DNA of 64,000 bases from contig JADLFW010000040.1 of assembly GCA_020849615.1 (NCBI GenBank), positions 62,001-126,000 on the forward strand. The letters are read 5' to 3'. Positions 1-64,000 of this stretch are shown here, piece by piece. This DNA comes from Phycisphaerales bacterium. GTDB lineage: Bacteria > Planctomycetota > Phycisphaerae > Phycisphaerales > UBA1924. Position 1 is the first letter of the stretch, and every line of letters starts with the position of its first letter. The notes under the pieces were generated by a model, which saw only the letters and a list, made by a program, of their open reading frames with translations, was not told where the DNA came from and made no database searches. The position numbers and the translations under genes are program-made.

Positions 1-60
1 GGGAGGTGAGGGGGGTGATATGGTGACGGCGATTCGTGGCCCGGTGAAGGGGTGTTCGCC

Positions 61-1044
61 ATGCGACCAGGACGCTGCTGTGCCGTTGCGCTCGTGCTGA
101 TCGCGGGAGCGATGGGCGGGTGTTCAACTTCGGACGAGGCGCGCGGGCCTGGCGGCGCGGCGGCGCAGGCCCGGCCTGCAGTCGAGGCACCCACGATGGC
201 GGATGCAGCGCCTCGGGACTATCCGGGGATCCACAACGCGGTGGCGTACCACGAGGGGTTCCTGTCCGGCAGCGTGCCGGAGGGGGATGCGGGGTTTGAC
301 ACGCTGGCGGCGATGGGGGTGAGGACGATCATCAGCGTGGATGGGGCGGAGCCTGAGGTGGGGCGGGCGCGGGCCCGGGGGATGCGGTACATCCATCTGC
401 CGATCGGATACAACGGGATTGACGAGCAGCGGAAACTGGAGCTGGTGCGGGCCACGCGGGATGCGATGCGGGATGGCCCGGTGTATATCCACTGCCACCA
501 CGGGAAGCACCGCAGCGCGGGGGCGGCCGCGGCGGTGGCGGCGAGCCTTGGCTGGGATACTCCCGAGGGGGCCGTGGCGCGGATGAAGGTGTCGGGGACA
601 GCGCCCAACTACACGGGGCTGTACGCGTGCGCGGCGAGCGCGCGGGTGCTGGCTGCCAGCGCGATCGACGCGGTTGCGGCGGAGTTCCCGGAAGTCTCGC
701 GGCCATCGGGGTTCGTGAAGGGGATGGTCGAGGCCGATGAGATCATGGAGCACCTGAAGGCGATCGAGAGGGCGGGCTGGAGGGCGCCGGCGGACCATCC
801 GGACCTGGTGCCGGTTGCGGAGGCCGCGCGGCTGGCGGACCTGCTGCGCGTGCTGGCGGAGGGTGACCGGGCCCGGGGCGAGCCGGCGGAGTTCGCGGCC
901 CTGATGCGGGAGAGTGGCGAGCGGGCCGCGGCACTTGAAGAGGGGCTCGCGGTCGAGGGAGTGCCGGACGGGGCGGAGCTGACGCGGCGGTTCAAGGTGG
1001 TGGCGGCGTCGTGCAAAGACTGCCACTCGAAGCACCGCGACTGA
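61..1044 (+). CDS. lipoprotein: tyrosine-phosphatase-like domain plus C-terminal haem c motif
   Basis: Probably an exported, lipid-anchored protein. The N-terminus has a hydrophobic stretch ending in a lipobox-like GGC near residue 21. The middle carries the phosphatase loop HCHHGKHR, which fits the C-x5-R signature of dual-specificity and tyrosine phosphatases. The last 15 residues contain CKDCH, a CxxCH haem c motif placed as in cytochrome c' family proteins. I chose ATG 61 because AAGGGG at 47-52 is well spaced from it; an in-frame GTG at 52 is the alternative. The combination of phosphatase and haem motif is unusual and the substrate is unknown. It lies directly upstream of a cation antiporter gene with a 63-bp gap. 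Confidence 0.75.
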   Translation: MRPGRCCAVALVLIAGAMGGCSTSDEARGPGGAAAQARPAVEAPTMADAAPRDYPGIHNAVAYHEGFLSGSVPEGDAGFDTLAAMGVRTIISVDGAEPEVGRARARGMRYIHLPIGYNGIDEQRKLELVRATRDAMRDGPVYIHCHHGKHRSAGAAAAVAASLGWDTPEGAVARMKVSGTAPNYTGLYACAASARVLAASAIDAVAAEFPEVSRPSGFVKGMVEADEIMEHLKAIERAGWRAPADHPDLVPVAEAARLADLLRVLAEGDRARGEPAEFAALMRESGERAAALEEGLAVEGVPDGAELTRRFKVVAASCKDCHSKHRD

Positions 1045-1107
1045 GGCGGGGCGGTGTAATACTCGCCGGGGCCGGGAAGGCGGCCGTGCCGAGTTATACA
1101 CTCCGCA

Positions 1108-2913
1108 ATGACGAGCTTTCCGAGCTTCATGCTGCTCGCCGCCGGTGTGCACGAGCTTCCGCTGCTGACCACGATCGCGGCCGCGTTTGCGGCGGCGTGG
1201 GTGCTGGGCCTGGTGACGCACCGGCTGGGGTTGTCGCCGATCGTGGGCTACCTGCTGGCGGGGGTGGTGATCGGCCCGTACACGCCGGGGTTTACCGGTG
1301 ATGTGAAGCTGGCGCAGCAGTTGGCCGAGGTCGGGGTGATCCTGCTGATGTTCGGGGTGGGGCTGCATTTCCACCTGGCTGACCTGCTGAAGGTGAAGGG
1401 TGTGGCGGTGCCGGGGGCGGTGGGGCAGAGCCTGGTGGCGACGGTGGCGACGGTCGCGGTCTTCTGGCTGCTGGGCTGGCCCGTGCGGTCCGGGGTGGTG
1501 CTGGGGATGGCGATGGCGGTGGCGAGCACGGTGGTGCTGCTGCGGGTGCTGATGGACCGGGGGATGCTGAACACGAGCCACGGGCACGTGGCGGTGGGCT
1601 GGCTGATCGTGGAGGACATCTTCACGGTGCTGGCGCTGGTGCTGGTGCCGATCTTCGCGGTGGAGGCGCCGGGGGCGGGCGGGGCGGCGGCGGGATCGGG
1701 CGGGCTGTCGGGGCTGGCGACGGTGGGGTGGGCGGTGCTGAAGCTGGTGGCGCTGGTGGCGATCGTGCTGCTGGCGGGGTCGAAGGTGGTGCCGTGGGTG
1801 CTGACGCAGGTGGCGAAGCTGCGGTCGAGCGAGTTGTTCACGCTGACGGTGCTGGTGCTGTCGGTGACGATCGCGGTGGGGTCGGCGACGATCTTCGGGG
1901 CGTCGGTGGCGCTGGGGGCGTTCCTGGCGGGGATGGTGGTGGCGCAGTCTCCGGTGAGCCACCAGGCGGCGGCGGATGCGCTGCCGATGCGGGACGCGTT
2001 CGCGGTGCTGTTCTTCGTGTCGGTGGGGATGCTGTTTGATCCGTCGTTCCTGGTTGCGCACCCGATGCTGGTGGTGGCGGGGCTGGCGGTGGTGCTGGTG
2101 TTCAAGCCGCTGGCGGCGCTGGTGATCGTGGCGGCGCTGGGGTACCCGGCGCGGACGGCGCTGGTGGTGGCCATCGGGCTGGCGCAGATCGGGGAGTTCT
2201 CGTTCATCCTGGGGCAGGTGGCGCGGGAGCACGGGCTGCTGCCGGAGGAGGGGATGCAGGTGCTGGTGGCGACGGCGATGATCTCGATCACGCTGAACCC
2301 GCTGCTGTTCAGGTCGCTGGAGCGGATCGAGGGCTGGGCCCAGCGGTGGCCGTGGCTGTGGCGCGTGCTGAACGCCCGGCACGGGCGGCGCGGCGCGGGG
2401 ATCAACGCGGTGGCGCAGCGGGCGGTCGCGGCGGATGAGCGGCCGCTGGCGGTGATCGTGGGGTACGGGCCGGTAGGGCGGGTGGTGGATGCGCTGCTGC
2501 GGGATGCGGGCATTCTGACGGCGGTGATCGACTCGAACATCGACACGATCACCACGCTCACGAAGGCGGGCCGGCCCGCGATCTACGGGGATGCGGCGCG
2601 GCGGGAGGTGCTGGAGCAGGCGGGGATCCGCCGGGCCGCGTACCTGATCGTGACGCTGCCGCATTCGGAGGGGCGCGGGCCGCTGATCCTGCTGGCGCGG
2701 GAGTTGAACCCGGCGATCGAGGTGACGGCGCGGGCCCGGTACCTGGGTGAGCGCGACGGGTTGATGGGGGCGGGCGCGAACCGGGTGGTGTTCGAGGAGG
2801 GCGAGGCGGGGGTGGCGCTGGCGCGGCACGTGCTGGAGCGGCGGGGGGTGGATGAGGCGACGGTGGCCCGGCTGCTGGTGGCGATCCGGAAGCTCTGGAA
2901 GATGCAGGACTGA
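1108..2913 (+). CDS. Kef/YbaL-type cation/proton antiporter with RCK domain
   Basis: A CPA2-family integral membrane protein of 601 residues. The first ~390 residues form a Na/H-exchanger domain with about a dozen hydrophobic segments. A cytoplasmic Rossmann domain follows ([16 protein letters not shown], about residue 448) of the TrkA-N/RCK type, which in this family binds NAD(H) or nucleotides and gates K+ or Na+ efflux. Length and layout match YbaL/RosB. It occupies the place directly before kdpB where kdpA normally sits, so it may be part of the same K+ locus. KdpA features are absent: it is clearly an antiporter and not the K+-channel-like subunit. The start codon has no strong Shine-Dalgarno; a TATACA box lies about 15 bp upstream. 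Confidence 0.85.
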
Positions 2914-3029
2914 CGGGCCCGGCTTGGGTGGTGATCCGGCCCGTCTTTATGGCGTCCTTATCCGGGGGGCGGGATTCCTTACGCGCGTCTGATCGACGGC
3001 CCCGGCCGGGCCGCGATGCTGTTGGGCGC

Positions 3030-5249
3030 ATGAGCATCGCCGCCACCGGAAAGTCGCCGTTCGCCGTCCCGAATCCGAGTTCGCCCGCATCGTCGCCGCG
3101 TCCGCGCGGGCCCGGGCGAAGGGGTGTGTTTGATGCGGCGATCGTCCGCCCGGCGGTGGTGTCGGCGCTGATGAAGCTGCATCCGCGGGTGCAGGCCCGC
3201 AATCCGGTGATGTTCGTGGTGTGGGTGGTGAGCGTGCTGACGACGGGGCTGGCGGCGGCGGGGTTGGCGGGGCGGGGGGAGGTGGGGGGATACTCGCCGG
3301 GGCTGGTGCTGGTGATCGCGTTGTGGCTGTGGTTCACGGTGCTATTTGCGAACTTCGCGGAGGCGATGGCGGAGGGGCGGGGCAAGGCGCAGGCGGCGAG
3401 CCTGCGGAGGAGCAAGCGGGAGGTGGTGGCCAAGCGGGTGGAGGCCCGGCCGGGCCCGGCGGGCGCGACGGATGTGAAGTCGCTGCGGCCCGCGCGGGTG
3501 TCGGCGTCGGAGTTGCGCCGGGGCGATGTGGTGCTGGTGGAGGCTGGGGACATCATCCCGGGGGACGGGGAGGTGGTGGAGGGGATCGCGAGCGTGAATG
3601 AATCGGCGGTGACGGGGGAGTCGGCGCCGGTGATCCGCGAATCGGGCGGGGACCGTTCGAGCGTGACGGGCGGGACGCAGGTGCTGAGCGACTGGATCCT
3701 GGTGCGGATCGGGTCGAACCCGGGCGAGACGTTTCTGGACCGCATGATCGCGATGGTGGAGGGGGCCAAGCGGCAGAAGACGCCCAACGAGATCGCGCTG
3801 GACATCCTTCTGGCGAAGCTGACGATCATCTTCCTGCTGGCGTGCGCGACGCTGCTGCCGTACTCGATCTACGCGGTGGGGTCGGCGGGGGCGGGCGGGG
3901 GCGGCGCAGCCCCGATCACGGTGACGGTGCTGGCGGCGCTGCTGGTGTGCCTGATCCCGACGACGATCGGCGGGCTGCTGAGCGCGATCCGCATCGCGGG
4001 GATGGACCGGCTGGTGCAGGCCAACGTGATCGCGACCAGCGGCCGGGCGGTGGAGGCGGCGGGGGATGTCGATGTGCTGCTGCTCGACAAGACGGGCACG
4101 ATCACGCTGGGCAACCGGCAGGCGGCGCGGTTCATCCCGGTGGACGGGGCGACGGTGGAGGAGCTGGCCGATGCGGCGCAGCTGGCGTCCCTGGCGGATG
4201 AGACGCCGGAGGGGCGGAGCATCGTCGTGCTCGCCAAGCGGCACGGCCTGCGCGAGCGGGACATGCACGCGCTGGGATTCGACGGCCGGCCCGCCTCGTT
4301 CATTCCGTTCTCGGCGAACACACGGATGAGCGGCGTCGACCTGCCGGACGCGCCAGCGCACCCGGGGGGGCGGCAGATCCGCAAGGGCTCGGCGGATGCG
4401 GTGGAGGCGTACGTTGCGCGGATGGGCGGGAGGGCGAGCGAGCAGGCCCGGGCCGTGGTGGCGGACGTGTCGACGCGGGGGAGCACGCCGCTGGTGGTGG
4501 CGGACGGGAAGGGGCGGACGCTGGGGGTGATCGAGCTGAAGGACATCGTCAAGGGGGGGATCGCGGAGCGGTTCGCGGAGCTGCGGCGGATGGGCATCCG
4601 CACGGTGATGATTACGGGGGACAACCCGGTGACGGCGGCGGCGATCGCGGCGGAGGCGGGTGTTGATGATTTCCTGGCGCAGGCGACGCCGGAGAAGAAG
4701 CTGGAGCTGATCCGGCAGCACCAGCGGGGCGGGCGGCTGGTGGCGATGACGGGGGACGGCACGAACGACGCTCCGGCGCTGGCGCAGGCGGACGTGGCGG
4801 TGGCGATGAACTCGGGGACGCAGGCGGCGAAGGAAGCCGGCAACATGGTGGACCTCGACAGCAACCCCACGAAGCTGATCGAGATCGTGCGGATCGGCAA
4901 GCAGCTGCTGATAACGAGGGGATCGCTGACGACGTTCTCGATCGCCAACGATGTGGCGAAGTACTTCGCGATCATCCCGGCGGCGTTCGCGGCGACCTAC
5001 CCGGCGCTGGATGCGCTGAACATCATGCGGCTGAACCCGTCGACGGCGATCCTGTCGAGCGTGATCTTCAACGCGCTGATCATCGTGGCGCTGATCCCGC
5101 TGGCGCTGCGCGGCGTGGCGTACAGGCCCGTGGAGGCGTCGAAGCTGCTGCTGCACAACCTGGTGGTGTACGGCGCGGGCGGGCTGATCGTGCCGTTCAT
5201 CGGGATCAAGGCGATCGACATGGTGATCAACGGCCTGAGGCTGGTGTAA
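3030..5249 (+). CDS. kdpB: K+-transporting P-type ATPase subunit B
   Basis: Catalytic subunit of the KdpFABC potassium pump, located in the inner membrane. Visible P-type ATPase motifs are the actuator TGES (about residue 196), the phosphorylation site DKTGTIT (Asp near residue 353) and the hinge motif [12 protein letters not shown] near residue 575. The stretch [20 protein letters not shown] is typical of KdpB. ATG 3030 gives 739 residues, about 50 longer than usual at the N-terminus; an upstream GTG at 2928 is less likely. kdpC follows after 10 bp. The partner kdpA is not present in the window, which is unusual because the A and B subunits are normally encoded side by side. Confidence 0.93.
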
Positions 5250-5259
5250 GGAGGGTCCT

Positions 5260-5892
5260 GTGCGCCGCATGTTCCGCCCGGCAATCGTCCTGTTCATCGT
5301 GCTGTCGATCATCACGGGGGTGGTGTACCCCCTGGCGATCACCGGAGTGGCGCAGCTGGTGTTCCCGCACCGGGCCGGCGGGTCGCTGATCCGGGCCGCG
5401 GATGGCCGGGTGGTGGGCTCGGCGCTGATCGGGCAGGAGTTCAGCGCCGGGGATGCGAAGGAGGCGGCTCGTTGGTTCTGGGGACGGCCCAGCGCGACCG
5501 GGCCCGTGCCGTACACCGCGTTGAACACGGCGACCGCGACGGGATCGACGGGGAGCAACCTCGGGCCGACAAACCCGGCGCTGCTGGAGAATGTGAAGGT
5601 GAGGCTCGCGGCGCTGGCGGCGGCGGATGCGGCGGTGGGGTACGCGCGGGCCGCGGGCGAGCGCGCGCCGGTGGACCTGGTGACGGCGTCGGCGAGCGGG
5701 CTGGACCCGCACATTTCGCCGGCGGCGGCCGAGTACCAGGCAGGGCGAGTGGCCCGGGCGCGGGGGTTGAGCGAGGAGGCGGTGCGGGAACTTGTGAGAC
5801 ATCACACGACCGGGCGGGGGCTGGGCGTGCTGGGCGAGCCGGTGGTGAATGTTCTGGAGCTGAATCTGGACCTGAGCGGGCGGGGCGGGTGA
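5260..5892 (+). CDS. kdpC: K+-transporting ATPase subunit C
   Basis: Small subunit that binds to and stabilises the Kdp complex and raises ATP affinity. It has the expected single N-terminal membrane helix (about residues 5-30, with the conserved [11 protein letters not shown]) and a periplasmic domain containing [10 protein letters not shown] and [13 protein letters not shown], both KdpC hallmarks. At 210 residues it is of usual length. GTG is chosen as start because an AAGGAGGG box at 5247-5254 is correctly spaced; ATG 5269 would be too far from it. It lies between kdpB and kdpD and is presumably co-transcribed with them. Confidence 0.93.
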
Positions 5893-5922
5893 TCACAGGC
5901 CGGAGCCCTTACGATCGACCAG

Positions 5923-8781
5923 ATGAGCGACGACCGTCCGGATCCATCCGAACTTCTTGCGCGAGTGCAGCGCGAGGAGCTGCGCGCGGGGGCGGACGGG
6001 GCGCCGCGCGGGCGGCTGACGATCTTCTTCGGGATGGCGCCGGGGGTCGGCAAGACGTACGCGATGCTCGCGGCGGCGCAGCGGATGGCCGGGCAGGGTG
6101 TGGATGTGGTGGTCGGCGTGGCGGAGACGCACGGCCGGGCCGAGACGGAGCAGCTGCTGCTGGGGCTGGACATTTTGCCGCGGAAGCGAGTGGAGTACAA
6201 GGGACGGGAGGGCGCGGGCCCGGCGGTGGTGCTGGAGGAGTTCGACGCCGATGCGGCGATCGCGCGCCGGCCCGACATCCTGGTGGTCGATGAACTGGCG
6301 CACACCAACGCGCCGGGGAGCGGGCGTGAGAAGCGTTGGCAGGATGTGCGGGAGTGCCTGAAGGCGGGGGTCAGCGTCTATACGACGCTGAACGTGCAGC
6401 ACATCGAATCGCTGAATGATGTGGTGGCGCAGATCACGGGCGTGGCGGTGCGGGAGACGGTGCCCGACCAGATCGTGGATGAGGCGGATGAGATCGAGCT
6501 GGTGGATGTGCCGGTTGAGGTGCTGCACGAGCGGCTGCGGGCGGGGAAGGTGTACCAGGGGGAGAACGCGGCCCGCGCGGTGGATCCCGGAGACGGATTC
6601 TTCCGTCGGGGCAATCTGACAGCGCTGCGTGAGCTGGCGCTGCGGCGGACGGCGGCGTGGGTGGATTCGGAGATGCGGCGGTACAAGGCCGACCGCGGGA
6701 TCCGCGCCGTCTGGCCCGCCGGCGAGCGGGTGCTGGTGGCGGTGAGCCCGAGTCCGATGTCGGGAAAGCTGGTTCGGGCGGCGAAGCGGATGGCGGCGGG
6801 GCTGCACGCGGACCTGCTGGCGGTGTACGTGGAGACGCCGCGGACGGCGGAACTGGGGCACGCGGACCGCGAGCGGCTGATGCGGACGCTGCGGCTGGCG
6901 GAGAGCCTGGGCGCATCGACCACGACGCTGAGCGGAGCGAACGCGGCGCACGAGCTGATCGCGTTTGCGCGGTCGAGGAACGTGGCGCGGATCGTGGTCG
7001 GCAAGACCGAGCGGTCGCGGCTGCGCGAGGCCGTGATGGGCTCGTTCGTGAACAACCTGATCCGCGAGAGCGGGGATATCGACATTTATGTGATTCGCGG
7101 GGATTCCGCCGATGCGGGTGAGGGCGACGGGAACGGCGGCCCGCGGGCGGAAGTCGATGGCGAAGCGGGGTCTGGCGAGGGGCTGACGCTGCTGGCCCGC
7201 GCTGCGGTGGCGCTGGGGATCGTGGCGGTGTCGGTGCTGGTGGCCCGGCTGTTCCACGACGGGCCGGACCTGTCGGAAGAGTCGATGGTGCTGCTGGCGG
7301 GGGTGATCGTGGCGGCGCTGACGCTTGGGCGGTGGCCCGCGGTGCTGGCCACGGTGCTGTCGATCGCGGCGTTCAACTTCTTCTTCGTGGAGCCGCTGTA
7401 CACGTTCGCGGTGAGTGATTCGAGGTCGTACGTGGCGTTCGGCGTGATGCTCGCGGCGGGGACGATCATCGGGACGCTGGCGGCCCGTTCGAGGGAGCAG
7501 GCCAGGTCCGCGAGAGACCGCGAGCGGCGGACGGCGTCGCTGTACGCGATGACGCGGGAACTGGCGGCGGCCCGGGATGCGCGGGAAGTGGCGGCGGTGG
7601 GAACCCGGCATCTGTACGACACGTTCGCGAGCGATGTGGCGATATCAGTGCCGGGCCCGGCTGCCGGGCGGGGAGGGGATGCGGGGAAGTCGGCGGGGCT
7701 GGATGTGCTGGGATCGGCGGGGGCGCCCGACTGGTTCGATGAGCGGGAGCGGAGCGTGGCGCGATGGGTGCTGGATCACGGCCACCCGGCCGGGCTGGGG
7801 ACGCGGACGCTTCCGGCGGCGGCCGGGCGGCACGTTCCGCTGGTGGGGTCGGGGGGAGGGCTCGGGGTTCTTTCGCTCCGTCCGGGCCGGGCCGTGGGGC
7901 TGCTGGGCACGGCGAACCTCCTGCTTCTCGAGACGCTGGCGAACCAGGTGGCGACAGCGCTGGAACGGGTGGCGCTGATCGAGAGCCGGCAAGCGGCGAG
8001 GCTGGAGGCGGAGCGAGAGCGGCTGCGGAGCGCGCTGCTGAGCTCGGTGTCGCACGACCTGAGGACTCCGCTGGCGAGCATTACGGGCGCGGCGAGCGCG
8101 CTGGAGCAGGGGGGGGGTGTGATCGATGCGCCGGCCCGGGCCGGGCTGCTGGCGACGATCGTGGATGAATCGGCGCGGCTGAGCGACCTGATCTCGAACC
8201 TGGTGTTCGCGACGCGGCTCGAGGCGGGGGGGGTCGCGCTGGCGCGGGAGTGGACGACGGTCGAGGAGGTGGTGGGGGTGGGGCTGGCCCGGCACCGGCA
8301 GGCGCTGGCCTCGAGGCCGTTCCGCGTTCACTTGCCGGCCGAACTGCCGATGATCAACGTGGACAACGCCATGCTGCCGCAGGTGGTGCACAACCTGGTC
8401 GAGAACGCGCTGCGGTACACGCCGGCGGGGACGCCGATCAGCATCAGCGCGTGGAGCACGCCGACGCACGTGATCGTGAAGGTCGCCGATGAAGGTCCGG
8501 GCCTGGCGGAGGATGAGTCGGCGCGGGTGTTCCAGAGGTTCTATCGCGGGCGGGCGGCGCGCGGCGGCGAGATCGGCCACGCGGAGGCCCGCGGGGGTAT
8601 GGGGCTGGGGCTGACGATCTGCGAGGGGATCATCCGCGCGCACGGCGGGCGGATCTGGGCCGAGCCGGGGGTTCCGAATGGTGTTGCATTCCTGTTCTCG
8701 TTACCGATCGAGCGGCCGCCGCCCGCGCCGCCGGCGGATGCGGAGGAGCTGTCGGGCAGCGCCGGGGGGGTGCGATCGTGA
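5923..8781 (+). CDS. kdpD: KdpD sensor histidine kinase
   Basis: Membrane sensor kinase that responds to low K+ or ionic strength and phosphorylates KdpE. The order is: N-terminal KdpD domain with Walker A GMAPGVGKT (residues 37-45), universal-stress-like domain, a DUF4118 region of four membrane helices (about 420-530), a GAF-like segment, HisKA with SHDLRTPLASI (His near 711), and HATPase with N-box NLVENALRYTP and G-boxes DEGPGLA and GMGLGLTIC. At 952 residues it is slightly longer than the E. coli protein (894). Its stop codon overlaps the kdpE start. Confidence 0.95.
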   Translation: MSDDRPDPSELLARVQREELRAGADGAPRGRLTIFFGMAPGVGKTYAMLAAAQRMAGQGVDVVVGVAETHGRAETEQLLLGLDILPRKRVEYKGREGAGPAVVLEEFDADAAIARRPDILVVDELAHTNAPGSGREKRWQDVRECLKAGVSVYTTLNVQHIESLNDVVAQITGVAVRETVPDQIVDEADEIELVDVPVEVLHERLRAGKVYQGENAARAVDPGDGFFRRGNLTALRELALRRTAAWVDSEMRRYKADRGIRAVWPAGERVLVAVSPSPMSGKLVRAAKRMAAGLHADLLAVYVETPRTAELGHADRERLMRTLRLAESLGASTTTLSGANAAHELIAFARSRNVARIVVGKTERSRLREAVMGSFVNNLIRESGDIDIYVIRGDSADAGEGDGNGGPRAEVDGEAGSGEGLTLLARAAVALGIVAVSVLVARLFHDGPDLSEESMVLLAGVIVAALTLGRWPAVLATVLSIAAFNFFFVEPLYTFAVSDSRSYVAFGVMLAAGTIIGTLAARSREQARSARDRERRTASLYAMTRELAAARDAREVAAVGTRHLYDTFASDVAISVPGPAAGRGGDAGKSAGLDVLGSAGAPDWFDERERSVARWVLDHGHPAGLGTRTLPAAAGRHVPLVGSGGGLGVLSLRPGRAVGLLGTANLLLLETLANQVATALERVALIESRQAARLEAERERLRSALLSSVSHDLRTPLASITGAASALEQGGGVIDAPARAGLLATIVDESARLSDLISNLVFATRLEAGGVALAREWTTVEEVVGVGLARHRQALASRPFRVHLPAELPMINVDNAMLPQVVHNLVENALRYTPAGTPISISAWSTPTHVIVKVADEGPGLAEDESARVFQRFYRGRAARGGEIGHAEARGGMGLGLTICEGIIRAHGGRIWAEPGVPNGVAFLFSLPIERPPPAPPADAEELSGSAGGVRS

Positions 8782-9557
8782 CCGGGCCGGCCAGCGCAGC
8801 GCCGATCCCTCCGCCGATGGGTCACAGCGCCCTGGTGCTGATGATCGAGGATGAGGAGCCGATCCGGCGATTCCTGCGGGCCACGCTGGAGTCGCAGGGG
8901 TTCCGAGTGAGGGAGTCGGGCACCGCGAAGGACGGCGTGCTGCAGGCGGTGATGCACCGGCCCGACCTGATTCTGCTGGACCTTGGGCTGCCGGACGGCG
9001 ACGGGCTGGCGGTGACGAAGACGATCAGGAAGGAGCTGGCGTCGCCGATCGTGGTGCTGTCGGCGCGTGGGCAGGAGAGCGACAAGGTGGCGGCGCTGGA
9101 TGCCGGGGCGGATGACTACCTGACCAAGCCGTTCGGCGTGGGGGAGCTGCTGGCCCGGATCCGCGTGGCGCTGCGGCATTCGGCGCTGGCGGGGTCGGGC
9201 CGGAGCGGCGAGACGAGCGTGTATGAGGCGGAAGCCGGGGGGCGCGGGCTGCGGATCGATCCGCTCGCCCGGCTGGTGCAGGTGAGCGAGGGCGGAGCGG
9301 CGCGGGAGGTACGCCTGACGCCGACGGAGTTCAAGCTGCTGGCGTTCCTGGCCCGGCACGCGGGCAAGGTGCTGACGCACCAGATGATTCTCAAGGAAGT
9401 ATGGGGCCCGCAGCACCAAAGGGATGTGCAGTATCTACGCGTGTACGCGGGGGAGCTGCGCAAGAAGCTGGAGGCCGATCCGGCGCAGCCGCGGTTCCTG
9501 GTTACAGAACCGGGGGTGGGCTACCGGTTGTGCGAGCCATCATCGCCGGCGTCGTGA
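8778..9557 (+). CDS. kdpE: KdpE response regulator
   Basis: OmpR-family DNA-binding regulator that activates kdp transcription. The receiver domain has an acidic pocket (MIEDEEP), phospho-acceptor Asp in [13 protein letters not shown] (about residue 68) and Lys in LTKPFG. The C-terminal winged helix has [15 protein letters not shown] and [18 protein letters not shown], as in KdpE. GTG at 8778 overlaps the kdpD stop as GTGA; ATG 8817 is a plausible alternative because the conserved receiver begins there. The last 56 bases overlap the 3' end of the oppositely oriented acr3. Confidence 0.94.
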
Positions 9558-10647
9558 TTGCGGCGGGCGGAAAGAGGCGTCGCCCCAGCCAGAGTGAAAC
9601 CGTCACCAGGCCGATCAGGACGGGCACCTCGACGAGCGGCCCGATGACGGTGGCGAAGGCGGTGCCCGAGGTAATGCCGAAGACCGAAATGGCGACGGCG
9701 ATGGCCAGCTCGAAGTTGTTTCCGCTGGCGGTGAACGCGAGGGTGGCGGCCCGCGGGTAGTCGGCGCCGACGCGCCGGGCCAGGAAGAACGAGGTGAAGA
9801 ACATGATGATGAAGTAGAGGACCAGCGGGATGGCGATCCGCAGGATGTCCACGGGCATGGCCACGATCCGGTCGCCCTTGAGGCTGAACATGATGATGAT
9901 GGTGAAAAGCAGCGCGGCAAGCGTCACCGGCGCGATGCGGGGGATGAAGACGCGGGAGTACCACGCCTCGCCCATGAGGGGGCGGAGGATGAGGCGGGTG
10001 AGCAGCCCCGCCACGAAGGGGATACCCAGGTAGATCAGGACGCTGCGGAAGATGTCGGCCATGCGGACATCGACCGCCACGCCCTCGAGACCGACGAGCG
10101 GAGGGAGCCAGGTCATGAAGAGCCAGGCGTAGGCGCCGAAGAACAGGACCTGGAAGATGCTGTTGAAGGCGACCAGCCCGGCGGCGTACTCGGGGCTGCC
10201 GCCGGCGAGGTCGTTCCACACGAGGACCATGGCGATGCACCGGGCCAGGCCCACCATGATGAGGCCCAGCATGTACTCGGGTCGGTCACGCAGAAAGATC
10301 GCCGCCAGGGCGAACATGAGCACGGGACCGACGAGCCAGTTCTGAGCGAGCGAAAGCGTGAGGACTTTCCAGTCGCGAAAAACGCGAGGGAGCTCCTCAT
10401 AGCGGACCTTCGCCAGCGGCGGGTACATCATGAGGATGAGGCCGGCGGCGATGGGAAGGTTGGTCGTGCCGATGGTCACACGGTCGATCGCATCGCGCAC
10501 GCCCGGGATCAGCCGACCGAGGGCGACGCCTGCGGCCATAGCGAGGAAGATCCACAGCGTGAGGTAGCGGTCGAGGAAGGAGAGCCGCCGCGGGGCTGCG
10601 CCGGCGGCGGCGGGGTCGCGCGCGGCGGGCGGGGCCGGGGTGTTCAT
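9502..10647 (-). CDS. acr3: ACR3-type arsenite efflux transporter
   Basis: Bile-acid/arsenite transporter superfamily membrane protein of 381 residues with about ten hydrophobic segments. It probably exports arsenite driven by the membrane potential. Recognisable ACR3 stretches are [18 protein letters not shown], the Cys-containing [18 protein letters not shown], and [20 protein letters not shown] near the C-terminus. It is the last gene of arsR-arsM-acr3, 24 bp after arsM. Its 3' end overlaps the converging kdpE by 56 bp. No arsenate reductase is seen nearby. Confidence 0.92.
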
Positions 10648-10671
10648 GGCGGGTGGTCCTGAGACGCGGGT

Positions 10672-11631
10672 TCACACGGGCTTGCGGGCCGAGATGTCGA
10701 GGCTGGTGATGAAGTCGCCGGGCCCGGTGCCGGCAGGGAGAGATTGCACGATGCGGCGGTAGAGAGGATCCTGCCAGTCGTTCATCGCCTCGATGTAGCG
10801 GGGCTTGGGGGTGAGGGTGATGTCGGTGAGCCCGGCGGCGGCGGCTTGGGCGCGCGTCTCTTCGACAAGCACCGCGCCGGCGACGCATCCGATGAGGGCC
10901 TCGACATCCTGCCTGACGGACTCGGGGAGCGGGCGGAGGAGGGCGAGGTCGGAGACGGCGATGCGCCCGCCCGGCTTCAGGACGCGGGCGATCTCGCGCC
11001 AGACCTGCGGTTTGTCGGGGGAGAGGTTGAGGACGCAGTTGGAGATGACGACATCGACGCTGGCGTCGGGGATGGGGAGGTGCTCGATCTCGCCGAGGCG
11101 GAACTCGACGTTGGCGAGCCCTGTCTGGGCGGTGTAGGCGTCGATGTTGCGGCGGGCCTTGGTGAGCATGTCGGGCGTCATGTCGACGCCGATGACGCGG
11201 CCCGAGGGCCCGACCTTGGGCCCGGCGATGAAGCAGTCGAAACCGCCGCCGGCGCCGAGGTCGAGCACGACCTCGCCGGGCCTGAGGGAGGCGATGGCAG
11301 TCGGGTTGCCGCAGGAGAGGCCCATGTTGGCTTCGGCCGGGGCGCCGGCGAGTTCGCCCTGCGAGTAGCCGATCGCGGCGGCCAGCTGGTCGGGAGTGAA
11401 CGTGGCGGGTCCGCAGCAGCCTCCGCCGACGGGGGATGAACTGCAGCCGCAACCCGCCGCAGAGGGAGCGGCAGCGTGGCTTGTGGCGGGTGACCACGCG
11501 CCCGCGCGGGCGATGGCGGCGTAGCCCTCGCGGACCTTCTCGCGGACGACGTCGGGCGGTGTGGCGGAAGTGGCGCGCAGGCCGCCGCAGCAGTCGGTGG
11601 AGCAGCAGGGTTCGGGCTTGGCGGTGGTCAT
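10672..11631 (-). CDS. arsM: arsenite S-adenosylmethionine methyltransferase
   Basis: Cytoplasmic enzyme that methylates As(III) with S-adenosylmethionine. Motif I is [15 protein letters not shown], followed by GVDMTPDML, typical of ArsM. Cysteines expected to bind arsenic are present in GLSCGNPTA, in [10 protein letters not shown] and in GCVAGAVLV. The Cys-rich N-terminus (CCSTDCCGG) may also bind metalloid. ATG 11631 is preferred, with AAAGGG upstream; an in-frame start 33 bases upstream lacks such support. It is the second gene of the ars operon. Confidence 0.93.
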
Positions 11632-11685
11632 TGGAAACCCTTTCGGAGAAGTTGCACTGCCCACCGCGGTGGCGGGCGTGATGGG

Positions 11686-12084
11686 TCAGCGGGGTGTGCA
11701 GCAGCCGCCGGAGCAGGGGGTGGCCTGGTCGGCGGGGCAATAGTGCGCGATGGCATCGGCGAGCGAGCGGAGGGTCTGGCACAGCGGCCCGTACTTGACG
11801 GCGTAGCGCACGGTGCGGCCCTGCTTGGCGGAGGTCAGGATGCCGGCCCGTTCGAGGAGCTGGAGATGGCGGGAGACGACGGAGAAGTCGACAGAGCAGC
11901 ACTCGGAGACTTCGCTGACGGAGCAGGCCCGGCCGCACTTGATGAGGCAGCCCACGAGCCGGGCCCGGGTGGCGTCGCAGAGGGCCTTGAAGAGCTCTGG
12001 GTCGAGGAGATCATCGATGGGGCCGCAGCAGGAGGCGGCCTGGAGGGGGGACATGGGGGAAGGTTTGTTTGTTTGCGTCATCAT
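11686..12084 (-). CDS. arsR: ArsR-family metalloid-responsive repressor
   Basis: SmtB/ArsR winged-helix repressor of 132 residues that should control the arsM and acr3 genes downstream. The DNA-binding part is SVSEVSECCSVDFSVVSRHLQLLERAGIL, with paired cysteines in and next to the recognition region, and further Cys near both ends (ASCCGP and CSGGCC) that could sense As(III). A good -10 box ends only three bases before the ATG, so the mRNA may be leaderless or translation may start at the internal ATG 12054. Confidence 0.92.
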   Translation of the reverse strand: MMTQTNKPSPMSPLQAASCCGPIDDLLDPELFKALCDATRARLVGCLIKCGRACSVSEVSECCSVDFSVVSRHLQLLERAGILTSAKQGRTVRYAVKYGPLCQTLRSLADAIAHYCPADQATPCSGGCCTPR

Positions 12085-12087
12085 GCA

Positions 12088-12131
12088 AGTGTATTAATGA
12101 AGCGGCTGCCGGTCAACACCGAGTGTGTTCA
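12088..12131 (-). promoter_or_regulatory. arsR promoter and candidate operator
   Basis: On the minus strand there is TTGACC (12116-12111), a 17-bp spacer and TACACT (12093-12088), just ahead of the arsR start. An imperfect inverted repeat TCAACAC-n5-GTGTTCA at 12113-12131 overlaps the -35 box and is a candidate ArsR operator. This is inferred from sequence only. Confidence 0.5.
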
Positions 12132-12326
12132 AGTCGCGCACGAGGCGCCGACCGGTGTGGATGTCTTCGGTCCGCGTGGATCGGCGCGGGTGGATGGGGC
12201 GCAGGGGATGAGAGAGCGCAGGCAGCCCTCCATCAGCGATCTAGGAGCGATGTGCCTGCGACTCAGATGTGGGTTGTTCGACGGTCGAATGGGCAGGCCC
12301 GCGCGTGGCGCCGGGCCGCAACCGTC

Positions 12327-12373
12327 AAGTGCCCCCCGAAGGACTCGAACCTTCGACCCGCTGATTAAGAGTC
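12327..12373 (-). repeat. distal attachment site: 3' fragment of tRNA-Lys
   Basis: These 47 bp are identical to the end of the tRNA-Lys gene at the other end of the island. They cover the anticodon-stem 3' half, the T arm and the 3' acceptor strand, but not the 5' half of the tRNA, so this copy is not a functional tRNA. It marks the boundary with the ars operon, which would have been the original neighbour of the tRNA. Confidence 0.92.
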
Positions 12374-12747
12374 GCCGCATGGGGTACCCGAACCAACCCT
12401 CGCCGGACGCTGCAAGTGTTGATGAGCAAGATGGTTGCGATACTGAAGTCGAAGTGGTTCTGAAGTGGTTTCAGGACTGAATCCTGACTCGAACTGGCAC
12501 AAAACTGGCACAAGCCGCGTCGCTGTTAGGGCATGCTCGACCACCGGATCGACAGGCATTGGAACGAGTCCGAAGCCCCACTCGTGGGGCTCTTAAAGCC
12601 GCGTTCCTGCACCTCCAGCGGGAAATTTTGTTAACCAGTTGGCGAACAGTACCCCCTCAGTTCAGTCCCAGTTGGCGCGCATTCCGAAAGCGACCCGCTG
12701 TGAGCCAATCTCCGACCGGTGTCACTCTCGCCTATTGACTGAGGGGC
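12374..12747. other. left end of island, no complete gene
   Basis: No convincing gene is present. The first 107 bases are an open frame in register with the integrase frame across the att core, and would supply an alternative integrase tail in the circular form. The tandem ACTGGCACAA pair follows. The remainder up to the DoxX-like gene shows only a short hairpin around 12576-12591 and no recognisable signal. Confidence 0.5.
12493..12513 (+). repeat. tandem ACTGGCACAA, candidate integrase arm site
   Basis: Two copies of ACTGGCACAA start 11 bp apart, 120 bp inside the left attachment core. The same decamer occurs twice, 12 bp apart, inside the right core. Paired short direct repeats near both cores are what tyrosine-integrase arm-type sites look like; the role is inferred. 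Confidence 0.4.
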
Positions 12748-13176
12748 TCAGGCTCTTGCGGCCAATGCGGCTTGCGACGAACGGTGCTTCGCGGGAATCA
12801 ATGACTCGCCGCGCAGTGCAGCCACGCTGCCCAGGGTGTAGGCCCCCAGCGCCATCGCCAGGTCTCTGACGGCGATGTCGTAGTAGCCTGCCAGTGTTAC
12901 GGCGCCGGCAATGAGCACCAGCCACAGGGCCACGACATAGGCCCCCAGTCGTGGAAGGACCGTCAGCACGGCCAGCCCGGCGATGATCTCGATCACGCCC
13001 ACGACCATCATGAATGTGTGGGGGCTCACCGGGACCACGTTGGTCATGAACTCCGGCAGATACTTCGACCAGTCGGTCAAGAGGTTGGTGAACTTGTCGG
13101 CACCCGCAATGACGGGGATGAGCCCGTAGCAGAGCCGGAGGGGCACGTAGATGTGATTGCGCGCTCGTGATTCCAT
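12748..13176 (-). CDS. DoxX-like small membrane protein
   Basis: A protein of 142 residues with four hydrophobic helices resembling the DoxX/DoxD family (VPLRLCYGLIPVIAGADKF near the start, and VVGVIEIIAGLAVL). DoxX-type proteins are linked to quinone or thiosulfate metabolism and redox homeostasis, but the exact role here is unknown. ATG 13176 has AGGAG eight bases upstream. It is followed, in transcription order, by the left end of the island and preceded by a universal stress protein gene. Confidence 0.7.
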   Translation of the reverse strand: MESRARNHIYVPLRLCYGLIPVIAGADKFTNLLTDWSKYLPEFMTNVVPVSPHTFMMVVGVIEIIAGLAVLTVLPRLGAYVVALWLVLIAGAVTLAGYYDIAVRDLAMALGAYTLGSVAALRGESLIPAKHRSSQAALAARA

Positions 13177-13284
13177 TTCATTGGCTCCTGTGTGGTTGTC
13201 GGACAGTTTGTGGACCCCGTGCGGGCCATCGGTGACACGCGCTACATCATCCACCGGCCCGCGAGCTGTTCTTGAGGGCTGGAC

Positions 13285-14274
13285 TCACTCGTCTCCGCTG
13301 GGCCTCGTGCCCTTCGGCCCACTGGCTTGGACCTGCTTGATCACGAGCGCAGAACAGGGGAGCTCCGCGAGCACACGCTCCGCCGTGCTGCCCACCAATG
13401 CGTAGTGCAGATTGGCCCGGCCTTGGTTGCCCAGTACGAGCAAGTCTGCGCCATGCTCGCGCGCGTATGCGGCGATGCCCTTGCCGTAGTGCCCATGCTC
13501 CGAGATTTCCAGCTTGAACTCGATCGTGGACAGCTCTGCGGAGAGTGGCTTGACGAAATCGACAAGCCTCGGACCCAGCGAAGCGCGGTATGCGTTCCAG
13601 GACTCCATGAACTGGATCGGTTGGCTTGGCCACAGGCCAAGCGGATCGCCGGAATAGTCCAAGTCTGGACTCGGCGGCGTTGCGATGTGCACGACGCGCA
13701 GGGCTGCATCATCAAACCGAGCGACGCGGACAGCCATCTCAACTGCCCTGAACGAGGTCTCAGAAAAATCCGTGCAGGCTACGACGGAGCTGTACGCGCC
13801 CACGTGGTCCTCGCGCGCGAGAAGCACGTTGGTGGGTACATGCCGAAGGCATGCCGTCGCCACCGGCCCCGGGCCGCGCCCGGTGCGCTGAGGGCTGCTC
13901 ACACCAAGGACGAGCAGATCTGCCTGGTGCGCATCCACCGCGCGTGTCAGAACATCCAGCGGAGCGCCCACCTCGACATCAACTTGTCCACAAGCGGCCG
14001 TTGCTAGTGCGGCGCTCCTTCCCGCGTCCTCCCCGCCGATCTCTTCCGCCGCCCGTTGTGCGATTTCCCGGGCGCGGCTCCTCATGGCAACCCACGATTG
14101 TTCGCGGCCGAGCCCGACGAAAGCCAGCACCTCGTCCACGACCGAGGGCTCGATCGCGTGGATGGCGTGTAGGACCGCGTCATTACGGGCCGCGATCCGC
14201 GACGCTTGTCCGAGCGCCCCACGTGAGGACGTGGTGAGATCAAGGCCGACCACGATGTTGCTGAGGGGGTTCAT
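13285..14274 (-). CDS. tandem universal stress protein
   Basis: Two UspA domains in 329 residues. The second domain keeps the nucleotide-binding pattern G-x2-G-x9-G-S/T (VLGNQGRANLHYALVGST), whereas the first is degenerate in this motif. Usp proteins accumulate in growth arrest, hypoxia and redox stress. The start is ATG 14274 because the Usp fold begins right after it. A copy of the shared island motif lies about 90 bp upstream, in the interval shared with a divergent DUF488 gene. Confidence 0.88.
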   Translation of the reverse strand: MNPLSNIVVGLDLTTSSRGALGQASRIAARNDAVLHAIHAIEPSVVDEVLAFVGLGREQSWVAMRSRAREIAQRAAEEIGGEDAGRSAALATAACGQVDVEVGAPLDVLTRAVDAHQADLLVLGVSSPQRTGRGPGPVATACLRHVPTNVLLAREDHVGAYSSVVACTDFSETSFRAVEMAVRVARFDDAALRVVHIATPPSPDLDYSGDPLGLWPSQPIQFMESWNAYRASLGPRLVDFVKPLSAELSTIEFKLEISEHGHYGKGIAAYAREHGADLLVLGNQGRANLHYALVGSTAERVLAELPCSALVIKQVQASGPKGTRPSGDE

Positions 14275-14361
14275 GGGTTCTTGCTTTCCGCGTTCTGGTG
14301 GCCTGGCGGAGCAGGACGCTGACGAGAGCATGGTGTCGTGCGCCCCGCACCCGATCTATGC

Positions 14362-14380
14362 GGGAACTTCCCCAATCGGT
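14362..14380 (-). promoter_or_regulatory. island motif copy 1
   Basis: The plus strand reads GGGAACTTCCCCAATCGGT, with an inverted GGGAA-C-TTCCC core. It lies 87 bp upstream of the universal stress protein gene and 129 bp upstream of the divergent DUF488 gene. It is one of six related sites in the island and a candidate operator of the NarL-type regulator encoded nearby. Confidence 0.55.
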
Positions 14381-14509
14381 CTGCCCAGTCCGCGAGTGCT
14401 GGGGCTGCTGCTCCCGATTGGGAGCGAGGCGATCGTGTCGGCCACGCGGTGGCGCACCCTCCGCGGGCGGGCGAGCGTCGACGGCGACGGCTCGCGGTAC
14501 GATCGGGTG

Positions 14510-15094
14510 ATGGGCCAACGAACCTTGTTCACTATCGGTCATTCCACGCGCGGGTGGCCGGAGTTCGTGCTGCTGCTGAAGGTCTGGGAGATCGAGGAAC
14601 TGGTGGACGTGCGGGCGGTGCCGCGGTCGCGCTCGTTTCTCTGGTTCGGCGAGCAGCGGATGGAAAGGGCGCTGCGAAAGTCGGCGATCTCGTACGTTCA
14701 TATCGCCGCGCTCGGCGGGTTCCGGCACCCGCAAAGGGACTCGGTTAACACCGGCTGGCAGAACGTCCGCTTCCGTGCGTACGCGGATTACATGCAGACG
14801 GTGGAGTTCGAAGACGGGTTGCGGGAGTTGAACGAGCGGAGGAAGAAGCGGCGTGTGTGCATGATGTGCTCGGAGGCCGTGTGGTGGCGCTGTCATCGCC
14901 GTATGATCGCCGACGCGGAGGTGGCGCGCGGCATCCCGGTGAAGCACGTGATGAGTGCTACGGTTGCGACGCGGCACGAATTGACCGGGTTCGCGGTCGT
15001 GACGAAGGCGAAGAAGGGGGGAGAAGTGGCGCCGATGATCACTTATCCCGGGCTCACAGAAGCGGTCGCGATTCGACGGATGATCAGGAGATGA
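14510..15094 (+). CDS. DUF488 family protein
   Basis: A protein of 194 residues with DUF488 signatures: TIGHSTRGW at the N-terminus, the stretch VDVRAVPRSRS, and C-terminal CMMCSEAVWWRCHRRMIAD, in which Cys and His are conserved in the family. The biochemical role of DUF488 is not settled; a nucleic-acid or nucleotide-related role is often assumed. ATG 14510 is chosen because the family starts there. Its stop overlaps the possible start of the downstream cupin gene (ATGA). Confidence 0.8.
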   Translation: MGQRTLFTIGHSTRGWPEFVLLLKVWEIEELVDVRAVPRSRSFLWFGEQRMERALRKSAISYVHIAALGGFRHPQRDSVNTGWQNVRFRAYADYMQTVEFEDGLRELNERRKKRRVCMMCSEAVWWRCHRRMIADAEVARGIPVKHVMSATVATRHELTGFAVVTKAKKGGEVAPMITYPGLTEAVAIRRMIRR

Positions 15095-15543
15095 AGGGTC
15101 CACGCATGGAAGAGCCGAACACCGAGCGGTCGAGAGAAGTTCCCCAATCGGAACGGTTGCGTCAGCACCCCGCTGAGCGGTTCGCGGCGTCGCAGCATCG
15201 GTACGACCTGAACGAAGTGGCGACGAGGCTTGGGGGAGAGCTCGAGGCGGGGCAGGCTGGGCACCGCCAGGAAACGCTCTACAAGCGCGGCCCCACAACC
15301 ATGGCCCTGTTTCTCTTTGGTCATCTCACACGCCTCCCGCCACACCGCACGAAGGGCGTTGTGGTCATTCAGGTGCTCGAAGGTCACATCCAGGTGACGG
15401 CCGACGGCCAGGCGCACGACCTTCACGCCGGCCACCTGCTGGTGCTGGCCCCCGAGGTTGAGCACGATGTGCTCGCGAGAGTGGTGAGCCGGATGCTCTT
15501 GACCGTGCACTTGGATGCCAGCGCCGCCAATCGATCGGAATGA
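15091..15543 (+). CDS. cupin-domain protein
   Basis: A single-domain cupin of up to 150 residues. The beta-barrel part is VVVIQVLEGHIQVTADGQAHDLHAGHLLVLAPEVEHDVLA, with the two cupin motifs reduced in metal-binding His. It probably has a sensory or small-molecule-binding role. The start is uncertain: ATG 15091 overlaps the previous stop and ATG 15106 is possible, but a copy of the island promoter motif lies inside the 5' region. An in-frame TTG at 15157, just after that motif, would still leave the whole cupin fold. Confidence 0.65.
   Translation: MKGPRMEEPNTERSREVPQSERLRQHPAERFAASQHRYDLNEVATRLGGELEAGQAGHRQETLYKRGPTTMALFLFGHLTRLPPHRTKGVVVIQVLEGHIQVTADGQAHDLHAGHLLVLAPEVEHDVLARVVSRMLLTVHLDASAANRSE
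15134..15151. promoter_or_regulatory. island motif copy 2
   Basis: GAGAAGTTCCCCAATCGG lies inside the 5' part of the cupin reading frame. The site matches the other copies over TTCCCCAATCGG. Its position suggests either an internal promoter for the cupin gene with a later start, or a chance or relic copy. Confidence 0.4.
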
Positions 15544-15582
15544 CAGGCTGTCCAGCGGAAGAAGGTCGGCCTGGGGTAGGGC

Positions 15583-16422
15583 TCAAGCCTCCGCAAACCC
15601 TTCGCGGATCGCTAGGCGGATCAGTTCCGCGCGGTTGGACACTCCAAGTTTCTTCATCATGCGATCTTGATGCCGGTCGATGGTCTTGGCGCTGCGGCTG
15701 AGTTCCGTTGCGATTTGCACACGGGTGAGTCCCTTGCCGATAAGCCGGAGTACCTCGATTTCGCGCGACGAGAGAGAAGCGAGTGGCGTTGCGGGCCCGG
15801 CACCAAGATCCGCGGCCTCAGCCCGGCGGCGCAGGCCACCCGCGGCGCGCATCGTTGCCGGCCGACAGTGGGCCCGCACCTTCGGTCCCATGACGAACGT
15901 GCCGCCGCTGCTGCTGGCAACTTCTCGGAGCCCCGCCACGATGTCATCGAGTTGGTCGCCCTTGGCAAAGTACCCCCAGGCGCCGCACTTGTAGGCGGCC
16001 GCTAGGTAACCGCCGCGGATGTGGGCGCTTAGGAAGACGAACCGGAGCTTTGGGTGAGCGCGGCGGAGTCTGTCCGCAACCTCGAAGATGTCGGGGCCCG
16101 GCATCTCGATGTCCAACAGAACAATGTCGGGTTGGAGCCGAGCGGTCTCCTCAAGCAGCCGCTCTGCGGTCGCGAGACTCCCGACAACGCGGATCCGGCC
16201 ATCGACGGCGAACTTGGCCTTGAGCCCTTCCACCAGCACGGCGTGGTCGTCTACGCACAGCACGCGTATGCCGACGTCGCGGCCAGACGGGACGGTCGGG
16301 GCGAGGTCCGGGACCACGCGTTGCGCCGGCCCCTTCGCACTGGCGCGCGTCGCCTTTGCCGAATCAGCGCTGTGCCTGGGTGTGCGGGCGACACGTTGGG
16401 GCACGGTGAGCAGCCTCCTCAT
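15583..16422 (-). CDS. NarL/FixJ-family response regulator
   Basis: Two-component regulator with a receiver domain (LCVDDHAVLVEG, phospho-acceptor Asp in DIVLLDIEMPG) and a C-terminal LuxR-type helix-turn-helix (LSSREIEVLRLIGKGLTRVQIATEL through KTIDRHQDRMMKKLGV). The listed ATG directly abuts the stop of the upstream kinase gene. GAGGAGG right after that ATG is better spaced for GTG 16404, so the true start may be there. The extra ~45 residues before the receiver look disordered. It is probably the partner of the adjacent PAS kinase and the candidate regulator of the shared promoter motif. Confidence 0.88.
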   Translation of the reverse strand: MRRLLTVPQRVARTPRHSADSAKATRASAKGPAQRVVPDLAPTVPSGRDVGIRVLCVDDHAVLVEGLKAKFAVDGRIRVVGSLATAERLLEETARLQPDIVLLDIEMPGPDIFEVADRLRRAHPKLRFVFLSAHIRGGYLAAAYKCGAWGYFAKGDQLDDIVAGLREVASSSGGTFVMGPKVRAHCRPATMRAAGGLRRRAEAADLGAGPATPLASLSSREIEVLRLIGKGLTRVQIATELSRSAKTIDRHQDRMMKKLGVSNRAELIRLAIREGFAEA

Positions 16423-18036
16423 TCATAGGCCGGACATTGCGCGGCCCAGCACCTCACCGATGGCCTCCAGGTCATCGCGGTCCTCGATTGTATCGGGGTG
16501 CAGCGAGCGCCACGCTTGCGCCGATCTTGAGTCGGCCTTGCCAAACAGGATCAGCCCCACATGCGGATGCCGCGCGCGCCAGGCCTTGGCGACGGCAACG
16601 GCCGCATTCGTGGGTTCCAAAATCCAGATGTCCGCACCCGCCGGGTCACTGCCGGACGCTACTCGGACGCCGGCCGCTTCGAGCAAGTTCTGAATCAAAG
16701 CCGCGGCGCGTCCATCCGTCAGCGTGACCACGGCACGCAGCGCCTTCGAGGGTCGGGCCGCCGGACCCTCCCCGCGGGCGACTGGAAGCAGAATCGCCAC
16801 GGTCGTGCCTCGACCGGGCTTGGATTCAATCTGGATTGACCCGCCGGCACGGCTGACAACCCTGGCGACAAGTGGAAGACCAAGTCCGGTGCCCAGCCCG
16901 CGGGGCTTGGTTGTGTAGAACATGTCCAAGGCATTCCGCTGAACCGCGGCCGACATGCCAAGCCCGTTGTCGGTAACACCAAGTTTGACCTGCGTGCCCC
17001 TCTTGGTGGCCTTCGCCCAGACTCGCACATGCCCCTTGCGACGGTTCCAGTCGGCCGGGATCGCCTCACCCGCGTTCACAATGAGGTTTAGGACCGCCTG
17101 TGTCAAGCCATGGGCTGAGACACTAACCTCCGGTAATCCGGCTGGCAGGGACACGTTGACCTGTACGTGCTTGGGCACGGCCTTCGTGAGCAGTGGTCCG
17201 ACGTGCACCCACCACGAGGCCAAATCGGTGGCGAAACGCTCAGGATCTTCACCATCCGCGTCGATCGCCAGAAAATGCAGGCCATCCGCGAGCTGCTGGA
17301 GGTAGGTCGCACTCCGATGGACGGCGTCGATGTGGTCGCGCACTCCTGATTTCCTAGTCATCGCGCGGGCGGCCTCAAGGTGAGCTCGCACTGGCAGGAG
17401 CACATTGTGCATGTCATGGCCCAAGCCGGCGGCCAAGGCGCCGATCGACGCCAAGCGATCCGCCATGCGCAGCCGAAGGTGCGCCGACTGGAGAGCGGAG
17501 GTCTGCTCGGCAAGGAGGTCGTGAAGCCGCGAGGTGTCTGCAGACTTTGCAACTGAATCGTCCGACTTCACGCCGTCCTCTCGGTTGCTCTTGTCCGCCA
17601 CACCTGCTTCGGAGTGCTGGCTGAGGTCCCGAATAATGCCAACGAACAACGGCGCCGTCTCACCCGGGACGTCGACTCGCGAGACGGAGAGTTCTATCGG
17701 GAAGAACGTCCGGTCCTTGCGGACGGCCTCGAATCGCCGGATACGGTTCAGGTGTTCGGTCCGTCCCGTTTGATGATACTTGGCGAGGTATCCGTCGTGA
17801 GCTGAACGGTGCGGCTCGGGCATGAGAATGCTGACATTCTGTCCGACGAGTTCAATCGGCGTCCAGCCGAATACTCGCAGCACCGAGTCGCTGGCCGACT
17901 GGATGACCCCTGCGCTATTGATGGTGACGATCGGGTCAAGTGTGGCGGCAAGGACCGCCTTGTAGGGGACGACGCTGGAGCCGCCGAGATTCGTGGCAGG
18001 CGGCCGTCTCTTGCGCTCTGTGCGATTGCCGGGCAT
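16423..18036 (-). CDS. FixL-like PAS-haem sensor histidine kinase with degenerate receiver
   Basis: A soluble kinase of 537 residues. A PAS domain (about 25-140) closely resembles the FixL oxygen sensor: it contains VGQNVSILMPEPHRSAHDGY, where His80 aligns with the FixL haem-ligand His and Arg100 with the arginine that contacts haem-bound oxygen. This points to O2 or NO sensing. Next come a dimerisation/His region (LGHDMHNVLLPV), an HATPase with N-box LNLIVNAGEAI and G-boxes DNGLGM and GLGTGLGLPL, and a C-terminal receiver-like domain that lacks the usual phospho-acceptor Asp. The gene abuts the response-regulator gene downstream. Confidence 0.85.
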   Translation of the reverse strand: MPGNRTERKRRPPATNLGGSSVVPYKAVLAATLDPIVTINSAGVIQSASDSVLRVFGWTPIELVGQNVSILMPEPHRSAHDGYLAKYHQTGRTEHLNRIRRFEAVRKDRTFFPIELSVSRVDVPGETAPLFVGIIRDLSQHSEAGVADKSNREDGVKSDDSVAKSADTSRLHDLLAEQTSALQSAHLRLRMADRLASIGALAAGLGHDMHNVLLPVRAHLEAARAMTRKSGVRDHIDAVHRSATYLQQLADGLHFLAIDADGEDPERFATDLASWWVHVGPLLTKAVPKHVQVNVSLPAGLPEVSVSAHGLTQAVLNLIVNAGEAIPADWNRRKGHVRVWAKATKRGTQVKLGVTDNGLGMSAAVQRNALDMFYTTKPRGLGTGLGLPLVARVVSRAGGSIQIESKPGRGTTVAILLPVARGEGPAARPSKALRAVVTLTDGRAAALIQNLLEAAGVRVASGSDPAGADIWILEPTNAAVAVAKAWRARHPHVGLILFGKADSRSAQAWRSLHPDTIEDRDDLEAIGEVLGRAMSGL

Positions 18037-18078
18037 CGGACGAGAGTGTACGCGGATCGGCGGTGTGCAAGGCTCGCT

Positions 18079-18318
18079 TCAGTTGAGTCGCTGCACCGCT
18101 GCCAGCACGCGCCCACCCTTGTTTTCCCACCTCGCGAGCGCCTTGGCTGTGGTCCCCATGTCTTGAGTGCCTGCCGATGGGTCTTGCAGAGACTCGGCAA
18201 TGGTCGGCGTCGGCATGCAGCCAGCACTGCCCGAACTTCGAGGCGCCGATGGTAGCGCAGTGCTGGGCCGACTCGCTCCGCCGGAATCTCGCCGTCCGCG
18301 CTTCGTTTCGCTGCTCAT
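18079..18318 (-). CDS. small protein of unknown function ahead of the kinase gene
   Basis: A 79-residue frame with a strong AGGAG six bases before its ATG. The N-terminal half is rich in Ser, Pro and Arg and probably disordered. The C-terminal part (TAKALARWENKGGRVLAAVQRLN) could form a helix. I recognise no family. It lies upstream of the kinase gene on the same strand (42-bp gap) and would be the first gene of that operon. A copy of the island motif lies about 105 bp upstream. Confidence 0.5.
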   Translation of the reverse strand: MSSETKRGRRDSGGASRPSTALPSAPRSSGSAGCMPTPTIAESLQDPSAGTQDMGTTAKALARWENKGGRVLAAVQRLN

Positions 18319-18422
18319 TCGGACTCCTTGTTGATGCGCCCGTTTGCGAATGCGCTCGACATCCGTCGTGATGTCAAACACACGACTTAAGGGTATCACC
18401 TGATCGCATCCGTACGGCGACG

Positions 18423-18440
18423 CGGAAACTTCCCCAACCG
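18423..18440 (-). promoter_or_regulatory. island motif copy 3
   Basis: The plus strand reads CGGAAACTTCCCCAACCG. It lies about 104 bp upstream of the small gene that heads the kinase/regulator operon, which fits autoregulation of the two-component system. It is paired with a copy in the opposite orientation 130 bp away that faces the long plus-strand operon. Confidence 0.5.
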
Positions 18441-18571
18441 CCGGAGACTTGCGGTGCAAGCCCGCTCGCCAATCCGCGGCGGCGCGCAGCGACGGGTTCA
18501 ACGGACCGCCTGGCTGCCGAGGAGTTGGGAGTCCCTGCCGTCGCGTTCGAACGAGATGACCCTGCTCCGAT

Positions 18572-18589
18572 GCGATTGGGGAATCTTTC
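18572..18589 (+). promoter_or_regulatory. island motif copy 4 (inverted)
   Basis: The plus strand reads GCGATTGGGGAATCTTTC, the reverse complement of the consensus. It lies 63 bp before the DUF2934 gene that starts a ten-gene plus-strand run. Relative to the gene it serves, its orientation is the same as at the minus-strand genes. Confidence 0.5.
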
Positions 18590-18652
18590 GCGCCGCCATG
18601 CGACGTGGTGGAGACGAAGATGATGGCGTCAGTGTAAGAAAGGCACCCACTC

Positions 18653-18865
18653 ATGAAACTCGTCATCCGGCCAGTACAGGACGCGCACCGAGAACTCGAT
18701 GTCACTCACAGTCTCGTGTCGGCGATCGCCGAAGAGCTGTGGCGCCGCTATGGCGGCAACGAGCAGTTGAACTGGATCGAGGCGGAGCGGCATCTGCAGC
18801 GGATTGTCGGCGAGGCCGGGGGGCGCGCCCAGGCCGGGGTCGGCGGCGCAAAGGCGAGTGCGTGA
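18653..18865 (+). CDS. DUF2934 small protein
   Basis: A 70-residue protein with the DUF2934 core, IAEELWRRYGG...LNWIEAERHLQRIV, in which a helical segment is followed by a W-x-x-AE motif. DUF2934 proteins are often encoded beside stress genes, but their function is unknown. It is the first gene of the plus-strand run to about 24.5 kb, with an island motif copy in its promoter region. The stop overlaps the next start (TGATG). Confidence 0.7.
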   Translation: MKLVIRPVQDAHRELDVTHSLVSAIAEELWRRYGGNEQLNWIEAERHLQRIVGEAGGRAQAGVGGAKASA

Positions 18866-19173
18866 TGCCACATGGGGCCTTACAACAAACTGTCCTGCTG
18901 ATCGCGGGAATGCGAGGCAATGGCTGCAGGGAAAGGATCGCCGCCGCACTGCAGGCCGTCCCCGGAGTACGGAGTGTTGATGTGAGTCTCTATCGAGCCC
19001 GAGCCACGATTGTGCACGACCGGAGGTGCGACGTCTCTGAGCTTTTCCGCGCAACACTCAACACCGGCTACAACGCGTCCCTTCCGCCAGGTGCGGAGCA
19101 AGGTCGCGGTAGCTACCCGCAGGAAAGCCGCGAGCCGTCCGAGAGATCGACGCACTCGAGGGGCAGGGCATGA
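18865..19173 (+). CDS. heavy-metal-associated (HMA)-like domain protein, degenerate
   Basis: A 102-residue protein whose first ~70 residues fit the ferredoxin-like HMA fold (TVLLIAGMRGNGCRERIAAAL, GVRSVDVSLYRARATIVHD, LFRATLNTGYNAS). The usual metal motif GMxCxxC has lost its first Cys and reads GMRGNGC, so Cu/Zn binding would be weak or absent. A polar tail follows. It is translationally coupled to the genes on both sides (overlaps of 1 and 4 bases). Confidence 0.65.
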   Translation: MPHGALQQTVLLIAGMRGNGCRERIAAALQAVPGVRSVDVSLYRARATIVHDRRCDVSELFRATLNTGYNASLPPGAEQGRGSYPQESREPSERSTHSRGRA

Positions 19174-19634
19174 ACCAAGTGCATACTGCTCACAGCGTAC
19201 GCGGCGTGATGCTTCCCTTACCGCCGTGCGTCGCGCCCTCTGTCACATTGCGTCAGTTGATTGACGTGTTCCGGCAGGGTTCCGTTTCTCATGCCCTGGT
19301 CGTGAACCGGCACGCCGCCCTTCTCGGGTCAATAGCAGCCCGTGACGTGTTGACCGCTGCTCGCGACTTGCCGGCACAGTGGGCAGGAGAGCGTGAAACC
19401 GTCATGTGCAAGGTCGCTGACGCGTTGTTCTGCGCCGCAGACTTTCTGAAGCCGTGCCCAGTAATCGTGTCGGCCGGCACGCCGCTTGACCAAGCGGCGG
19501 AATTCCTGCGCGAGAGAGGCGGCGATCCCGCCATCGTGGTTGACGCGCACGGGGCTCCCATCGGTCTGGTTACCGAGTTGGAGCTGACAGGCATTTCCCC
19601 AGCGTACCGGCCGGCCGAAGCCGTGCTGGTGTGA
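19170..19634 (+). CDS. CBS-domain protein
   Basis: A 154-residue protein with two CBS motifs: one around LRQLIDVFRQGSVSHALVVN..LLGSIAARDVL, and one around TPLDQAAEFLRERGGDPAIVVDAHGAPIGLVTELEL. Such stand-alone pairs bind adenine nucleotides and sense energy status. The start overlaps the preceding stop as ATGA. Confidence 0.8.
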   Translation: MNQVHTAHSVRGVMLPLPPCVAPSVTLRQLIDVFRQGSVSHALVVNRHAALLGSIAARDVLTAARDLPAQWAGERETVMCKVADALFCAADFLKPCPVIVSAGTPLDQAAEFLRERGGDPAIVVDAHGAPIGLVTELELTGISPAYRPAEAVLV

Positions 19635-19673
19635 TTCACATCCCTCTAGTCCCTAACCCATGGAGATTCGCCA

Positions 19674-20012
19674 ATGAGCACAATGAATACCCGCACCAAG
19701 AAGCCCGCCTCGATGGCACGTCAGCCGGTCAACGGTGCGACCACCACCGCGGAACTCAAGCCCGACGCCATCCGGTGTCGCGCGTACGAGATCTACCTCG
19801 GCCGCAACGGCGGCCCCGGTGATCACGTGTCCGACTGGATTCAGGCGGAGCGTGAGCTCCGGACGAATTGCAACGGGCATGACGGCGACCGAAACGGCGT
19901 CAACGCCATTGCCGGCGGCGCCAAGCCCACTATCGGTGGCGAAACGCGCCTGCACGGGTACGGCGCGGCGCCGGACCGCAGGGCCAAACGAGGTGAACTG
20001 GGACGTCCATGA
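19674..20012 (+). CDS. second DUF2934 protein
   Basis: A 112-residue protein with a DUF2934 core in the middle (IRCRAYEIYLGRNGGPGDHVSDWIQAERELR) flanked by disordered, Gly/Arg-rich ends. It is related in its core to the gene at 18.65 kb, but the rest differs. Function unknown. Confidence 0.7.
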   Translation: MSTMNTRTKKPASMARQPVNGATTTAELKPDAIRCRAYEIYLGRNGGPGDHVSDWIQAERELRTNCNGHDGDRNGVNAIAGGAKPTIGGETRLHGYGAAPDRRAKRGELGRP

Positions 20013-20054
20013 TCCTTCCTTCACGTGCTAGCGCCCCCCTCCCGGAGCATCCAG

Positions 20055-20729
20055 ATGACGATTGCAATCTCGCCACTCACACGGGCGGCGCCTGAACTAC
20101 CCGGTGAGGGGAATGGCCGCCTTCAAGCCGTGCGGCCATTGCCTGCGGGACGGTCCGATGTGGATCTCCCGCGCATTGAGCGGGCGGTGCGCGAGATCCT
20201 GATCGCGATCGGCGAGGACCCGGACCGGGAAGGTCTCCGCAATACGCCAAAGCGTGTGGCGCGGGCCTACGCCGAGCAGACGGCGGGGCTTCGCGCCGAC
20301 CCGCAAAGTCTCCTCCGGACCGTGTTTGTGGCCAAGTACAACCAGGTGGTCCTTGTGCGGAACATCCCCTTCCATTCGATGTGCGAGCACCACCTGATGC
20401 CGTTCAGCGGGCACGCACACGTGGCCTATCTCCCCGATGGGAAGGTGCTGGGCCTGAGCAAGATCGCCCGACTGGTGGACGCGTTCGCGCTGCGGCCACA
20501 GCTACAGGAACGGCTGACCGATCAGATCGCTGACGCGCTCATGGATGGGTTGCAACCGCGTGGTGCCGTGTGCGTCGTCGAGGCCACGCACCAATGCATG
20601 AGTAGCCGGGGGGTCAAGAAAGAGGGCAGCACGATGGTCACGCGCGCGATCCGAGGCGTCTTTCAGGCCGACTCGGCTAGCCGCGGCGAGGTCCTCGCGC
20701 TGATCGCCGGCGCATCGAAGCTGATGTGA
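20055..20729 (+). CDS. folE: GTP cyclohydrolase I
   Basis: Converts GTP to 7,8-dihydroneopterin triphosphate, the first step to folate and tetrahydrobiopterin. Conserved zinc and active-site motifs are visible: [39 protein letters not shown] and the second Cys in [17 protein letters not shown] 20055, preceded by GGAG, gives 224 residues, a normal length. Its position in a stress operon suggests an alternative or back-up copy. Confidence 0.93.
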
Positions 20730-20751
20730 CAGTCGTACAAGGAGCACAGTG

Positions 20752-21954
20752 ATGCGCGATCATTCCTACCCCTACGTCGTTCTGGGCGCCGGGCTCGCGG
20801 CCGCGTCGGCTGTGGAAGGTATTCGGCTTCACGACTCGAGCGGGTCGATCGTGCTCATCGGCGCAGAGCAGGCGCCGCCCTATGACCGCCCGCCGCTCTC
20901 CAAACAGCTTTGGTCCGGCGCAAAGACGATGGAGGAGATCTTCCTCCACCCGGGCACCTTCTATGCCGAGCAGGGTGTAGAACTGCAACTCGGGACGAGT
21001 ATCTTGGCCCTCGACCCGGCCTCCCACACGCTCAGGGATGCCGACAGCGCGATCTACCGCTACAGGAAGCTGCTCCTTGCCACGGGCGGCACGCCGCGCC
21101 GCTTGAGCATTCCAGGAGGCGACCTGGATGGTGTGTCCTACTTCCGAATGGTGCAAGACTACAAGTACCTGCGACGGGCAGCGGACGCAGCGCAGTCCGC
21201 GCTCGTCGTCGGCGGGGGCTTCATCGGGTCGGAGATCGCAGCCGCCCTTTCCCAGCGGGGGCTGCGCGTGACCATGGTCTTTCCGGGGCAGCATTTGGGA
21301 TCGCGCGTCTTCCCCGAATCGCTCGGGCGGGCTATCACAGCGGAATACCGCGCCAAAGGCGTCGAGGTTGTCGCGGGCGACAGGCCGCTCGCGATCGCAC
21401 GCCACAAAGAGGCGTACCGCACGACCACCCAAGGGGGCCGCGACATCGTTTCGGACCTGGTCGTTGTCGGCATAGGCATTGAGCCAAACATCCAGCTGGC
21501 CCAGGCCGCGGGATTAAGAACCGGCAACGGTGTTGTGGTGGACCAGTTCCTGCGCACCTCTGATCCGGACATCTACGCAGCTGGCGACGTGGCGTACTTT
21601 CCAGACCCGGTCCTGGGGCCCAGGCGTGTCGAACATTGGGACAACGCCTTGAGCCAGGGAAAGCACGCGGGTGCGAACATGGCCGGTGCCGGTACGCCCT
21701 TCGGGTACATCCCATTCTTCTTCTCCGATCTCTTTGAGTTTGGGTACGAGGCGGTTGGAGATACTGACGCTCGGCTGGAGACATTCGCCGACTGGCAGGA
21801 GGAGAACAAGACCGGCGTGGTCTACTACCTACGGGACGGGCTCGTGCGCGGCGCGATGATGTGCAACCTGTTCGAGCGGGTCGATGCGGCCCGTGCGCTC
21901 ATCCAGCGGGGCGAGCGGGTCAAGCCGAACGACCTACGCGGTGCGATCCGGTGA
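20752..21954 (+). CDS. NAD(P)H-dependent FAD oxidoreductase, ferredoxin-reductase type
   Basis: A 400-residue flavoprotein. It has an N-terminal FAD site (VLGAGLAAASAVEGI), an active-site neighbourhood YDRPPLSKQLW, a second Rossmann motif for NAD(P)H (ALVVGGGFIGSEIAAAL), and the FAD-closing DIYAAGDVAYF. This is the architecture of rubredoxin/ferredoxin reductases and AIF-like enzymes. The electron acceptor is not evident. AAGGAG lies about eight bases before ATG 20752. Confidence 0.87.
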   Translation: MRDHSYPYVVLGAGLAAASAVEGIRLHDSSGSIVLIGAEQAPPYDRPPLSKQLWSGAKTMEEIFLHPGTFYAEQGVELQLGTSILALDPASHTLRDADSAIYRYRKLLLATGGTPRRLSIPGGDLDGVSYFRMVQDYKYLRRAADAAQSALVVGGGFIGSEIAAALSQRGLRVTMVFPGQHLGSRVFPESLGRAITAEYRAKGVEVVAGDRPLAIARHKEAYRTTTQGGRDIVSDLVVVGIGIEPNIQLAQAAGLRTGNGVVVDQFLRTSDPDIYAAGDVAYFPDPVLGPRRVEHWDNALSQGKHAGANMAGAGTPFGYIPFFFSDLFEFGYEAVGDTDARLETFADWQEENKTGVVYYLRDGLVRGAMMCNLFERVDAARALIQRGERVKPNDLRGAIR

Positions 21955-21996
21955 GAACTGCGACCGCCAAGTGCGGGCAACCGACGGGAGCCGACA

Positions 21997-23073
21997 ATGT
22001 CTATGGCATCCTTGATCGCGACGGGCACCAAGGTCTGGCTGGACGGCGTGGCGCCAGGCGACGTGGAACGCGTCAGGGCATGGGGAGTGAGCGGCGCCAC
22101 CTCAAATCCGACGATTGTCGCCCAGATCATCGAGAAGGGATCGCTGGACGGTCGCATCCTGCAACTCATCAGGGAAGGAGGCTCCGATGACCAGATTGCG
22201 TGGTCTCTGGACGATGAGCTGGTCACCCGGGCTCAGGAGGCCTTCCTCCCGGTGTGGGAACGCACCGAGGGCGACGATGGGTTCGTGAGTTTCGAGCTGG
22301 ACCCGCTGATCGAAGAGCCGAGCCGCCTCAGCCACGCGGAGCGGGTGCAGCAGTACATCGATCTCGGCAATCGGTGGTCGGCGGGGCAAAGAAACCGGAT
22401 GATCAAGGTGCCAGCCACCCAAGCCGGGATCGATGCCCTTGAGACGCTCGCAGCCGCAGGCGTGACGATCAACGTCACCTTGATGTTCACGCAGCGCCAG
22501 TACCGCCTCGCCAGGGATGCGATCTGGCGTGGAGCACAGCGCCGCGACAACGGTCTGGACGGCTTCAAGAGCGTCTACAGCATCTTTGTGTCTCGCGTGG
22601 ACGCCTATACCGCTGCCAATGTCCCCGCACTGAGCAGAGCCGCGCAGGGGACGGTCGGCCTTGTCAACGCCAAGCGTACCTGGCGTGACAACGAGGACTT
22701 CTGGAAGGACAAGGGCCTGCGGTTGCGACAGGAGATTGTCTTCGCCAGTACCGGAGTCAAGAACGCTTCCGACCCGCCGGACAAGTACGTGAGGGAGTGT
22801 GCGGGTGGCGGCATTGAGACCAACCCTCTGGCAACAAACGAGGCCGTTGAAGCGTCCACGCGGCCCTACACGAGGGAGGTAGACCGGATGCCGGTGGCCC
22901 CGGTCCTTGCAGAGATCGATGACAAGGTCAACATGATGGCGTTAGAGAACCACCTCATGGCCGAGGGCACCCGGAAGTTCGCTGATGCGCAGCGTCGGAC
23001 GCACTCGCTCATCGCGCAGAAGCGACTCCACACGCCGGGCACCGAGTATCACCCGTCATCTGCCGAGCAATAA
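21997..23073 (+). CDS. tal: transaldolase
   Basis: A pentose-phosphate-pathway enzyme of 358 residues. The Schiff-base Lys is in NRMIKVPATQAGIDAL, preceded by the typical SGATSNPTIVAQII near the N-terminus and followed by INVTLMFTQRQYRLARDAI. The length fits the longer bacterial transaldolases. It belongs to the plus-strand run with folE and the flavoprotein, which suggests NADPH or pentose supply under stress. Confidence 0.9.
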   Translation: MSMASLIATGTKVWLDGVAPGDVERVRAWGVSGATSNPTIVAQIIEKGSLDGRILQLIREGGSDDQIAWSLDDELVTRAQEAFLPVWERTEGDDGFVSFELDPLIEEPSRLSHAERVQQYIDLGNRWSAGQRNRMIKVPATQAGIDALETLAAAGVTINVTLMFTQRQYRLARDAIWRGAQRRDNGLDGFKSVYSIFVSRVDAYTAANVPALSRAAQGTVGLVNAKRTWRDNEDFWKDKGLRLRQEIVFASTGVKNASDPPDKYVRECAGGGIETNPLATNEAVEASTRPYTREVDRMPVAPVLAEIDDKVNMMALENHLMAEGTRKFADAQRRTHSLIAQKRLHTPGTEYHPSSAEQ

Positions 23074-23097
23074 GCGGATCAACAAGGAGGCTTCATC

Positions 23098-23472
23098 ATG
23101 CCGGAGCACAATCAGATGTACCCGCCGGCAACCAGAGAGGTTGCCGAGCAACGACGGGCCCTGGCGCCAAAGCCAGCCGAGGCCTTCAAGGCGTTCAGCC
23201 AGAGCGTCTTCGCCGACGGGGCGCTCCCAGGTAAGACCAAACACCTCATCGCCGTGGCGGTCGCCCACGTCACGCAGTGCCCGTACTGCATCCGGGGACA
23301 CACCAAGGCCGCGTTGGGCCAGGGGGCCACGGGCCAGGAGATCATGGAAGCCATCTGGGTCGCCTCGGAGATGCGTGCGGGCGCTGCCTACGCACACGCG
23401 GCTCTGGCGCTGGACACGATCGCGCATCACGATCGGCGTGAGAGCGCAGCGCCGACAGGAGGCAAGGATTGA
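23098..23472 (+). CDS. AhpD/carboxymuconolactone-decarboxylase-like protein
   Basis: A 124-residue all-helical protein with the AhpD-type redox motif CPYCIRGHTKAAL (CxxC followed by His). Small proteins of this type act as disulfide reductases or peroxidase partners. AAGGAGG precedes the ATG. It is part of the long stress operon. Confidence 0.85.
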   Translation: MPEHNQMYPPATREVAEQRRALAPKPAEAFKAFSQSVFADGALPGKTKHLIAVAVAHVTQCPYCIRGHTKAALGQGATGQEIMEAIWVASEMRAGAAYAHAALALDTIAHHDRRESAAPTGGKD

Positions 23473-23492
23473 GCACCAAGCAGAACGGAGGC

Positions 23493-24140
23493 ATGAACAT
23501 GCAACACGAGTGTGACACGCATCCGACACATCAACCAAGAAGGCGAATCTTCGTGAGGCATTGCATGACCGCGGCACTCCTGCTGTGGGCAGCGGGCTGC
23601 GCGAGTACGCGGGAGGCGGGCCGTCAAGAGCATGATCACCCGGCGTCTCACCCGCCCAGCCCACCGACGCACTCCGGCCTGGTGGTGCCGCAGGCGATCA
23701 AGGTCGAACACACGCACTTGCACCACCAGTTGGAGGCAGCAATTGCGTCGGGGGGAAAGACCGGCCTGCGAGCGAACGAGGTCGCCGCGATCCTGCACCG
23801 GCACTTCGAGGCGGAGGAGGCCTACGCCATGCCACCGCTGGGTTTGCTGGAGCCGCTGGCCCGCAACGAGCCCTTGGAGGATGCGCAGGTGGCAGAAGCG
23901 ATTCGGATGGCCGATCATCTTCGACGCGGATACAACAACATGCTCGGGGAACACGAAGTGCTCACCGACGCGCTGCACAAACTGGCGTCAGCGGCCAACG
24001 AGGAAGGCAAGCCCAATCATGCCGCCTTCGCAGACGCCCTGATCATGCATGCGCAGCATGAGGAGCAGGTTCTGTATCCCGCAACGCTTGTGCTCGGCGA
24101 GTACCTCAAACTCCAGCAGGCTGCCCGCCGCTCAAAGTGA
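23493..24140 (+). CDS. hemerythrin-like HHE-domain lipoprotein
   Basis: An exported lipoprotein (lipobox LLLWAAGC about 45 residues in) with a His-rich linker and a C-terminal HHE domain. Candidate iron ligands are in KVEHTHLHHQLE, HRHFEAEEAY, GEHEVLTDAL and MHAQHEEQVLYPA. This suggests a non-haem di-iron centre binding O2 or NO in the periplasm. GGAGG supports ATG 23493 or 23499. Confidence 0.78.
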   Translation: MNMQHECDTHPTHQPRRRIFVRHCMTAALLLWAAGCASTREAGRQEHDHPASHPPSPPTHSGLVVPQAIKVEHTHLHHQLEAAIASGGKTGLRANEVAAILHRHFEAEEAYAMPPLGLLEPLARNEPLEDAQVAEAIRMADHLRRGYNNMLGEHEVLTDALHKLASAANEEGKPNHAAFADALIMHAQHEEQVLYPATLVLGEYLKLQQAARRSK

Positions 24141-24160
24141 TCACCGGAGGCGACCCAGTC

Positions 24161-24511
24161 ATGATCCAGTTGAAACGTGCGTACGACAAGCCTTCCCGCA
24201 AGGACGGCTCGCGGATCCTCGTGGAGCGTCTCTGGCCGCGCGGAGTGACGAAGGAGGGGGCGGCGCTGGACTTGTGGCTGAAGGACGTTGCACCCAGTCC
24301 GGCGCTCCGCAAGTGGTTCGCTCACGATCCGGACAAATGGGAGCGGTTTGTAGAGCGATACTGGAAAGAACTGCAGGGCCGCGGGGAGGCCGTGGCACTG
24401 CTCCGTGGCTGGATCCGGAAGGGCCCGGTCACCTTCGTGTATGCCGCGCGCGATGAGGAGCACAACGGCGCTGTGGCATTGAGGGCGTTTCTCGAACAAC
24501 GGAAGGGCTGA
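24161..24511 (+). CDS. DUF488 (YeaO-like) protein
   Basis: A 116-residue protein with YeaO-type DUF488 motifs RAYDKPSRKDGSRILVERLWPRG, WLKDVAPSPALRKWF, HDPDKWERFVERYWKEL and TFVYAARDEEHNGAVAL. It is a different branch from the DUF488 protein at 14.5 kb. Function unknown. It is the last gene of the plus-strand run and converges, one base apart, on the desaturase-like gene. Confidence 0.82.
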   Translation: MIQLKRAYDKPSRKDGSRILVERLWPRGVTKEGAALDLWLKDVAPSPALRKWFAHDPDKWERFVERYWKELQGRGEAVALLRGWIRKGPVTFVYAARDEEHNGAVALRAFLEQRKG

Positions 24512-24512
24512 A

Positions 24513-25421
24513 TCACTCCCGGCCCGTGTAGGAATACTCGCATTGTGATGGACATGCACCGCGCCGTTCCACCGAACGTGCATGTGGCGCGTTAGCGTCC
24601 ATACCAAGTCGAGGGTCCCGCCCCGGCTCACTCTTGATCGGAAGAAGTGGCGTCGCCAAACACCCCAGCAACGTGGCGCGATCAGCGTCGGCGTACCCCT
24701 CCAGGCGGAACCGGATCCCGGCCGGGTCGCCGCAGAGCCTGAACGTGCCGAAGACCCGGTCCCAGAGTGAAAAAAGGGGCGAGTAGTTCGAGTTGGTCTC
24801 GGCGATCCAGCGTGAATGGTGAACCCAGTGCATCCGTGGTGTGACGATCAGCCAGCTCAGGACACGATCAACACGTCCAGGCAGGCGGATGTTGCCGTGG
24901 TGAAAGATCGAGAGCGGTATCAGCAACAACTCGTAGAACAGAACGTGCTCGACTCGCAGACCCAGTACGCCCACGACCGCAAGCGTCACAAACGACCCGA
25001 ACATCACGTCGCCGAAGTGAAATCGGAACGCGGTGGTGGAGTCTACGGCGTCGTCGTGATGGTGCACCGCGTGGAATCGCCAAAGCAACGGCCACTGGTG
25101 CGAGGCCACGTGCCACGCGTATCCAGCCAGGTCCAGCAGGACGATGCCCATGACCCACTCCACCCGCGGGGGCAGCGGAACCATCCGCAGAAGGCCCGCG
25201 TCGAAGCGCATGGTCGTCGTCGCCACCATGACCAGTGCCGCTGGGAAGAACAGCGCTCGGGCGCCTCCGTTGATGAGCCCGAGCACCACGTTCCGCATCC
25301 CGTGTGCCCGTCTGCAACGGCCGTGCGCGAAGACCGGATACAGACCCTCCGCCAGCCAGAGCACCGCCAGGGCCGCGGCGGCCGCCAATGCGGAGAGGTG
25401 CATGGCAATCCAGTTTGTCAT
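24513..25421 (-). CDS. fatty-acid hydroxylase / sterol-desaturase family membrane protein
   Basis: An integral membrane di-iron enzyme of the fatty-acid hydroxylase superfamily, 302 residues. The His clusters HVASH, HAVHHH, FHHGN and HWVHHSRW are in the expected order. It may hydroxylate or desaturate a lipid; the substrate is unknown. ATG 25421 is chosen since the membrane region begins right after it. An island motif copy lies about 90 bp upstream, in the interval shared with the divergent globin gene. Confidence 0.85.
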   Translation of the reverse strand: MTNWIAMHLSALAAAAALAVLWLAEGLYPVFAHGRCRRAHGMRNVVLGLINGGARALFFPAALVMVATTTMRFDAGLLRMVPLPPRVEWVMGIVLLDLAGYAWHVASHQWPLLWRFHAVHHHDDAVDSTTAFRFHFGDVMFGSFVTLAVVGVLGLRVEHVLFYELLLIPLSIFHHGNIRLPGRVDRVLSWLIVTPRMHWVHHSRWIAETNSNYSPLFSLWDRVFGTFRLCGDPAGIRFRLEGYADADRATLLGCLATPLLPIKSEPGRDPRLGMDANAPHARSVERRGACPSQCEYSYTGRE

Positions 25422-25510
25422 AGGCTGGGAACCTGGCCCGGTAACGCGGCTCCGGAACGGCGCCGACGCCGACAACGGGAGGATTGCCGGCGCATCAGCC
25501 TGCTGCGCGG

Positions 25511-25528
25511 CGGAGACTTCCCCAATCT
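25511..25528 (-). promoter_or_regulatory. island motif copy 5
   Basis: CGGAGACTTCCCCAATCT on the plus strand, 89 bp upstream of the minus-strand desaturase-like gene and about 170 bp upstream of the divergent globin gene. Confidence 0.5.
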
Positions 25529-25696
25529 CTTTGGAGCTCGACATGCGGGCGGCCAGGCTCGTTGAGCAGGACGGTGGGCCGAATACCATTCCGTTGATGG
25601 CGAGGCAGTCGCGGCGTGTGACTACAAGCACACGAGTGCCGAGGCCAATGAGCACGTGGCTCTGCCGATACCCCGATCCGCTTCAAGTGGTGCCCA

Positions 25697-26125
25697 ATGA
25701 TTCAGCCCCCTCGATCATTTCAGGAACTCCCGCTCGCCAGCCAACCGGCTGACGCCGAGCCGCCGCATCAGGCTCGGGAAGCCGAGATCGCCCGGTTGGT
25801 CGAACACTTCTACGCGCTTGGCCGCGAGGATCCAGTGCTCGGACCCGTCTTCGAGAGCAGGGTGTCGGACTGGACCAAGCACCTGGAAGCGATGAGAGAC
25901 TTCTGGAGTTCGGCGATCTACCGCACCGGTCGGTACCACGGACGCCCTCTCGAGGTCCATAGGCGCATCGCGGACATCCGCGTCGAGCACTTTGCGAGGT
26001 GGCTCCAGCTGTGGGAACTGGCCGTCGGAGAAACCGTGCGTTCCGAAGCACGAATGCCTCTGATCGCTATGGCCCGCCGGATGGCGGACACGATGGCGCC
26101 GAAGATGTTTGGGCCATTACGCTGA
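25697..26125 (+). CDS. group III-like truncated haemoglobin
   Basis: A 142-residue protein with truncated-globin features: LVEHFYALGREDPVLGPVFESRV, WTKHLEAMRDFWSSAI, the proximal His in GRPLEVHRRI, and FARWLQLWELAV. Group III truncated globins bind O2 or other small ligands in low-oxygen bacteria. The N-terminal ~25 residues are extra. Its stop overlaps the start of the DNA-glycosylase-like gene by one base, so the two are co-translated. Confidence 0.85.
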   Translation: MIQPPRSFQELPLASQPADAEPPHQAREAEIARLVEHFYALGREDPVLGPVFESRVSDWTKHLEAMRDFWSSAIYRTGRYHGRPLEVHRRIADIRVEHFARWLQLWELAVGETVRSEARMPLIAMARRMADTMAPKMFGPLR

Positions 26126-26727
26126 TGATGCGCCAACGTGCCACCTCATTGCCGCTCCTGCGCGAGGTCCGGCGCTGCCGCGTGTGCGAGCAAGATCTGC
26201 CCAACGAGCCCAGGCCGTTGGTAGCCGCATCGGCTATGTCGCGCATGCTCATCATCGGGCAGGCCCCGGGTCGGATCGCGCACGAGACCGGCGTGCCGTG
26301 GAACGACAAGAGCGGCGAGCGCCTCCGAGAGTGGCTTGGCGTGACCGTTGCTCAGTTCTACGACGAGTCCCTCTTTGCTATCGTGCCGATGGGGTTGTGC
26401 TACCCTGGCCGGGGCCACGGAGGCGACAATCCTCCGCGCCCGGAGTGCGCGACGATCTGGCATCCCAGGATCCTGCCCAAGCTCACGCGGATCGAGTTGA
26501 CGATCTACATCGGCCGCTACGCCTACGAACGGTCCCTCCAAGACAAGGCCGAGAACTTGACCGAGGGTGTGCGAGCGGCTCGTAGGCTGCTACCCGAGAG
26601 TATCCTGCTCCCTCACCCTTCCCCACGGAACCGGCTTTGGATCAGGCGCAACCCGTGGTTTGAGGAAGAAGTTGTGCCTGCGTTGCGCAAGCGAGTGGGA
26701 GCTGTCATCGGATCGGGTCACATCTGA
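26125..26727 (+). CDS. uracil-DNA-glycosylase superfamily protein
   Basis: A 200-residue protein with UDG-fold motifs: GQAPGRIAHETGVPWNDKSG as motif A, the YPGRGHGGDNPPRPECA loop, and LLPHPSPRNRLW as the C-terminal HPS motif. A short CRVCEQDLP sits at the N-terminus. Family members remove damaged or deaminated bases; activity is inferred. It is translationally coupled to the globin gene, perhaps reflecting repair of NO- or oxygen-induced base damage. Confidence 0.82.
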   Translation: MMRQRATSLPLLREVRRCRVCEQDLPNEPRPLVAASAMSRMLIIGQAPGRIAHETGVPWNDKSGERLREWLGVTVAQFYDESLFAIVPMGLCYPGRGHGGDNPPRPECATIWHPRILPKLTRIELTIYIGRYAYERSLQDKAENLTEGVRAARRLLPESILLPHPSPRNRLWIRRNPWFEEEVVPALRKRVGAVIGSGHI

Positions 26728-26753
26728 CCCGGGACCGCTCACGTCACGCGACG

Positions 26754-27137
26754 TCAACGATCGTGGTGCCCTTCACGCTCGAGCTGATACTCGATGCTAT
26801 CGAAAACAGCTCGGCGCTCGCCTTCGTGGGTGTGCCACGCGATGCGTTCTCCGACGTATCGGCCAAACAGCGCCGCTGCAAACGGCGCAGTGATACTTCC
26901 GCCCAACGGCCGCCGTTCGGCATCGAACGGATAGACAAGGTCGTAGGTGTCGACCTGCCCGGTGTCGAGATCGCGAACGCAGACCAAAGAGTTCATCGTC
27001 ACAAGATTCGGAGGGATCATCTCGGGCGGAAGCGGCGTCGCCACGGCGAGCAAACGAAAGACTTCGCTCGCGTGGTCCGTCATGGGGATTGAGAAGGGCA
27101 TCTCGTCGTACAGCCGGTCGCGATCCAGCCTGTTCAC
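26754..27137 (-). CDS. Rnk/GreA C-terminal-like regulator 1
   Basis: About 127 residues with a coiled N-terminal part (DRDRLYDEM) and the GreA/B C-terminal-like FKBP-fold domain (PPNLVTMNSLVCVRDLDTGQVDTYDLVYP and ITAPFAAALFGRYVGERIAW). This is the layout of Rnk, which binds RNA polymerase and affects nucleoside-diphosphate kinase levels. GTG 27137 is the likely start. Three related genes lie within 2.4 kb. Confidence 0.72.
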   Translation of the reverse strand: MNRLDRDRLYDEMPFSIPMTDHASEVFRLLAVATPLPPEMIPPNLVTMNSLVCVRDLDTGQVDTYDLVYPFDAERRPLGGSITAPFAAALFGRYVGERIAWHTHEGERRAVFDSIEYQLEREGHHDR

Positions 27138-27272
27138 GATGCGTCCCTGGCTCCAGGCGCCACCGCGCAAACAGGGCCACTCACAGCTCCGGTGCGCGCG
27201 GCCCCGCCGGGGCCTTGTACGTGCGGACCGAACGTGTACCGGTGTGCTAGCTCTCATATCTGGTCAGCTCCT

Positions 27273-28193
27273 TCACAGGCGCGCCGGTGCGGGTGGCGGA
27301 CGACTGGTGGCCGCGATACCGGCCTCCGCGACTTGCTGCGACACCTTGCGGGCCATCGACTTCGCAGTTGCGATCTCCTCGACGGTGATCGTGTTCGCAC
27401 CCGCAGTCAACGCGCCGATGCCCTGACTGAGGAACGTGATGCGTGCCGCGATATGCACCTCGGGTGCCAGGGTTCGTGCCGCGGCGCACGCGCGCACGGC
27501 CTCGTCGCCGTCTGGTATGGTGACAGCGAACGCTGCTGCGGTTTCGATGCCCGCAGCGCGGAGCACTTCCGGGTCGGTAGCGTCGCCGCACAGGACAGAC
27601 ACCCCCAGGGTTTCCTGCGTGCGGACCGTGGCAGGGTTGGTATCGACGACGGTAAAGGGAACGGCGAGCTTGCGAAGCTCTTCGGCCAGGGCACGCCCCA
27701 CTGGACCGTAGCCGGCGATGATCACCTTCTTGCGGCGGTCACTTTGGGGCTCGTCCGCCAGCGGACCATCCGAAGTAACGGGTGCATGCCCCTGGACGCC
27801 TGTCGCGGCGCTACGTGCCGGAGCGTCATCCCTGCCGCGTTCCTGCCGGAAACGCCTGCGCGCACGAGTGTGGCGTCGCTCAACTGCTTTGCTGATCGCC
27901 GCGTCGAGCTTGCGCGCCGCCGCATCGATCGCCGCGTAGAGGTCGCTGGCGCCGGCCCTGACCGCGATCGGTATGCGCCCGTTGACGCGGGCCTCCATCA
28001 CACAGCGAGTGTTTTCTCCGCCATGCTTCTGGCCGTTCACGTCCTCAAAGTGCACCTCGACCGCCGTCATCTTCGCGCCGTAACGGCGGAAGGCGCCAGC
28101 GAGCTTCCGGTGAACCCGCGCCTCGATCGCCGAGCTGGTCTGAAGGTTGCCGGGTCGAATGTAGATGGGCAGGTTTGGCGCGGTCGTCGCCAT
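27273..28193 (-). CDS. ribosome-hibernation-factor (HPF/RaiA) domain fused to TrkA-N (RCK) domain
   Basis: A 306-residue fusion. The first ~105 residues fit the HPF/RaiA fold (PIYIRPGNLQTSSAIEARVHRKL, VHFEDVNGQKHGGENTRCVMEARV, DLYAAIDAAARKLDAAISK), which binds the ribosomal decoding site and silences translation. After a linker of about 45 residues comes a nucleotide-binding TrkA-N domain (VIIAGYGPVGRALAEELRK, VVDTNPATV, GDATDPEVLRAAGI). AGGAGG supports ATG 28193. The fusion would link ribosome silencing to NAD(H) or nucleotide state. Confidence 0.85.
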   Translation of the reverse strand: MATTAPNLPIYIRPGNLQTSSAIEARVHRKLAGAFRRYGAKMTAVEVHFEDVNGQKHGGENTRCVMEARVNGRIPIAVRAGASDLYAAIDAAARKLDAAISKAVERRHTRARRRFRQERGRDDAPARSAATGVQGHAPVTSDGPLADEPQSDRRKKVIIAGYGPVGRALAEELRKLAVPFTVVDTNPATVRTQETLGVSVLCGDATDPEVLRAAGIETAAAFAVTIPDGDEAVRACAAARTLAPEVHIAARITFLSQGIGALTAGANTITVEEIATAKSMARKVSQQVAEAGIAATSRPPPAPARL

Positions 28194-28224
28194 GTCGTAC
28201 CTCCTAGGGTGTTGGAAGCTACTC

Positions 28225-28608
28225 CTATCGATCGAAATGACGCTCACGCTCGGGCTGATACTCGATCCGCTCGACGGTCACATGTCGAGAGACGCGGCTG
28301 CCCGCGCACGCGACGCTCTGGCCTTCCCGAGCGCCGAGCAACGCCGCCCCGAGTGGTGAGAGCACGGAAAGGCCGTCTGAGTCCGGGAAGGCGAGGTCGA
28401 AGGCTTCCGCCTCATCTTCGCCCGGATAGCGCACCCGCACCCGTGAGTTCATCGTGACCACGTCTGGCGGCACCCGGGCCGGGGCGACCTTTTTCGCGTG
28501 ATCAAGGAGGGAGCGTAGGCGCAGCACGGGCGCATCGATTGTGGAACTCGAGAGCAAGGGCTCGAGACGATGGCTGTCGAAGGTACTGACGATGGGTCGA
28601 GAGGTCAT
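28225..28608 (-). CDS. Rnk/GreA C-terminal-like regulator 2
   Basis: A 127-residue protein with DVVTMNSRVRVRYPGEDEAEAFDLAFP and LSVLSPLGAALLGAREGQSVA, the GreA/Rnk C-terminal fold. AAAGGAG lies just before ATG 28608. It is 32 bp upstream of the hibernation-factor fusion on the same strand and presumably co-transcribed with it. Confidence 0.8.
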   Translation of the reverse strand: MTSRPIVSTFDSHRLEPLLSSSTIDAPVLRLRSLLDHAKKVAPARVPPDVVTMNSRVRVRYPGEDEAEAFDLAFPDSDGLSVLSPLGAALLGAREGQSVACAGSRVSRHVTVERIEYQPERERHFDR

Positions 28609-28678
28609 ATCGCACTCCTTTGCGCGTGGACACGCACGAAGTAGAAGGAACTGACAGGAATCAGGCAAACGGGACTTA

Positions 28679-29115
28679 TCAGAGGTGCAGGTCACCAGCC
28701 GCCTCCGGCTGGTACAGCACGCTCGGGATGTCGCACGAGCGCTCTGCGCCGCCCGGGACCCGGAACGTAACGCGCTGGCCGACGCGGCAACCCAGCAGCG
28801 CCGCGCCCAATGGCGCAAGCACCGAGATGCAATCTTCCTCCGGGTCGGCGTGGTCCGGAAGCACCAGCGACATGATCCAGGTCCGCCGGCCGTCCCGGAG
28901 CCGGACGCGTGAGTTCATCGTGACGACGTCTGGCGGCATCTCGTCGACGCCGAGCACCATGGCGCGATCGAGCTCCGCCGCGGTGTCGCCAGGTACGGCC
29001 GATCACGGTCGTCGCCGCGGGACACGCCATTGGAGGACGCGATCACGGTGCGCAGGCGATCCATATCGTGCTGCGTGACGTGGATGGTGCGGTCAATCGT
29101 GGTGTGGTCGTTCAT
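28679..29115 (-). pseudogene. Rnk/GreA-like regulator 3, frameshifted
   Basis: The N-terminal part (DRTIHVTQHDMDRLRTVI) and the C-terminal part (AAELDRAMVLGVDEMPPDVVTMNSRVRLR and DCISVLAPLGAALLGCRVGQ) are in different frames. They join correctly if one base is restored near 28988-28990. All other features of the family are intact, so this is either a recent one-base deletion or a sequencing error. Confidence 0.75.
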
Positions 29116-29161
29116 GGTGGTCTCCGGCTCGGAGTCGGCACTGGCTCCGCTTCATCCTGGC

Positions 29162-30514
29162 TCAGGGGAAAATGCCGCGCTCGGCGTATACCTGCTCGAT
29201 CCGCCGCAGGGCGGCGGCATACGCCGCGCTGCGCCAATCCAGCGATTTCTCCGCTGCCATCTCCTTCACTCGCGCGTAGGCATGCTCAAGGATCTGTCTC
29301 AGGCGTTGATCCACCTCGTCGGCGTTCCAAGCCGTGCCGCCCCGGTTCTGGAGCCACTCGAAATAACTCACGATCACCCCGCCAGCGTTGCAGAGCACGT
29401 CGGGTATCACAGCGATGCCGCGCTCGTGAAGCACCGCGTCGCCCTCGGAGGTCGTCGGGCCATTGGCGCCCTCGGCGACGAGCCGGACCTTCAGCATCGC
29501 GGCCGTCTCCGCAGTGACCTGGTTTTCGAGGGCAGCGGGAACGAACACGTCCGCCTCCGTGCCGAAGAAAACCTCCTCCGAGATCGACTCGGCACCCGGG
29601 AAACCCGCGACGCCGCCGGTCTTCTTCACGTGCTCGGCAAGGGCGTCCGCGTCCAAGCCCTCGGACGCTTGTGACCGGATCGCGCCGGTCACGTCCTGCA
29701 CCGCGAGTAGCTTCGCGCCCTTGTCCTTCAGGATGCGGGCCGCCCAGGACCCGACCTTGCCGAAGCCTTGTACCGTGTAGGAGAGATCGGCGACCTTGCT
29801 GCGTTGATCCGCGGCCCACATTTCGATGAAGTCAACGACTCCCTGCCCGGTTGCCTTGTCGCGTCCCACAGAGCCGCCGGCGCTCACCGGCTTGCCCGTA
29901 ACTACGGCCAGCGCCCGGTAGCGCTCCTGGGGCGGCAGCGTCGCCGCGTAGGTGTCCACGATCCACGCCATCGTGCGGGCGTCGGTGTTGACGTCCGGCG
30001 CGGGCACGTCATATCCCGGGCCGATGTTGGCGCCCAGGGCGTACACGAACCGCCGGGTCAATCGTTCGACCTCACGCCGACTGAGCGTGGCGGGGTCGAC
30101 CTGCACACCCCCCTTGGCGCCACCAAACGGGATGTCCACCAGGGCGCACTTGATCGTCATCCAAGCCGCCAGGGCGCGGACCTCGTCCAGGCTCACGTCG
30201 GGGTGGTAGCGGATGCCGCCCTTGAACGGCCCCAGCACGTTGTTGTGCTGCACGCGGTACCCGGAGAACATCTTGACCCGTCCGTCATCCATCCGGACCG
30301 GGAACGTGACGCTCACCTCGCACATGGGGCGAGCCAGGATTTGTCGGACATCGCGCGAGAGACCGATGGCCTCCGCCGCCCGCTCGAACTGGTCCTGGAC
30401 TCGACGGAACAGCGAAGGAGCGCTTTCGTTGACATGCGGGCGCTTCAGGGAGCGCGGCGCCGTTGTCGTCGCAAGGCGTGAGTTCATGGTGGCTGTGCCA
30501 TTCTCGGTTGCCAT
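29162..30514 (-). CDS. glutamate dehydrogenase (Glu/Leu/Phe/Val family)
   Basis: A 450-residue amino-acid dehydrogenase that interconverts glutamate and 2-oxoglutarate plus ammonia. Motifs include [26 protein letters not shown] with the catalytic Lys, [15 protein letters not shown], the NAD(P)-binding [14 protein letters not shown] and [25 protein letters not shown] supports ATG 30514. The cofactor preference cannot be read reliably. An island motif copy lies 79 bp upstream. Confidence 0.9.
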
Positions 30515-30593
30515 AGTGCCTCCCATCTGCTCGTGGGTTTGCTGCGGGGTCTCAATGGATGGATAATGGCCCTGCGGCCACCGGGCTTCCGTT

Positions 30594-30612
30594 CGCAAAC
30601 TTCCCCAATCGG
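30594..30612 (-). promoter_or_regulatory. island motif copy 6
   Basis: CGCAAACTTCCCCAATCGG on the plus strand, between the divergent glutamate dehydrogenase (79 bp away) and TRIC-type channel (56 bp away) genes. Confidence 0.55.
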
Positions 30613-30667
30613 AGGTCGCGGACCTAAAGGGCGGGGGCTCGCCCGCGAGACCACGGGGCTTAGCGCG

Positions 30668-31309
30668 ATGTTGCTCTACCTGCTCGATCTGTTTGGCGTC
30701 GCCGTATTCGCCGTCAGCGGCGCGATAGTGGCCGCACGGAAGCGGTTCGACCTGTTGGGAATCGCTGTCATTGCCACCGTTACGGCCATCGGAGGAGGCA
30801 CGATTCGGGACGTTCTTCTCAACCGGCATCCGGTCTTCTGGATCAAGGACCCCGCCTATCTCGCGGTCATTCTCGGAGCAGCCACACTGACGGTCGTTTA
30901 CATGGTCTTCCGCAAGCCGCCCCAGGTCTGGCTACTTATCGCCGATGCCCTTGGGCTTGCCCTCTTCACGATCAGCGGCGCCCAGGTCGCGGAGGATCAA
31001 CACCTGCCTGGCGTCATCGTGGTGGTCATGGGGACTATCACCGGGTCTGCGGGCGGTTTGTTGCGCGACGTGCTGGGAGCCGAGGTCCCGCTGGTCCTCC
31101 GCCAAACGGACCTGTACGCGACAGCGGCGATTGCGGGCGCCACAACGTACCTCGTGTTGCAGGCGGTCGGGGTGGACCGCACACCGGCCGCGCTCACGGG
31201 CATGGTCACAGTCGTGGGATTGCGCCTAGCGGCAATCTTTTGGAAGCTCCGATTGCCAGTCGTTTTCGCTCCCGACGACGAAGTGAGGAAGCCAGACCCG
31301 CCCTCGTGA
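30668..31309 (+). CDS. TRIC-type (UPF0126) channel membrane protein
   Basis: A 213-residue protein with seven hydrophobic segments and two repeats. Each has a Gly-rich kinked motif followed by [19 protein letters not shown] and [16 protein letters not shown]. This is the bacterial homologue of trimeric intracellular cation channels, which pass monovalent cations. The two-repeat pattern and length match well. Confidence 0.87.
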
Positions 31310-31404
31310 TCGGGATAGCCGACGCCGTCCTGGCCGATGGGCCGGAATGGCCAGCGGGTCCATCGTACTATTCGGGGGTGTTCGTTCCGCTGTGAGGGAC
31401 CACA

Positions 31405-31629
31405 ATGAAGCTGCTCATCGCCTTTGACGACTCCCCCAACAGCGACTCCGCGATAGCCGACATCCAGCTGGCCGGTCTTCCCTCCGACACCGAAGCGCGA
31501 GATCGGCAATTCGCGGTAGCGGAACAGGGAGCTGTCCTTGCCCGCCGGCTTTTTCCGAGTTGGAGGGTGACATCCGAGGTCAGCGTTGGAGCCCCGCCCT
31601 GGAAATCATCCAGCCTGCCAAAGGGGTGA
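31405..31629 (+). pseudogene. truncated, frameshifted universal stress protein
   Basis: The first 70 residues parallel the neighbouring Usp gene (MKLLIAFDDSPNSDSAIADIQLAGLP, and VTSEVSVGAPPWK), but a stretch of about 20-25 residues after SDTEA is missing. One A has been lost after TGGAAA, so the frame ends early. It is probably a decayed duplicate of the next gene. Confidence 0.75.
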
Positions 31630-31693
31630 CCGTCGGGCTGCGAACACGACCATCTGGGCCGCCACCTGTGGCGCGCTGGTCAGAAGGAATGCC

Positions 31694-32644
31694 ATGAGAC
31701 TGCTCATAGCCTACGACGGATCAGACGGAGCAAAGGCTGCCATCGATGACCTTCCGTTCGCCGGTTTGCCGGAGAATTCGGAAGTCAACGTGCTTGCCGT
31801 CATTGATGGCCGAACGCTGGCCAAGGCCGAAGCCAAGCAGGTCGCGGCCGGGCAGATGGACCCAGCGACCCCGGGAACGATGGAAGTGTGCAATGCTGTC
31901 GCGGAAGAGGGCGCGGAACGGGTGCGCGGGCACTTCCCGACGTGGACCGTGACGGCCGAGGTGTGCGTCGGAGCCCCGGCCTGGAAAATCATCGAGCGTG
32001 CCGAAACCGGTGGCGGCGTGGACCTCATCGTCTTGGGCTCACGCGGCTTTGGAGAACTCAAAAGACTCCTCTTTGGGAGCGTGGCGCACCACGTCGTAAC
32101 GCAGGCAAAATGCCCGGTGCGTGTTGGTCGCCCGCGACGGGGGCCCGGTCGGGGAGCGGACCATCCACTTCGGATCGTTCTCGGGGACGACGGATCTCCC
32201 GACGCCCGGGCTGCGCTCCAATCGGTGGCGGGCCGGCGATGGCCCCTCGGAACTCGGATGCTCGTCGCCACATTTGAGACCGGAGTGCAGACACGGCTCT
32301 CCAACTGGACGCCCAACACAGTTTGGGGCGGCGACCCGGTACTGGACTCCGATGCCGCGGAGCGTCCGGCGATCCGGGTGGCAGCACAAGCGGCCGAGCT
32401 CCTCAAGGCGATGTGCCGTGGGGCATCGGTAACCACGCTCGTTCGCCCTCATGATCCCAAGTACGGGCTGCTGGACATGGCCGAGACTTGGGATGGCGTG
32501 GGAGCCGACTGCGTCTTTGTCGGGGCGACCGGAGTCCGTGGCATCGAACGCTTCCTGGTGGGAAGTGTGTCAACGACCGTGGGGCTCAATGCTCCTTGTT
32601 CTGTCGAGATCGTCCACCGGAGGGGAACTGGCCCACAACGATGA
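31694..32644 (+). CDS. tandem universal stress protein
   Basis: A 316-residue protein with two Usp domains, both with an intact nucleotide-binding pattern (VLGSRGFGELKRLLFGSV and VGATGVRGIERFLVGSVS). This suggests ATP binding in both halves. A decayed copy lies upstream and a further tandem Usp gene follows 48 bp downstream. Confidence 0.87.
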   Translation: MRLLIAYDGSDGAKAAIDDLPFAGLPENSEVNVLAVIDGRTLAKAEAKQVAAGQMDPATPGTMEVCNAVAEEGAERVRGHFPTWTVTAEVCVGAPAWKIIERAETGGGVDLIVLGSRGFGELKRLLFGSVAHHVVTQAKCPVRVGRPRRGPGRGADHPLRIVLGDDGSPDARAALQSVAGRRWPLGTRMLVATFETGVQTRLSNWTPNTVWGGDPVLDSDAAERPAIRVAAQAAELLKAMCRGASVTTLVRPHDPKYGLLDMAETWDGVGADCVFVGATGVRGIERFLVGSVSTTVGLNAPCSVEIVHRRGTGPQR

Positions 32645-32691
32645 GGTTGAGGGAACGGCAATGAACAGCCACGTACCGTGGAGGCCATCAG

Positions 32692-33606
32692 ATGGACAGT
32701 CTGAAGTCGATCCTTGTTGCTGTGGATTTCTCCCCGTGTTCGGCCTCGGCACTCAAAGCGGCGGCGCGCATTGCGGACTGCAACCGGGCGACCCTGCGAG
32801 CCGTGCACGTCGTGGCGCTACCGACGTTCGAACCGGCGCCTCACCCGCTCTTCCCGTTCCCCCTCCCGACCCAGACCAATTTCGTCTCAGACGCGCAGGA
32901 ATCGTGGGCCCGCCTCCTGACGGACTCGGGCCTGCGGTCTGAGGTGACCTGTGCCATCGAACTCGGTCATCCCCGCGATGTCATCCTCGAAGTGGCCGCT
33001 CGTATTGGTGCGGACCTGCTTGTGCTGGGAGCCCACGGCACGCATGATGCACACAAGGGCGTCGGTCCCATCGCTGCGGCCTGCGCACAGCGCGCCAAGG
33101 CGAGGGTTTTGCTCATCCGCGAGGACCACTCCGGTCCGTTCCGGAGTGCAGTCGCCTGCGTGGACTTTACGGACACCTCCAAGCTCGCCTTGCAAGAGGT
33201 GATCCGAGCCGCGGCGCAAGACGGGGCCGCGCTCTGTGCCCTGCATGTGTACGACGACCCGTGGCACGGCATGAAGCCACCAGTGGAGGTTAGCTTGAAC
33301 ATGCCCGATTTCAAGAACGAGTATCGTCGACGAATCGAGGATCGACTGCGCGAGTTCTGTGCCCCGTTCGCACACGAACTCAATGCACTGAAATCGACAT
33401 ACCACTGCGTGGAGTCGCAGTGGCGAGGTGGCGGGTACGGCCACGCGATCGTGCGATTCGTCAGGGAGCAGAGGTGCGACCTGGCGATATTGGGCACGCG
33501 GGACCGCTGGAACATCAGGGACATGGTGTTCGGATCGACGGCCGAACGGGTCGTGCGCGAGGCGCCTTGCTCAGTACTGGCTGTGAAGCCCGATCTTGGC
33601 GCGTGA
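32692..33606 (+). CDS. tandem universal stress protein
   Basis: A 304-residue protein with two Usp domains. The second keeps a near-standard binding loop (ILGTRDRWNIRDMVFGST), while the first is degenerate (LGAHGTHDAHKGVGPIA). It resembles the protein at 13.3 kb in domain order and in motif loss in the first half, so the two are likely paralogues. Confidence 0.86.
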   Translation: MDSLKSILVAVDFSPCSASALKAAARIADCNRATLRAVHVVALPTFEPAPHPLFPFPLPTQTNFVSDAQESWARLLTDSGLRSEVTCAIELGHPRDVILEVAARIGADLLVLGAHGTHDAHKGVGPIAAACAQRAKARVLLIREDHSGPFRSAVACVDFTDTSKLALQEVIRAAAQDGAALCALHVYDDPWHGMKPPVEVSLNMPDFKNEYRRRIEDRLREFCAPFAHELNALKSTYHCVESQWRGGGYGHAIVRFVREQRCDLAILGTRDRWNIRDMVFGSTAERVVREAPCSVLAVKPDLGA

Positions 33607-33640
33607 CTCGGCCTATGCAGGTCGCTAACTGGGGTGCGCC

Positions 33641-33835
33641 ATGATCGGGGACATCGCCCTCGGATGCATCGTCATTGCCTTGGCACGCGTCGGTGACGTT
33701 TCTCAAGGGACGATACGCACCGGGGCCGTCTTTCATGGTTGTTCGGGCTTCTTGAAGCGACCATCTGTGTGCCCATCGTGGCGGGGGTGCAACTTCGGCC
33801 AGTCGCGTCCGGTCATCGCGGCATCCAGGTCCTGA
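33641..33835 (+). pseudogene. remnant of a UPF0316-like membrane protein
   Basis: The frame begins with a hydrophobic stretch and ALARVGDVSQGTIRTGAVFHG, which resembles the first helices of UPF0316 proteins. The expected next segment (FGLLEATICVPIVAGVQL) appears in another frame from about 33739, and the rest of the gene is missing. It is a frameshifted, truncated remnant. Confidence 0.5.
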
Positions 33836-33970
33836 TTTGCACTCGCTCCGCGCGGAGCTGCAAGGTCGAAGTCGACACCTCCTCGAAGGCCACACAAGGT
33901 CGCGCGTCGTCGTGGCACGGCCGAGGCAAGTCGATCGCGATCGGCGTCGCAGGTCTTGCGATAGGCACCT

Positions 33971-35956
33971 TCACGCCGGCGCCGTCTGCGGATGAGGTCG
34001 GGCCAGTAGAAGTCGCAGCCCGTTCAACGCTACCAGAAGCGTGCTACCCTCGTGCCCAACCACCGCGAGCGTGAGTGGCATGCCGATGGTGAACGTCACA
34101 ACGACCAGCAGGAGCATCCAGCCCACGCTGAAGTGAGTGTTCTGGCGAACGATGCGTCGCGCCCGCTTGCCCAGATGGATGACGTAGTCCACCTTCTCGA
34201 CATCATCGCTCATCAGCACGACATCGGCCGTTTCGATCGCGACGTCGGTGCCGGCCGCGCCCATGGCGATGCCGAGCGTCGCCGTCGCCATTGCGGGGGC
34301 GTCATTGACGCCGTCGCCGACCATCGCCACGCCGCGCGACCGCGCGGCGAGGGCACGCACGGCCTCGACCTTTTCATCGGGGAGCAAACCGGCCCGCACC
34401 TCGTCGGCTCCCACTTCCGCTGCGATGGCGCGCACGGCATCAGGATGATCGCCCGAAAGAATGGTGATCCACCGGATTCCTTCGTACTTGAGGTGGCGAA
34501 CGGCCGCGGCGGCGTTGGGTTTGAGCGTGTCCCCGAACGCCATCGCACCCAGCGTCTCATCGTCGGTTCCGACGTATACGACCGATCGGCCGTGAGCCGT
34601 GTGCTCCGCCGTCCAGCCCGGCAGTTGCAGGCCCAACTCGGCCCCCATCCGCTGAGCCATTTTCTGGTTGCCCACCCACGCCCGTTTTCCCTCCACAAGC
34701 CCGCTCACACCTTCGCCCGGGATGGCCGTGAAGTCCTCGGCGGGCGGCAGGTCCTGTCCTCGCGCTGCGTCGAGGACTGCCCGTGCGAGATGGTGCTCGG
34801 CCGTGCGCTCCACCGCGGCGGCGATCCGCAGGACCGCCCGAGCGTCGGAACTTGGCGCGGGATTGTCCGGCTTGCCCCCTAACGCCGTTTTCCCCCGCAG
34901 TTCCTGCCGGCCGACCACCTCCACCAGCCGCGGCCGACCGAGAGTGAGCGTTCCGGTCTTATCGAACGCGATGGTGTCGATGCTGCCCGCCAGATCGAGA
35001 TAGGCGCCACCTTTGAAGAGGATGCCATGCCGGGCCCCATTGGCGATGCCCGAGAGGATGGCCGAGGGAGTCGCGATCACCAAAGCGCAGGGACTGGCGA
35101 CCACCAGCAGTGTCATTGCGCGATAAAGTGCATCCCCCCACGCCACATCGAAGAGGACCGGAGGAATTACCGCCGTCAGGACGGTGGCCACGACGACAGC
35201 GATGGTGTACGGGTGCGCGAAGCGGTCGATGAAATGCTGGGCCGGAGCGCGTCCCTCCTGAGCCTGTTCAACCAACCGCACGATCTTAGCGAGCAGGGTT
35301 TCATTGGCGCGGCGGGTCACTTCGACCACCAGCGAGCCGCCTTGTGCGATCGTCCCGGCAAAGACTTGGTCGCCCGGGGCTTTCCGCACCGGGACGGATT
35401 CGCCGGTGATGGCCGCCTGGTCCACCTCGCTTCCGCCGGAACGAACCACGCCGTCGGCGCTGATCCGCTCGCCCGGCCGGACCAGGATGGCCTGGCCGGG
35501 CTCGAGCTGCTCCACTGAAACGCGCCCGGTCTCTCGCCCGTCAACATCCACGAGCGTCGCCAGCTTCGGGCGCAGATCCATGAGCTTGGCGACGGCGCTC
35601 CGTGTGCGTGCCATCGCGTAATGCTCGAGTGTCTTGGAAAGGCTGAACAAGAAGATGAGGATTCCGCCCTCGAACGGGTTCCCGATGGCGGCCGTGCCGG
35701 CCGCCGCCGCCGCCATGAGAAAGTCGATCGACAGCCTGCGGTGGTCCCGCAGTTCGCGCCAGCCATCAATCACGATGCGATGGCCACCCGCCAAGTAGAC
35801 CAGCGCGAGCGGCAGCCTGCGCCACGGCGAAGGCCCCAGTGGCGGCCAGTGCAACAGACCGCCGGCGATCATGCCCGCCGTCACGATCAGCGTGATGCGC
35901 AGGTAGTAGCGGGATTCCGCGTCCTGCCTCAGGGCGGCGTTTGCAGACCTTGTCAT
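33971..35956 (-). CDS. P1B-4 type heavy-metal-transporting ATPase
   Basis: A metal-exporting P-type ATPase of 661 residues. It has TGES (actuator), SPC in the sixth membrane helix (VVASPCALVIATP), DKTGTLT (phosphorylation), the HP motif region AEHHLARAVL, GDGVNDAPAMA, and HEGST near the end. SPC plus HEG-S/T without an N-terminal metal-binding domain is typical of P1B-4 pumps (Co, Zn or Fe). The start is uncertain: ATG 35956 precedes the first helix, and a GTG at 36049 would add 31 residues. Confidence 0.87.
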   Translation of the reverse strand: MTRSANAALRQDAESRYYLRITLIVTAGMIAGGLLHWPPLGPSPWRRLPLALVYLAGGHRIVIDGWRELRDHRRLSIDFLMAAAAAGTAAIGNPFEGGILIFLFSLSKTLEHYAMARTRSAVAKLMDLRPKLATLVDVDGRETGRVSVEQLEPGQAILVRPGERISADGVVRSGGSEVDQAAITGESVPVRKAPGDQVFAGTIAQGGSLVVEVTRRANETLLAKIVRLVEQAQEGRAPAQHFIDRFAHPYTIAVVVATVLTAVIPPVLFDVAWGDALYRAMTLLVVASPCALVIATPSAILSGIANGARHGILFKGGAYLDLAGSIDTIAFDKTGTLTLGRPRLVEVVGRQELRGKTALGGKPDNPAPSSDARAVLRIAAAVERTAEHHLARAVLDAARGQDLPPAEDFTAIPGEGVSGLVEGKRAWVGNQKMAQRMGAELGLQLPGWTAEHTAHGRSVVYVGTDDETLGAMAFGDTLKPNAAAAVRHLKYEGIRWITILSGDHPDAVRAIAAEVGADEVRAGLLPDEKVEAVRALAARSRGVAMVGDGVNDAPAMATATLGIAMGAAGTDVAIETADVVLMSDDVEKVDYVIHLGKRARRIVRQNTHFSVGWMLLLVVVTFTIGMPLTLAVVGHEGSTLLVALNGLRLLLARPHPQTAPA

Positions 35957-36162
35957 GGCGGCCAATGGTAAACTCCGCCGGCTCCGGGTTCTCATTGCCA
36001 TGCCAGCGGAGGTGGTGAAGCAACCAGTGACAACCGGGTCGTCGCTCACACGGCCGCGCAGTTAGGGGGCGATGGCGGCGCCACCCGTAACGGAATCGCC
36101 GCAGCCCATAAGGCCGAAGGGCGAATACGATCGCGTTGGACCACATCTCAAGGAAGACACGC

Positions 36163-36378
36163 ATGGGCATCAACGACAAAGTCGCACTCGTCACGGGTGC
36201 CGGCCAGGGAATCGGCCGCGCCATCGCGCTTCGGCTCGCCGCTGACGAGGCGAGCATTGCCATTGTTGGCGTGAAGGAAGACGCTTCAAGCCGTGCGCCG
36301 GGCGGGATGCCGCGGCAGGCCGCGGAAAGTTCGATATTCGTGGTCGCTGCGGGCAACACCGCGAGGACAAGCCACTAG
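36163..36378 (+). pseudogene. 5' fragment of a short-chain dehydrogenase
   Basis: The first ~45 residues ([29 protein letters not shown]) duplicate the start of the complete SDR gene at 38.9 kb, including the nucleotide-binding TGxxxGIG motif. After KEDAS the sequence is unrelated and soon stops. It is a partial duplication lying in front of the MFS-cytosine deaminase pair. Confidence 0.75.
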
Positions 36379-36388
36379 GAAAGTGAAT

Positions 36389-37648
36389 ATGTCCACGATT
36401 ACCCAGGCGGGCCAGCATCGGTTGTCTTGGTTTGTCTTTGGACTGATGGCCAGCGTGACCTTTGTCGGCATTCTGTCCGAGCTGGTACCGTCGGGCGTTT
36501 TGCCGCAGATGACCGAGGGACTGGGAATCTCCGAAGCCCGGGTCGGCTCACTGGTCGGCGTCTATGCGATGGCTTCCGCTGTGTGCGCCATTCCGCTGGT
36601 CAGCGCGACCCTTGCGGTCAATCGCAAACGCCTGCTGATGCTGCTGCTGATCGGCTTCGCGGCCTCAAACATTGTCGTCGCGGTCTCCACATCCTATTCA
36701 GTCATCATCGCCTGCCGCGTCCTCGGCGGTATCGGCGCGGGCGTGATGTGGCCCATGATCGCCGCCTACGGCACTCGACTGGTCCCCGAGCACCTGCATG
36801 GCAAGGCCATCACCTTCATCATGTCCGGGAACACCTTGGGCATCGCTATCGGCATGCCCGCATTTACAACCATCGGCACCACGCTCGGCTGGCGGACCGA
36901 GTTCATGGTCCTGGGGATTCTCGTCGTCGTCATCGCCGTGCTGTCGCACTTCCTCCTGCCCTCCGTAGAAGGCGAGAAACTCAGCAAAAGCAACTCGCCC
37001 CTTGCCCTGCTGAAAATACCGTCGATATGGATCGTCCTGCTGCTCACCTTTCTGGGCGTCACGGCCCACTACGGCGCCTACACCTACATCTCTCTCATCG
37101 TCGAGTTGATCCAGTTCGCAGGCGGCATTGGCCTGGCGCTGCTGATCTTCGGCGTCGGCTCGGTCATCTCCGTCTTTGTGTCCGCGAAGTTCATCGACGC
37201 TCATCTGCGCCCTCTGATTGTCGTCATGCTCGTCATCGGCGGCGTCGCCATGGCCATGCTCCTTGCATTCCGCGGAACCCTTGGCCTCTCGCACGTCACG
37301 TTCTTCCTTTGGGGCCTGGCATTCGGCCCGCTGGTGACGATGTTCCAGACCGCCGTCAGCAAGCAGGTTCAGGAAGCCAAGGGCGTGGCCACGTCGGTGC
37401 AGTCCAGCGTCTTCAACCTCTCGATCATGATCGCCACCGGGCTGGGTGGGCTGCTGCTGACCAACTTCCCGGGAAGGCCCGGTGCCAGGAGCATCGTCTA
37501 CCTGTCGCTGGTCTGCTTTATCGCTTCCGCCATCGTCGCGTTCCTATCTAAGCGCACACTGCGCTCTTCACGAGCGTCAGTGCCGCACCATGAAGGAGAT
37601 AGCCATGAAGAAGTTCACCAACGCCCGGATTTACCGCCAGCACGATGA
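36389..37648 (+). CDS. MFS transporter
   Basis: A major-facilitator protein of 419 residues with 12 predicted membrane helices. It is like drug/arabinose-efflux permeases (LSELVPSGVLPQMTEGLGISEARVGSLVG in the first loop, CRVLGGIGAGVMWPM in helix 4). Its last ~15 codons overlap the start of the cytosine-deaminase gene by 44 bp, so it may handle the same substrate family, for example a pyrimidine or its product. The substrate is inferred only from context. Confidence 0.83.
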   Translation: MSTITQAGQHRLSWFVFGLMASVTFVGILSELVPSGVLPQMTEGLGISEARVGSLVGVYAMASAVCAIPLVSATLAVNRKRLLMLLLIGFAASNIVVAVSTSYSVIIACRVLGGIGAGVMWPMIAAYGTRLVPEHLHGKAITFIMSGNTLGIAIGMPAFTTIGTTLGWRTEFMVLGILVVVIAVLSHFLLPSVEGEKLSKSNSPLALLKIPSIWIVLLLTFLGVTAHYGAYTYISLIVELIQFAGGIGLALLIFGVGSVISVFVSAKFIDAHLRPLIVVMLVIGGVAMAMLLAFRGTLGLSHVTFFLWGLAFGPLVTMFQTAVSKQVQEAKGVATSVQSSVFNLSIMIATGLGGLLLTNFPGRPGARSIVYLSLVCFIASAIVAFLSKRTLRSSRASVPHHEGDSHEEVHQRPDLPPAR

Positions 37649-38864
37649 ACTCGCCGAGATACTGGTTGACAAGGGCGTGATCAAGCAGATCGGCAAGGGC
37701 CTGCCCAAAGCGGACACTGAGATCGACCTGGGCGGCCGTCTGGTGGTGCCGCCCTACGTCGATCCCCACCTGCACCTGGACTACGTCTACACGGGCGGCG
37801 GGAAGGCCGCCAAGAACACCACCGGCACGCTGTTCGAGGGCATCGAACGCTGGCACGAGGTCAAGAAGACCCAGACGCCCGAGGATGCCCGGGAGCGAGC
37901 ACTCAAGGGCATCGCGGAGGAGGTGTCAAAGGGTGTCCAGTTCATCCGCACCCACATTGACGTGGACGATCCCAAGTTGATCGGCCTGAAGGTGATGCTC
38001 GAACTCCGCGAGCAGCTCAAGGACAACGTCACCATCCAGATCGTCGCGTTCCCGCAGGAAGGCATGTACGCCTACAAGGGCGGTGACGAGATGATCGAGG
38101 AGGCGCTGAAGATGGGCGCCGACTGCGTCGGCGGCATCCCGCACTTCGAGTGGGCGCGAGAGTTCGGCGAGAAGTCCGTCCATCGCACCGTCGAGCTGGC
38201 GGCCAAGTACGGGAAACTGGTCGACGTGCACTGCGACGAGACCGACGACGTCATGAGCCGCCACGTCGAGTTGCTCAACGCCCTGGTGATGATGCAAGAC
38301 ATCGGCGTCCGTTCGACCGCCAGCCACACCTGCTCCTTCGGCTCGGCGAATGACTCCTGGGCCTTCCGCATGCTCGGGCTTTTCAAGAAGTCGGGAATGA
38401 ACTTCATCGCCAATCCAACGGAGAACGCCTACCTGCAGGGCCGACAGGACACTTACCCGAAGCGTCGCGGTCTCACCCGCGTGAAGGAGATGTGGGAGAG
38501 CGGCATCAACGTCTGCTTCGGCCAGGACTCCATCAACGACCCGTGGTACCCTGTCGGCAACGGCAACATGATGAACATCCTCGACAACGGCATCCACCTG
38601 GCGCACACGATGTCCTTCGACCAGCTGGACCGGTGCCTGGACCTGATCACCTCCAACGGCGCCAAGACGCTGCACCTGGAGGATCAGTACGGCATCGAAG
38701 CGGGCAAGCCGGCCAACTTCCTCGTGCTGAACGCCGAGACGCCGTTCGAGGCCGTGCGCCAGCGTGCCGACGTGCTGGCCTCGATCCGCAACGGCGAGTA
38801 CCTTTTCAAACGCCCCGAGCCGACTTACGACATCAAGCTGGACCTCTTCCGGAAGACCAAGTAG
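37605..38864 (+). CDS. codA: cytosine-deaminase-like amidohydrolase
   Basis: A metal-dependent amidohydrolase of 419 residues. It matches the cytosine deaminase branch in VDPHLHLDYVYTGG, the metal-binding VDVHCDETDD, STASHTCSFG and FGQDSINDPWYPVGNGNMM. Cytosine to uracil plus ammonia is the likely reaction, though related cyclic-amidine substrates are possible. A start at ATG 37605 fits the N-terminal fold. Confidence 0.82.
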   Translation: MKKFTNARIYRQHDELAEILVDKGVIKQIGKGLPKADTEIDLGGRLVVPPYVDPHLHLDYVYTGGGKAAKNTTGTLFEGIERWHEVKKTQTPEDARERALKGIAEEVSKGVQFIRTHIDVDDPKLIGLKVMLELREQLKDNVTIQIVAFPQEGMYAYKGGDEMIEEALKMGADCVGGIPHFEWAREFGEKSVHRTVELAAKYGKLVDVHCDETDDVMSRHVELLNALVMMQDIGVRSTASHTCSFGSANDSWAFRMLGLFKKSGMNFIANPTENAYLQGRQDTYPKRRGLTRVKEMWESGINVCFGQDSINDPWYPVGNGNMMNILDNGIHLAHTMSFDQLDRCLDLITSNGAKTLHLEDQYGIEAGKPANFLVLNAETPFEAVRQRADVLASIRNGEYLFKRPEPTYDIKLDLFRKTK

Positions 38865-38921
38865 AGCGTCGGCCAAGGGCGATTTAGCTCGCGCATCAAC
38901 AGTTCGAACTAGGAGACGCAC

Positions 38922-39710
38922 ATGAGTATCAACGGCAAGGTCGCACTCGTCACGGGCGCCGGCCAGGGCATCGGCCGCGCCATCGCGCTCCGGCTCTCCG
39001 CGGACGGGGCCAACATCGCCATCGTGGACATGAAGGAAGACAAGATGAAGGCCGTCGCGGACGAGGTGCGGAAGGTCGGGGGGGCAGGCCGCAAGGCGAC
39101 GACCTTCAAGGCCGACGTGACCAAGCGCGACGATGTGTTCGCCGCCGTGGACCACGCCGAGAAGGAGCACGGCGGCTTCGACATCATGGTCAACAACGCC
39201 GGTATCGCCTCGATCCAGCCAATCTCCGAGGTGACGTCCGAAGAACTCGACAAGATCCTGAAGGTCAACGTCGCGGGCGTGCTCTGGGGCATCCAGGCCG
39301 CGGCCAAGAAGTTCAAGGACCGCAAGCAGAAGGGCAAGATCATCAGCGCCTCGTCCATCGCGGGCCATGAGGGCTTCCCGCTGCTGGGCGTCTACTCGGC
39401 GACCAAGTTCGCGGTCCGCGCCCTGACGCAGGCCGCGGCCAAGGAGTTCGCCTCCGCGGGCATCACGGTGAACGCCTATTGCCCCGGGGTGGTCGGCACC
39501 GACATGTGGGTCGAGATCGACAGGCGCATGGCCGAGATCACGGGCGCGAAGATCGGCGAGAACTACGACAAGTTTGTCGGCGGCATCGCGCTCGGCCGGG
39601 CGCAGACGCCCGAAGATGTCGCGGCGTTTGTCTCCTACCTCGCCGGACCCGATTCGGACTACATGACCGGGCAGGCGCCCATGATCGACGGCGGCCTCGT
39701 CTATCGGTGA
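38922..39710 (+). CDS. short-chain dehydrogenase, acetoin/butanediol-dehydrogenase type
   Basis: A 262-residue NAD(P)-dependent SDR with [13 protein letters not shown] at the cofactor site, NNAG, catalytic Ser in [12 protein letters not shown] and Y-x3-K in VYSATKFAV. Overall similarity is to diacetyl/acetoin reductases and 2,3-butanediol dehydrogenases. GGAGACGC precedes ATG 38922. Its first ~130 bases are duplicated at 36.16 kb. Confidence 0.87.
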
Positions 39711-39785
39711 TGGGCATCAGGTGTGGGGCGGTCGTGCGTGGGGATCTGGACACGCGCACACGCTCCCTCTATCAAGGAGGGCCGA

Positions 39786-40682
39786 ATGAAACGAGCTTCT
39801 TACCTATTGGCTTTCGCAGGCATGACAATGGTCTTGCTTCCCGTGGCGGCCTATGGGCAGAGCGACGCTCCGAGACTTGAAACGGAGGTCCGCAAGCACA
39901 GCACCGCCGTCGAGCAGAAGCTGATCGCCTGGCGCCGGGACATTCATCAGCACCCGGAGCTCGGCGACCAGGAGGTCCGCACCTCCGGCATCGTTGCGGA
40001 ACATCTGCGCGGCCTAGGCCTGGAAGTCCGGACCGACGTCGCCCGCACGGGCGTTGTCGGAATTCTGCGGGGTGCAAAGCCCGGTCGCACGGTGGCCCTG
40101 CGCGCCGACATGGATGCGCTCCCGGTCCAGGAACCCGAGGGATTGCCCTTCGCGTCGAAGGTGACGGCGGATTACTTCGGGCAAAGACTTCCCGTCATGC
40201 ACGCGTGTGGACACGACGCACACACCGCCATGCTCATGGCCTGCGCGGAAGTGCTCGCCGGGCTGAAGGACGAGCTTTCGGGCACCGTGATGTTCATCTT
40301 CCAACCCGCCGAGGAGGGTTCGAGCGTGGTAGCGCCCGCCGACGTCAAGAGCTGGGGGGCCAAGCTGATGCTCGAGGAGGGAATCTTCAAAGACATCAAG
40401 CCCGACGCCGTTTTCGGGCTTCACGTCATGCCCGGCCCATCCGGTTCGATCTCGTATCGCAAAGGAGCGACAACGGCGAGCAGCGACACGCTTGAGATCA
40501 CCATCACCGGGAAGCAGGGCCACGGCGGTATGCCGTGGAATATAGTGGACCCCATTACTACGTCGGCCCTGGTGATCTCGGGCCTGCAAACGGTGGTGAG
40601 CCGGCGCGCCAACCTGCCCGAGTCGCCGCTTCGCCGCGAACGTCCCCTTCGACGACCGCGTCTGTCAGCAGGCGGACGTTGA
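39786..40682 (+). pseudogene. M20-family amidohydrolase, 3'-truncated
   Basis: Signal peptide (residues 1-25), then an M20 peptidase/amidohydrolase with RRDIHQHPELGDQEVRTS, ALRADMDALPVQE, HACGHDAHTAML and FQPAEEGSS. It breaks off inside the dimerisation domain after VVSRRANLPES, at about 40618. From there the reading continues out of frame into an unrelated gene. A normal member has about 430 residues; this has 298, so the catalytic C-terminal part is missing. An AGGAGG box is intact. Confidence 0.82.
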
Positions 40683-41724
40683 CGACCTCAAGCTCCCGCT
40701 CGTCCGCTCGTACCTCAAGGAGATCGGGAGCGCCCTGTACGAGCCGTCGGCACGAATGGAGCTGAGTGAACTCGGCAGACGCATGGCGATTGTCGATGGG
40801 GCCGATGAGTACATCAAGCCACGCAACGTGGGCCTCATGTTCTTCCACGATTCGCCCGAGTCGTGGTTTCCCGGCACCCAGATCGATATCGCGGAGTTCC
40901 CCACCGGTCCTGCGGGCAAGACCATCCAGGAGAAGGTCTTCCGTGGCCCTCTCCAACGGCAGCTCCGCGACGCGCTCGCGTATCTCAAGAACTCCGTCAT
41001 TGAAGAGCGCGTGACCAAGGTGCGCGGCGTCGCCGAGGCCCAGCGGGTTTTTAACTATCCCTACGAGGCTGTCGAGGAGGCCCTTGTCAACGCGGTCTAT
41101 CACCGCAGCTACGAGGAGCGGAATCCGGTCGAGGTCCAGATCCACCCGGACAAGATCGCGATTCTGAGCTATCCCGGCCCGGATGCATCGATCCGACCCG
41201 CCGACCTGAACGCGGGTCAGATTGTACCGAGGAGGTACCGGAACCGACGCATCGGCGAGTTCCTGAAGGAGCTCAAGCTCACCGAAGGACGAGGGACGGG
41301 GATCCCCGCCATACGCGGCGTGATGAAGCAGAACGGCAATCCCAAGCCGACTTTCAAGACTGACTCGAAGAGGACGTACTTTCTCACAGAGCTGCCTATC
41401 AGAGCGGACTTCGCCAAGAGAGAGGCCAAAGACAGGGCCCAAGTCGAGGCCCAAGTGAAGGCCCAAGTGGGGGCCCAAGACCTCTCGCAGACCGAGTTCC
41501 GTATCCTCGATGCCCTCAAGCCGGGCCCCAAGAGCGTCTCCGAGCTCTCCTCCGCCCTCGGCTACAAGTCGCTCGTCGGAGGCTTCAAACAAGCCCTCCG
41601 CAAACTCGAAGCTCTGAAAGCGATCGCTCTGACCATCCCGGACAAGCCCAGGAGTCAGCACCAGAAGCGAGTTCTCACTGAAACTGGCAAACGATTGCAC
41701 AAACAGGGGCGCCGTCGCCAATGA
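40618..41724 (+). pseudogene. 5'-truncated AlbA_2-type ATP-binding protein (putative transcriptional regulator/helicase family)
   Basis: The frame reads back from the stop to the junction with the M20 gene, beginning RRFAANVPFDDRVCQQADV. It continues through IVDGADEYIKPRNVGLMFF, FNYPYEAVEEALVNAVYHRSYE and RNRRIGEFLKELKLTEGRGTGIP. These belong to proteins with an N-terminal AlbA_2 domain followed by a divergent GHKL ATPase, but the AlbA_2 domain is missing. A C-terminal winged-helix-like region follows. ATG 40756 could still give a 322-residue product. Confidence 0.75.
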
Positions 41725-41741
41725 GGGAGATGGCCAAGTGC

Positions 41742-42437
41742 TCATGACCTTGCTCCCTCCTCTTGGATGCCACAGCCAGGCGCCTCCTGAAGACCGAGAT
41801 CACGCTCCTCGCCACCGGATTCTGCTCCGAACGGCCGGACGACCTCGCGACGCAGCCCAAGAGCCTCATAGGTGAGCTTGTCGAATCCCGCGGTTCTTCG
41901 GACGCGGTTCATGGCCCTCAGAATGTTGAGCAGTTGCCTTCGCACCGGGGCGTAGGGTTCGAAGGGGAGGTTCCAGAGCTCCTTCGCGAGTACGCCACGT
42001 TGGCGGTGTGTGGCGAGTTCGACGAACTGGGCCTTGAGTTCGAGGTATCGTCGCTGATCGATCCGGACATGGGGATGGCCCCCTCGAAAGCTCATCGAGT
42101 ATCCGGCGTATCTGACCGGCACCCGCCGGGCATCGCGGAGCTGGTTCTTCTCGCGCTCGAAGAACTCGTGCGTGCCGTGCGTGGCCAGGAGCACGAAGAA
42201 TCGCTCGTGCCGGAGGTACTGGAGGTTCGCGAGCCCCGCCCGCTTGCGGCGGGCCCGCGCCCACTTGGAAATGTCGATGCCGTAGCGGGCGATGAGCTTG
42301 CGGTCGACCGCGGACGGTTCCTTCCCGTCCGGGATTCTCCCGGTGACGTAGAACCAGTAGCCGTGCCCCAGATACGAGACGGCAAGCTGCTGCACGAACC
42401 CCGAGAGGCTCGTCGCGACGCACCTGTACTCCCCCAT
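41742..42437 (-). CDS. conserved-looking basic protein of unknown function, RNA-element associated
   Basis: A 231-residue, Arg/Lys- and Tyr-rich protein starting MGEYRCVATSLSGFVQQLAV. Notable segments are YLGHGYWFYVTGRIPDGKEP, YGIDISKWARARRKRAGLANLQYL, FFVLLATHGTHEFFERE, YSMSFRGGHPHVRID and FEPYAPVRRQLLNILRAMNR. I recognise no named family. The basic, aromatic composition would suit nucleic-acid binding. The frame is open 147 bases further upstream, but ATG 42437 is preferred because protein-like composition begins there and that upstream part is hairpin-rich. The apparently non-coding structured region directly precedes it on the same strand, without a Shine-Dalgarno. Confidence 0.7.
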   Translation of the reverse strand: MGEYRCVATSLSGFVQQLAVSYLGHGYWFYVTGRIPDGKEPSAVDRKLIARYGIDISKWARARRKRAGLANLQYLRHERFFVLLATHGTHEFFEREKNQLRDARRVPVRYAGYSMSFRGGHPHVRIDQRRYLELKAQFVELATHRQRGVLAKELWNLPFEPYAPVRRQLLNILRAMNRVRRTAGFDKLTYEALGLRREVVRPFGAESGGEERDLGLQEAPGCGIQEEGARS

Positions 42438-42456
42438 GGTCCGCGTTATGCCGCAT
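42433..42456 (-). repeat. 24-bp imperfect direct repeat, copy at ORF start
   Basis: Matches 43822-43845 in 21 of 24 positions, with the central CCGCGTTATGCC identical. This copy contains the ATG of the downstream ORF; the other copy contains a matching CAT/ATG in a hairpin. Together they bracket 1.39 kb. Confidence 0.7.
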
Positions 42457-44144
42457 GACCGCTCCGCCGTCACGCCAAAGACGTCGGTTGTTTGGGGCAC
42501 AACCGACAAAGCCGCGAACCGTCTAGGAATCCTCGCGACGAGCGGTAGCTCGCGACGTTCGAACACCGTCGCGGAGCCCGCCAATCTGCGGCCGTTGCCG
42601 CGAAACCTGCGCGTTCACCTTCGCTGCACGCACCTCCTTCGCGGCACTACCGCGGGACGGCCGCTGGTTTCCCAGATCGGCCGTCCCCAATCCATAGCGG
42701 TAGCGCCGCTGATAACCTGCCGATGCACGGCGGTGTACCCAGGGCACACCTCGCCCGTGCATCGTCGTTCCGCCGCCACACCTGCCCCGCTCTCCCGAGC
42801 GGGACCGTTCTGGCCGCAGCACTTTCTTCCCAAGAGCCGGGAGGGGCGGGGGACCACGAGTCCCCCGCCCCTTGCATCCCGGCAAGCAGTTCCGAACACG
42901 AATCACCCGTCGGCCCTTTCGTCGTCCCCGGACCGCTCACGCGGTCCACGCCCGGCACCACCCGTCAGCGTGTGGGGAACGGGTCGCGACTGCCTTGCCG
43001 CGAACACCGCCCGGCTCCCGCCGGCTTTCTACTCGGGCCACACTCCCTCTCTGCGGGGTTTGAAGCACCCGGATGTCGCCATCCGGGCACCGGGTACCAC
43101 CCCGGCGCCCGCAGAGATTCCCGCGTTAGTGAGACTCGTCGCGCGTTCGGTCACGTCGGTAGAGGGTGATACCCCTCGGGCCGGCTGTCGCCTCCACGGG
43201 TCTCCCGACCCGTGCGTGTTTGCGGCCGCTCGCGAGCGGCCGATTTCCGGGGACAGAAACCAGAAGCTTCCCCGTACCCGTCGACAGCGGTCTTTCCCGG
43301 TTCGGTACCGTCTCCGAACGCGCTTACCGGCAAGGGCTCGTCGCCCCTTTCATGGTTGAGCTTTTCATCGTCGGGCGTTTCGCCCGATCGCCGAGCCTGA
43401 TGAGGGCCCGGTCGTCGCTGTCGCCAGCGACGAACTCCCCACGCCGGACAGGTTGAAGTGGCCGCTCCCTTCCGGGAGTATTGGCCCGTCATCCCCCTGT
43501 GCGGGATTTTCACCCGCTTCGAGCATCACGGCCTCAGAAAGTTCTGAGGTTTTTCCGCGTCGCCCGGTCTCGACCGCGGCGACGCATCGGATAGAACACA
43601 CGGATTACCGCCACGACATCCTGTCGCGGGTTTACTCGTGTGAGCCTCCGTCGAGCTGGACGAGCCACTCTCATGGCAATCCAGCTCTACGGGTGCGGGG
43701 CGTGTCGGTTGGTATCTCCGACCCCTTAGCCTGGTTGGTGGCCAGGTTTACCGGGTGCCCCGCCGCCGTTCGGACCGCCTCAAGCACGCGTTGAACGTGA
43801 ATCGACGACCATGGGACTGCTCCCATGCGCCGCGTTATGCCACATCGGTGCCAGGGCTCAATGGAAATCCCTTTCGCGGGGCGTCGCGAATGGGAGGCTG
43901 GGGATTTCTTCCCCTCAGGCTCAGAACCGATCCGGCACCGGGGGGGCCGGCCAGCTTGGGCTGCCGGCTTCTGGCCGCCGCATCGGGGCCACTCTGGGGT
44001 GAGCCCCGACGACGACGTCCGAATCCGGCACGCGACCTTCGCGCGTATGCTCGGCTTTCGCTGACGAGCGACGCGCCAGACTCCCGAACGTCTACGACTG
44101 GTTTGGTTCTCGCCGCTGACCGCGAACGCGTTGGACGTTCAGCA
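42438..44144 (-). ncRNA. candidate giant structured RNA (undetermined ends)
   Basis: No reading frame here looks like a protein, but the stretch is packed with strong hairpins. On the minus strand seven close with GNRA loops: 42664 (GAAA), 42786 (GGGA), 42930 (GTGA), 43011 (GGGA), 43068 (GCGA), 43195 (GGGA) and 43465 (GGAA). On the plus strand these loops would be pyrimidine-rich, so the RNA reads toward the ORF at 42437. Other elements are a 12-bp stem (42843-42854 with 42860-42871), a three-way junction (43049-43116), nested stems at 42654-42687, 42722-42763 and 43653-43687, and 9-bp and 8-bp stems at 42483-42507 and 43557-43585. The core is 42.45-43.85 kb and may extend to 44.14 kb. Class unknown; a divergent group II intron relic is the main alternative. 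Confidence 0.65.
43822..43845 (-). repeat. 24-bp imperfect direct repeat, upstream copy
   Basis: Partner of the copy at 42433-42456. On the minus strand it reads into a 6-bp hairpin (43811-43826, loop GCAG) that includes the ATG-like triplet. It may mark the 5' end of the structured RNA or a boundary of a small mobile unit. Confidence 0.65.
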
Positions 44145-45173
44145 TCACCCGGAAGAGCACCTCGCACCAACCAGCTCTTCGACCTCAAGAACCCGCCCGC
44201 CATCCGCGGTCCACTGTTGCACGCCCACGTGATACTCGAATATGTGCACCTGTCGCTTGTCGTCGTCGAGTGCATCGGTCACTACGCACAAACGGTATTG
44301 GTCCCGCGTGGCACGGGCTGTCATGCATGCTCTCTCGCTCGGAGTCAGTTCGCACACGATTCCTGAGCTCGAACAGCCCTTCACTTCCAGGAGCAGTTCC
44401 TCCCCACTCCGGGCAGCTCGTGGTTTGGCTAGGAAGTCATACCCCAAGCCCATCTTGCGTGACCTGTCCTCCAGTTCCCAGTCGGCCTCGAAGCGACGCC
44501 GGATTGCGCTCATCGCGGCATGCTCGACCTCGATTCGTTTCGCCGGGTCTGGCTGTCGTCCGGGCTTGTCGCTACCAGTGCGGCGCCCTTGTTTTGGTGC
44601 CGGACCATCAGACTTCGCGCCCAATCGTGTCTCGACTTCTCGGAGAAACGGCAGTCCTCGATCGTCCATGAAGCGGACGTTCGACTGTCCCATGCCCCAA
44701 GGAACTTCGGGCTTACGACAGTCTGGGACCGGGTAGAGCCGTCGGTTATCGAGCGGAATCAGGTGAGCATTCTTCGCGTCCACGACGATGTTGTAGTTGT
44801 TCCTCGATTCCAGATCGGGGCTGGGGTGCCGCCTGCCTTCCATGCTTCGGTAGATAGTGGCATCGTCATACCACCCCACGATGAACCGCCCGCCCTTCGG
44901 ATGTGTTGCGGTCCAGAACACACGTACTCCCTTCACCGACTCTGCCCCGCTGGGTGCCCCGAGTTTCTCGATCGCGATCGTGAAGTGCGGCGCATTCGCG
45001 ACGTACCCGTAGATGCGTCCTCGGTACGGCAGGAAGTTGTGGATCTCAAAGCCAGTGCCGTGCTGTGCTATCCAGCTTCCGCCGTTGAATGGCGGATCCG
45101 CTTTGACGTTGCCCCGGTATTCCCTCATCCACGCCGTGTTGCAGAACAGAACCGCCGGAGCTTGTTTCGACAT
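44145..45173 (-). CDS. DUF3883 domain protein, putative PD-(D/E)xK nuclease-like
   Basis: A 342-residue protein. The C-terminal ~120 residues fit DUF3883: VEHAAMSAIRRRFEADWELEDRSRKMGLGYDFLA, ELLLEVKGCSSSGIVCELTPSERACMTA, and YRLCVVTDALDD. The D...ExK pattern of restriction-type nucleases is present (GYDF and EVK). The N-terminal ~150 residues (VLFCNTAWMREYRG, GWYDDATIYRS) form an unassigned domain that could be a recognition module. AAGGAAG precedes ATG 45173. Its position near the integrase suggests a defence role, inferred only. Confidence 0.7.
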   Translation of the reverse strand: MSKQAPAVLFCNTAWMREYRGNVKADPPFNGGSWIAQHGTGFEIHNFLPYRGRIYGYVANAPHFTIAIEKLGAPSGAESVKGVRVFWTATHPKGGRFIVGWYDDATIYRSMEGRRHPSPDLESRNNYNIVVDAKNAHLIPLDNRRLYPVPDCRKPEVPWGMGQSNVRFMDDRGLPFLREVETRLGAKSDGPAPKQGRRTGSDKPGRQPDPAKRIEVEHAAMSAIRRRFEADWELEDRSRKMGLGYDFLAKPRAARSGEELLLEVKGCSSSGIVCELTPSERACMTARATRDQYRLCVVTDALDDDKRQVHIFEYHVGVQQWTADGGRVLEVEELVGARCSSG

Positions 45174-45387
45174 TTCGACTTCCTTCGGCCCGGGCTCGCG
45201 CGGCAATGGCCGGTCCCATTCCGTGCCCCCCGTGTACGAGCACTCGACCGTCAGGCCCCTGGTGGCGCTGGACCTCTTCGGGGGCATCAATCTGGAGCGA
45301 TCCGCTTTGATCAAGCTCGACCGGGAGGACAGTAGGAATGACCGTGCCACCCCCCGTTCGTGTCACGATAATTTCGGACCCTCGGCC

Positions 45388-45415
45388 TTGACGTGTCAGC
45401 AAACGTGTTTACACT
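45388..45415 (+). promoter_or_regulatory. promoter/operator of the XRE-ImmA pair
   Basis: TTGACG, a 16-bp spacer and TACACT lie 20 bp before the XRE gene's ATG. The spacer carries two ACGTGT half-sites 12 bp apart, suitable for binding by the XRE repressor. A near copy in inverted orientation lies behind the pair. Confidence 0.6.
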
Positions 45416-45434
45416 TTGGGGAAGGAGCCCGTCG

Positions 45435-45827
45435 ATGGCGAAGAAGTCAGGGACCAGACCGAAGTCGATCGGAGAGCTGCTCCGCACCCAGCGTGTGGAG
45501 GTTCTGGGCGTGGGGCTCCGCGAGATCGCCAAGTCCCTGAAGGTCTCCCCCGCGTACATCACCGACATCGAGTACGGCCGCCGCATTCCGTCGCAGGACC
45601 TGCTCCCGCTGATGGCCAAGGCGTACTCGCTCCCCGAGGCCGAGCTGCGTGCCGGCTTCAACCGTCCCTCCGAGGAGGTCGTGGAGCTCGCGAGCGCCAA
45701 CCCCACCGCCGCGGAGAAGACGCCGGAGTTCCTCCGCAACGCCAAGAATCTCTCGCCCGCGCAGTGGGACTCGCTCATCAAGCAGGCCAAGAAACTCGCC
45801 GGCGAGTCCGGGGGGGGCGCTGCGTGA
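45435..45827 (+). CDS. XRE-family transcriptional regulator
   Basis: A 130-residue DNA-binding protein with a Cro/CI-type helix-turn-helix (GLREIAKSLKVSPAYITDIEYGRRIPSQDLLPLMAKAY). GGAG is well spaced before ATG 45435. The stop overlaps the start of the ImmA-like protease (GTGA). Such pairs in integrative elements form a repressor/anti-repressor protease switch, as with ImmR/ImmA. Confidence 0.88.
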   Translation: MAKKSGTRPKSIGELLRTQRVEVLGVGLREIAKSLKVSPAYITDIEYGRRIPSQDLLPLMAKAYSLPEAELRAGFNRPSEEVVELASANPTAAEKTPEFLRNAKNLSPAQWDSLIKQAKKLAGESGGGAA

Positions 45828-46519
45828 GCGAACGGCTCCCCCAGCTCTGGCCGATGATGCGACGCGTCGAGCGGTCGGCGCTCACGACGCTGTCGCAGTG
45901 CCTGAAGCTCCTCGGGCTCACGGAGCTGCCGCTCCCCGTGCCCGTTGAGGCGTGGGTCGAGTCGCCGCTGGGGCTCCGTTTCGGCGTGTGCGACCTCTCG
46001 CACCTCGGCCCCACCGTGCTCGGGGTGGCCCGCCCCAAGGAGCGGGAGATCCTCGTCAGCGAGACCATCGCCGGGCAGGAGAGTCGTTTCCGCTTCACCA
46101 TCGCCCACGAACTCGGGCACATCGTGCTGCACGCGAAGATCCAGCCCGAGTTCCGCGAGCTCGCGGAGGGCGACTACCTCGCCGAACGCTTCGAGCGCGA
46201 GGCGGACCGGTTCGCGGCGAGTCTGCTCATGCCGCTAGACGCCTTCGGCCGTGAGTTCACGGCCTCGTGCTCCGACCTGGGGCTCCAGGCCAACACGGTC
46301 CTTCACGCCATACAGAACGGCGACGAGACGGGGCTGCGGCTCTTCCGCTCCAGGATCGTTCAGAGGCTGTCCCGCCGCTTTGGGGTCTCCCTCTCGGCGG
46401 CGACCTACCGCTTCGCCGACATCCAGCTCGACAACGGGCTCCCCGCCCTCACCGTCCGCCAGGCCCGGTCGCTCATCACTCCCTCGCCGTCCACGCCGGA
46501 CTCCCGGCAGCCCCGCTGA
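45824..46519 (+). CDS. ImmA/IrrE-family metallopeptidase
   Basis: A 231-residue protein with the zinc-protease motif FTIAHELGHIVLH (HExxH) and a downstream acidic segment FEREADRFAASLLMP that supplies the third ligand, as in ImmA/IrrE. It probably cleaves the partner XRE repressor in response to a signal. GTG 45824 overlaps the XRE stop codon. A run of seven T follows the stop, but no strong terminator stem is clear. Confidence 0.87.
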   Translation: MSERLPQLWPMMRRVERSALTTLSQCLKLLGLTELPLPVPVEAWVESPLGLRFGVCDLSHLGPTVLGVARPKEREILVSETIAGQESRFRFTIAHELGHIVLHAKIQPEFRELAEGDYLAERFEREADRFAASLLMPLDAFGREFTASCSDLGLQANTVLHAIQNGDETGLRLFRSRIVQRLSRRFGVSLSAATYRFADIQLDNGLPALTVRQARSLITPSPSTPDSRQPR

Positions 46520-46533
46520 GTTTTTTTCGACCG

Positions 46534-46561
46534 AGTGTACGCACGTCCGCTGACACGTCAG
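46534..46561 (-). promoter_or_regulatory. inverted copy of the XRE promoter/operator
   Basis: On the minus strand CTGACG, a 16-bp spacer and TACACT occur with the same half-site arrangement as at 45388-45415 (23 of 27 positions identical). It lies just behind the ImmA-like gene and points back into it, so it could drive antisense transcription under the same repressor. Confidence 0.5.
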
Positions 46562-46568
46562 GATGCAC

Positions 46569-46751
46569 ATGACCGAGAACCACGACAACAAGACCGGCGG
46601 CGAACCCTCGCCTCCCCCCGCCCCGCCCACGGATGACCGGGATGACCCCAAGCCGACCGTGCCGCGGTGCTACCGCTGCGGGAGCCCCTTCCCGCACGGC
46701 CCCGCGTGCCCGGTGTGCCGGGCTCCCCGCTGCACGTCCTGCAGCGAGTGA
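46569..46751 (+). CDS. small zinc-ribbon protein
   Basis: About 60 residues. A Pro/Asp-rich N-terminal half is followed by paired cysteines CYRCGSPFPHGPACPVCRAPRCTSC, consistent with one small zinc finger. AGG lies just before ATG 46569; ATG 46563 is also in frame. Function unknown. Confidence 0.5.
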   Translation: MTENHDNKTGGEPSPPPAPPTDDRDDPKPTVPRCYRCGSPFPHGPACPVCRAPRCTSCSE

Positions 46752-46800
46752 TCGACCACCAGCAGAAGCACAACACGCCCCCGCAGTCCCGCTCGCTCCC

Positions 46801-47460
46801 ATGACCACGGCCCCCTCCATCACGACGTTCTCCGGCATCGAGGTCGCCTCGATGCTCGACGCGACGCCGAGCGCGTGGTGGCGTGCCTTCATTCAGCTGG
46901 GCGTCTCGACGGGTCTCCGCGTGACGGAGGAACTCTGGCTCAGCTGGAACGATGTAGACTTCACGGCCAAGGCGATTGTTGTTGCGGGTTCTCCCGTCGC
47001 CGACCCTGAATCGTCGTGGGAAATTCCAAGGCCTCGGATTTCGATTCATCGCGAGCGGGTTGTGCCGCTCACGAGTGAGGCGTCGGCCGCGCTCCTGCTG
47101 CTTCGAGAGCACGCTGATGTCGGTGCGCTCGTGTTCGTTCCTGACTGGAGGGTCGAGGAGATCTGGCCGGACATCTCTTCATCGTTGCGAGTTTCGTCTT
47201 CACGTCTCGTACCCGACATTGAGCAGCATTTCAGATGGGTCCAGCGTCTCGCTCCGTTGGGCCTCGCCCGGCGTCTCGATGTGGAACTTGACGCCATCCG
47301 ATGGGCCGCCCGCCCGCTCTCTGCTCTGCGGGCCACGTACGCCGCCAAAGCAGCCCGATCGGTGCCCCCGCGAGAACTCGCCGAGCGTCTCGGCTACGCC
47401 TGCATCCAGCCCGTTCTTCGCTTCTACGACACCGCCACGGCGACCGGGAGGGACGCGTGA
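46801..47460 (+). CDS. degenerate tyrosine-recombinase-like protein
   Basis: A 219-residue protein resembling the catalytic domain of tyrosine recombinases: TGLRVTEELWLSWNDVDF around the first Arg, ERVVPLT, and LRATYAAKAARSVPPRELAERLGYACIQPVLRFYD at the end. The usual R-H-x-x-R box is altered (His replaced by Ala after LR), so catalysis is doubtful. It may be a directionality or regulatory factor. Its stop overlaps the next start. Confidence 0.6.
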   Translation: MTTAPSITTFSGIEVASMLDATPSAWWRAFIQLGVSTGLRVTEELWLSWNDVDFTAKAIVVAGSPVADPESSWEIPRPRISIHRERVVPLTSEASAALLLLREHADVGALVFVPDWRVEEIWPDISSSLRVSSSRLVPDIEQHFRWVQRLAPLGLARRLDVELDAIRWAARPLSALRATYAAKAARSVPPRELAERLGYACIQPVLRFYDTATATGRDA

Positions 47461-47750
47461 ACGACCGTTTCGTCATCCCCGGCATCCTGCCGCCGCTGTA
47501 CCGGCGAGAGCCCGACGGCCGGCTTGTCGAAGTTGCGCCCGCAATGCCCTGTCCTGACCTGCTCACCGAGGAGGAGGCCATCCGCTACCTCCGGCTCGAC
47601 CTCATCGATGTGGAGAGCCCCGAGGACACGCTCCGCCGCTACCGCAGGCAGGGGCTCGTCCGCGGCACCCAAGTCGGCAGGTGTGTTCGGTACAGAAGAT
47701 CGGAGCTGGAGCGATTCCTCGAACGGATCACGGAGAACAATCCCAGGTAG
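47457..47750 (+). CDS. excisionase-like helix-turn-helix protein
   Basis: A 97-residue protein with a MerR/excisionase-type motif (LLTEEEAIRYLRLD...TLRRYRRQGLVRGTQVGRCVRYRRSELERFLE). It lies 17 bp before the integrase gene and overlaps the upstream gene by four bases, as expected of a recombination directionality factor. Confidence 0.7.
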   Translation: MNDRFVIPGILPPLYRREPDGRLVEVAPAMPCPDLLTEEEAIRYLRLDLIDVESPEDTLRRYRRQGLVRGTQVGRCVRYRRSELERFLERITENNPR

Positions 47751-47767
47751 AGAAGGGATGGTGGACC

Positions 47768-49123
<1,356 letters not shown>

Positions 49124-49360
49124 GTGGCCTACCGGCGCGTGGGGCGTCGGGAGGTCGATTCGGGGTAGTTTATCCGGGCCCGGCCCGGCGTCCACCGCGG
49201 GCCGGTCATGGTTTGACCGGGTGTGGGGTGGGGTCTAACCTCTTAGCCCTACCCGAAGTGCGTGCGAAGTCGTTTGTCCGGGCGTTGGCCGGGCTCGCGG
49301 CGGGTGGATCAACAAGCTCGAGCGTCATCGAGGCGCGGGAGCGGTTTTCGGAGGCCCGGC

Positions 49361-49558
49361 ATGCTTCCCCCACAGAGAGTCAGCTACGGCCGCATGAAGC
49401 GGCGTCGTTCGCATCAGGCGCTGGCCGCGGTCATTCCCGGCGTTGACCCCCTGAGCCGCACACCCAAGCTGCACCACCGGGTGTGCAGGGAGTCGGGGTA
49501 CGTGCGGCCCGGGCTGCGGATCACCGTTCCCAAGCTCGGGATCGGCACGACCAAGTGA
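49361..49558 (+). CDS. rpmF: 50S ribosomal protein L32
   Basis: A 65-residue basic protein with RMKRRRSHQALAAV and PKLHHRVCRESGYVRPG, matching L32. Only one of the four zinc-binding cysteines remains, so this is a C-minus form. GGAGG lies seven bases before ATG 49361. It precedes plsX, the usual bacterial order. Confidence 0.9.
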   Translation: MLPPQRVSYGRMKRRRSHQALAAVIPGVDPLSRTPKLHHRVCRESGYVRPGLRITVPKLGIGTTK

Positions 49559-49646
49559 ATCGGGCGGGTGCGGTGACTCACTGGTGCCGGCGCGGGCCCG
49601 CGCGTGACCGCGCGGAAGGCCCCGAAACTCGTTGGGGGTGTCGCTG

Positions 49647-50696
49647 ATGCGATTGGCCGTGGACGTCATGGGCGGCGACCACGCGCCCGACGCCATTCTG
49701 AAGGGCTGCATATCCGCGCTCGAAGACCTCCGGCCCGATGACGAGCTGGTGCTGGTGGGCGACCGGGCCGTGATTGAGGATGTGCTCGCCGAGCGGGGCG
49801 TGCGTGACCCGCGGCTGGTCATCGAGCATTCAACGCAGGTGATCGGGATGGGGGAGTCGGCCGCGAAGGCGGTGCGGGCCAAGCCCGAATCCTCGATCGT
49901 GAAGATGGCGCTGCTGGGTTCGGAGAAGCACCCCAACCCGGTCGATGCGGTGCTGTCGGCGGGCAACACGGGGGCGTGCGTGTCGGCGGCGATCATGCAC
50001 ATGAAGCGACTGCCGTTCGTCCATCGGCCCGGCATCGCGGTGACGATCCCGGCGTTCCACGGCCCGGTGGTGCTGATCGACGCGGGCGCGAACCCGGAGC
50101 CCAAGCCCTCGCACCTGTGGCAGTACGGGCTGATGGCGGAGACCTTCGCGAAGGTGGTGCTGGGGATCAGGGAGCCCCGCATCGCGCAGATGAACATCGG
50201 GTCGGAGGAGGCCAAGGGCACGGGCTTGACCCGGGAGACCCGCGACCTGCTCAAGAACACGCCTGGCCTCAACTACATCGGGTACATCGAGGGCCGAGAG
50301 TTCTTCGACGGCGCTGCGGATGTCGTCGTGACCGACGGCTTCGTGGGCAACACGCTCCTGAAGATGGCCGAGGGCCTGGCCAAGAGCCTGTTCAACGCCA
50401 TCGCGCACTCGATCATGGAGATCGATCCCGAGCTGGCGCTGCAGCTCGAGCCGGTGGTGAAGCAGATCTACAAGAAGAACGACTACCACGAGTACGGCGG
50501 CGCCCCCCTGCTGGGGGTCCGCGGCGGCTGCGTGATCGCCCACGGGTCGAGCGAGCCAAGGACTATCCGGGCCGCGATCCGGAACTGCCGGACCTACGTG
50601 AGCACGGGCGTGAACAAGGCTATCGTGCACCGCCTGGCCGAGGTCTCTCCCGCGGTGGGGGAGACCGAATCGGTGTCAGAGCGGGGGACGGCATGA
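49647..50696 (+). CDS. plsX: phosphate acyltransferase PlsX
   Basis: Makes acyl-phosphate from acyl-ACP for phospholipid synthesis. The 349 residues include the N-terminal AVDVMGGDHAPDAILKG, STQVIGMGES, AVLSAGNTGA, NPKPSHLWQYG-like, and DGFVGNTLLKMAEG segments typical of the family. The stop overlaps the fabH start as ATGA. Confidence 0.95.
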   Translation: MRLAVDVMGGDHAPDAILKGCISALEDLRPDDELVLVGDRAVIEDVLAERGVRDPRLVIEHSTQVIGMGESAAKAVRAKPESSIVKMALLGSEKHPNPVDAVLSAGNTGACVSAAIMHMKRLPFVHRPGIAVTIPAFHGPVVLIDAGANPEPKPSHLWQYGLMAETFAKVVLGIREPRIAQMNIGSEEAKGTGLTRETRDLLKNTPGLNYIGYIEGREFFDGAADVVVTDGFVGNTLLKMAEGLAKSLFNAIAHSIMEIDPELALQLEPVVKQIYKKNDYHEYGGAPLLGVRGGCVIAHGSSEPRTIRAAIRNCRTYVSTGVNKAIVHRLAEVSPAVGETESVSERGTA

Positions 50697-51742
50697 AGCC
50701 CACCGGTCCGCACGGCGCCCGCCCCAATCACGCGCATCTTCCTCAGCGGATGGGCGTGCGCGTCGCCGGGAGCGGTTCCTCGCTGCCCGCGCGGCGGGTC
50801 ACCAACGCCGACCTTGAGAAGGTGATGGAGACCTCGGATGAGTGGATCGTCCAGCGGACGGGGATCCGGGAGCGGCGGATTCACGACCACGCCGCGGGCG
50901 AATCGGCCTCACTGCTGGCGACCGAGTCGGTCCGGGAGGCCCTGGCCGACGCCCGCCTGGCGCCGACGGATCTTGACCTCATCGTCGTCGCGACGATGAC
51001 CGCCGACTCGCCAACGCCGTCGGTGTCGTGCGTCGTGGCCCACCGCCTGGGGTGCGGGCCGGTCGGCGCGATCGACCTCAACGCCGCGTGCTCGGGGTTC
51101 GTGTGCAGCATGAATGTTGTGCACGGGCTGCTGATGAGCGGGGCCTATCGCAACGCGGCGGTGGTGGGGGCCGACTGCATCACGCGGTACATGGATTTTT
51201 CGACCTACGGCCGCGGGACCTCCGTGCTGTTCGGCGATGCGGCGTCGGCGGTGATCCTGCGGGTGACCGACGATGCGAGCAAGGGCCTGCTGGCGCAGGC
51301 GATGCACTCCGACGGCGGCGGGTCGAGGCACCTGTTCATCCCGAGCCGGGCCGAGCATTTCCCGCCCGGCGCCGAGTTCGAGGAGCGCAAGCTCAACAAG
51401 GTGCAGATGAACGGGCAGGCGGTCTTCAAGTTCGCCGTCTCGACGTTCCCCAAGCTGATCGAGGAGACGCTGGACAAGGCCGGGCTGACGCCCGAGCAGG
51501 TGGACCACTACGTCTGCCACCAGTCGAACATGCGGATCCTGGATGCGGCCCGGGAGCGCTTCGGGCTGTCGCCCGAGAAGCTGCACGTGAACATCGACCG
51601 CTACGGGAACACGGTGGCGGCGTCGGTGCCGCTGATCTTCGATGAGCTGCGCCGGGCCGGGCGGGTCCACGATGGCCACAAGGTCATGTTCCTGGCGTTC
51701 GGCGCGGGCCTGACGTGGGCCAGCAGCCTGTGGCAGGTGTGA
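50693..51742 (+). CDS. fabH: 3-oxoacyl-ACP synthase III
   Basis: Starts fatty-acid chains by condensing an acyl-CoA with malonyl-ACP. The catalytic triad is visible: Cys in IDLNAACSGF, His in CHQSNMRI and Asn in YGNTVAAS. TSDEWIVQRTGIRERR near the N-terminus is characteristic. At 349 residues it has an extra N-terminal ~20 residues compared with the E. coli enzyme. Confidence 0.95.
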   Translation: MKPTGPHGARPNHAHLPQRMGVRVAGSGSSLPARRVTNADLEKVMETSDEWIVQRTGIRERRIHDHAAGESASLLATESVREALADARLAPTDLDLIVVATMTADSPTPSVSCVVAHRLGCGPVGAIDLNAACSGFVCSMNVVHGLLMSGAYRNAAVVGADCITRYMDFSTYGRGTSVLFGDAASAVILRVTDDASKGLLAQAMHSDGGGSRHLFIPSRAEHFPPGAEFEERKLNKVQMNGQAVFKFAVSTFPKLIEETLDKAGLTPEQVDHYVCHQSNMRILDAARERFGLSPEKLHVNIDRYGNTVAASVPLIFDELRRAGRVHDGHKVMFLAFGAGLTWASSLWQV

Positions 51743-51791
51743 GCCGGGCGGCGGTTTAGCCGCGGCCCGCAACGGCCGATATCCGGGCTGC

Positions 51792-52247
51792 GTGGTGGCC
51801 GGTCCTTCTATTCTCAGGTTTTCCGGCGGTGATGTCGTCGCGGCGACGGCGCTGCTGGCAGGCGCGCTGGCGGCGAGCGTGTTCGGGCGTATCGGGCTGA
51901 CGGATGCGCGGGCCGCGAACGCGGTGTGGATCAGCGCGGGGTCGCTGCACGTGTTCCACCGCGTCGGCGCTGGCGACCCGTTGAACAACGGCCCGGTGCG
52001 GGTCGAGGCGCAGCGTCAACCGGCGGCGTGGCGGCTGGAAGGCCCGTCGTGGTGGGTGGAGGAGGTTTCGCCGCGCGTGCTGGCAAGCGCCCCGGGCGGC
52101 GGGAATGAGGTGATCCGGCTGCACCGGGGGACATTGCCGCTGTGGATGCCGCTAGCGGCGGTGATGCTGCCGCGTGCGACGCGGCCGCCGTACCGGGCGC
52201 GGGCGTCGCGTGCCGCGTGTAAGCCCGCGGAATTCGTCGGGAGTTAA
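51792..52247 (+). CDS. hypothetical membrane-anchored protein
   Basis: A 151-residue frame starting at GTG, with one N-terminal hydrophobic stretch (VVAATALLAGALAASVFG), a Trp-rich middle (WRLEGPSWWVEEV) and a second hydrophobic stretch (LPLWMPLAAVMLP). No family is recognised. It lies between fabH and the next unknown gene on the same strand and interrupts the usual fatty-acid gene order. Confidence 0.55.
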   Translation: MVAGPSILRFSGGDVVAATALLAGALAASVFGRIGLTDARAANAVWISAGSLHVFHRVGAGDPLNNGPVRVEAQRQPAAWRLEGPSWWVEEVSPRVLASAPGGGNEVIRLHRGTLPLWMPLAAVMLPRATRPPYRARASRAACKPAEFVGS

Positions 52248-52333
52248 TGTCCGGCCCATCTCGGTGAGCGTTGCGGTCGTGCCGCGCCGAAGTTACACTC
52301 GCCCCGTAATTCACTAATTTCCGAGGAAGCAAT

Positions 52334-53242
52334 ATGGGTTGGTTCTCGAAGAAGAAAGAAGCGGCGTCGCCCGTGCAGGCTGCGCCGGGCCCGGACTTCG
52401 CGGCGCTCGCCGCCGCGGCGGCCGCCGATGCCAAGGCGATGGGGGCGCTCTGGCGAGCGGTCTATCAACTCGAGCAGTGGCATTTCGTGGCGCGAGGTTC
52501 GATGCCGGAACCGCGGCCGCATGCGGTAGACCTGGACGGGAAGGGATTCCTGGCGGCGTTCACCGATGGTGCGAGCGCTCACCGCTGGGCGGTCAGCCAA
52601 AAGGCTTGCATGGATGATGGTTCGTTTGCGGTGCTCTCGATGCCGACCGAGAATGCCGCTGCATACGCGGCGGGCTATGTGCGATCGGGCATCTTCGGCC
52701 TGGTCTTTGATCTCGATCGGAGCGGGTTCTTCGCGCCGCTGACCAACCTCCTTCCGATGCACTTGTGGGAGCTCGGCCGGCTGCCGGGCGGAGTAAGCCC
52801 GGCGGTCCTCGGCAGCGCGTTCGACTTCGACCGGGCGGTCCGGGCCGCGCGGGCCACGTCGGACAATGCCCGGGCCGCGAGTCTGCTTCGGGCGATCTTC
52901 GAGCTCGACCGCTGGGTCCTGCTCAGCACCACCGACAACCCGATGACCCCCTGCCCGTGGCCGATGGGCGAGCAGATGTGTCTCGTCGTGTTCACCGACT
53001 TGCTGCAGGGCGAGCGCATGCTGAAAGTCGCCGAGAAGGCGGGCCTGTCGAGCGCCCCGCAACTGATGGAGGCGGCGCCCGCGGCGCTCATCGACGTGCT
53101 GGAGCGGCTTCCCGCGGCTGGCGTCAAGCAGGTGGTCTTCAACCCGTGCGGCGAGTTCATCTCCATGCCCATCGAGAAGGTCATCGCGGGCCTGCGGCCG
53201 GCGTCCGCCTCCGCACCCAAGGCAGGGGCCGGGCCGGCTTGA
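52334..53242 (+). CDS. hypothetical protein with internal duplication (SseB-like repeats)
   Basis: A 302-residue soluble protein. Two similar halves are visible: one around MGALWRAVYQLEQWHFVARG...FLAAFTDGASAHRWA, and one around ASLLRAIFELDRWVLLSTT...CLVVFTDLLQGERMLKVA. Both resemble the SseB N-terminal fold. Starts with MGWFSKKK after GAGGAAG. Its function is unknown; it sits between fabH and fabD. Confidence 0.65.
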   Translation: MGWFSKKKEAASPVQAAPGPDFAALAAAAAADAKAMGALWRAVYQLEQWHFVARGSMPEPRPHAVDLDGKGFLAAFTDGASAHRWAVSQKACMDDGSFAVLSMPTENAAAYAAGYVRSGIFGLVFDLDRSGFFAPLTNLLPMHLWELGRLPGGVSPAVLGSAFDFDRAVRAARATSDNARAASLLRAIFELDRWVLLSTTDNPMTPCPWPMGEQMCLVVFTDLLQGERMLKVAEKAGLSSAPQLMEAAPAALIDVLERLPAAGVKQVVFNPCGEFISMPIEKVIAGLRPASASAPKAGAGPA

Positions 53243-53281
53243 CGGGTGAGCCCTCCGCGGCGAGCGCGATATGATGCGGCC

Positions 53282-54232
53282 ATGAGTTCTCCCGTCATCG
53301 TTCTCTGCCCGGGCCAGGGCGCCCAGGCGGTCGGCATGGCCAAGGCATGGGCCGGGGCTTCGCCCGAGGCCCGGCGGGTCTTCGATGAGGCCGACCGCAT
53401 TTTGGGCTCGCGGCTCGGCGCCCCGCTGTCCCAGCTGTGCTTCGATGGCCCGGCCGAACGGCTGAACCAGACCGATGTGAGCCAGCCCGCCATCTACACG
53501 GCCTCGGTCGCGGCGTGGCGGGGCATGCTGGCGAAGTGGTCGTTCGGCAACGGCGAGATCCCGCTCGCGGCGGCCGCCGGGCTCAGCCTGGGTGAATACA
53601 CAGCGCTGCACGTGGCCGGCGCGATCACCTTTGAAGATGGGCTTGAGCTGGTCACGCTCCGCGGCCGGGCCATGCAGGATGCCTCCGAGGCCCAGCAGGG
53701 CGGGATGGTGGCGTTGGTGGGGGCCGATGAGGCGCAGGCGGTGCAGGTCTGCGAGCAGGCCCGGGGCGCGGAAGTCCTGGTCTGCGCGAACTTCAACGCC
53801 CCCGGGCAGATCGTCCTGAGCGGGCACAAGACCGCGTGCGAACGGGCCGCCAAGGTCGCGGCCGAGATGGGCCTGCGGCCCACGCTCCTGACTGTGGCCG
53901 GCGCTTTCCATTCTCCGCTGATGCAGCCCGCCGCCGATCGCCTCCGCGCTGCCCTTGAGAAGACGCCGATCCGCGAGCCGCGCTGCCCTGTCGTCGCGAA
54001 CGTGACGGCATTGCCGCACACGCCCGCCGGGAGCGACTGGAGCGGGCCTGTCCGCAAGCTTCTGGTGGAGCAGCTCCTGAGCCCGGTGCGGTGGTCGGAA
54101 TCGTGCCGCTGGCTCGCGGGGAACGCCAAGGGCGACTACCACGAACTGGCGCCCGGGCGTACGCTCGCCGGGCTGATGCGGCGGATCGACAAGGCGATCA
54201 AGGTGGCCACGCACGAGGAGCCGGAAGCATGA
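53282..54232 (+). CDS. fabD: malonyl-CoA:ACP transacylase
   Basis: Loads malonyl groups onto ACP. The nucleophile elbow GLSLGEYTAL, Gln in CPGQGAQAVGM, Arg in TLRGRAMQ and His in AGAFHSPLM are all present. At 316 residues it is of normal length. The stop overlaps the next start (ATGA). Confidence 0.95.
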   Translation: MSSPVIVLCPGQGAQAVGMAKAWAGASPEARRVFDEADRILGSRLGAPLSQLCFDGPAERLNQTDVSQPAIYTASVAAWRGMLAKWSFGNGEIPLAAAAGLSLGEYTALHVAGAITFEDGLELVTLRGRAMQDASEAQQGGMVALVGADEAQAVQVCEQARGAEVLVCANFNAPGQIVLSGHKTACERAAKVAAEMGLRPTLLTVAGAFHSPLMQPAADRLRAALEKTPIREPRCPVVANVTALPHTPAGSDWSGPVRKLLVEQLLSPVRWSESCRWLAGNAKGDYHELAPGRTLAGLMRRIDKAIKVATHEEPEA

Positions 54233-55008
54233 TGAGGTTGAACGAGGTCAATCGCGGCCCGGCGCGGGGAAGAATCGGGACGGTGACCGCCGCGATCCTG
54301 GCGGGGACGCTGCTGGTGTCGGGCGTGGCGATCTCCGGTTGCAAGAAGAAGGAGCCGCCGCCGCCCCCGCCGAAGGAAGCACCCCCGCCGCCGCCGCCCC
54401 AGCCCGTTGAGATTGATGCGGTCATGCAGGCGATGAAGGCCGATGCGCGGGTGCAGTTCCCGCAGGCCAAGGCGCCGACCGATGAGAACCTGGCCCGGGC
54501 CGTGGTGGAGTTCGCCAGCGCGCTGGCCAAGGGCGATGCGGGCCAGGTCCAGAGCATGCTGGATGCCTCTGCAAAGACCGTACTGGAGCAGCTCCGGGCC
54601 TCGGGCGGGTGGGAAGAGGCGGTCGCCAAGATCCAGGCGGTCCGGGTGGTCCAGCTCGCGGGATCCGAGGCGGGCGGCATGCTGTCGCTCGCGGTGCAGG
54701 AACCGGGCAGCGCGTACGTGCTGAACTGGATGATCACCGGCGCCGATGGCAAGTTCATCTTCGGCGGAATGCCGGCCTCATCGCAGGTGCTGGCCCGGGC
54801 CTCCGACTGGGATTCCGCCAACGTCATGCCGTCGGCAGGCCCGGCGGGCCTGCCCAAGATCGATCCGGCCGCGCTCATCCCGGGAGAGGAGGCTCCTCCG
54901 CCGGAGGGTGAAGCCCCCGCGGAAGATGAACGCAACCCGCGCCGCCGCAACACGCCGGGCGGGCCGGTCGATGTTCCCGGCGCGCCGCCGTCGACCCCGC
55001 CGGAATGA
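54229..55008 (+). CDS. Pro-rich lipoprotein of unknown function
   Basis: A 259-residue exported protein. The N-terminal hydrophobic region ends in SGVAISGC (lipobox-like), followed by a lysine cluster and a proline-rich spacer, a helical domain of about 120 residues, and a disordered Pro/Glu-rich C-terminus. It is translationally coupled to fabD and followed by fabG, so it belongs to the operon, but no link to lipid synthesis is visible. Confidence 0.65.
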   Translation: MMRLNEVNRGPARGRIGTVTAAILAGTLLVSGVAISGCKKKEPPPPPPKEAPPPPPPQPVEIDAVMQAMKADARVQFPQAKAPTDENLARAVVEFASALAKGDAGQVQSMLDASAKTVLEQLRASGGWEEAVAKIQAVRVVQLAGSEAGGMLSLAVQEPGSAYVLNWMITGADGKFIFGGMPASSQVLARASDWDSANVMPSAGPAGLPKIDPAALIPGEEAPPPEGEAPAEDERNPRRRNTPGGPVDVPGAPPSTPPE

Positions 55009-55061
55009 TGATCCGAGGCGACGCCTCCGAACGCAGCAGCAACTTCCTTTGAGGGGAGGCC

Positions 55062-55820
55062 GTGGTGACTCAGGCAAGCGAGAAGCGGGTGGCGGTGGTG
55101 ACGGGCGCGAGCCGCGGCATCGGCCGGGCGATCGCCCTGCGACTCGCGCGGGATGGCCGGCACGTGGTGCTGGTCAGCCGCAGCGCCGGGCCGCTGAGTG
55201 ACCTGGCCCAGCAGATCGAGGCCCAGCACGGGCCCGGCTCGGCGAGCTTCAAGGCGGTTGATGTCGGCGACCCCAAGGAGTTCGGCGAGGCGATCGAGCA
55301 GGTGATCGCGGAGCGCGGGCGGCTCGACATCCTCATCAACAACGCGGGGATCACCAAGGATGGACTGGTCCTCCGCATGAGCGATGAGGACTGGAACGCC
55401 GTGCTTTCGACCAACCTGACCTCGGCGTTTGTCGGCATCCGGGCCGCGGCCCGGGCCATGATGAAGGGCCGCTTCGGCCGCATCGTCAACATCAGTTCGA
55501 CCTCGGGCGTCGTCGGCAACGCCGGGCAGGCCAACTACGCCGCGGCCAAGGCCGGGCTGGCGGGCCTCTCCAAGACCATCGCCCGCGAGCTGGGCTCCAA
55601 GGGCATCACCTGCAACGTCATCGCGCCGGGGTTCATCGAGACCGACATGACCGCCAATCTCCCGCCGCAGGTGAAGGAGGGCGTGCTCAACCTCATGGCG
55701 GTGAAGCGGCTCGGCACCGGCGATGACATCGCCGCGGCGGTTTCATACGTCACGAGCGACGATGCCGGGTTCCTGACGGGCCAGGTCATCTGCGTCGATG
55801 GCGGCATGACGATGTGCTGA
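55062..55820 (+). CDS. fabG: 3-oxoacyl-ACP reductase
   Basis: NADPH-dependent SDR of fatty-acid elongation, 252 residues. [26 protein letters not shown], Ser in NISSTSGVVGNAGQ, Y-x3-K in NYAAAKAGL, and IAPGFIETDMT are classic FabG. A strong GGGGAGG precedes the GTG pair at 55062/55065. acpP and fabF are not seen downstream. Confidence 0.94.
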   Translation: MVTQASEKRVAVVTGASRGIGRAIALRLARDGRHVVLVSRSAGPLSDLAQQIEAQHGPGSASFKAVDVGDPKEFGEAIEQVIAERGRLDILINNAGITKDGLVLRMSDEDWNAVLSTNLTSAFVGIRAAARAMMKGRFGRIVNISSTSGVVGNAGQANYAAAKAGLAGLSKTIARELGSKGITCNVIAPGFIETDMTANLPPQVKEGVLNLMAVKRLGTGDDIAAAVSYVTSDDAGFLTGQVICVDGGMTMC

Positions 55821-55826
55821 GGGGAA

Positions 55827-55990
55827 GGCACCGAGGCACGAAGGCACAAAGGCACGAAGTCACGGAAGCGAGATTCGAACTCGCCTCGGAGGTGCCTCTT
55901 CGCCCGAAGGGCGCACGAGCGTTGCCAGGGGCTTGAGCCCCTGGAGCACGGTCCCTCTAACTTGATGTCCGCCCGGAGGGCGGACGAATC
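55827..55990. repeat. short tandem and palindromic repeat region
   Basis: Between fabG and the converging lipoprotein gene lie four to five copies of an AGGCACGA-like octamer (55827-55862). Two strong palindromes follow (around 55929-55946, CCAGGGGCTTGAGCCCCTGG, and around 55967-55985, GTCCGCCCGGAGGGCGGAC). The palindromes could act as bidirectional terminators or be REP-like elements. No gene is visible. Confidence 0.55.
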
Positions 55991-56026
55991 AGTTGTGGGT
56001 AGGGCTCCGCACCTCCATCGCGAGGT

Positions 56027-56404
56027 CTACTTCGCCGAGTTGATCTTTCGCTCCATCATCACGATCCGCTCATCACGCACCGCGACATCTCGCTTGGCGC
56101 TCCCGTACCTCGGCAACTCGAACGGGTAAAACGGATCATCGGCGTGCCGTCCGGCGAGGCGGAACCGGGCCTCGACAAAGTCGAAGCCGCTGTCGGTGCT
56201 GAACTCGTTGATGTAAGAGCCGCCCGGCATGAGGTCGGCGCGGGTGTGACCGACCAGCCCGCGCTCGATGCGTATGAGGTCCATGGTGATGGGTTGCTCG
56301 GAAATGTTGTGGATGTCGAGGGTGTAGTGAGTCTCGCCCGGCGTCACAACGCAGCCGGAGAGGAGACCAATAACCACAGGCAAGGCCATCATCGGGTGTC
56401 TCAT
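56027..56404 (-). CDS. small lipoprotein of unknown function
   Basis: About 125 residues with a signal peptide ending in lipobox LLSGC, then a beta-rich domain (YTLDIHNISEQPITMDLIRIERG). GAGGAG six bases upstream favours ATG 56404 over ATG 56410. It is the last gene of the minus-strand operon that starts with the sigma factor. Confidence 0.65.
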   Translation of the reverse strand: MRHPMMALPVVIGLLSGCVVTPGETHYTLDIHNISEQPITMDLIRIERGLVGHTRADLMPGGSYINEFSTDSGFDFVEARFRLAGRHADDPFYPFELPRYGSAKRDVAVRDERIVMMERKINSAK

Positions 56405-56422
56405 CTGCATCTCCTCGGCCCG

Positions 56423-57223
56423 TCAGCGCAGCAAGGACTGGGCTCGCTTGGTCAGATCGTCCGAAACGACGGGCCTCGCGGCCTCTTCTAGTTCGGGCCG
56501 GATCACATAGGGCACGGCCACATCATTGAAATCGAATCGACCATCGCGATTTGTGTCGGTCGCGATCATCGCGAACACGGATGCGGTCGGTGCGTCGTAA
56601 GAAACCTCCCACACTTGGGCATCCCGCGGGGACACGACCCGTGGATTCCTTCCTGACGCGTCGGCGATGATCAAGGCGCGAGCATCACGATCATCGAGCG
56701 ATCCGTCCTGGTTTGTGTCGGCGATCACCGCGACAAACGCCAATCCGGCGGTGACAAACTGCTTCTCAGCATCCGACCAGAATCCCAGAAGCTGAAATCG
56801 TCCGATGACGCCCCGGGTATTCAGGATCATCCATTCCTCCCCGGAGTCGAGATCGCGGGCAAGTACGTTGTGCCAGCGAACATTCTGTTGCACCAAAACG
56901 CCGCCTGCCCGCGAGGATGCCGCATACCCATTGGTGTCGTACAGCACACCACCCCGAGTGTACGGGTCACTGTCCTCAAAGAGGCCCTTTCGTGATGCGA
57001 TCGCGAACGGGACGAGGACCACGCGCTGGCCCGGGATAGCAATCGGGGACGTGAGCGTCGATCGGCCCGTCACCTCTCCCGACGACTTGGTTGTCGCGAT
57101 CGTTCGTTCATCGCGAGTGGCCGACGAGGAGCTGCTGCACGAGGTCTGCACACTCAGCGGCGAAAGACTCAGGCATGCGAGGGTAACGATACGGAATCGC
57201 ATGGGTCCTGTTGGAGCCGACAT
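56423..57223 (-). CDS. secreted protein with EF-hand-like calcium loops
   Basis: A 266-residue protein with an N-terminal signal (possible lipobox ending SC), a beta-rich middle, and two D-x-N-x-D-G loops (DTNQDGSLDDRDA and DTNRDGRFDFNDV) typical of EF-hand or dockerin calcium binding. GGGAGG precedes the ATG, which abuts the stop of the VIT/vWA gene. Confidence 0.65.
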   Translation of the reverse strand: MSAPTGPMRFRIVTLACLSLSPLSVQTSCSSSSSATRDERTIATTKSSGEVTGRSTLTSPIAIPGQRVVLVPFAIASRKGLFEDSDPYTRGGVLYDTNGYAASSRAGGVLVQQNVRWHNVLARDLDSGEEWMILNTRGVIGRFQLLGFWSDAEKQFVTAGLAFVAVIADTNQDGSLDDRDARALIIADASGRNPRVVSPRDAQVWEVSYDAPTASVFAMIATDTNRDGRFDFNDVAVPYVIRPELEEAARPVVSDDLTKRAQSLLR

Positions 57224-59587
57224 TCAGAATCCTCCCGGCCGGTCCACGGTCCGGCCTTCCTGCACCGTCGTGTCGTACTTCACGCCTTCCGGCACCGGCA
57301 CGGGCACGCTCACCGTCGTCCCGAAGTCGCCGGCGGTCCGCGAGGCGCTGTCCACCGCGATGAACGCGGTGTACGACGACATCAGCGAGTAGTCGAGCGC
57401 GAGCTGGCGGATGCCGCCGGTCGTGTCGCCCCGGCCCGCGATCTGCTGACGGGCCAGGTCCGCGATCTTCATCCGGGCCCAGACCTGCGGCAATGTCCGC
57501 GCCGCCGCTACGGATGTCGAGCCGCCGACCGGCACCGTGAACTCGCGGGGCTTGCCCCCGGCCCGCCCGCGCACCGTGATGGGACGAGAGAACTCGCCCT
57601 CAAACCGCCCCGTGATCAGCACGGGCCGGCCCACGAACAGGTCGGGCGGGCGGCTGGGGTAGATCTCGGTCACATTCGCCGCGCCCCAGTCCACCTCCAG
57701 GTTCGTCAGCGCCGCCTTCGAGACTGCATCGAAGAACGAATCCATGACCTCGTCGGTCTTGTCGCCGGGCCCGGCGTAGCTCACCGCGCCCCGGCCCATC
57801 CGCGACATCTCATCCATGAGATACCGGTTGGGTGAGGAGCCGATGCCCAGGCCGAAGATGCGGGAATCGCCGAGCCCCTGGTCCAGTTCGCGGAGGATCT
57901 CGCCCTCGTTGCCGATGAAGCCATCGGTGAGGAACGCCACGAACCGCAGACGCTCGCCATCCTTGGGGAAACCCAGCGCAGCGCGCATCCCGTTGATCAT
58001 GTACGTCCCGCCGCCGGCGTTGAGGCTGCGGACATACGAGCGCCCCTGGCGGATGTTGGCCGATGTCGCCGCCATCGGGTAGCGGCCCAGCCCCGAGACC
58101 GACTCCGCGAAATCCAGGATTTGGAACGTGTCCTCATCGCGGAGTTTCGACAACCCCGCCTCGACGGCGGCCCGGGCCTGCTCGATCGGTCGTCCCTGCA
58201 TGCTGCCCGAGCAATCAACGACAAAGACCATCTCGACGGGCCCGCGCTCCAGGCGCGAGAGGTCCTTCGGCGGCACCAGCATGAGCGTGAAGTACCCGCC
58301 GCGGGAATCGCGGTGGGTGACCAGCGCGGTCTCGACCGCCTCGCCCGCCACCGTGTACCGCAGAATGAAGTCCTTGTTGGGGATCGAATCGCTCCGCGCC
58401 AGCCGCACCCGGGCCTGCGAACTGCTCCCGCCGGGCCGGTCGATCTCCACGCGGTGCGTCGGGCTCTCGATCGAACGGATCCGCACCCCCGCATCGATAT
58501 CCAGCGCCAGCGAGATGTCCGAACCGCTCCGCTCGCCGGGCCTGAGGTACTGGACTTCCGTTGATTGGCCCGAAGCGCCGCCCGCGCCGCGGCCCACCGC
58601 GCCGATGCCATCCGTCGTTCCGGGGGTGCCGGGCGGGTTGAAGCGCGGGCCGATCACCATCGGGAAGACCCACTCGTACCCGCCATCGCGGTAGGTGAGC
58701 GTCGAGTAATACGTCATCGACACATCGATGGCCCGGCCCGGCTCGATGTTGGCAACCCGCTGCGTGAAGATGTTGGGCCGCTCCTGTGTCAGCAGGCTGG
58801 CGACATGCCCCTGGGCCCGGGCCGCGTTGTAGATCTGCTGGGCTTCCTGGCGCTCGCGGATGATCCCGCGGATCTTCCGCTCCCCGATCGTCATGACAAA
58901 GTCGCTTACGGCCGCATTCTCCGGAAGCGGGAAGGCGTAGACCGCCTCGATCTTGGAGTCGTAGGGATTGGTGAAGGTCTGCGTGACCGTGACGCTGGAG
59001 ATGTACCCAGCGATCGACCCCGAAACGTCGGTGTGCCTCAGCGGCACCGCGACCTGCTTGCCCCATTCGGTGGGTTGGCCCGCGGGCCAGCAGACCAGAG
59101 ATCCGGAGCCGGGGACATCATCCTCAGGGCGGGCCCGCGTGGTGGTGCGGCGCTCGATGATCCAGAGTTCTTCGGTGGAGGACGAGACATAAGGCCCATC
59201 TCCGGCGCGGACCGGGGGACGGTCTGCATCGCCTCCGATCCCAAGCCGGCGACGCTTGATCGCTTCGGAGTACCGGGCCAGGTCTTCCTCCGTCAGAACA
59301 CGCATCTTCGCCGAGGGAGACGCTAATCCTCCGCTTGGATTAGCGGGCGGCGTCTCCGCGTGCACTCCGCTCACCCTGCCACTCATGTAAAGGTCGAACT
59401 CAGCGTTGCCGGCCATCGCCTCGGCCGCCGCGGCCCGCTCCTGTTCCAGACGTGCGTCGCCCATTGTCGTGGCGCGGTTGGTGTCGTAGAGCTTGCCGTA
59501 TTCCGAGTTGCCCACGCTGCACGCCACCAGCGCAGCCATGAGCGCGGTGAACGACACAACCCCCAGCACAATTCTCGCTCGTCTCAT
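57224..59587 (-). CDS. VIT and von Willebrand factor A domain surface protein
   Basis: A 787-residue exported protein. The N-terminus is a signal region with a lipobox-like VACS. A VIT domain (about 190-320: VTVTQTFTNPYDSKIEAVYAFPLPENAAV) is followed by a vWA domain with MIDAS motif FVVDCSGSMQGRPIEQ (about 450-620) and a C-terminal beta domain. This is the layout of inter-alpha-trypsin-inhibitor-like bacterial proteins that mediate adhesion. It overlaps the upstream gene by four bases. Confidence 0.85.
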   Translation of the reverse strand: MRRARIVLGVVSFTALMAALVACSVGNSEYGKLYDTNRATTMGDARLEQERAAAAEAMAGNAEFDLYMSGRVSGVHAETPPANPSGGLASPSAKMRVLTEEDLARYSEAIKRRRLGIGGDADRPPVRAGDGPYVSSSTEELWIIERRTTTRARPEDDVPGSGSLVCWPAGQPTEWGKQVAVPLRHTDVSGSIAGYISSVTVTQTFTNPYDSKIEAVYAFPLPENAAVSDFVMTIGERKIRGIIRERQEAQQIYNAARAQGHVASLLTQERPNIFTQRVANIEPGRAIDVSMTYYSTLTYRDGGYEWVFPMVIGPRFNPPGTPGTTDGIGAVGRGAGGASGQSTEVQYLRPGERSGSDISLALDIDAGVRIRSIESPTHRVEIDRPGGSSSQARVRLARSDSIPNKDFILRYTVAGEAVETALVTHRDSRGGYFTLMLVPPKDLSRLERGPVEMVFVVDCSGSMQGRPIEQARAAVEAGLSKLRDEDTFQILDFAESVSGLGRYPMAATSANIRQGRSYVRSLNAGGGTYMINGMRAALGFPKDGERLRFVAFLTDGFIGNEGEILRELDQGLGDSRIFGLGIGSSPNRYLMDEMSRMGRGAVSYAGPGDKTDEVMDSFFDAVSKAALTNLEVDWGAANVTEIYPSRPPDLFVGRPVLITGRFEGEFSRPITVRGRAGGKPREFTVPVGGSTSVAAARTLPQVWARMKIADLARQQIAGRGDTTGGIRQLALDYSLMSSYTAFIAVDSASRTAGDFGTTVSVPVPVPEGVKYDTTVQEGRTVDRPGGF

Positions 59588-60096
59588 TGCGGGTCTCCAC
59601 CATCCGCCGCTGCGCGGATGGGCTCGAAGGTCAGGTTGGCTTCGATTGTCCGGGCTTCAGGCCCGGCCGTGGTCTGGAGCCGGGCCTCGTACTCGGGCGC
59701 GGGCCCGGCCTCGATCATGACATGCACGCGGGCAACCCTGACCCGCGCGGCCGGCAGCTCGCCCGCGGGCTTCGTCGAGAGCGCGCCGATGATGACGCGG
59801 TCCTGCTGCATGGCGGCCGGGTCGTAGTACGGCGGCTGGGTGTACGCGGGGTGATCGCCGCCCTCGATGCCGACGATCTTGACCTGGCCCGCGCGGGCAC
59901 GGAACTCGAGCTGGTACGCCGCGAGCGGGCCCGTGGGTGTGATGAACAGGTCGATCGCCTCGAACCGCGGCCCGGCCTGTGAGACTTCATCGCCCATCGC
60001 GCCCCGGCGGCCCGCCCGGCCCGGGACCAACCCCATCGCCGCGGCGAGCAGCACCAGCAGCAGGGCGGCAAGGAGGCCCGGCCGGTGGCGGTTCAC
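59584..60096 (-). CDS. small secreted or membrane-anchored protein
   Basis: About 170 residues starting at GTG. An N-terminal hydrophobic helix (LLAALLLVLLAAAMGLVPG) is followed by a beta-rich domain (FEAIDLFITPTGPLAAYQLEFRARAGQVKIVGIEGG). No family recognised. It overlaps both neighbours by four bases, so it is translationally coupled within the sigma-factor operon. Confidence 0.65.
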   Translation of the reverse strand: MNRHRPGLLAALLLVLLAAAMGLVPGRAGRRGAMGDEVSQAGPRFEAIDLFITPTGPLAAYQLEFRARAGQVKIVGIEGGDHPAYTQPPYYDPAAMQQDRVIIGALSTKPAGELPAARVRVARVHVMIEAGPAPEYEARLQTTAGPEARTIEANLTFEPIRAAADGGDPQ

Positions 60097-60494
60097 AGGC
60101 CACCTCCGGACAGTCGAACCGCGCCCAGCGCGAGCCGATCGACATCGGCCCGGTCGACCGCGCCATCGCCGGTGAAATCCCACGAACGCTGAGCCTTGGA
60201 CTCATCCACAGCGCGGGCCAGCACCAGCGCATCGACCATGTCGACCGCGCCATCGCCGTTCAGGTCGCCGCGTGCGCCCCGCTCGCGCCACGGGCCGATG
60301 ATCACCGCCAGCGCCAGCCCGGCCGCCGCGGCAAGGGATGCGCCCCGGATGAGCATCCGCCGCCGCCGGGCCGCCGCGAGCCGCGCTGTCGCCAGCCCCC
60401 GGGCATCAAATCCGGGCCATACGGCCACCGGGCCATCCAAGCGCCGCAGCGCCGGCTTCAGCCCGTCAGGGATGTCCGAATCTGGCCGGTCCAC
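60093..60494 (-). CDS. membrane protein with dockerin type I domain, candidate anti-sigma factor
   Basis: A 133-residue protein with a cytoplasmic N-terminus (~45 residues, basic), one membrane helix (GASLAAAAGLALAVIIGPW) and an outside dockerin-like domain with two calcium loops (DLNGDGAVDMVDALVLARAVD and DFTGDGAVDRADVDRLA). Encoded directly after an ECF sigma factor and with a suitable topology, it may be the anti-sigma factor; this is inference. Confidence 0.72.
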   Translation of the reverse strand: MDRPDSDIPDGLKPALRRLDGPVAVWPGFDARGLATARLAAARRRRMLIRGASLAAAAGLALAVIIGPWRERGARGDLNGDGAVDMVDALVLARAVDESKAQRSWDFTGDGAVDRADVDRLALGAVRLSGGGL

Positions 60495-60544
60495 GTTCGT
60501 TCAGTGCGCGGGCCGCCCGCCGGGTTCACGGATTCGGGCATCCA

Positions 60545-61099
60545 TCATCCAAAATTCTCGAAGTACCGCCGGGCCCGGGCATCGGACCGCAGCGTCTGCA
60601 ACGCGAGATGAAGGCGTGACTTCACAGTTCCAAGGGGGATCGCCAGCGCCAGCGCGATCTCTTCGAGCGTCATCTCATCAACCGCCCGCATCAGCAGGAC
60701 CTCGCGCTGTCCGGGCGGCAGGGTGTCGACCGCGGCCGCGAGTTCCGGCGATGGGCCGTCCATTCCCGGCCCCGATACCGCCCCGGCCCGGCCCGTCAAG
60801 GGTGTGAGCCGGGCCTCGACTTGCCTGGCCCGGGCCCGCGCAAGGGCGGTGTGCCGAGCGATCGGGAACAGGTAGGTGGTCAGCCGGGCCGTCAGCCGAA
60901 AGCCGGGGAACTTGCGCAGCAGGGTCAGGAAGACCTCGTGGGTGATGTCGGCGGGGTCTTCGCCCGGCGGCGCATACCGCCGGGCCACGCGGAAGACCCA
61001 GTCCCGATGCCGCAGGTACAGCGCCTCGAACGCGGAAGGCTCGCCCGCGTTGAGCGCTGCCACCAGCTCCGCATCGGTGCGTGGGTCTTGGCCCGGCAT
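60545..61099 (-). CDS. ECF-family RNA polymerase sigma factor
   Basis: A 184-residue sigma-70-like factor with region 2 (FEALYLRHRDWVFRVARRY, DITHEVFLTLLRKF) and region 4 (LPPGQREVLLMRAVDEMTLEEIALALAIPLGTVKSRLHLALQTLR). It is the first gene of a coupled minus-strand operon encoding the surface proteins and probably controls it. Confidence 0.9.
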   Translation of the reverse strand: MPGQDPRTDAELVAALNAGEPSAFEALYLRHRDWVFRVARRYAPPGEDPADITHEVFLTLLRKFPGFRLTARLTTYLFPIARHTALARARARQVEARLTPLTGRAGAVSGPGMDGPSPELAAAVDTLPPGQREVLLMRAVDEMTLEEIALALAIPLGTVKSRLHLALQTLRSDARARRYFENFG

Positions 61100-61161
61100 G
61101 CCGGGCAGCGTAGCCGATGGGCCCGTGATATCGTGCGGGCCAGACCTAGCAAGGAGCGGGT

Positions 61162-63672
61162 ATGTCCCTATTCGCGCATCGGTTGATCGCGGCGGCGGTG
61201 CTGGCGGCCTCGGTTCAATTCACGCTTCCGGGCCGGGCCATCGGCCAGGAAACTCTGGAGTTCCGGGAGGGGCTGGCGATCGAGGGGGTCGTCTCGGCCC
61301 GGCGCTACCCGCTGCGGATCGATGCCGTCGAGCGTCAGATCGTGGCGGGCACGTTCACGGTGCCGAGCGAGGACGACCGTGTGCCGCTGCCCGATGGCAA
61401 GGCCAAGGCGTGGACCAAGGTCACCGCGGGCGAGGATGGCGCCATTCCGGGTGACAAGTTCCGCAGCGGGTACGCGTGCTGGCGGGTCACCGTGCCCGAT
61501 CGCCGCATCATGATGCTGGAAGCGACGGGCCACGGGATGGTCTATGTCAACGGTGAGCCGCGAGCGGGCGATCCATACGGCAACGGCATCATGGGCCTGC
61601 CTGTGCTGCTGAACGGGGGCGAGAACACGCTGCTCTTCGCGTACGGGCGCGGGCCCGTCCGGGCCAAGCTGGCCAAGCCCAAAGCGGAGGTCTTCATCGA
61701 CACGCGCGATGCCACGCTGCCGGATCTGCCCGCTGATGTCAACCCAGATAGCCAGCCCGGCGCGGTGCTGGTGGTGAACGCCACACAGAAGACACTCACG
61801 GGCTGGCGCATCTTCGCGCGTGATGATCCCAAGACGGGGACGACGATCCCGTGTGCAATCCCGGCCATACCACCACTGAGCGTCAGGAAGGTGATGTTCT
61901 GGAGCCCCGCGACGCAATTGGTCGCGGAGGCCCCGAGTGAGTCGATCTGCCCCACCGAGCTCCGTGGACCTGCCGGGGAAGGCTACAGCGCTGACGGGCC
62001 CACCGTGACGTTCCGCCGCCGGATGCCGGGCCAGACCTCCAAGCGCACTTTCATCAGCGACATCGACGGCAGCGTGCAGTACTACGCCGTCGTCCCCGCG
62101 TCCCCCGGGTCGGCGACCGATCGCACCGCCATGGTCCTCTCGCTCCACGGCGCGAGCGTAGAAGCGACGGGCCAGGCCGATTCCTATTTCCCGAAGCCCT
62201 GGGCCACGATCATCTGCCCGACCAACCGCCGCCCGTTCGGCTTCGACTGGGAAGACTGGGGCCGGCTCGACGCCCTCGAGGTCCTGGCCGATGCGAGCAA
62301 GCACATCGCGCACGATGCATCCCGCACCTACCTGACGGGCCATTCGATGGGCGGGCACGGCACGTGGCAGCTCGGCGCACTCTTCCCGGATCGGTTCGCC
62401 GCGATCGGGCCCAGCGCGGGCTGGAGCTCCTTCCAGTCCTACACCGGCACCGGCGCGGTCAAGGACCCCGACCCGGTGATCGAGCTCCTGCAGCGCGCCG
62501 CGGCCTCATCCGAGACCATGGAGTACATCCGCAACTACGAGACGCAGGGGGTGTACATCCTCCACGGCGATGCGGATGACAATGTCCCGGTGAAGCAGGC
62601 CCGGGACATGCGCGAGGCGCTGTCGAAGTTCCACACCGATCTCACCTGGTTCGAGCAGCCCGGCGCGGGCCACTGGTGGGAGAACTCCGATGAGCCCGGG
62701 GCTGAGTGCCTCGACTGGCCCGCCATGTTCGACCTCTTCGCCCGCCGGCGGCTGGCGTCCGATGCCGAGACCCGCGAGGTCCGCTTCGCCACGCCCAGCC
62801 CGGCCATCTCCTCCAGCTTCCGCTGGGCCGCGATCGAGGCCCAGATCAAGCCTCTGAAACCCTCCTCGATCGATCTCCGCTTCGACCCCGGCAAGCGCCG
62901 CTTCACCGGCACCACCGACAACGTCGAGCGGCTGTCGCTGAGCCTGGCGCACATCGCGGACGAGCCCGTCGCGGTCGAACTCGACGGCACCAAGTTCGCC
63001 GACCTCGCCCACCCGGGCGGCGAGTCGCCGCGGCTGTGGCTGGCCCGCGCTGCCGATGGCGCCTGGTCGGTGATGGATCATCCCTCGCCCGATCTGAAGG
63101 GCCCGCACCGCGGCGGGCTCTTCAAGGATGCCTTCCGAAACCGCGTGCAGCTCATCTACGGCACCAAGGGCACGCCCGGAGAGAACGCCTGGGCATTCGC
63201 CAAGGCGCGGTACGACGCCGAGACGTTCTGGTACCGCGGCAACGGCTCGCTCGAGGTCATTGCGGACACCGACTTCAACGCCGCGGACGAGCCCGACCGC
63301 AACATCGTGCTCTACGGCAACGCCCGCACGAACGCGGCGTGGCCCGCGCTGCTGTCGGGGAGCCCCGTGCAGGTCGAGGATGGGAAGGTGCGCCTCGGCC
63401 CGCGCGAGGCCACGGGAGATGACCTGGCGTGCCTTTTCATCCGCCCGCGCCCGGGCAGCGGCACGGCGTCGGTGGGTGTGGTTTCGGGCACGGGCCCGGC
63501 AGGGATGCGCCTCACGGACCGTCTGCCGTATTTCCTGTCGGGTGTGGGGTATCCCGATGTGACGATCCTGGGCCCGGAGATGCTCGAGCAGGGCGGGCCC
63601 GGCGTCCGGGCCACGGGCTACTTCGGCAATGACTGGAGCGTCGAGCGCGGCGAGTGGGCGTGGAGGGAGTAG
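61162..63672 (+). CDS. large secreted alpha/beta-hydrolase (S9-like peptidase/esterase)
   Basis: An 836-residue protein with a signal peptide (cleavage near AIGQ), an N-terminal beta-rich region, and an alpha/beta-hydrolase domain at about 310-520. The nucleophile elbow is TGHSMGGHGTW; an Asp in ILHGDADDNVPV and His in GAGHWW complete a plausible triad. A C-terminal beta-rich part follows. This matches planctomycete prolyl-oligopeptidase-like secreted hydrolases; the substrate is unknown. AAGGAG precedes the ATG. Confidence 0.8.
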   Translation: MSLFAHRLIAAAVLAASVQFTLPGRAIGQETLEFREGLAIEGVVSARRYPLRIDAVERQIVAGTFTVPSEDDRVPLPDGKAKAWTKVTAGEDGAIPGDKFRSGYACWRVTVPDRRIMMLEATGHGMVYVNGEPRAGDPYGNGIMGLPVLLNGGENTLLFAYGRGPVRAKLAKPKAEVFIDTRDATLPDLPADVNPDSQPGAVLVVNATQKTLTGWRIFARDDPKTGTTIPCAIPAIPPLSVRKVMFWSPATQLVAEAPSESICPTELRGPAGEGYSADGPTVTFRRRMPGQTSKRTFISDIDGSVQYYAVVPASPGSATDRTAMVLSLHGASVEATGQADSYFPKPWATIICPTNRRPFGFDWEDWGRLDALEVLADASKHIAHDASRTYLTGHSMGGHGTWQLGALFPDRFAAIGPSAGWSSFQSYTGTGAVKDPDPVIELLQRAAASSETMEYIRNYETQGVYILHGDADDNVPVKQARDMREALSKFHTDLTWFEQPGAGHWWENSDEPGAECLDWPAMFDLFARRRLASDAETREVRFATPSPAISSSFRWAAIEAQIKPLKPSSIDLRFDPGKRRFTGTTDNVERLSLSLAHIADEPVAVELDGTKFADLAHPGGESPRLWLARAADGAWSVMDHPSPDLKGPHRGGLFKDAFRNRVQLIYGTKGTPGENAWAFAKARYDAETFWYRGNGSLEVIADTDFNAADEPDRNIVLYGNARTNAAWPALLSGSPVQVEDGKVRLGPREATGDDLACLFIRPRPGSGTASVGVVSGTGPAGMRLTDRLPYFLSGVGYPDVTILGPEMLEQGGPGVRATGYFGNDWSVERGEWAWRE

Positions 63673-63675
63673 GCG

Positions 63676-64000
63676 TCAGGCGTAAAGCAGTCCCCAGTCG
63701 CGCCAGAACGTCGGGTACGTCTTGGCGACGCACCCCGGATTCCGGATGAACGTGTTGGGCCGGCGCAGGCCGATGATCGCCAGCGACATCGCCATGCGGT
63801 GATCATCGTACGTGTCGAACTCAACCCGCGGCGCGGTGGCCGAACAGTCGAGCCCACCCGGCGGCGGCGTGATCGACATCGCATCGGGATCTTCGGCGAC
63901 GGGGCATTCCACTTTGATTCCGATCTTGGTGAGCTCGTTGCGGACGGCGGCGATCCGGTCGGTCTCCTTCACCCGCAGCGTCCGCAGCCCGCGCAGGACG
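63676..64000 (-). CDS. aroA: 3-phosphoshikimate 1-carboxyvinyltransferase, C-terminal part
   Basis: The last ~107 residues of EPSP synthase run off the window's right edge. Recognisable are LRVKETDRIAAVRNEL, DTYDDHRMAMSLAIIGLR and CVAKTYPTFW, all conserved near the C-terminus of AroA in the shikimate pathway. It converges on the secreted hydrolase gene, with a 3-bp gap. Confidence 0.92.
   Translation of the reverse strand, partial: VLRGLRTLRVKETDRIAAVRNELTKIGIKVECPVAEDPDAMSITPPPGGLDCSATAPRVEFDTYDDHRMAMSLAIIGLRRPNTFIRNPGCVAKTYPTFWRDWGLLYA

What the first reader, a model, noticed from the sequence alone, without database searches (positions are those of the whole stretch)
41742..44144. Giant structured RNA candidate coupled to an ORF of unknown family
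Roughly 1.4-1.7 kb with no convincing protein frame is densely folded. I count more than 20 perfect or near-perfect stems, including a 12-bp stem, nested helices and a three-way junction. Seven hairpins close with GNRA loops only if read on the minus strand, the strand of the ORF that begins right at the end of the RNA. The ORF encodes a basic, aromatic protein I cannot assign. An RNA of this size and complexity next to its own protein would rival or exceed OLE, GOLLD and ROOL. It could be a new ribonucleoprotein or mobile RNA.
Basis: partly seen in the sequence, partly recalled or inferred. Interest (0 to 1): 0.92.

Follow-up and report, generated by a model that had tools for sequence, protein, structure and literature searches.

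The report
Permuted group II ribozyme with dedicated protein
The region holds a large self-splicing-type RNA whose parts stand in a shuffled order, a rare known class of unknown purpose, next to its partner protein gene; the protein's predicted shape resembles a disabled version of the reverse transcriptase that normally helps such RNAs, which hints at what it does.

Summary
[quoted passage not shown] Roth et al. 2021, PMC8637638) on the minus strand, core about 42880-43810. The order is D5-D6-linker-GGGCG-D1; D5/D6 helices covary (97.7% of cells paired; 0/500 shuffles reach the covariation score), the D6 bulged A is invariant in 16/16 rows, and a 20-nt linker should leave as an RNA circle. 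Rfam misses it, but misses published CP RNAs too.

The ORF (ATG 42437 to stop 41742) belongs to a superfamily with AcpG, the published CP-linked protein of unknown function. In 26 of 27 other loci the RNA lies upstream on the same strand; the 27th is cut by its contig end. In 101 related genomes ten RNA copies pair with ten ORFs.

New here: two AlphaFold2 models of the ORF family best match PDB entries of group II intron, retron and related reverse transcriptases (ranks 1-9; ranks 1-10), and profile alignment places the protein on RT motif C to thumb, without the catalytic YxDD. It is probably a dead maturase, placed where a tandem duplication of an ORF-bearing intron would leave it. That last step has moderate support only; nothing was tested at the bench.

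The parts
42880..43810 (-). core of a circularly permuted group II RNA (5' region, D5, D6, linker, D1 and following domains); ends approximate
   Evidence: conserved as DNA upstream of homologous ORFs; covariation
43653..43687 (-). D5-like hairpin: AGC triad, GAGA tetraloop, 3' bulge UCG
   Evidence: 13 pairs; 99.2% and 100% of cells paired in its two helices, 16 sequences; letters checked
43589..43649 (-). D6-like hairpin with bulged branch-point A at 43592 (in UUCUAUCC)
   Evidence: 11 pairs, 8 with both-sided changes; bulged A invariant in 16 of 16 rows
43566..43585 (-). 20-nt linker predicted to be excised as an RNA circle, between 3' splice site GAU (43588-43586) and 5' splice site GGGCG
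   Evidence: the same rule gives 32 nt on pPNAP05, the published number
43552..43565 (-). 5' splice site and start of D1, GGGCGACGCGGAAA
   Evidence: one match in the window, 0.03 expected; GGGCGA invariant in 16 of 16 rows
43566..43571 (-). IBS GAGACC (end of the linker)
43256..43261 (-). EBS1 candidate GGUUUC in a D1 hairpin loop, pairs 6 of 6 with the IBS (one G-U)
   Evidence: 5-nt window of D1 with the highest paired fraction over 15 loci, 91% of cells; equivalent hairpin in loci of the published type
43225..43456 (-). strongly conserved part of D1, basis of covariance model R1
   Evidence: 56 predicted pairs, 34 with both-sided changes; model R1
42960..43224 (-). rest of D1 and following domains (D2, D3, D4 boundaries not assigned)
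   Evidence: 45 predicted pairs, 31 with both-sided changes
42438..42879 (-). less conserved leader between RNA core and ORF (may contain D4)
   Evidence: short conserved patch near 42654-42704 shared with L005, L023, L024
41742..42437 (-). AcpG-superfamily ORF, 231 aa; RT-like palm and thumb fold predicted, no YxDD

Best explanation
The locus is a CP group II ribozyme followed on the same strand by its dedicated protein, a relative of AcpG. The RNA folds like a group II intron with D5-D6 placed before D1. The D6 bulged A should attack the 5' splice site (before GGGCG), and the freed 3' end should attack the 3' splice site upstream (after GAU), giving a 20-nt RNA circle and a branched RNA. The protein is most likely a degenerate group II-type reverse transcriptase (palm and thumb kept, catalytic aspartates lost) that acts as the maturase of the RNA. 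Shown here by sequence: domain order, D5/D6 covariation, splice-site motifs, IBS-EBS pairing, tight RNA-ORF linkage, profile link to AcpG. Shown by others for the class: self-splicing in vitro for members from five species. Inferred: that this copy splices, that the protein binds it, that the protein descends from an intron-encoded protein, and that the order D5-D6-circle-D1-...-ORF is the fossil of a tandem duplication of an ORF-bearing intron.
For: D5/D6 covariation score 0.614 against 0.176 in shuffles, 0/500; slid versions pair at most 52.9% of cells against 97.7%. GGGCGACNNGGAMA once in the window, 0.03 expected; the same motif follows a D5-like hairpin in loci of the published type. The linker rule reproduces the published 32 nt on pPNAP05. 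IBS-EBS 91% of cells over 15 loci. Model R1 finds the RNA upstream of the Planococcus ORF (E 2.9e-12) and next ranks D1 of three of 11 published-type loci (E 0.018-0.021), right place and strand. Profile A1 against 1348 ORFs: the top 11 lie beside or near CP RNAs. Fold: PDB ranks 1-9 and 1-10 are RT or retron/intron RNP entries. hhalign to 26 group II RTs P 0.0018; 0 of 400 shuffles reach the score. RNA and ORF pair 10:10 in 101 genomes. No RVT_1 hit in the window's genome, 92.6% complete.
Against: Sequence similarity to pPNAP05 or pTT8 alone is not significant: nhmmer 4.5 bits, one of 20 shuffles gave 5.7; BLASTN against plasmids none. R1 does not find D1 of the other 8 published-type loci at a meaningful score. 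One of five covariation measures (further pair types) is reached by 15 of 500 shuffles. pTT8 AcpG scores E 6.8 against profile A1, three other Thermus AcpGs E 0.12-1; the link runs through T. aquaticus and proteobacterial ORFs; BLASTP to pTT8 AcpG finds nothing. The RT match is modest: Foldseek E 5e-4 to 0.12, TM (query) 0.19-0.40, large rmsd; both models come from the same 11 sequences; hhalign probability only 15%, and weaker (P 0.0083) when Thermus and proteobacterial sequences are added; Pfam RVT_1 and GIIM do not hit. The published work saw expression but no processed RNA in vivo in Polaromonas. No experiment here.
Confidence: 0.7

Rival explanations
1. CP group II RNA as above, but the protein is an unrelated plasmid or island protein whose RT-like fold is convergent or an artefact of the predicted model, and which does not act on the RNA.
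For: Foldseek and hhalign values are modest; the published authors note CP RNAs without acpG nearby; a second Calothrix RNA copy has no such ORF in the held DNA beside it.
Against: In this clade RNA and ORF pair 10:10 in 101 genomes and are on the same strand, ORF downstream, in all loci where both were seen; that the partner of a CP group II RNA should match group II intron RTs best among 350,542 chains would be a coincidence.
Confidence: 0.21
2. A new class of giant RNA unrelated to group II introns.
For: No Rfam group II or large-RNA hit at gathering, nor up to E 5 in 41700-45000.
Against: Rfam also misses pTT8 and bases 1-50,000 of pPNAP05, which carry published CP RNAs; D5, D6, splice sites, EBS hairpin and the AcpG-type ORF match the CP class.
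Confidence: 0.03
3. Decayed remnant of a canonical group II intron, without function.
For: Patchy distribution (8 of 101 relatives; 8 of 392 in the phylum sample, four genomes in both); some copies are decayed (L028 ORF truncated).
Against: Compensatory changes in D5, D6 and D1 and a conserved ORF across loci from several phyla.
Confidence: 0.06

Closest known systems
CP group II RNA / T-large (Roth et al. 2021, PMC8637638)
   Same: domain order, D5 triad and bulge, bulged A in D6, GGGCG and NU splice sites, short linker, EBS hairpin, size near 900 nt, AcpG-type ORF
   Different: D5 triad A can pair with U in 13 of 16 rows, whereas the paper says it apparently does not pair; too divergent for BLASTN; record titles here name Planctomycetota, Acidobacteria, Nitrospinaceae, Verrucomicrobia, Bdellovibrionales and Cyanobacteria, while the paper's text names Deinococcus-Thermus, Firmicutes and Proteobacteria; ORF downstream on the same strand in every locus where both were seen
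AcpG (TTHC007)
   Same: profile similarity to ORFs near proteobacterial and T. aquaticus CP RNAs; similar size
   Different: no BLASTP similarity to pTT8 AcpG; on pTT8 it is divergent and upstream
group II intron-encoded protein (RT/maturase)
   Same: predicted palm and thumb fold; alignment over motif C to RT7 and start of the thumb; encoded 3' of the RNA domains, as expected after D4
   Different: no YxDD, no RVT_1 or GIIM hit; 231 aa, while the 27 RT reading frames compared here are 415-921 aa
MatK and Prp8 (recalled, not tested)
   Same: as I recall, RT-derived splicing proteins without RT activity
   Different: larger; act on canonical introns or in the spliceosome
OLE, GOLLD, ROOL
   Same: large bacterial RNA
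   Different: no Rfam match; different architecture

Membership tests
CP group II RNA | order D5-D6-linker-D1 | tested here: met
CP group II RNA | D5 with AGC triad, 3' bulge, tetraloop | tested here: met
   AGC in 13 of 16 rows, CGC in the 3 cyanobacterial rows; helices 99.2% and 100% paired
CP group II RNA | D6 with bulged branch-point A | tested here: met
   invariant in 16 of 16 rows
CP group II RNA | splice sites GGGCG and NU, linker of 15-86 nt | tested here: met
   GGGCG and AU invariant in 16 rows; window linker 20 nt; of 15 parsed loci 13 are 16-26 nt, one 12 (L032), one 100 (L089)
CP group II RNA | IBS-EBS pairing | tested here: met
   91% of cells for the window with the highest paired fraction among about 540 columns and 2 offsets, z 3.3 from 60 permutations; window pairs 6 of 6
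CP group II RNA | P2-D2 and other pseudoknots, J2/3, E-loop of D3 | not tested
   D2-D4 were not assigned
CP group II RNA | back-splicing activity | not testable with these tools
   needs bench work
AcpG | homology to ORFs near published-type CP RNAs | tested here: met
   E 5e-10 to 6e-5 for five proteobacterial ORFs and one T. aquaticus ORF among 1348; a second T. aquaticus ORF 0.0044; pTT8 AcpG itself 6.8
canonical group II intron | order D1 to D6 with RT-type IEP | tested here: not met
group II reverse transcriptase | RVT_1 domain and YxDD catalytic motif | tested here: not met
   no RVT_1 or GIIM hit; YLRHERFF stands where RTs have VRYADDF
group II reverse transcriptase | palm and thumb fold | tested here: inconclusive
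   predicted models match RT entries best, at modest scores
OLE, GOLLD, ROOL | match to the Rfam model | tested here: not met

The most novel reading that the evidence does not exclude
CP group II RNAs did not lose their protein: AcpG is the shrunken, catalytically dead descendant of the intron-encoded reverse transcriptase. The order in the window (D5-D6-circle-D1-D2-D3-D4-maturase ORF) is what is left when two copies of an ORF-bearing group II intron stand in tandem and the outer parts are lost. The unit now works as a mobile-DNA-borne RNP that makes tiny RNA circles.
Probability: 0.48. Interest if true: 0.85.

Novelty: new variant of a known kind. Interest (0 to 1): 0.7.

Why it matters
CP group II RNAs are large natural ribozymes with no known role. 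The paper that describes them says AcpG has no homology to any known protein class and that intron-encoded proteins are never observed near these RNAs. If AcpG is a dead group II reverse transcriptase, the origin of the class and its protein partner are explained, and a direct test follows: does AcpG lower the Mg2+ need of back-splicing? It would be one more reverse transcriptase turned into a splicing factor, beside MatK and Prp8 (recalled).

Tried and rejected
New giant RNA class: rejected, see rivals. Rfam as judge: set aside after the control on pTT8 and bases 1-50,000 of pPNAP05 also gave nothing. At E up to 5 the region has two Rfam matches, SCARNA23 and COG2908, both far below their gathering scores. 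Viral contigs: three scans, no relative. Plasmid BLASTN with the window RNA: none. PADLOC: none for the window ORF; 1 of 19 relatives hits PDC-M02A at E 0.0042, not followed. PDB by sequence profile: best E 0.075. A 24-nt direct repeat flanks the RNA, but of 12 loci tested only the window exceeds its 100 shuffles. One long neighbour ORF from each of ten loci: no Pfam family in common. In the IBS-EBS scan the window with the highest z (11.8) pairs only 43% of cells and lies on nearly constant columns; I used the one with the highest paired fraction. EBS hairpin in published-type loci: of 12 tested by pattern, a GCTYTGG hairpin was found in 5, with 6/6, 6/6, 6/6, 5/6 and 4/6 pairs, always the best of several offsets; in three further Thermus loci the pattern hit other places with 3-5 pairs, and 4 loci gave no hit (an earlier, stricter pattern gave 3-4 pairs at other places). 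For one of those four, pPNAP05, the hairpin is there and pairs 6/6. hhalign in global mode gave probability 2%.

Literature: six searches bear on this. PMC8637638 is the only paper that holds both AcpG and 'group II intron' (1 of 1). One search found 18 papers, most with one mention of a permuted group II intron; I did not open them. One search found 52 and listed 15, so 37 were not seen. Of PMC8637638 I saw the outline, abstract, introduction, the results up to the start of the product section, the sections on pseudoknots, breadth, expression and AcpG, and part 1 of 2 of the discussion. Its Data S1 was not available, so whether this clade is among its about 290 sequences is unknown. Other papers: search listing only.

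Rows dropped: L005, L009, L011 left out of the nhmmer profile; of the loci then held, L002-L006 and L009-L011 are not in A3, L006, L010 and L011 not in A5; one of 27 RT sequences was a duplicate after trimming, so 26 were aligned.

Full report
Observation. In 42880-43820 the minus strand has 7 GNRA hairpins with stems of 5 bp or more, the plus strand none; 500 Markov-1 shuffles of the minus strand average 0.33 and never exceed 3. Folding energy is far below shuffles on both strands (z -7.07 minus, -8.61 plus). Rfam 15 reports only one tRNA in the whole window, and in 41700-45000 nothing near a gathering score at E up to 5.

Homologues. The ORF had no Pfam family above cut-off and no NCBIfam family. 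A pattern-based scan of 84,980 species genomes, which finds close relatives only, gave 10 loci at 47-62% identity, with titles naming Nitrospinaceae, Gemmataceae, Acidobacteria, planctomycetes, Bryobacterales, Bdellovibrionales and Verrucomicrobia; most titles say MAG, so single host labels may be wrong. Seven plasmid records, of a planctomycete, Leptolyngbya (4), Calothrix and Planococcus, carry further relatives. Among 101 genomes (own and 100 relatives) 8 carry the ORF, 10 copies; in 392 genomes of the phylum sample 8 do, four of them seen before.

The RNA travels with the ORF. Of 27 other loci with the ORF, 23 show the RNA in the held DNA, each time upstream on the same strand; in L028 the ORF is truncated and in L006 the RNA is cut by the contig end. 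In two more (L003, L004) it lies about 5.2 kb upstream on the same strand, with ParA- and Rep-like ORFs between (my reading). In Planococcus covariance model R1 finds it (35.6 bits, E 2.9e-12). The last, L010, has only 156 nt upstream; an RNA piece lies on another contig of that genome. These loci are not all independent (L003/L004; L020/L025/L026). R1 over the 101 genomes finds 10 full copies, each beside one of the 10 ORFs, plus one weak partial match (G036, 22 bits); the stricter filters used there can lose weak matches. The three RNA places and three ORFs of G467, and the two and two of G472, also pair up. One exception: a second RNA copy on the Calothrix plasmid has no such ORF beside it in the held DNA.

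What the RNA is. Alignment of 16 loci showed, near the 5' end, a hairpin with AGC triad, tetraloop and 3' bulge, then a hairpin with a bulged A, then GGGCGAC. This is the architecture of the CP group II (T-large) RNAs of Roth et al. 2021 (PMC8637638): D5-D6-linker-GGGCG-D1-D2-D3-D4, about 900 nt, linker excised as an RNA circle. On 16 sequences the 24 D5/D6 pairs hold in 97.7% of cells, 16 pairs have both-sided changes, and the covariation score is 0.614 against 0.176 (0/500); the number of further pair types is less striking (35 against 29.7, 15/500). Slides of 1-3 columns pair at most 52.9%. The structure was drawn from the window's own row, which favours the unslid version. In D1 and the following part 34 of 56 and 31 of 45 predicted pairs have both-sided changes. 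The bulged A, GGGCGA and the AU of the 3' splice site are invariant in 16 of 16 rows.

Tests against published members. pTT8 (whole) and pPNAP05 (bases 1-50,000), both named in the paper, give no Rfam match, so Rfam's silence is uninformative. A plain sequence profile hits pPNAP05 at D5-D6-GGGCGAC, but at 4.5 bits, within the range of shuffles. The linker rule applied there (CUCAAU to GGGCG) gives 32 nt, the length printed in the paper. R1, filters off over 84 kb, ranks D1 of three proteobacterial loci (of 11 published-type loci) second to fourth, E 0.018-0.021, at the right place and strand; the other eight are not found at a meaningful score. An equivalent EBS hairpin pairs with the IBS 6/6 in Thiothrix, Paraburkholderia and Azotobacter, 5/6 in B. 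glumae, 4/6 in pTT8, and 6/6 in pPNAP05; other Thermus loci gave no clear hairpin. In the window's clade the same loop is the 5-nt window of D1 with the highest paired fraction with the IBS: 91% of cells over 15 loci, z 3.3.

What the ORF is. The paper's AcpG lies near CP RNAs, with no known homology or function. BLASTP of the window ORF to pTT8 AcpG finds nothing. Profile A1 (19 sequences) against 1348 ORFs of 16 plasmid loci: the top 11 are all ORFs beside or near CP RNAs, four of this clade's type, five proteobacterial (E 5e-10 to 3e-5) and two of T. aquaticus (6e-5, 0.0044); the other Thermus AcpGs have E 0.12-1 and pTT8's 6.8. So the window ORF belongs to a superfamily that includes AcpG, linked to pTT8 through intermediates.

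Fold. Foldseek against 350,542 PDB chains: ranks 1-5 are group II intron RNP entries, 6-9 retron complexes and G2L4 RT, then norovirus polymerases and a mixture. A second model with the most divergent member (L011) first, from the same 11 sequences: pLDDT 85.3; ranks 1-10 are group II RT, retron, G2L4 and DRT2 entries, the best a group II intron with its RT, E 5.3e-4. That the matched chains are the RT chains is my reading of the titles. Over these 19 rows E is 5e-4 to 0.12 and TM (query) 0.19-0.40. Viral library: viral polyproteins and RNA polymerases, several unnamed. Independently, hhalign of 23 AcpG-type sequences against 26 group II RTs aligns residues 72-146 with RT motif C, RT7 and the start of the thumb (YLRHERFFVLLA on VRYADDFIIT, FAGYSMSF on FDFLSFNF): score 31.2, P 0.0018, probability 15%; 200 column shuffles reach at most 25.1 and 200 block shuffles 27.6. 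With Thermus and proteobacterial sequences added the score drops to 26.6 (P 0.0083). The catalytic aspartates are absent. The window's genome (92.6% complete) has no RVT_1 hit, and of the 8 genomes with the ORF among the 101 only G077 has a GIIM hit.

Mechanism. By the chemistry shown for the class, the bulged A at 43592 attacks the phosphate before GGGCG, the new 3' end attacks after GAU, and a 20-nt circle is freed. The protein, encoded just 3' of the RNA, would act as maturase. Two tandem ORF-bearing introns, cut down to the stretch from D5 of the first to the ORF of the second, give the order seen here; this is inference.

Context. The unit lies in a 36.8-kb stretch bounded by a 47-bp perfect direct repeat of one end of tRNA-Lys (12327-12373, 49048-49094), with a phage-type integrase at one side (47681-49117): probably an integrated element. 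L003 and L004, from MAGs labelled Gemmataceae and Acidobacteria, are 92% identical over 6.3 kb, which suggests recent transfer or a binning error.

Noticed in passing
window 12327-12373 and 49048-49094: 47-bp perfect direct repeat of one end of tRNA-Lys with an integrase at one side: a probable 36.8-kb integrated element that carries the RNA and ORF.
   Followed up: partly
window 42433-42456 and 43822-43845: 24-nt direct repeat (88%) that flanks the RNA; exceeds shuffles only in the window among 12 loci tested.
   Followed up: yes
window 44145-45350: ORF with a NOV_C domain (PF13020), next to an HTH ORF (45393-45827).
   Followed up: no
window 39723-40682: amidohydrolase-like ORF that looks cut short at its end (my reading of the translation).
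   Followed up: no
L003 and L004: Loci from MAGs labelled with two phyla are 92% identical over 6.3 kb, with Rep- and ParA-like ORFs (my reading) between RNA and AcpG-type ORF.
   Followed up: partly
L033 618-978: Second CP RNA copy on a Calothrix plasmid without an AcpG-type ORF beside it in the held DNA.
   Followed up: no
alignment A3, L032 and L033 rows: Cyanobacterial copies have CGC instead of AGC as D5 triad, with compensating pair.
   Followed up: no
window 17681-17773 and 30029-30119: ARAGORN tRNA calls that Rfam's tRNA model does not report at its gathering score; possibly false.
   Followed up: no
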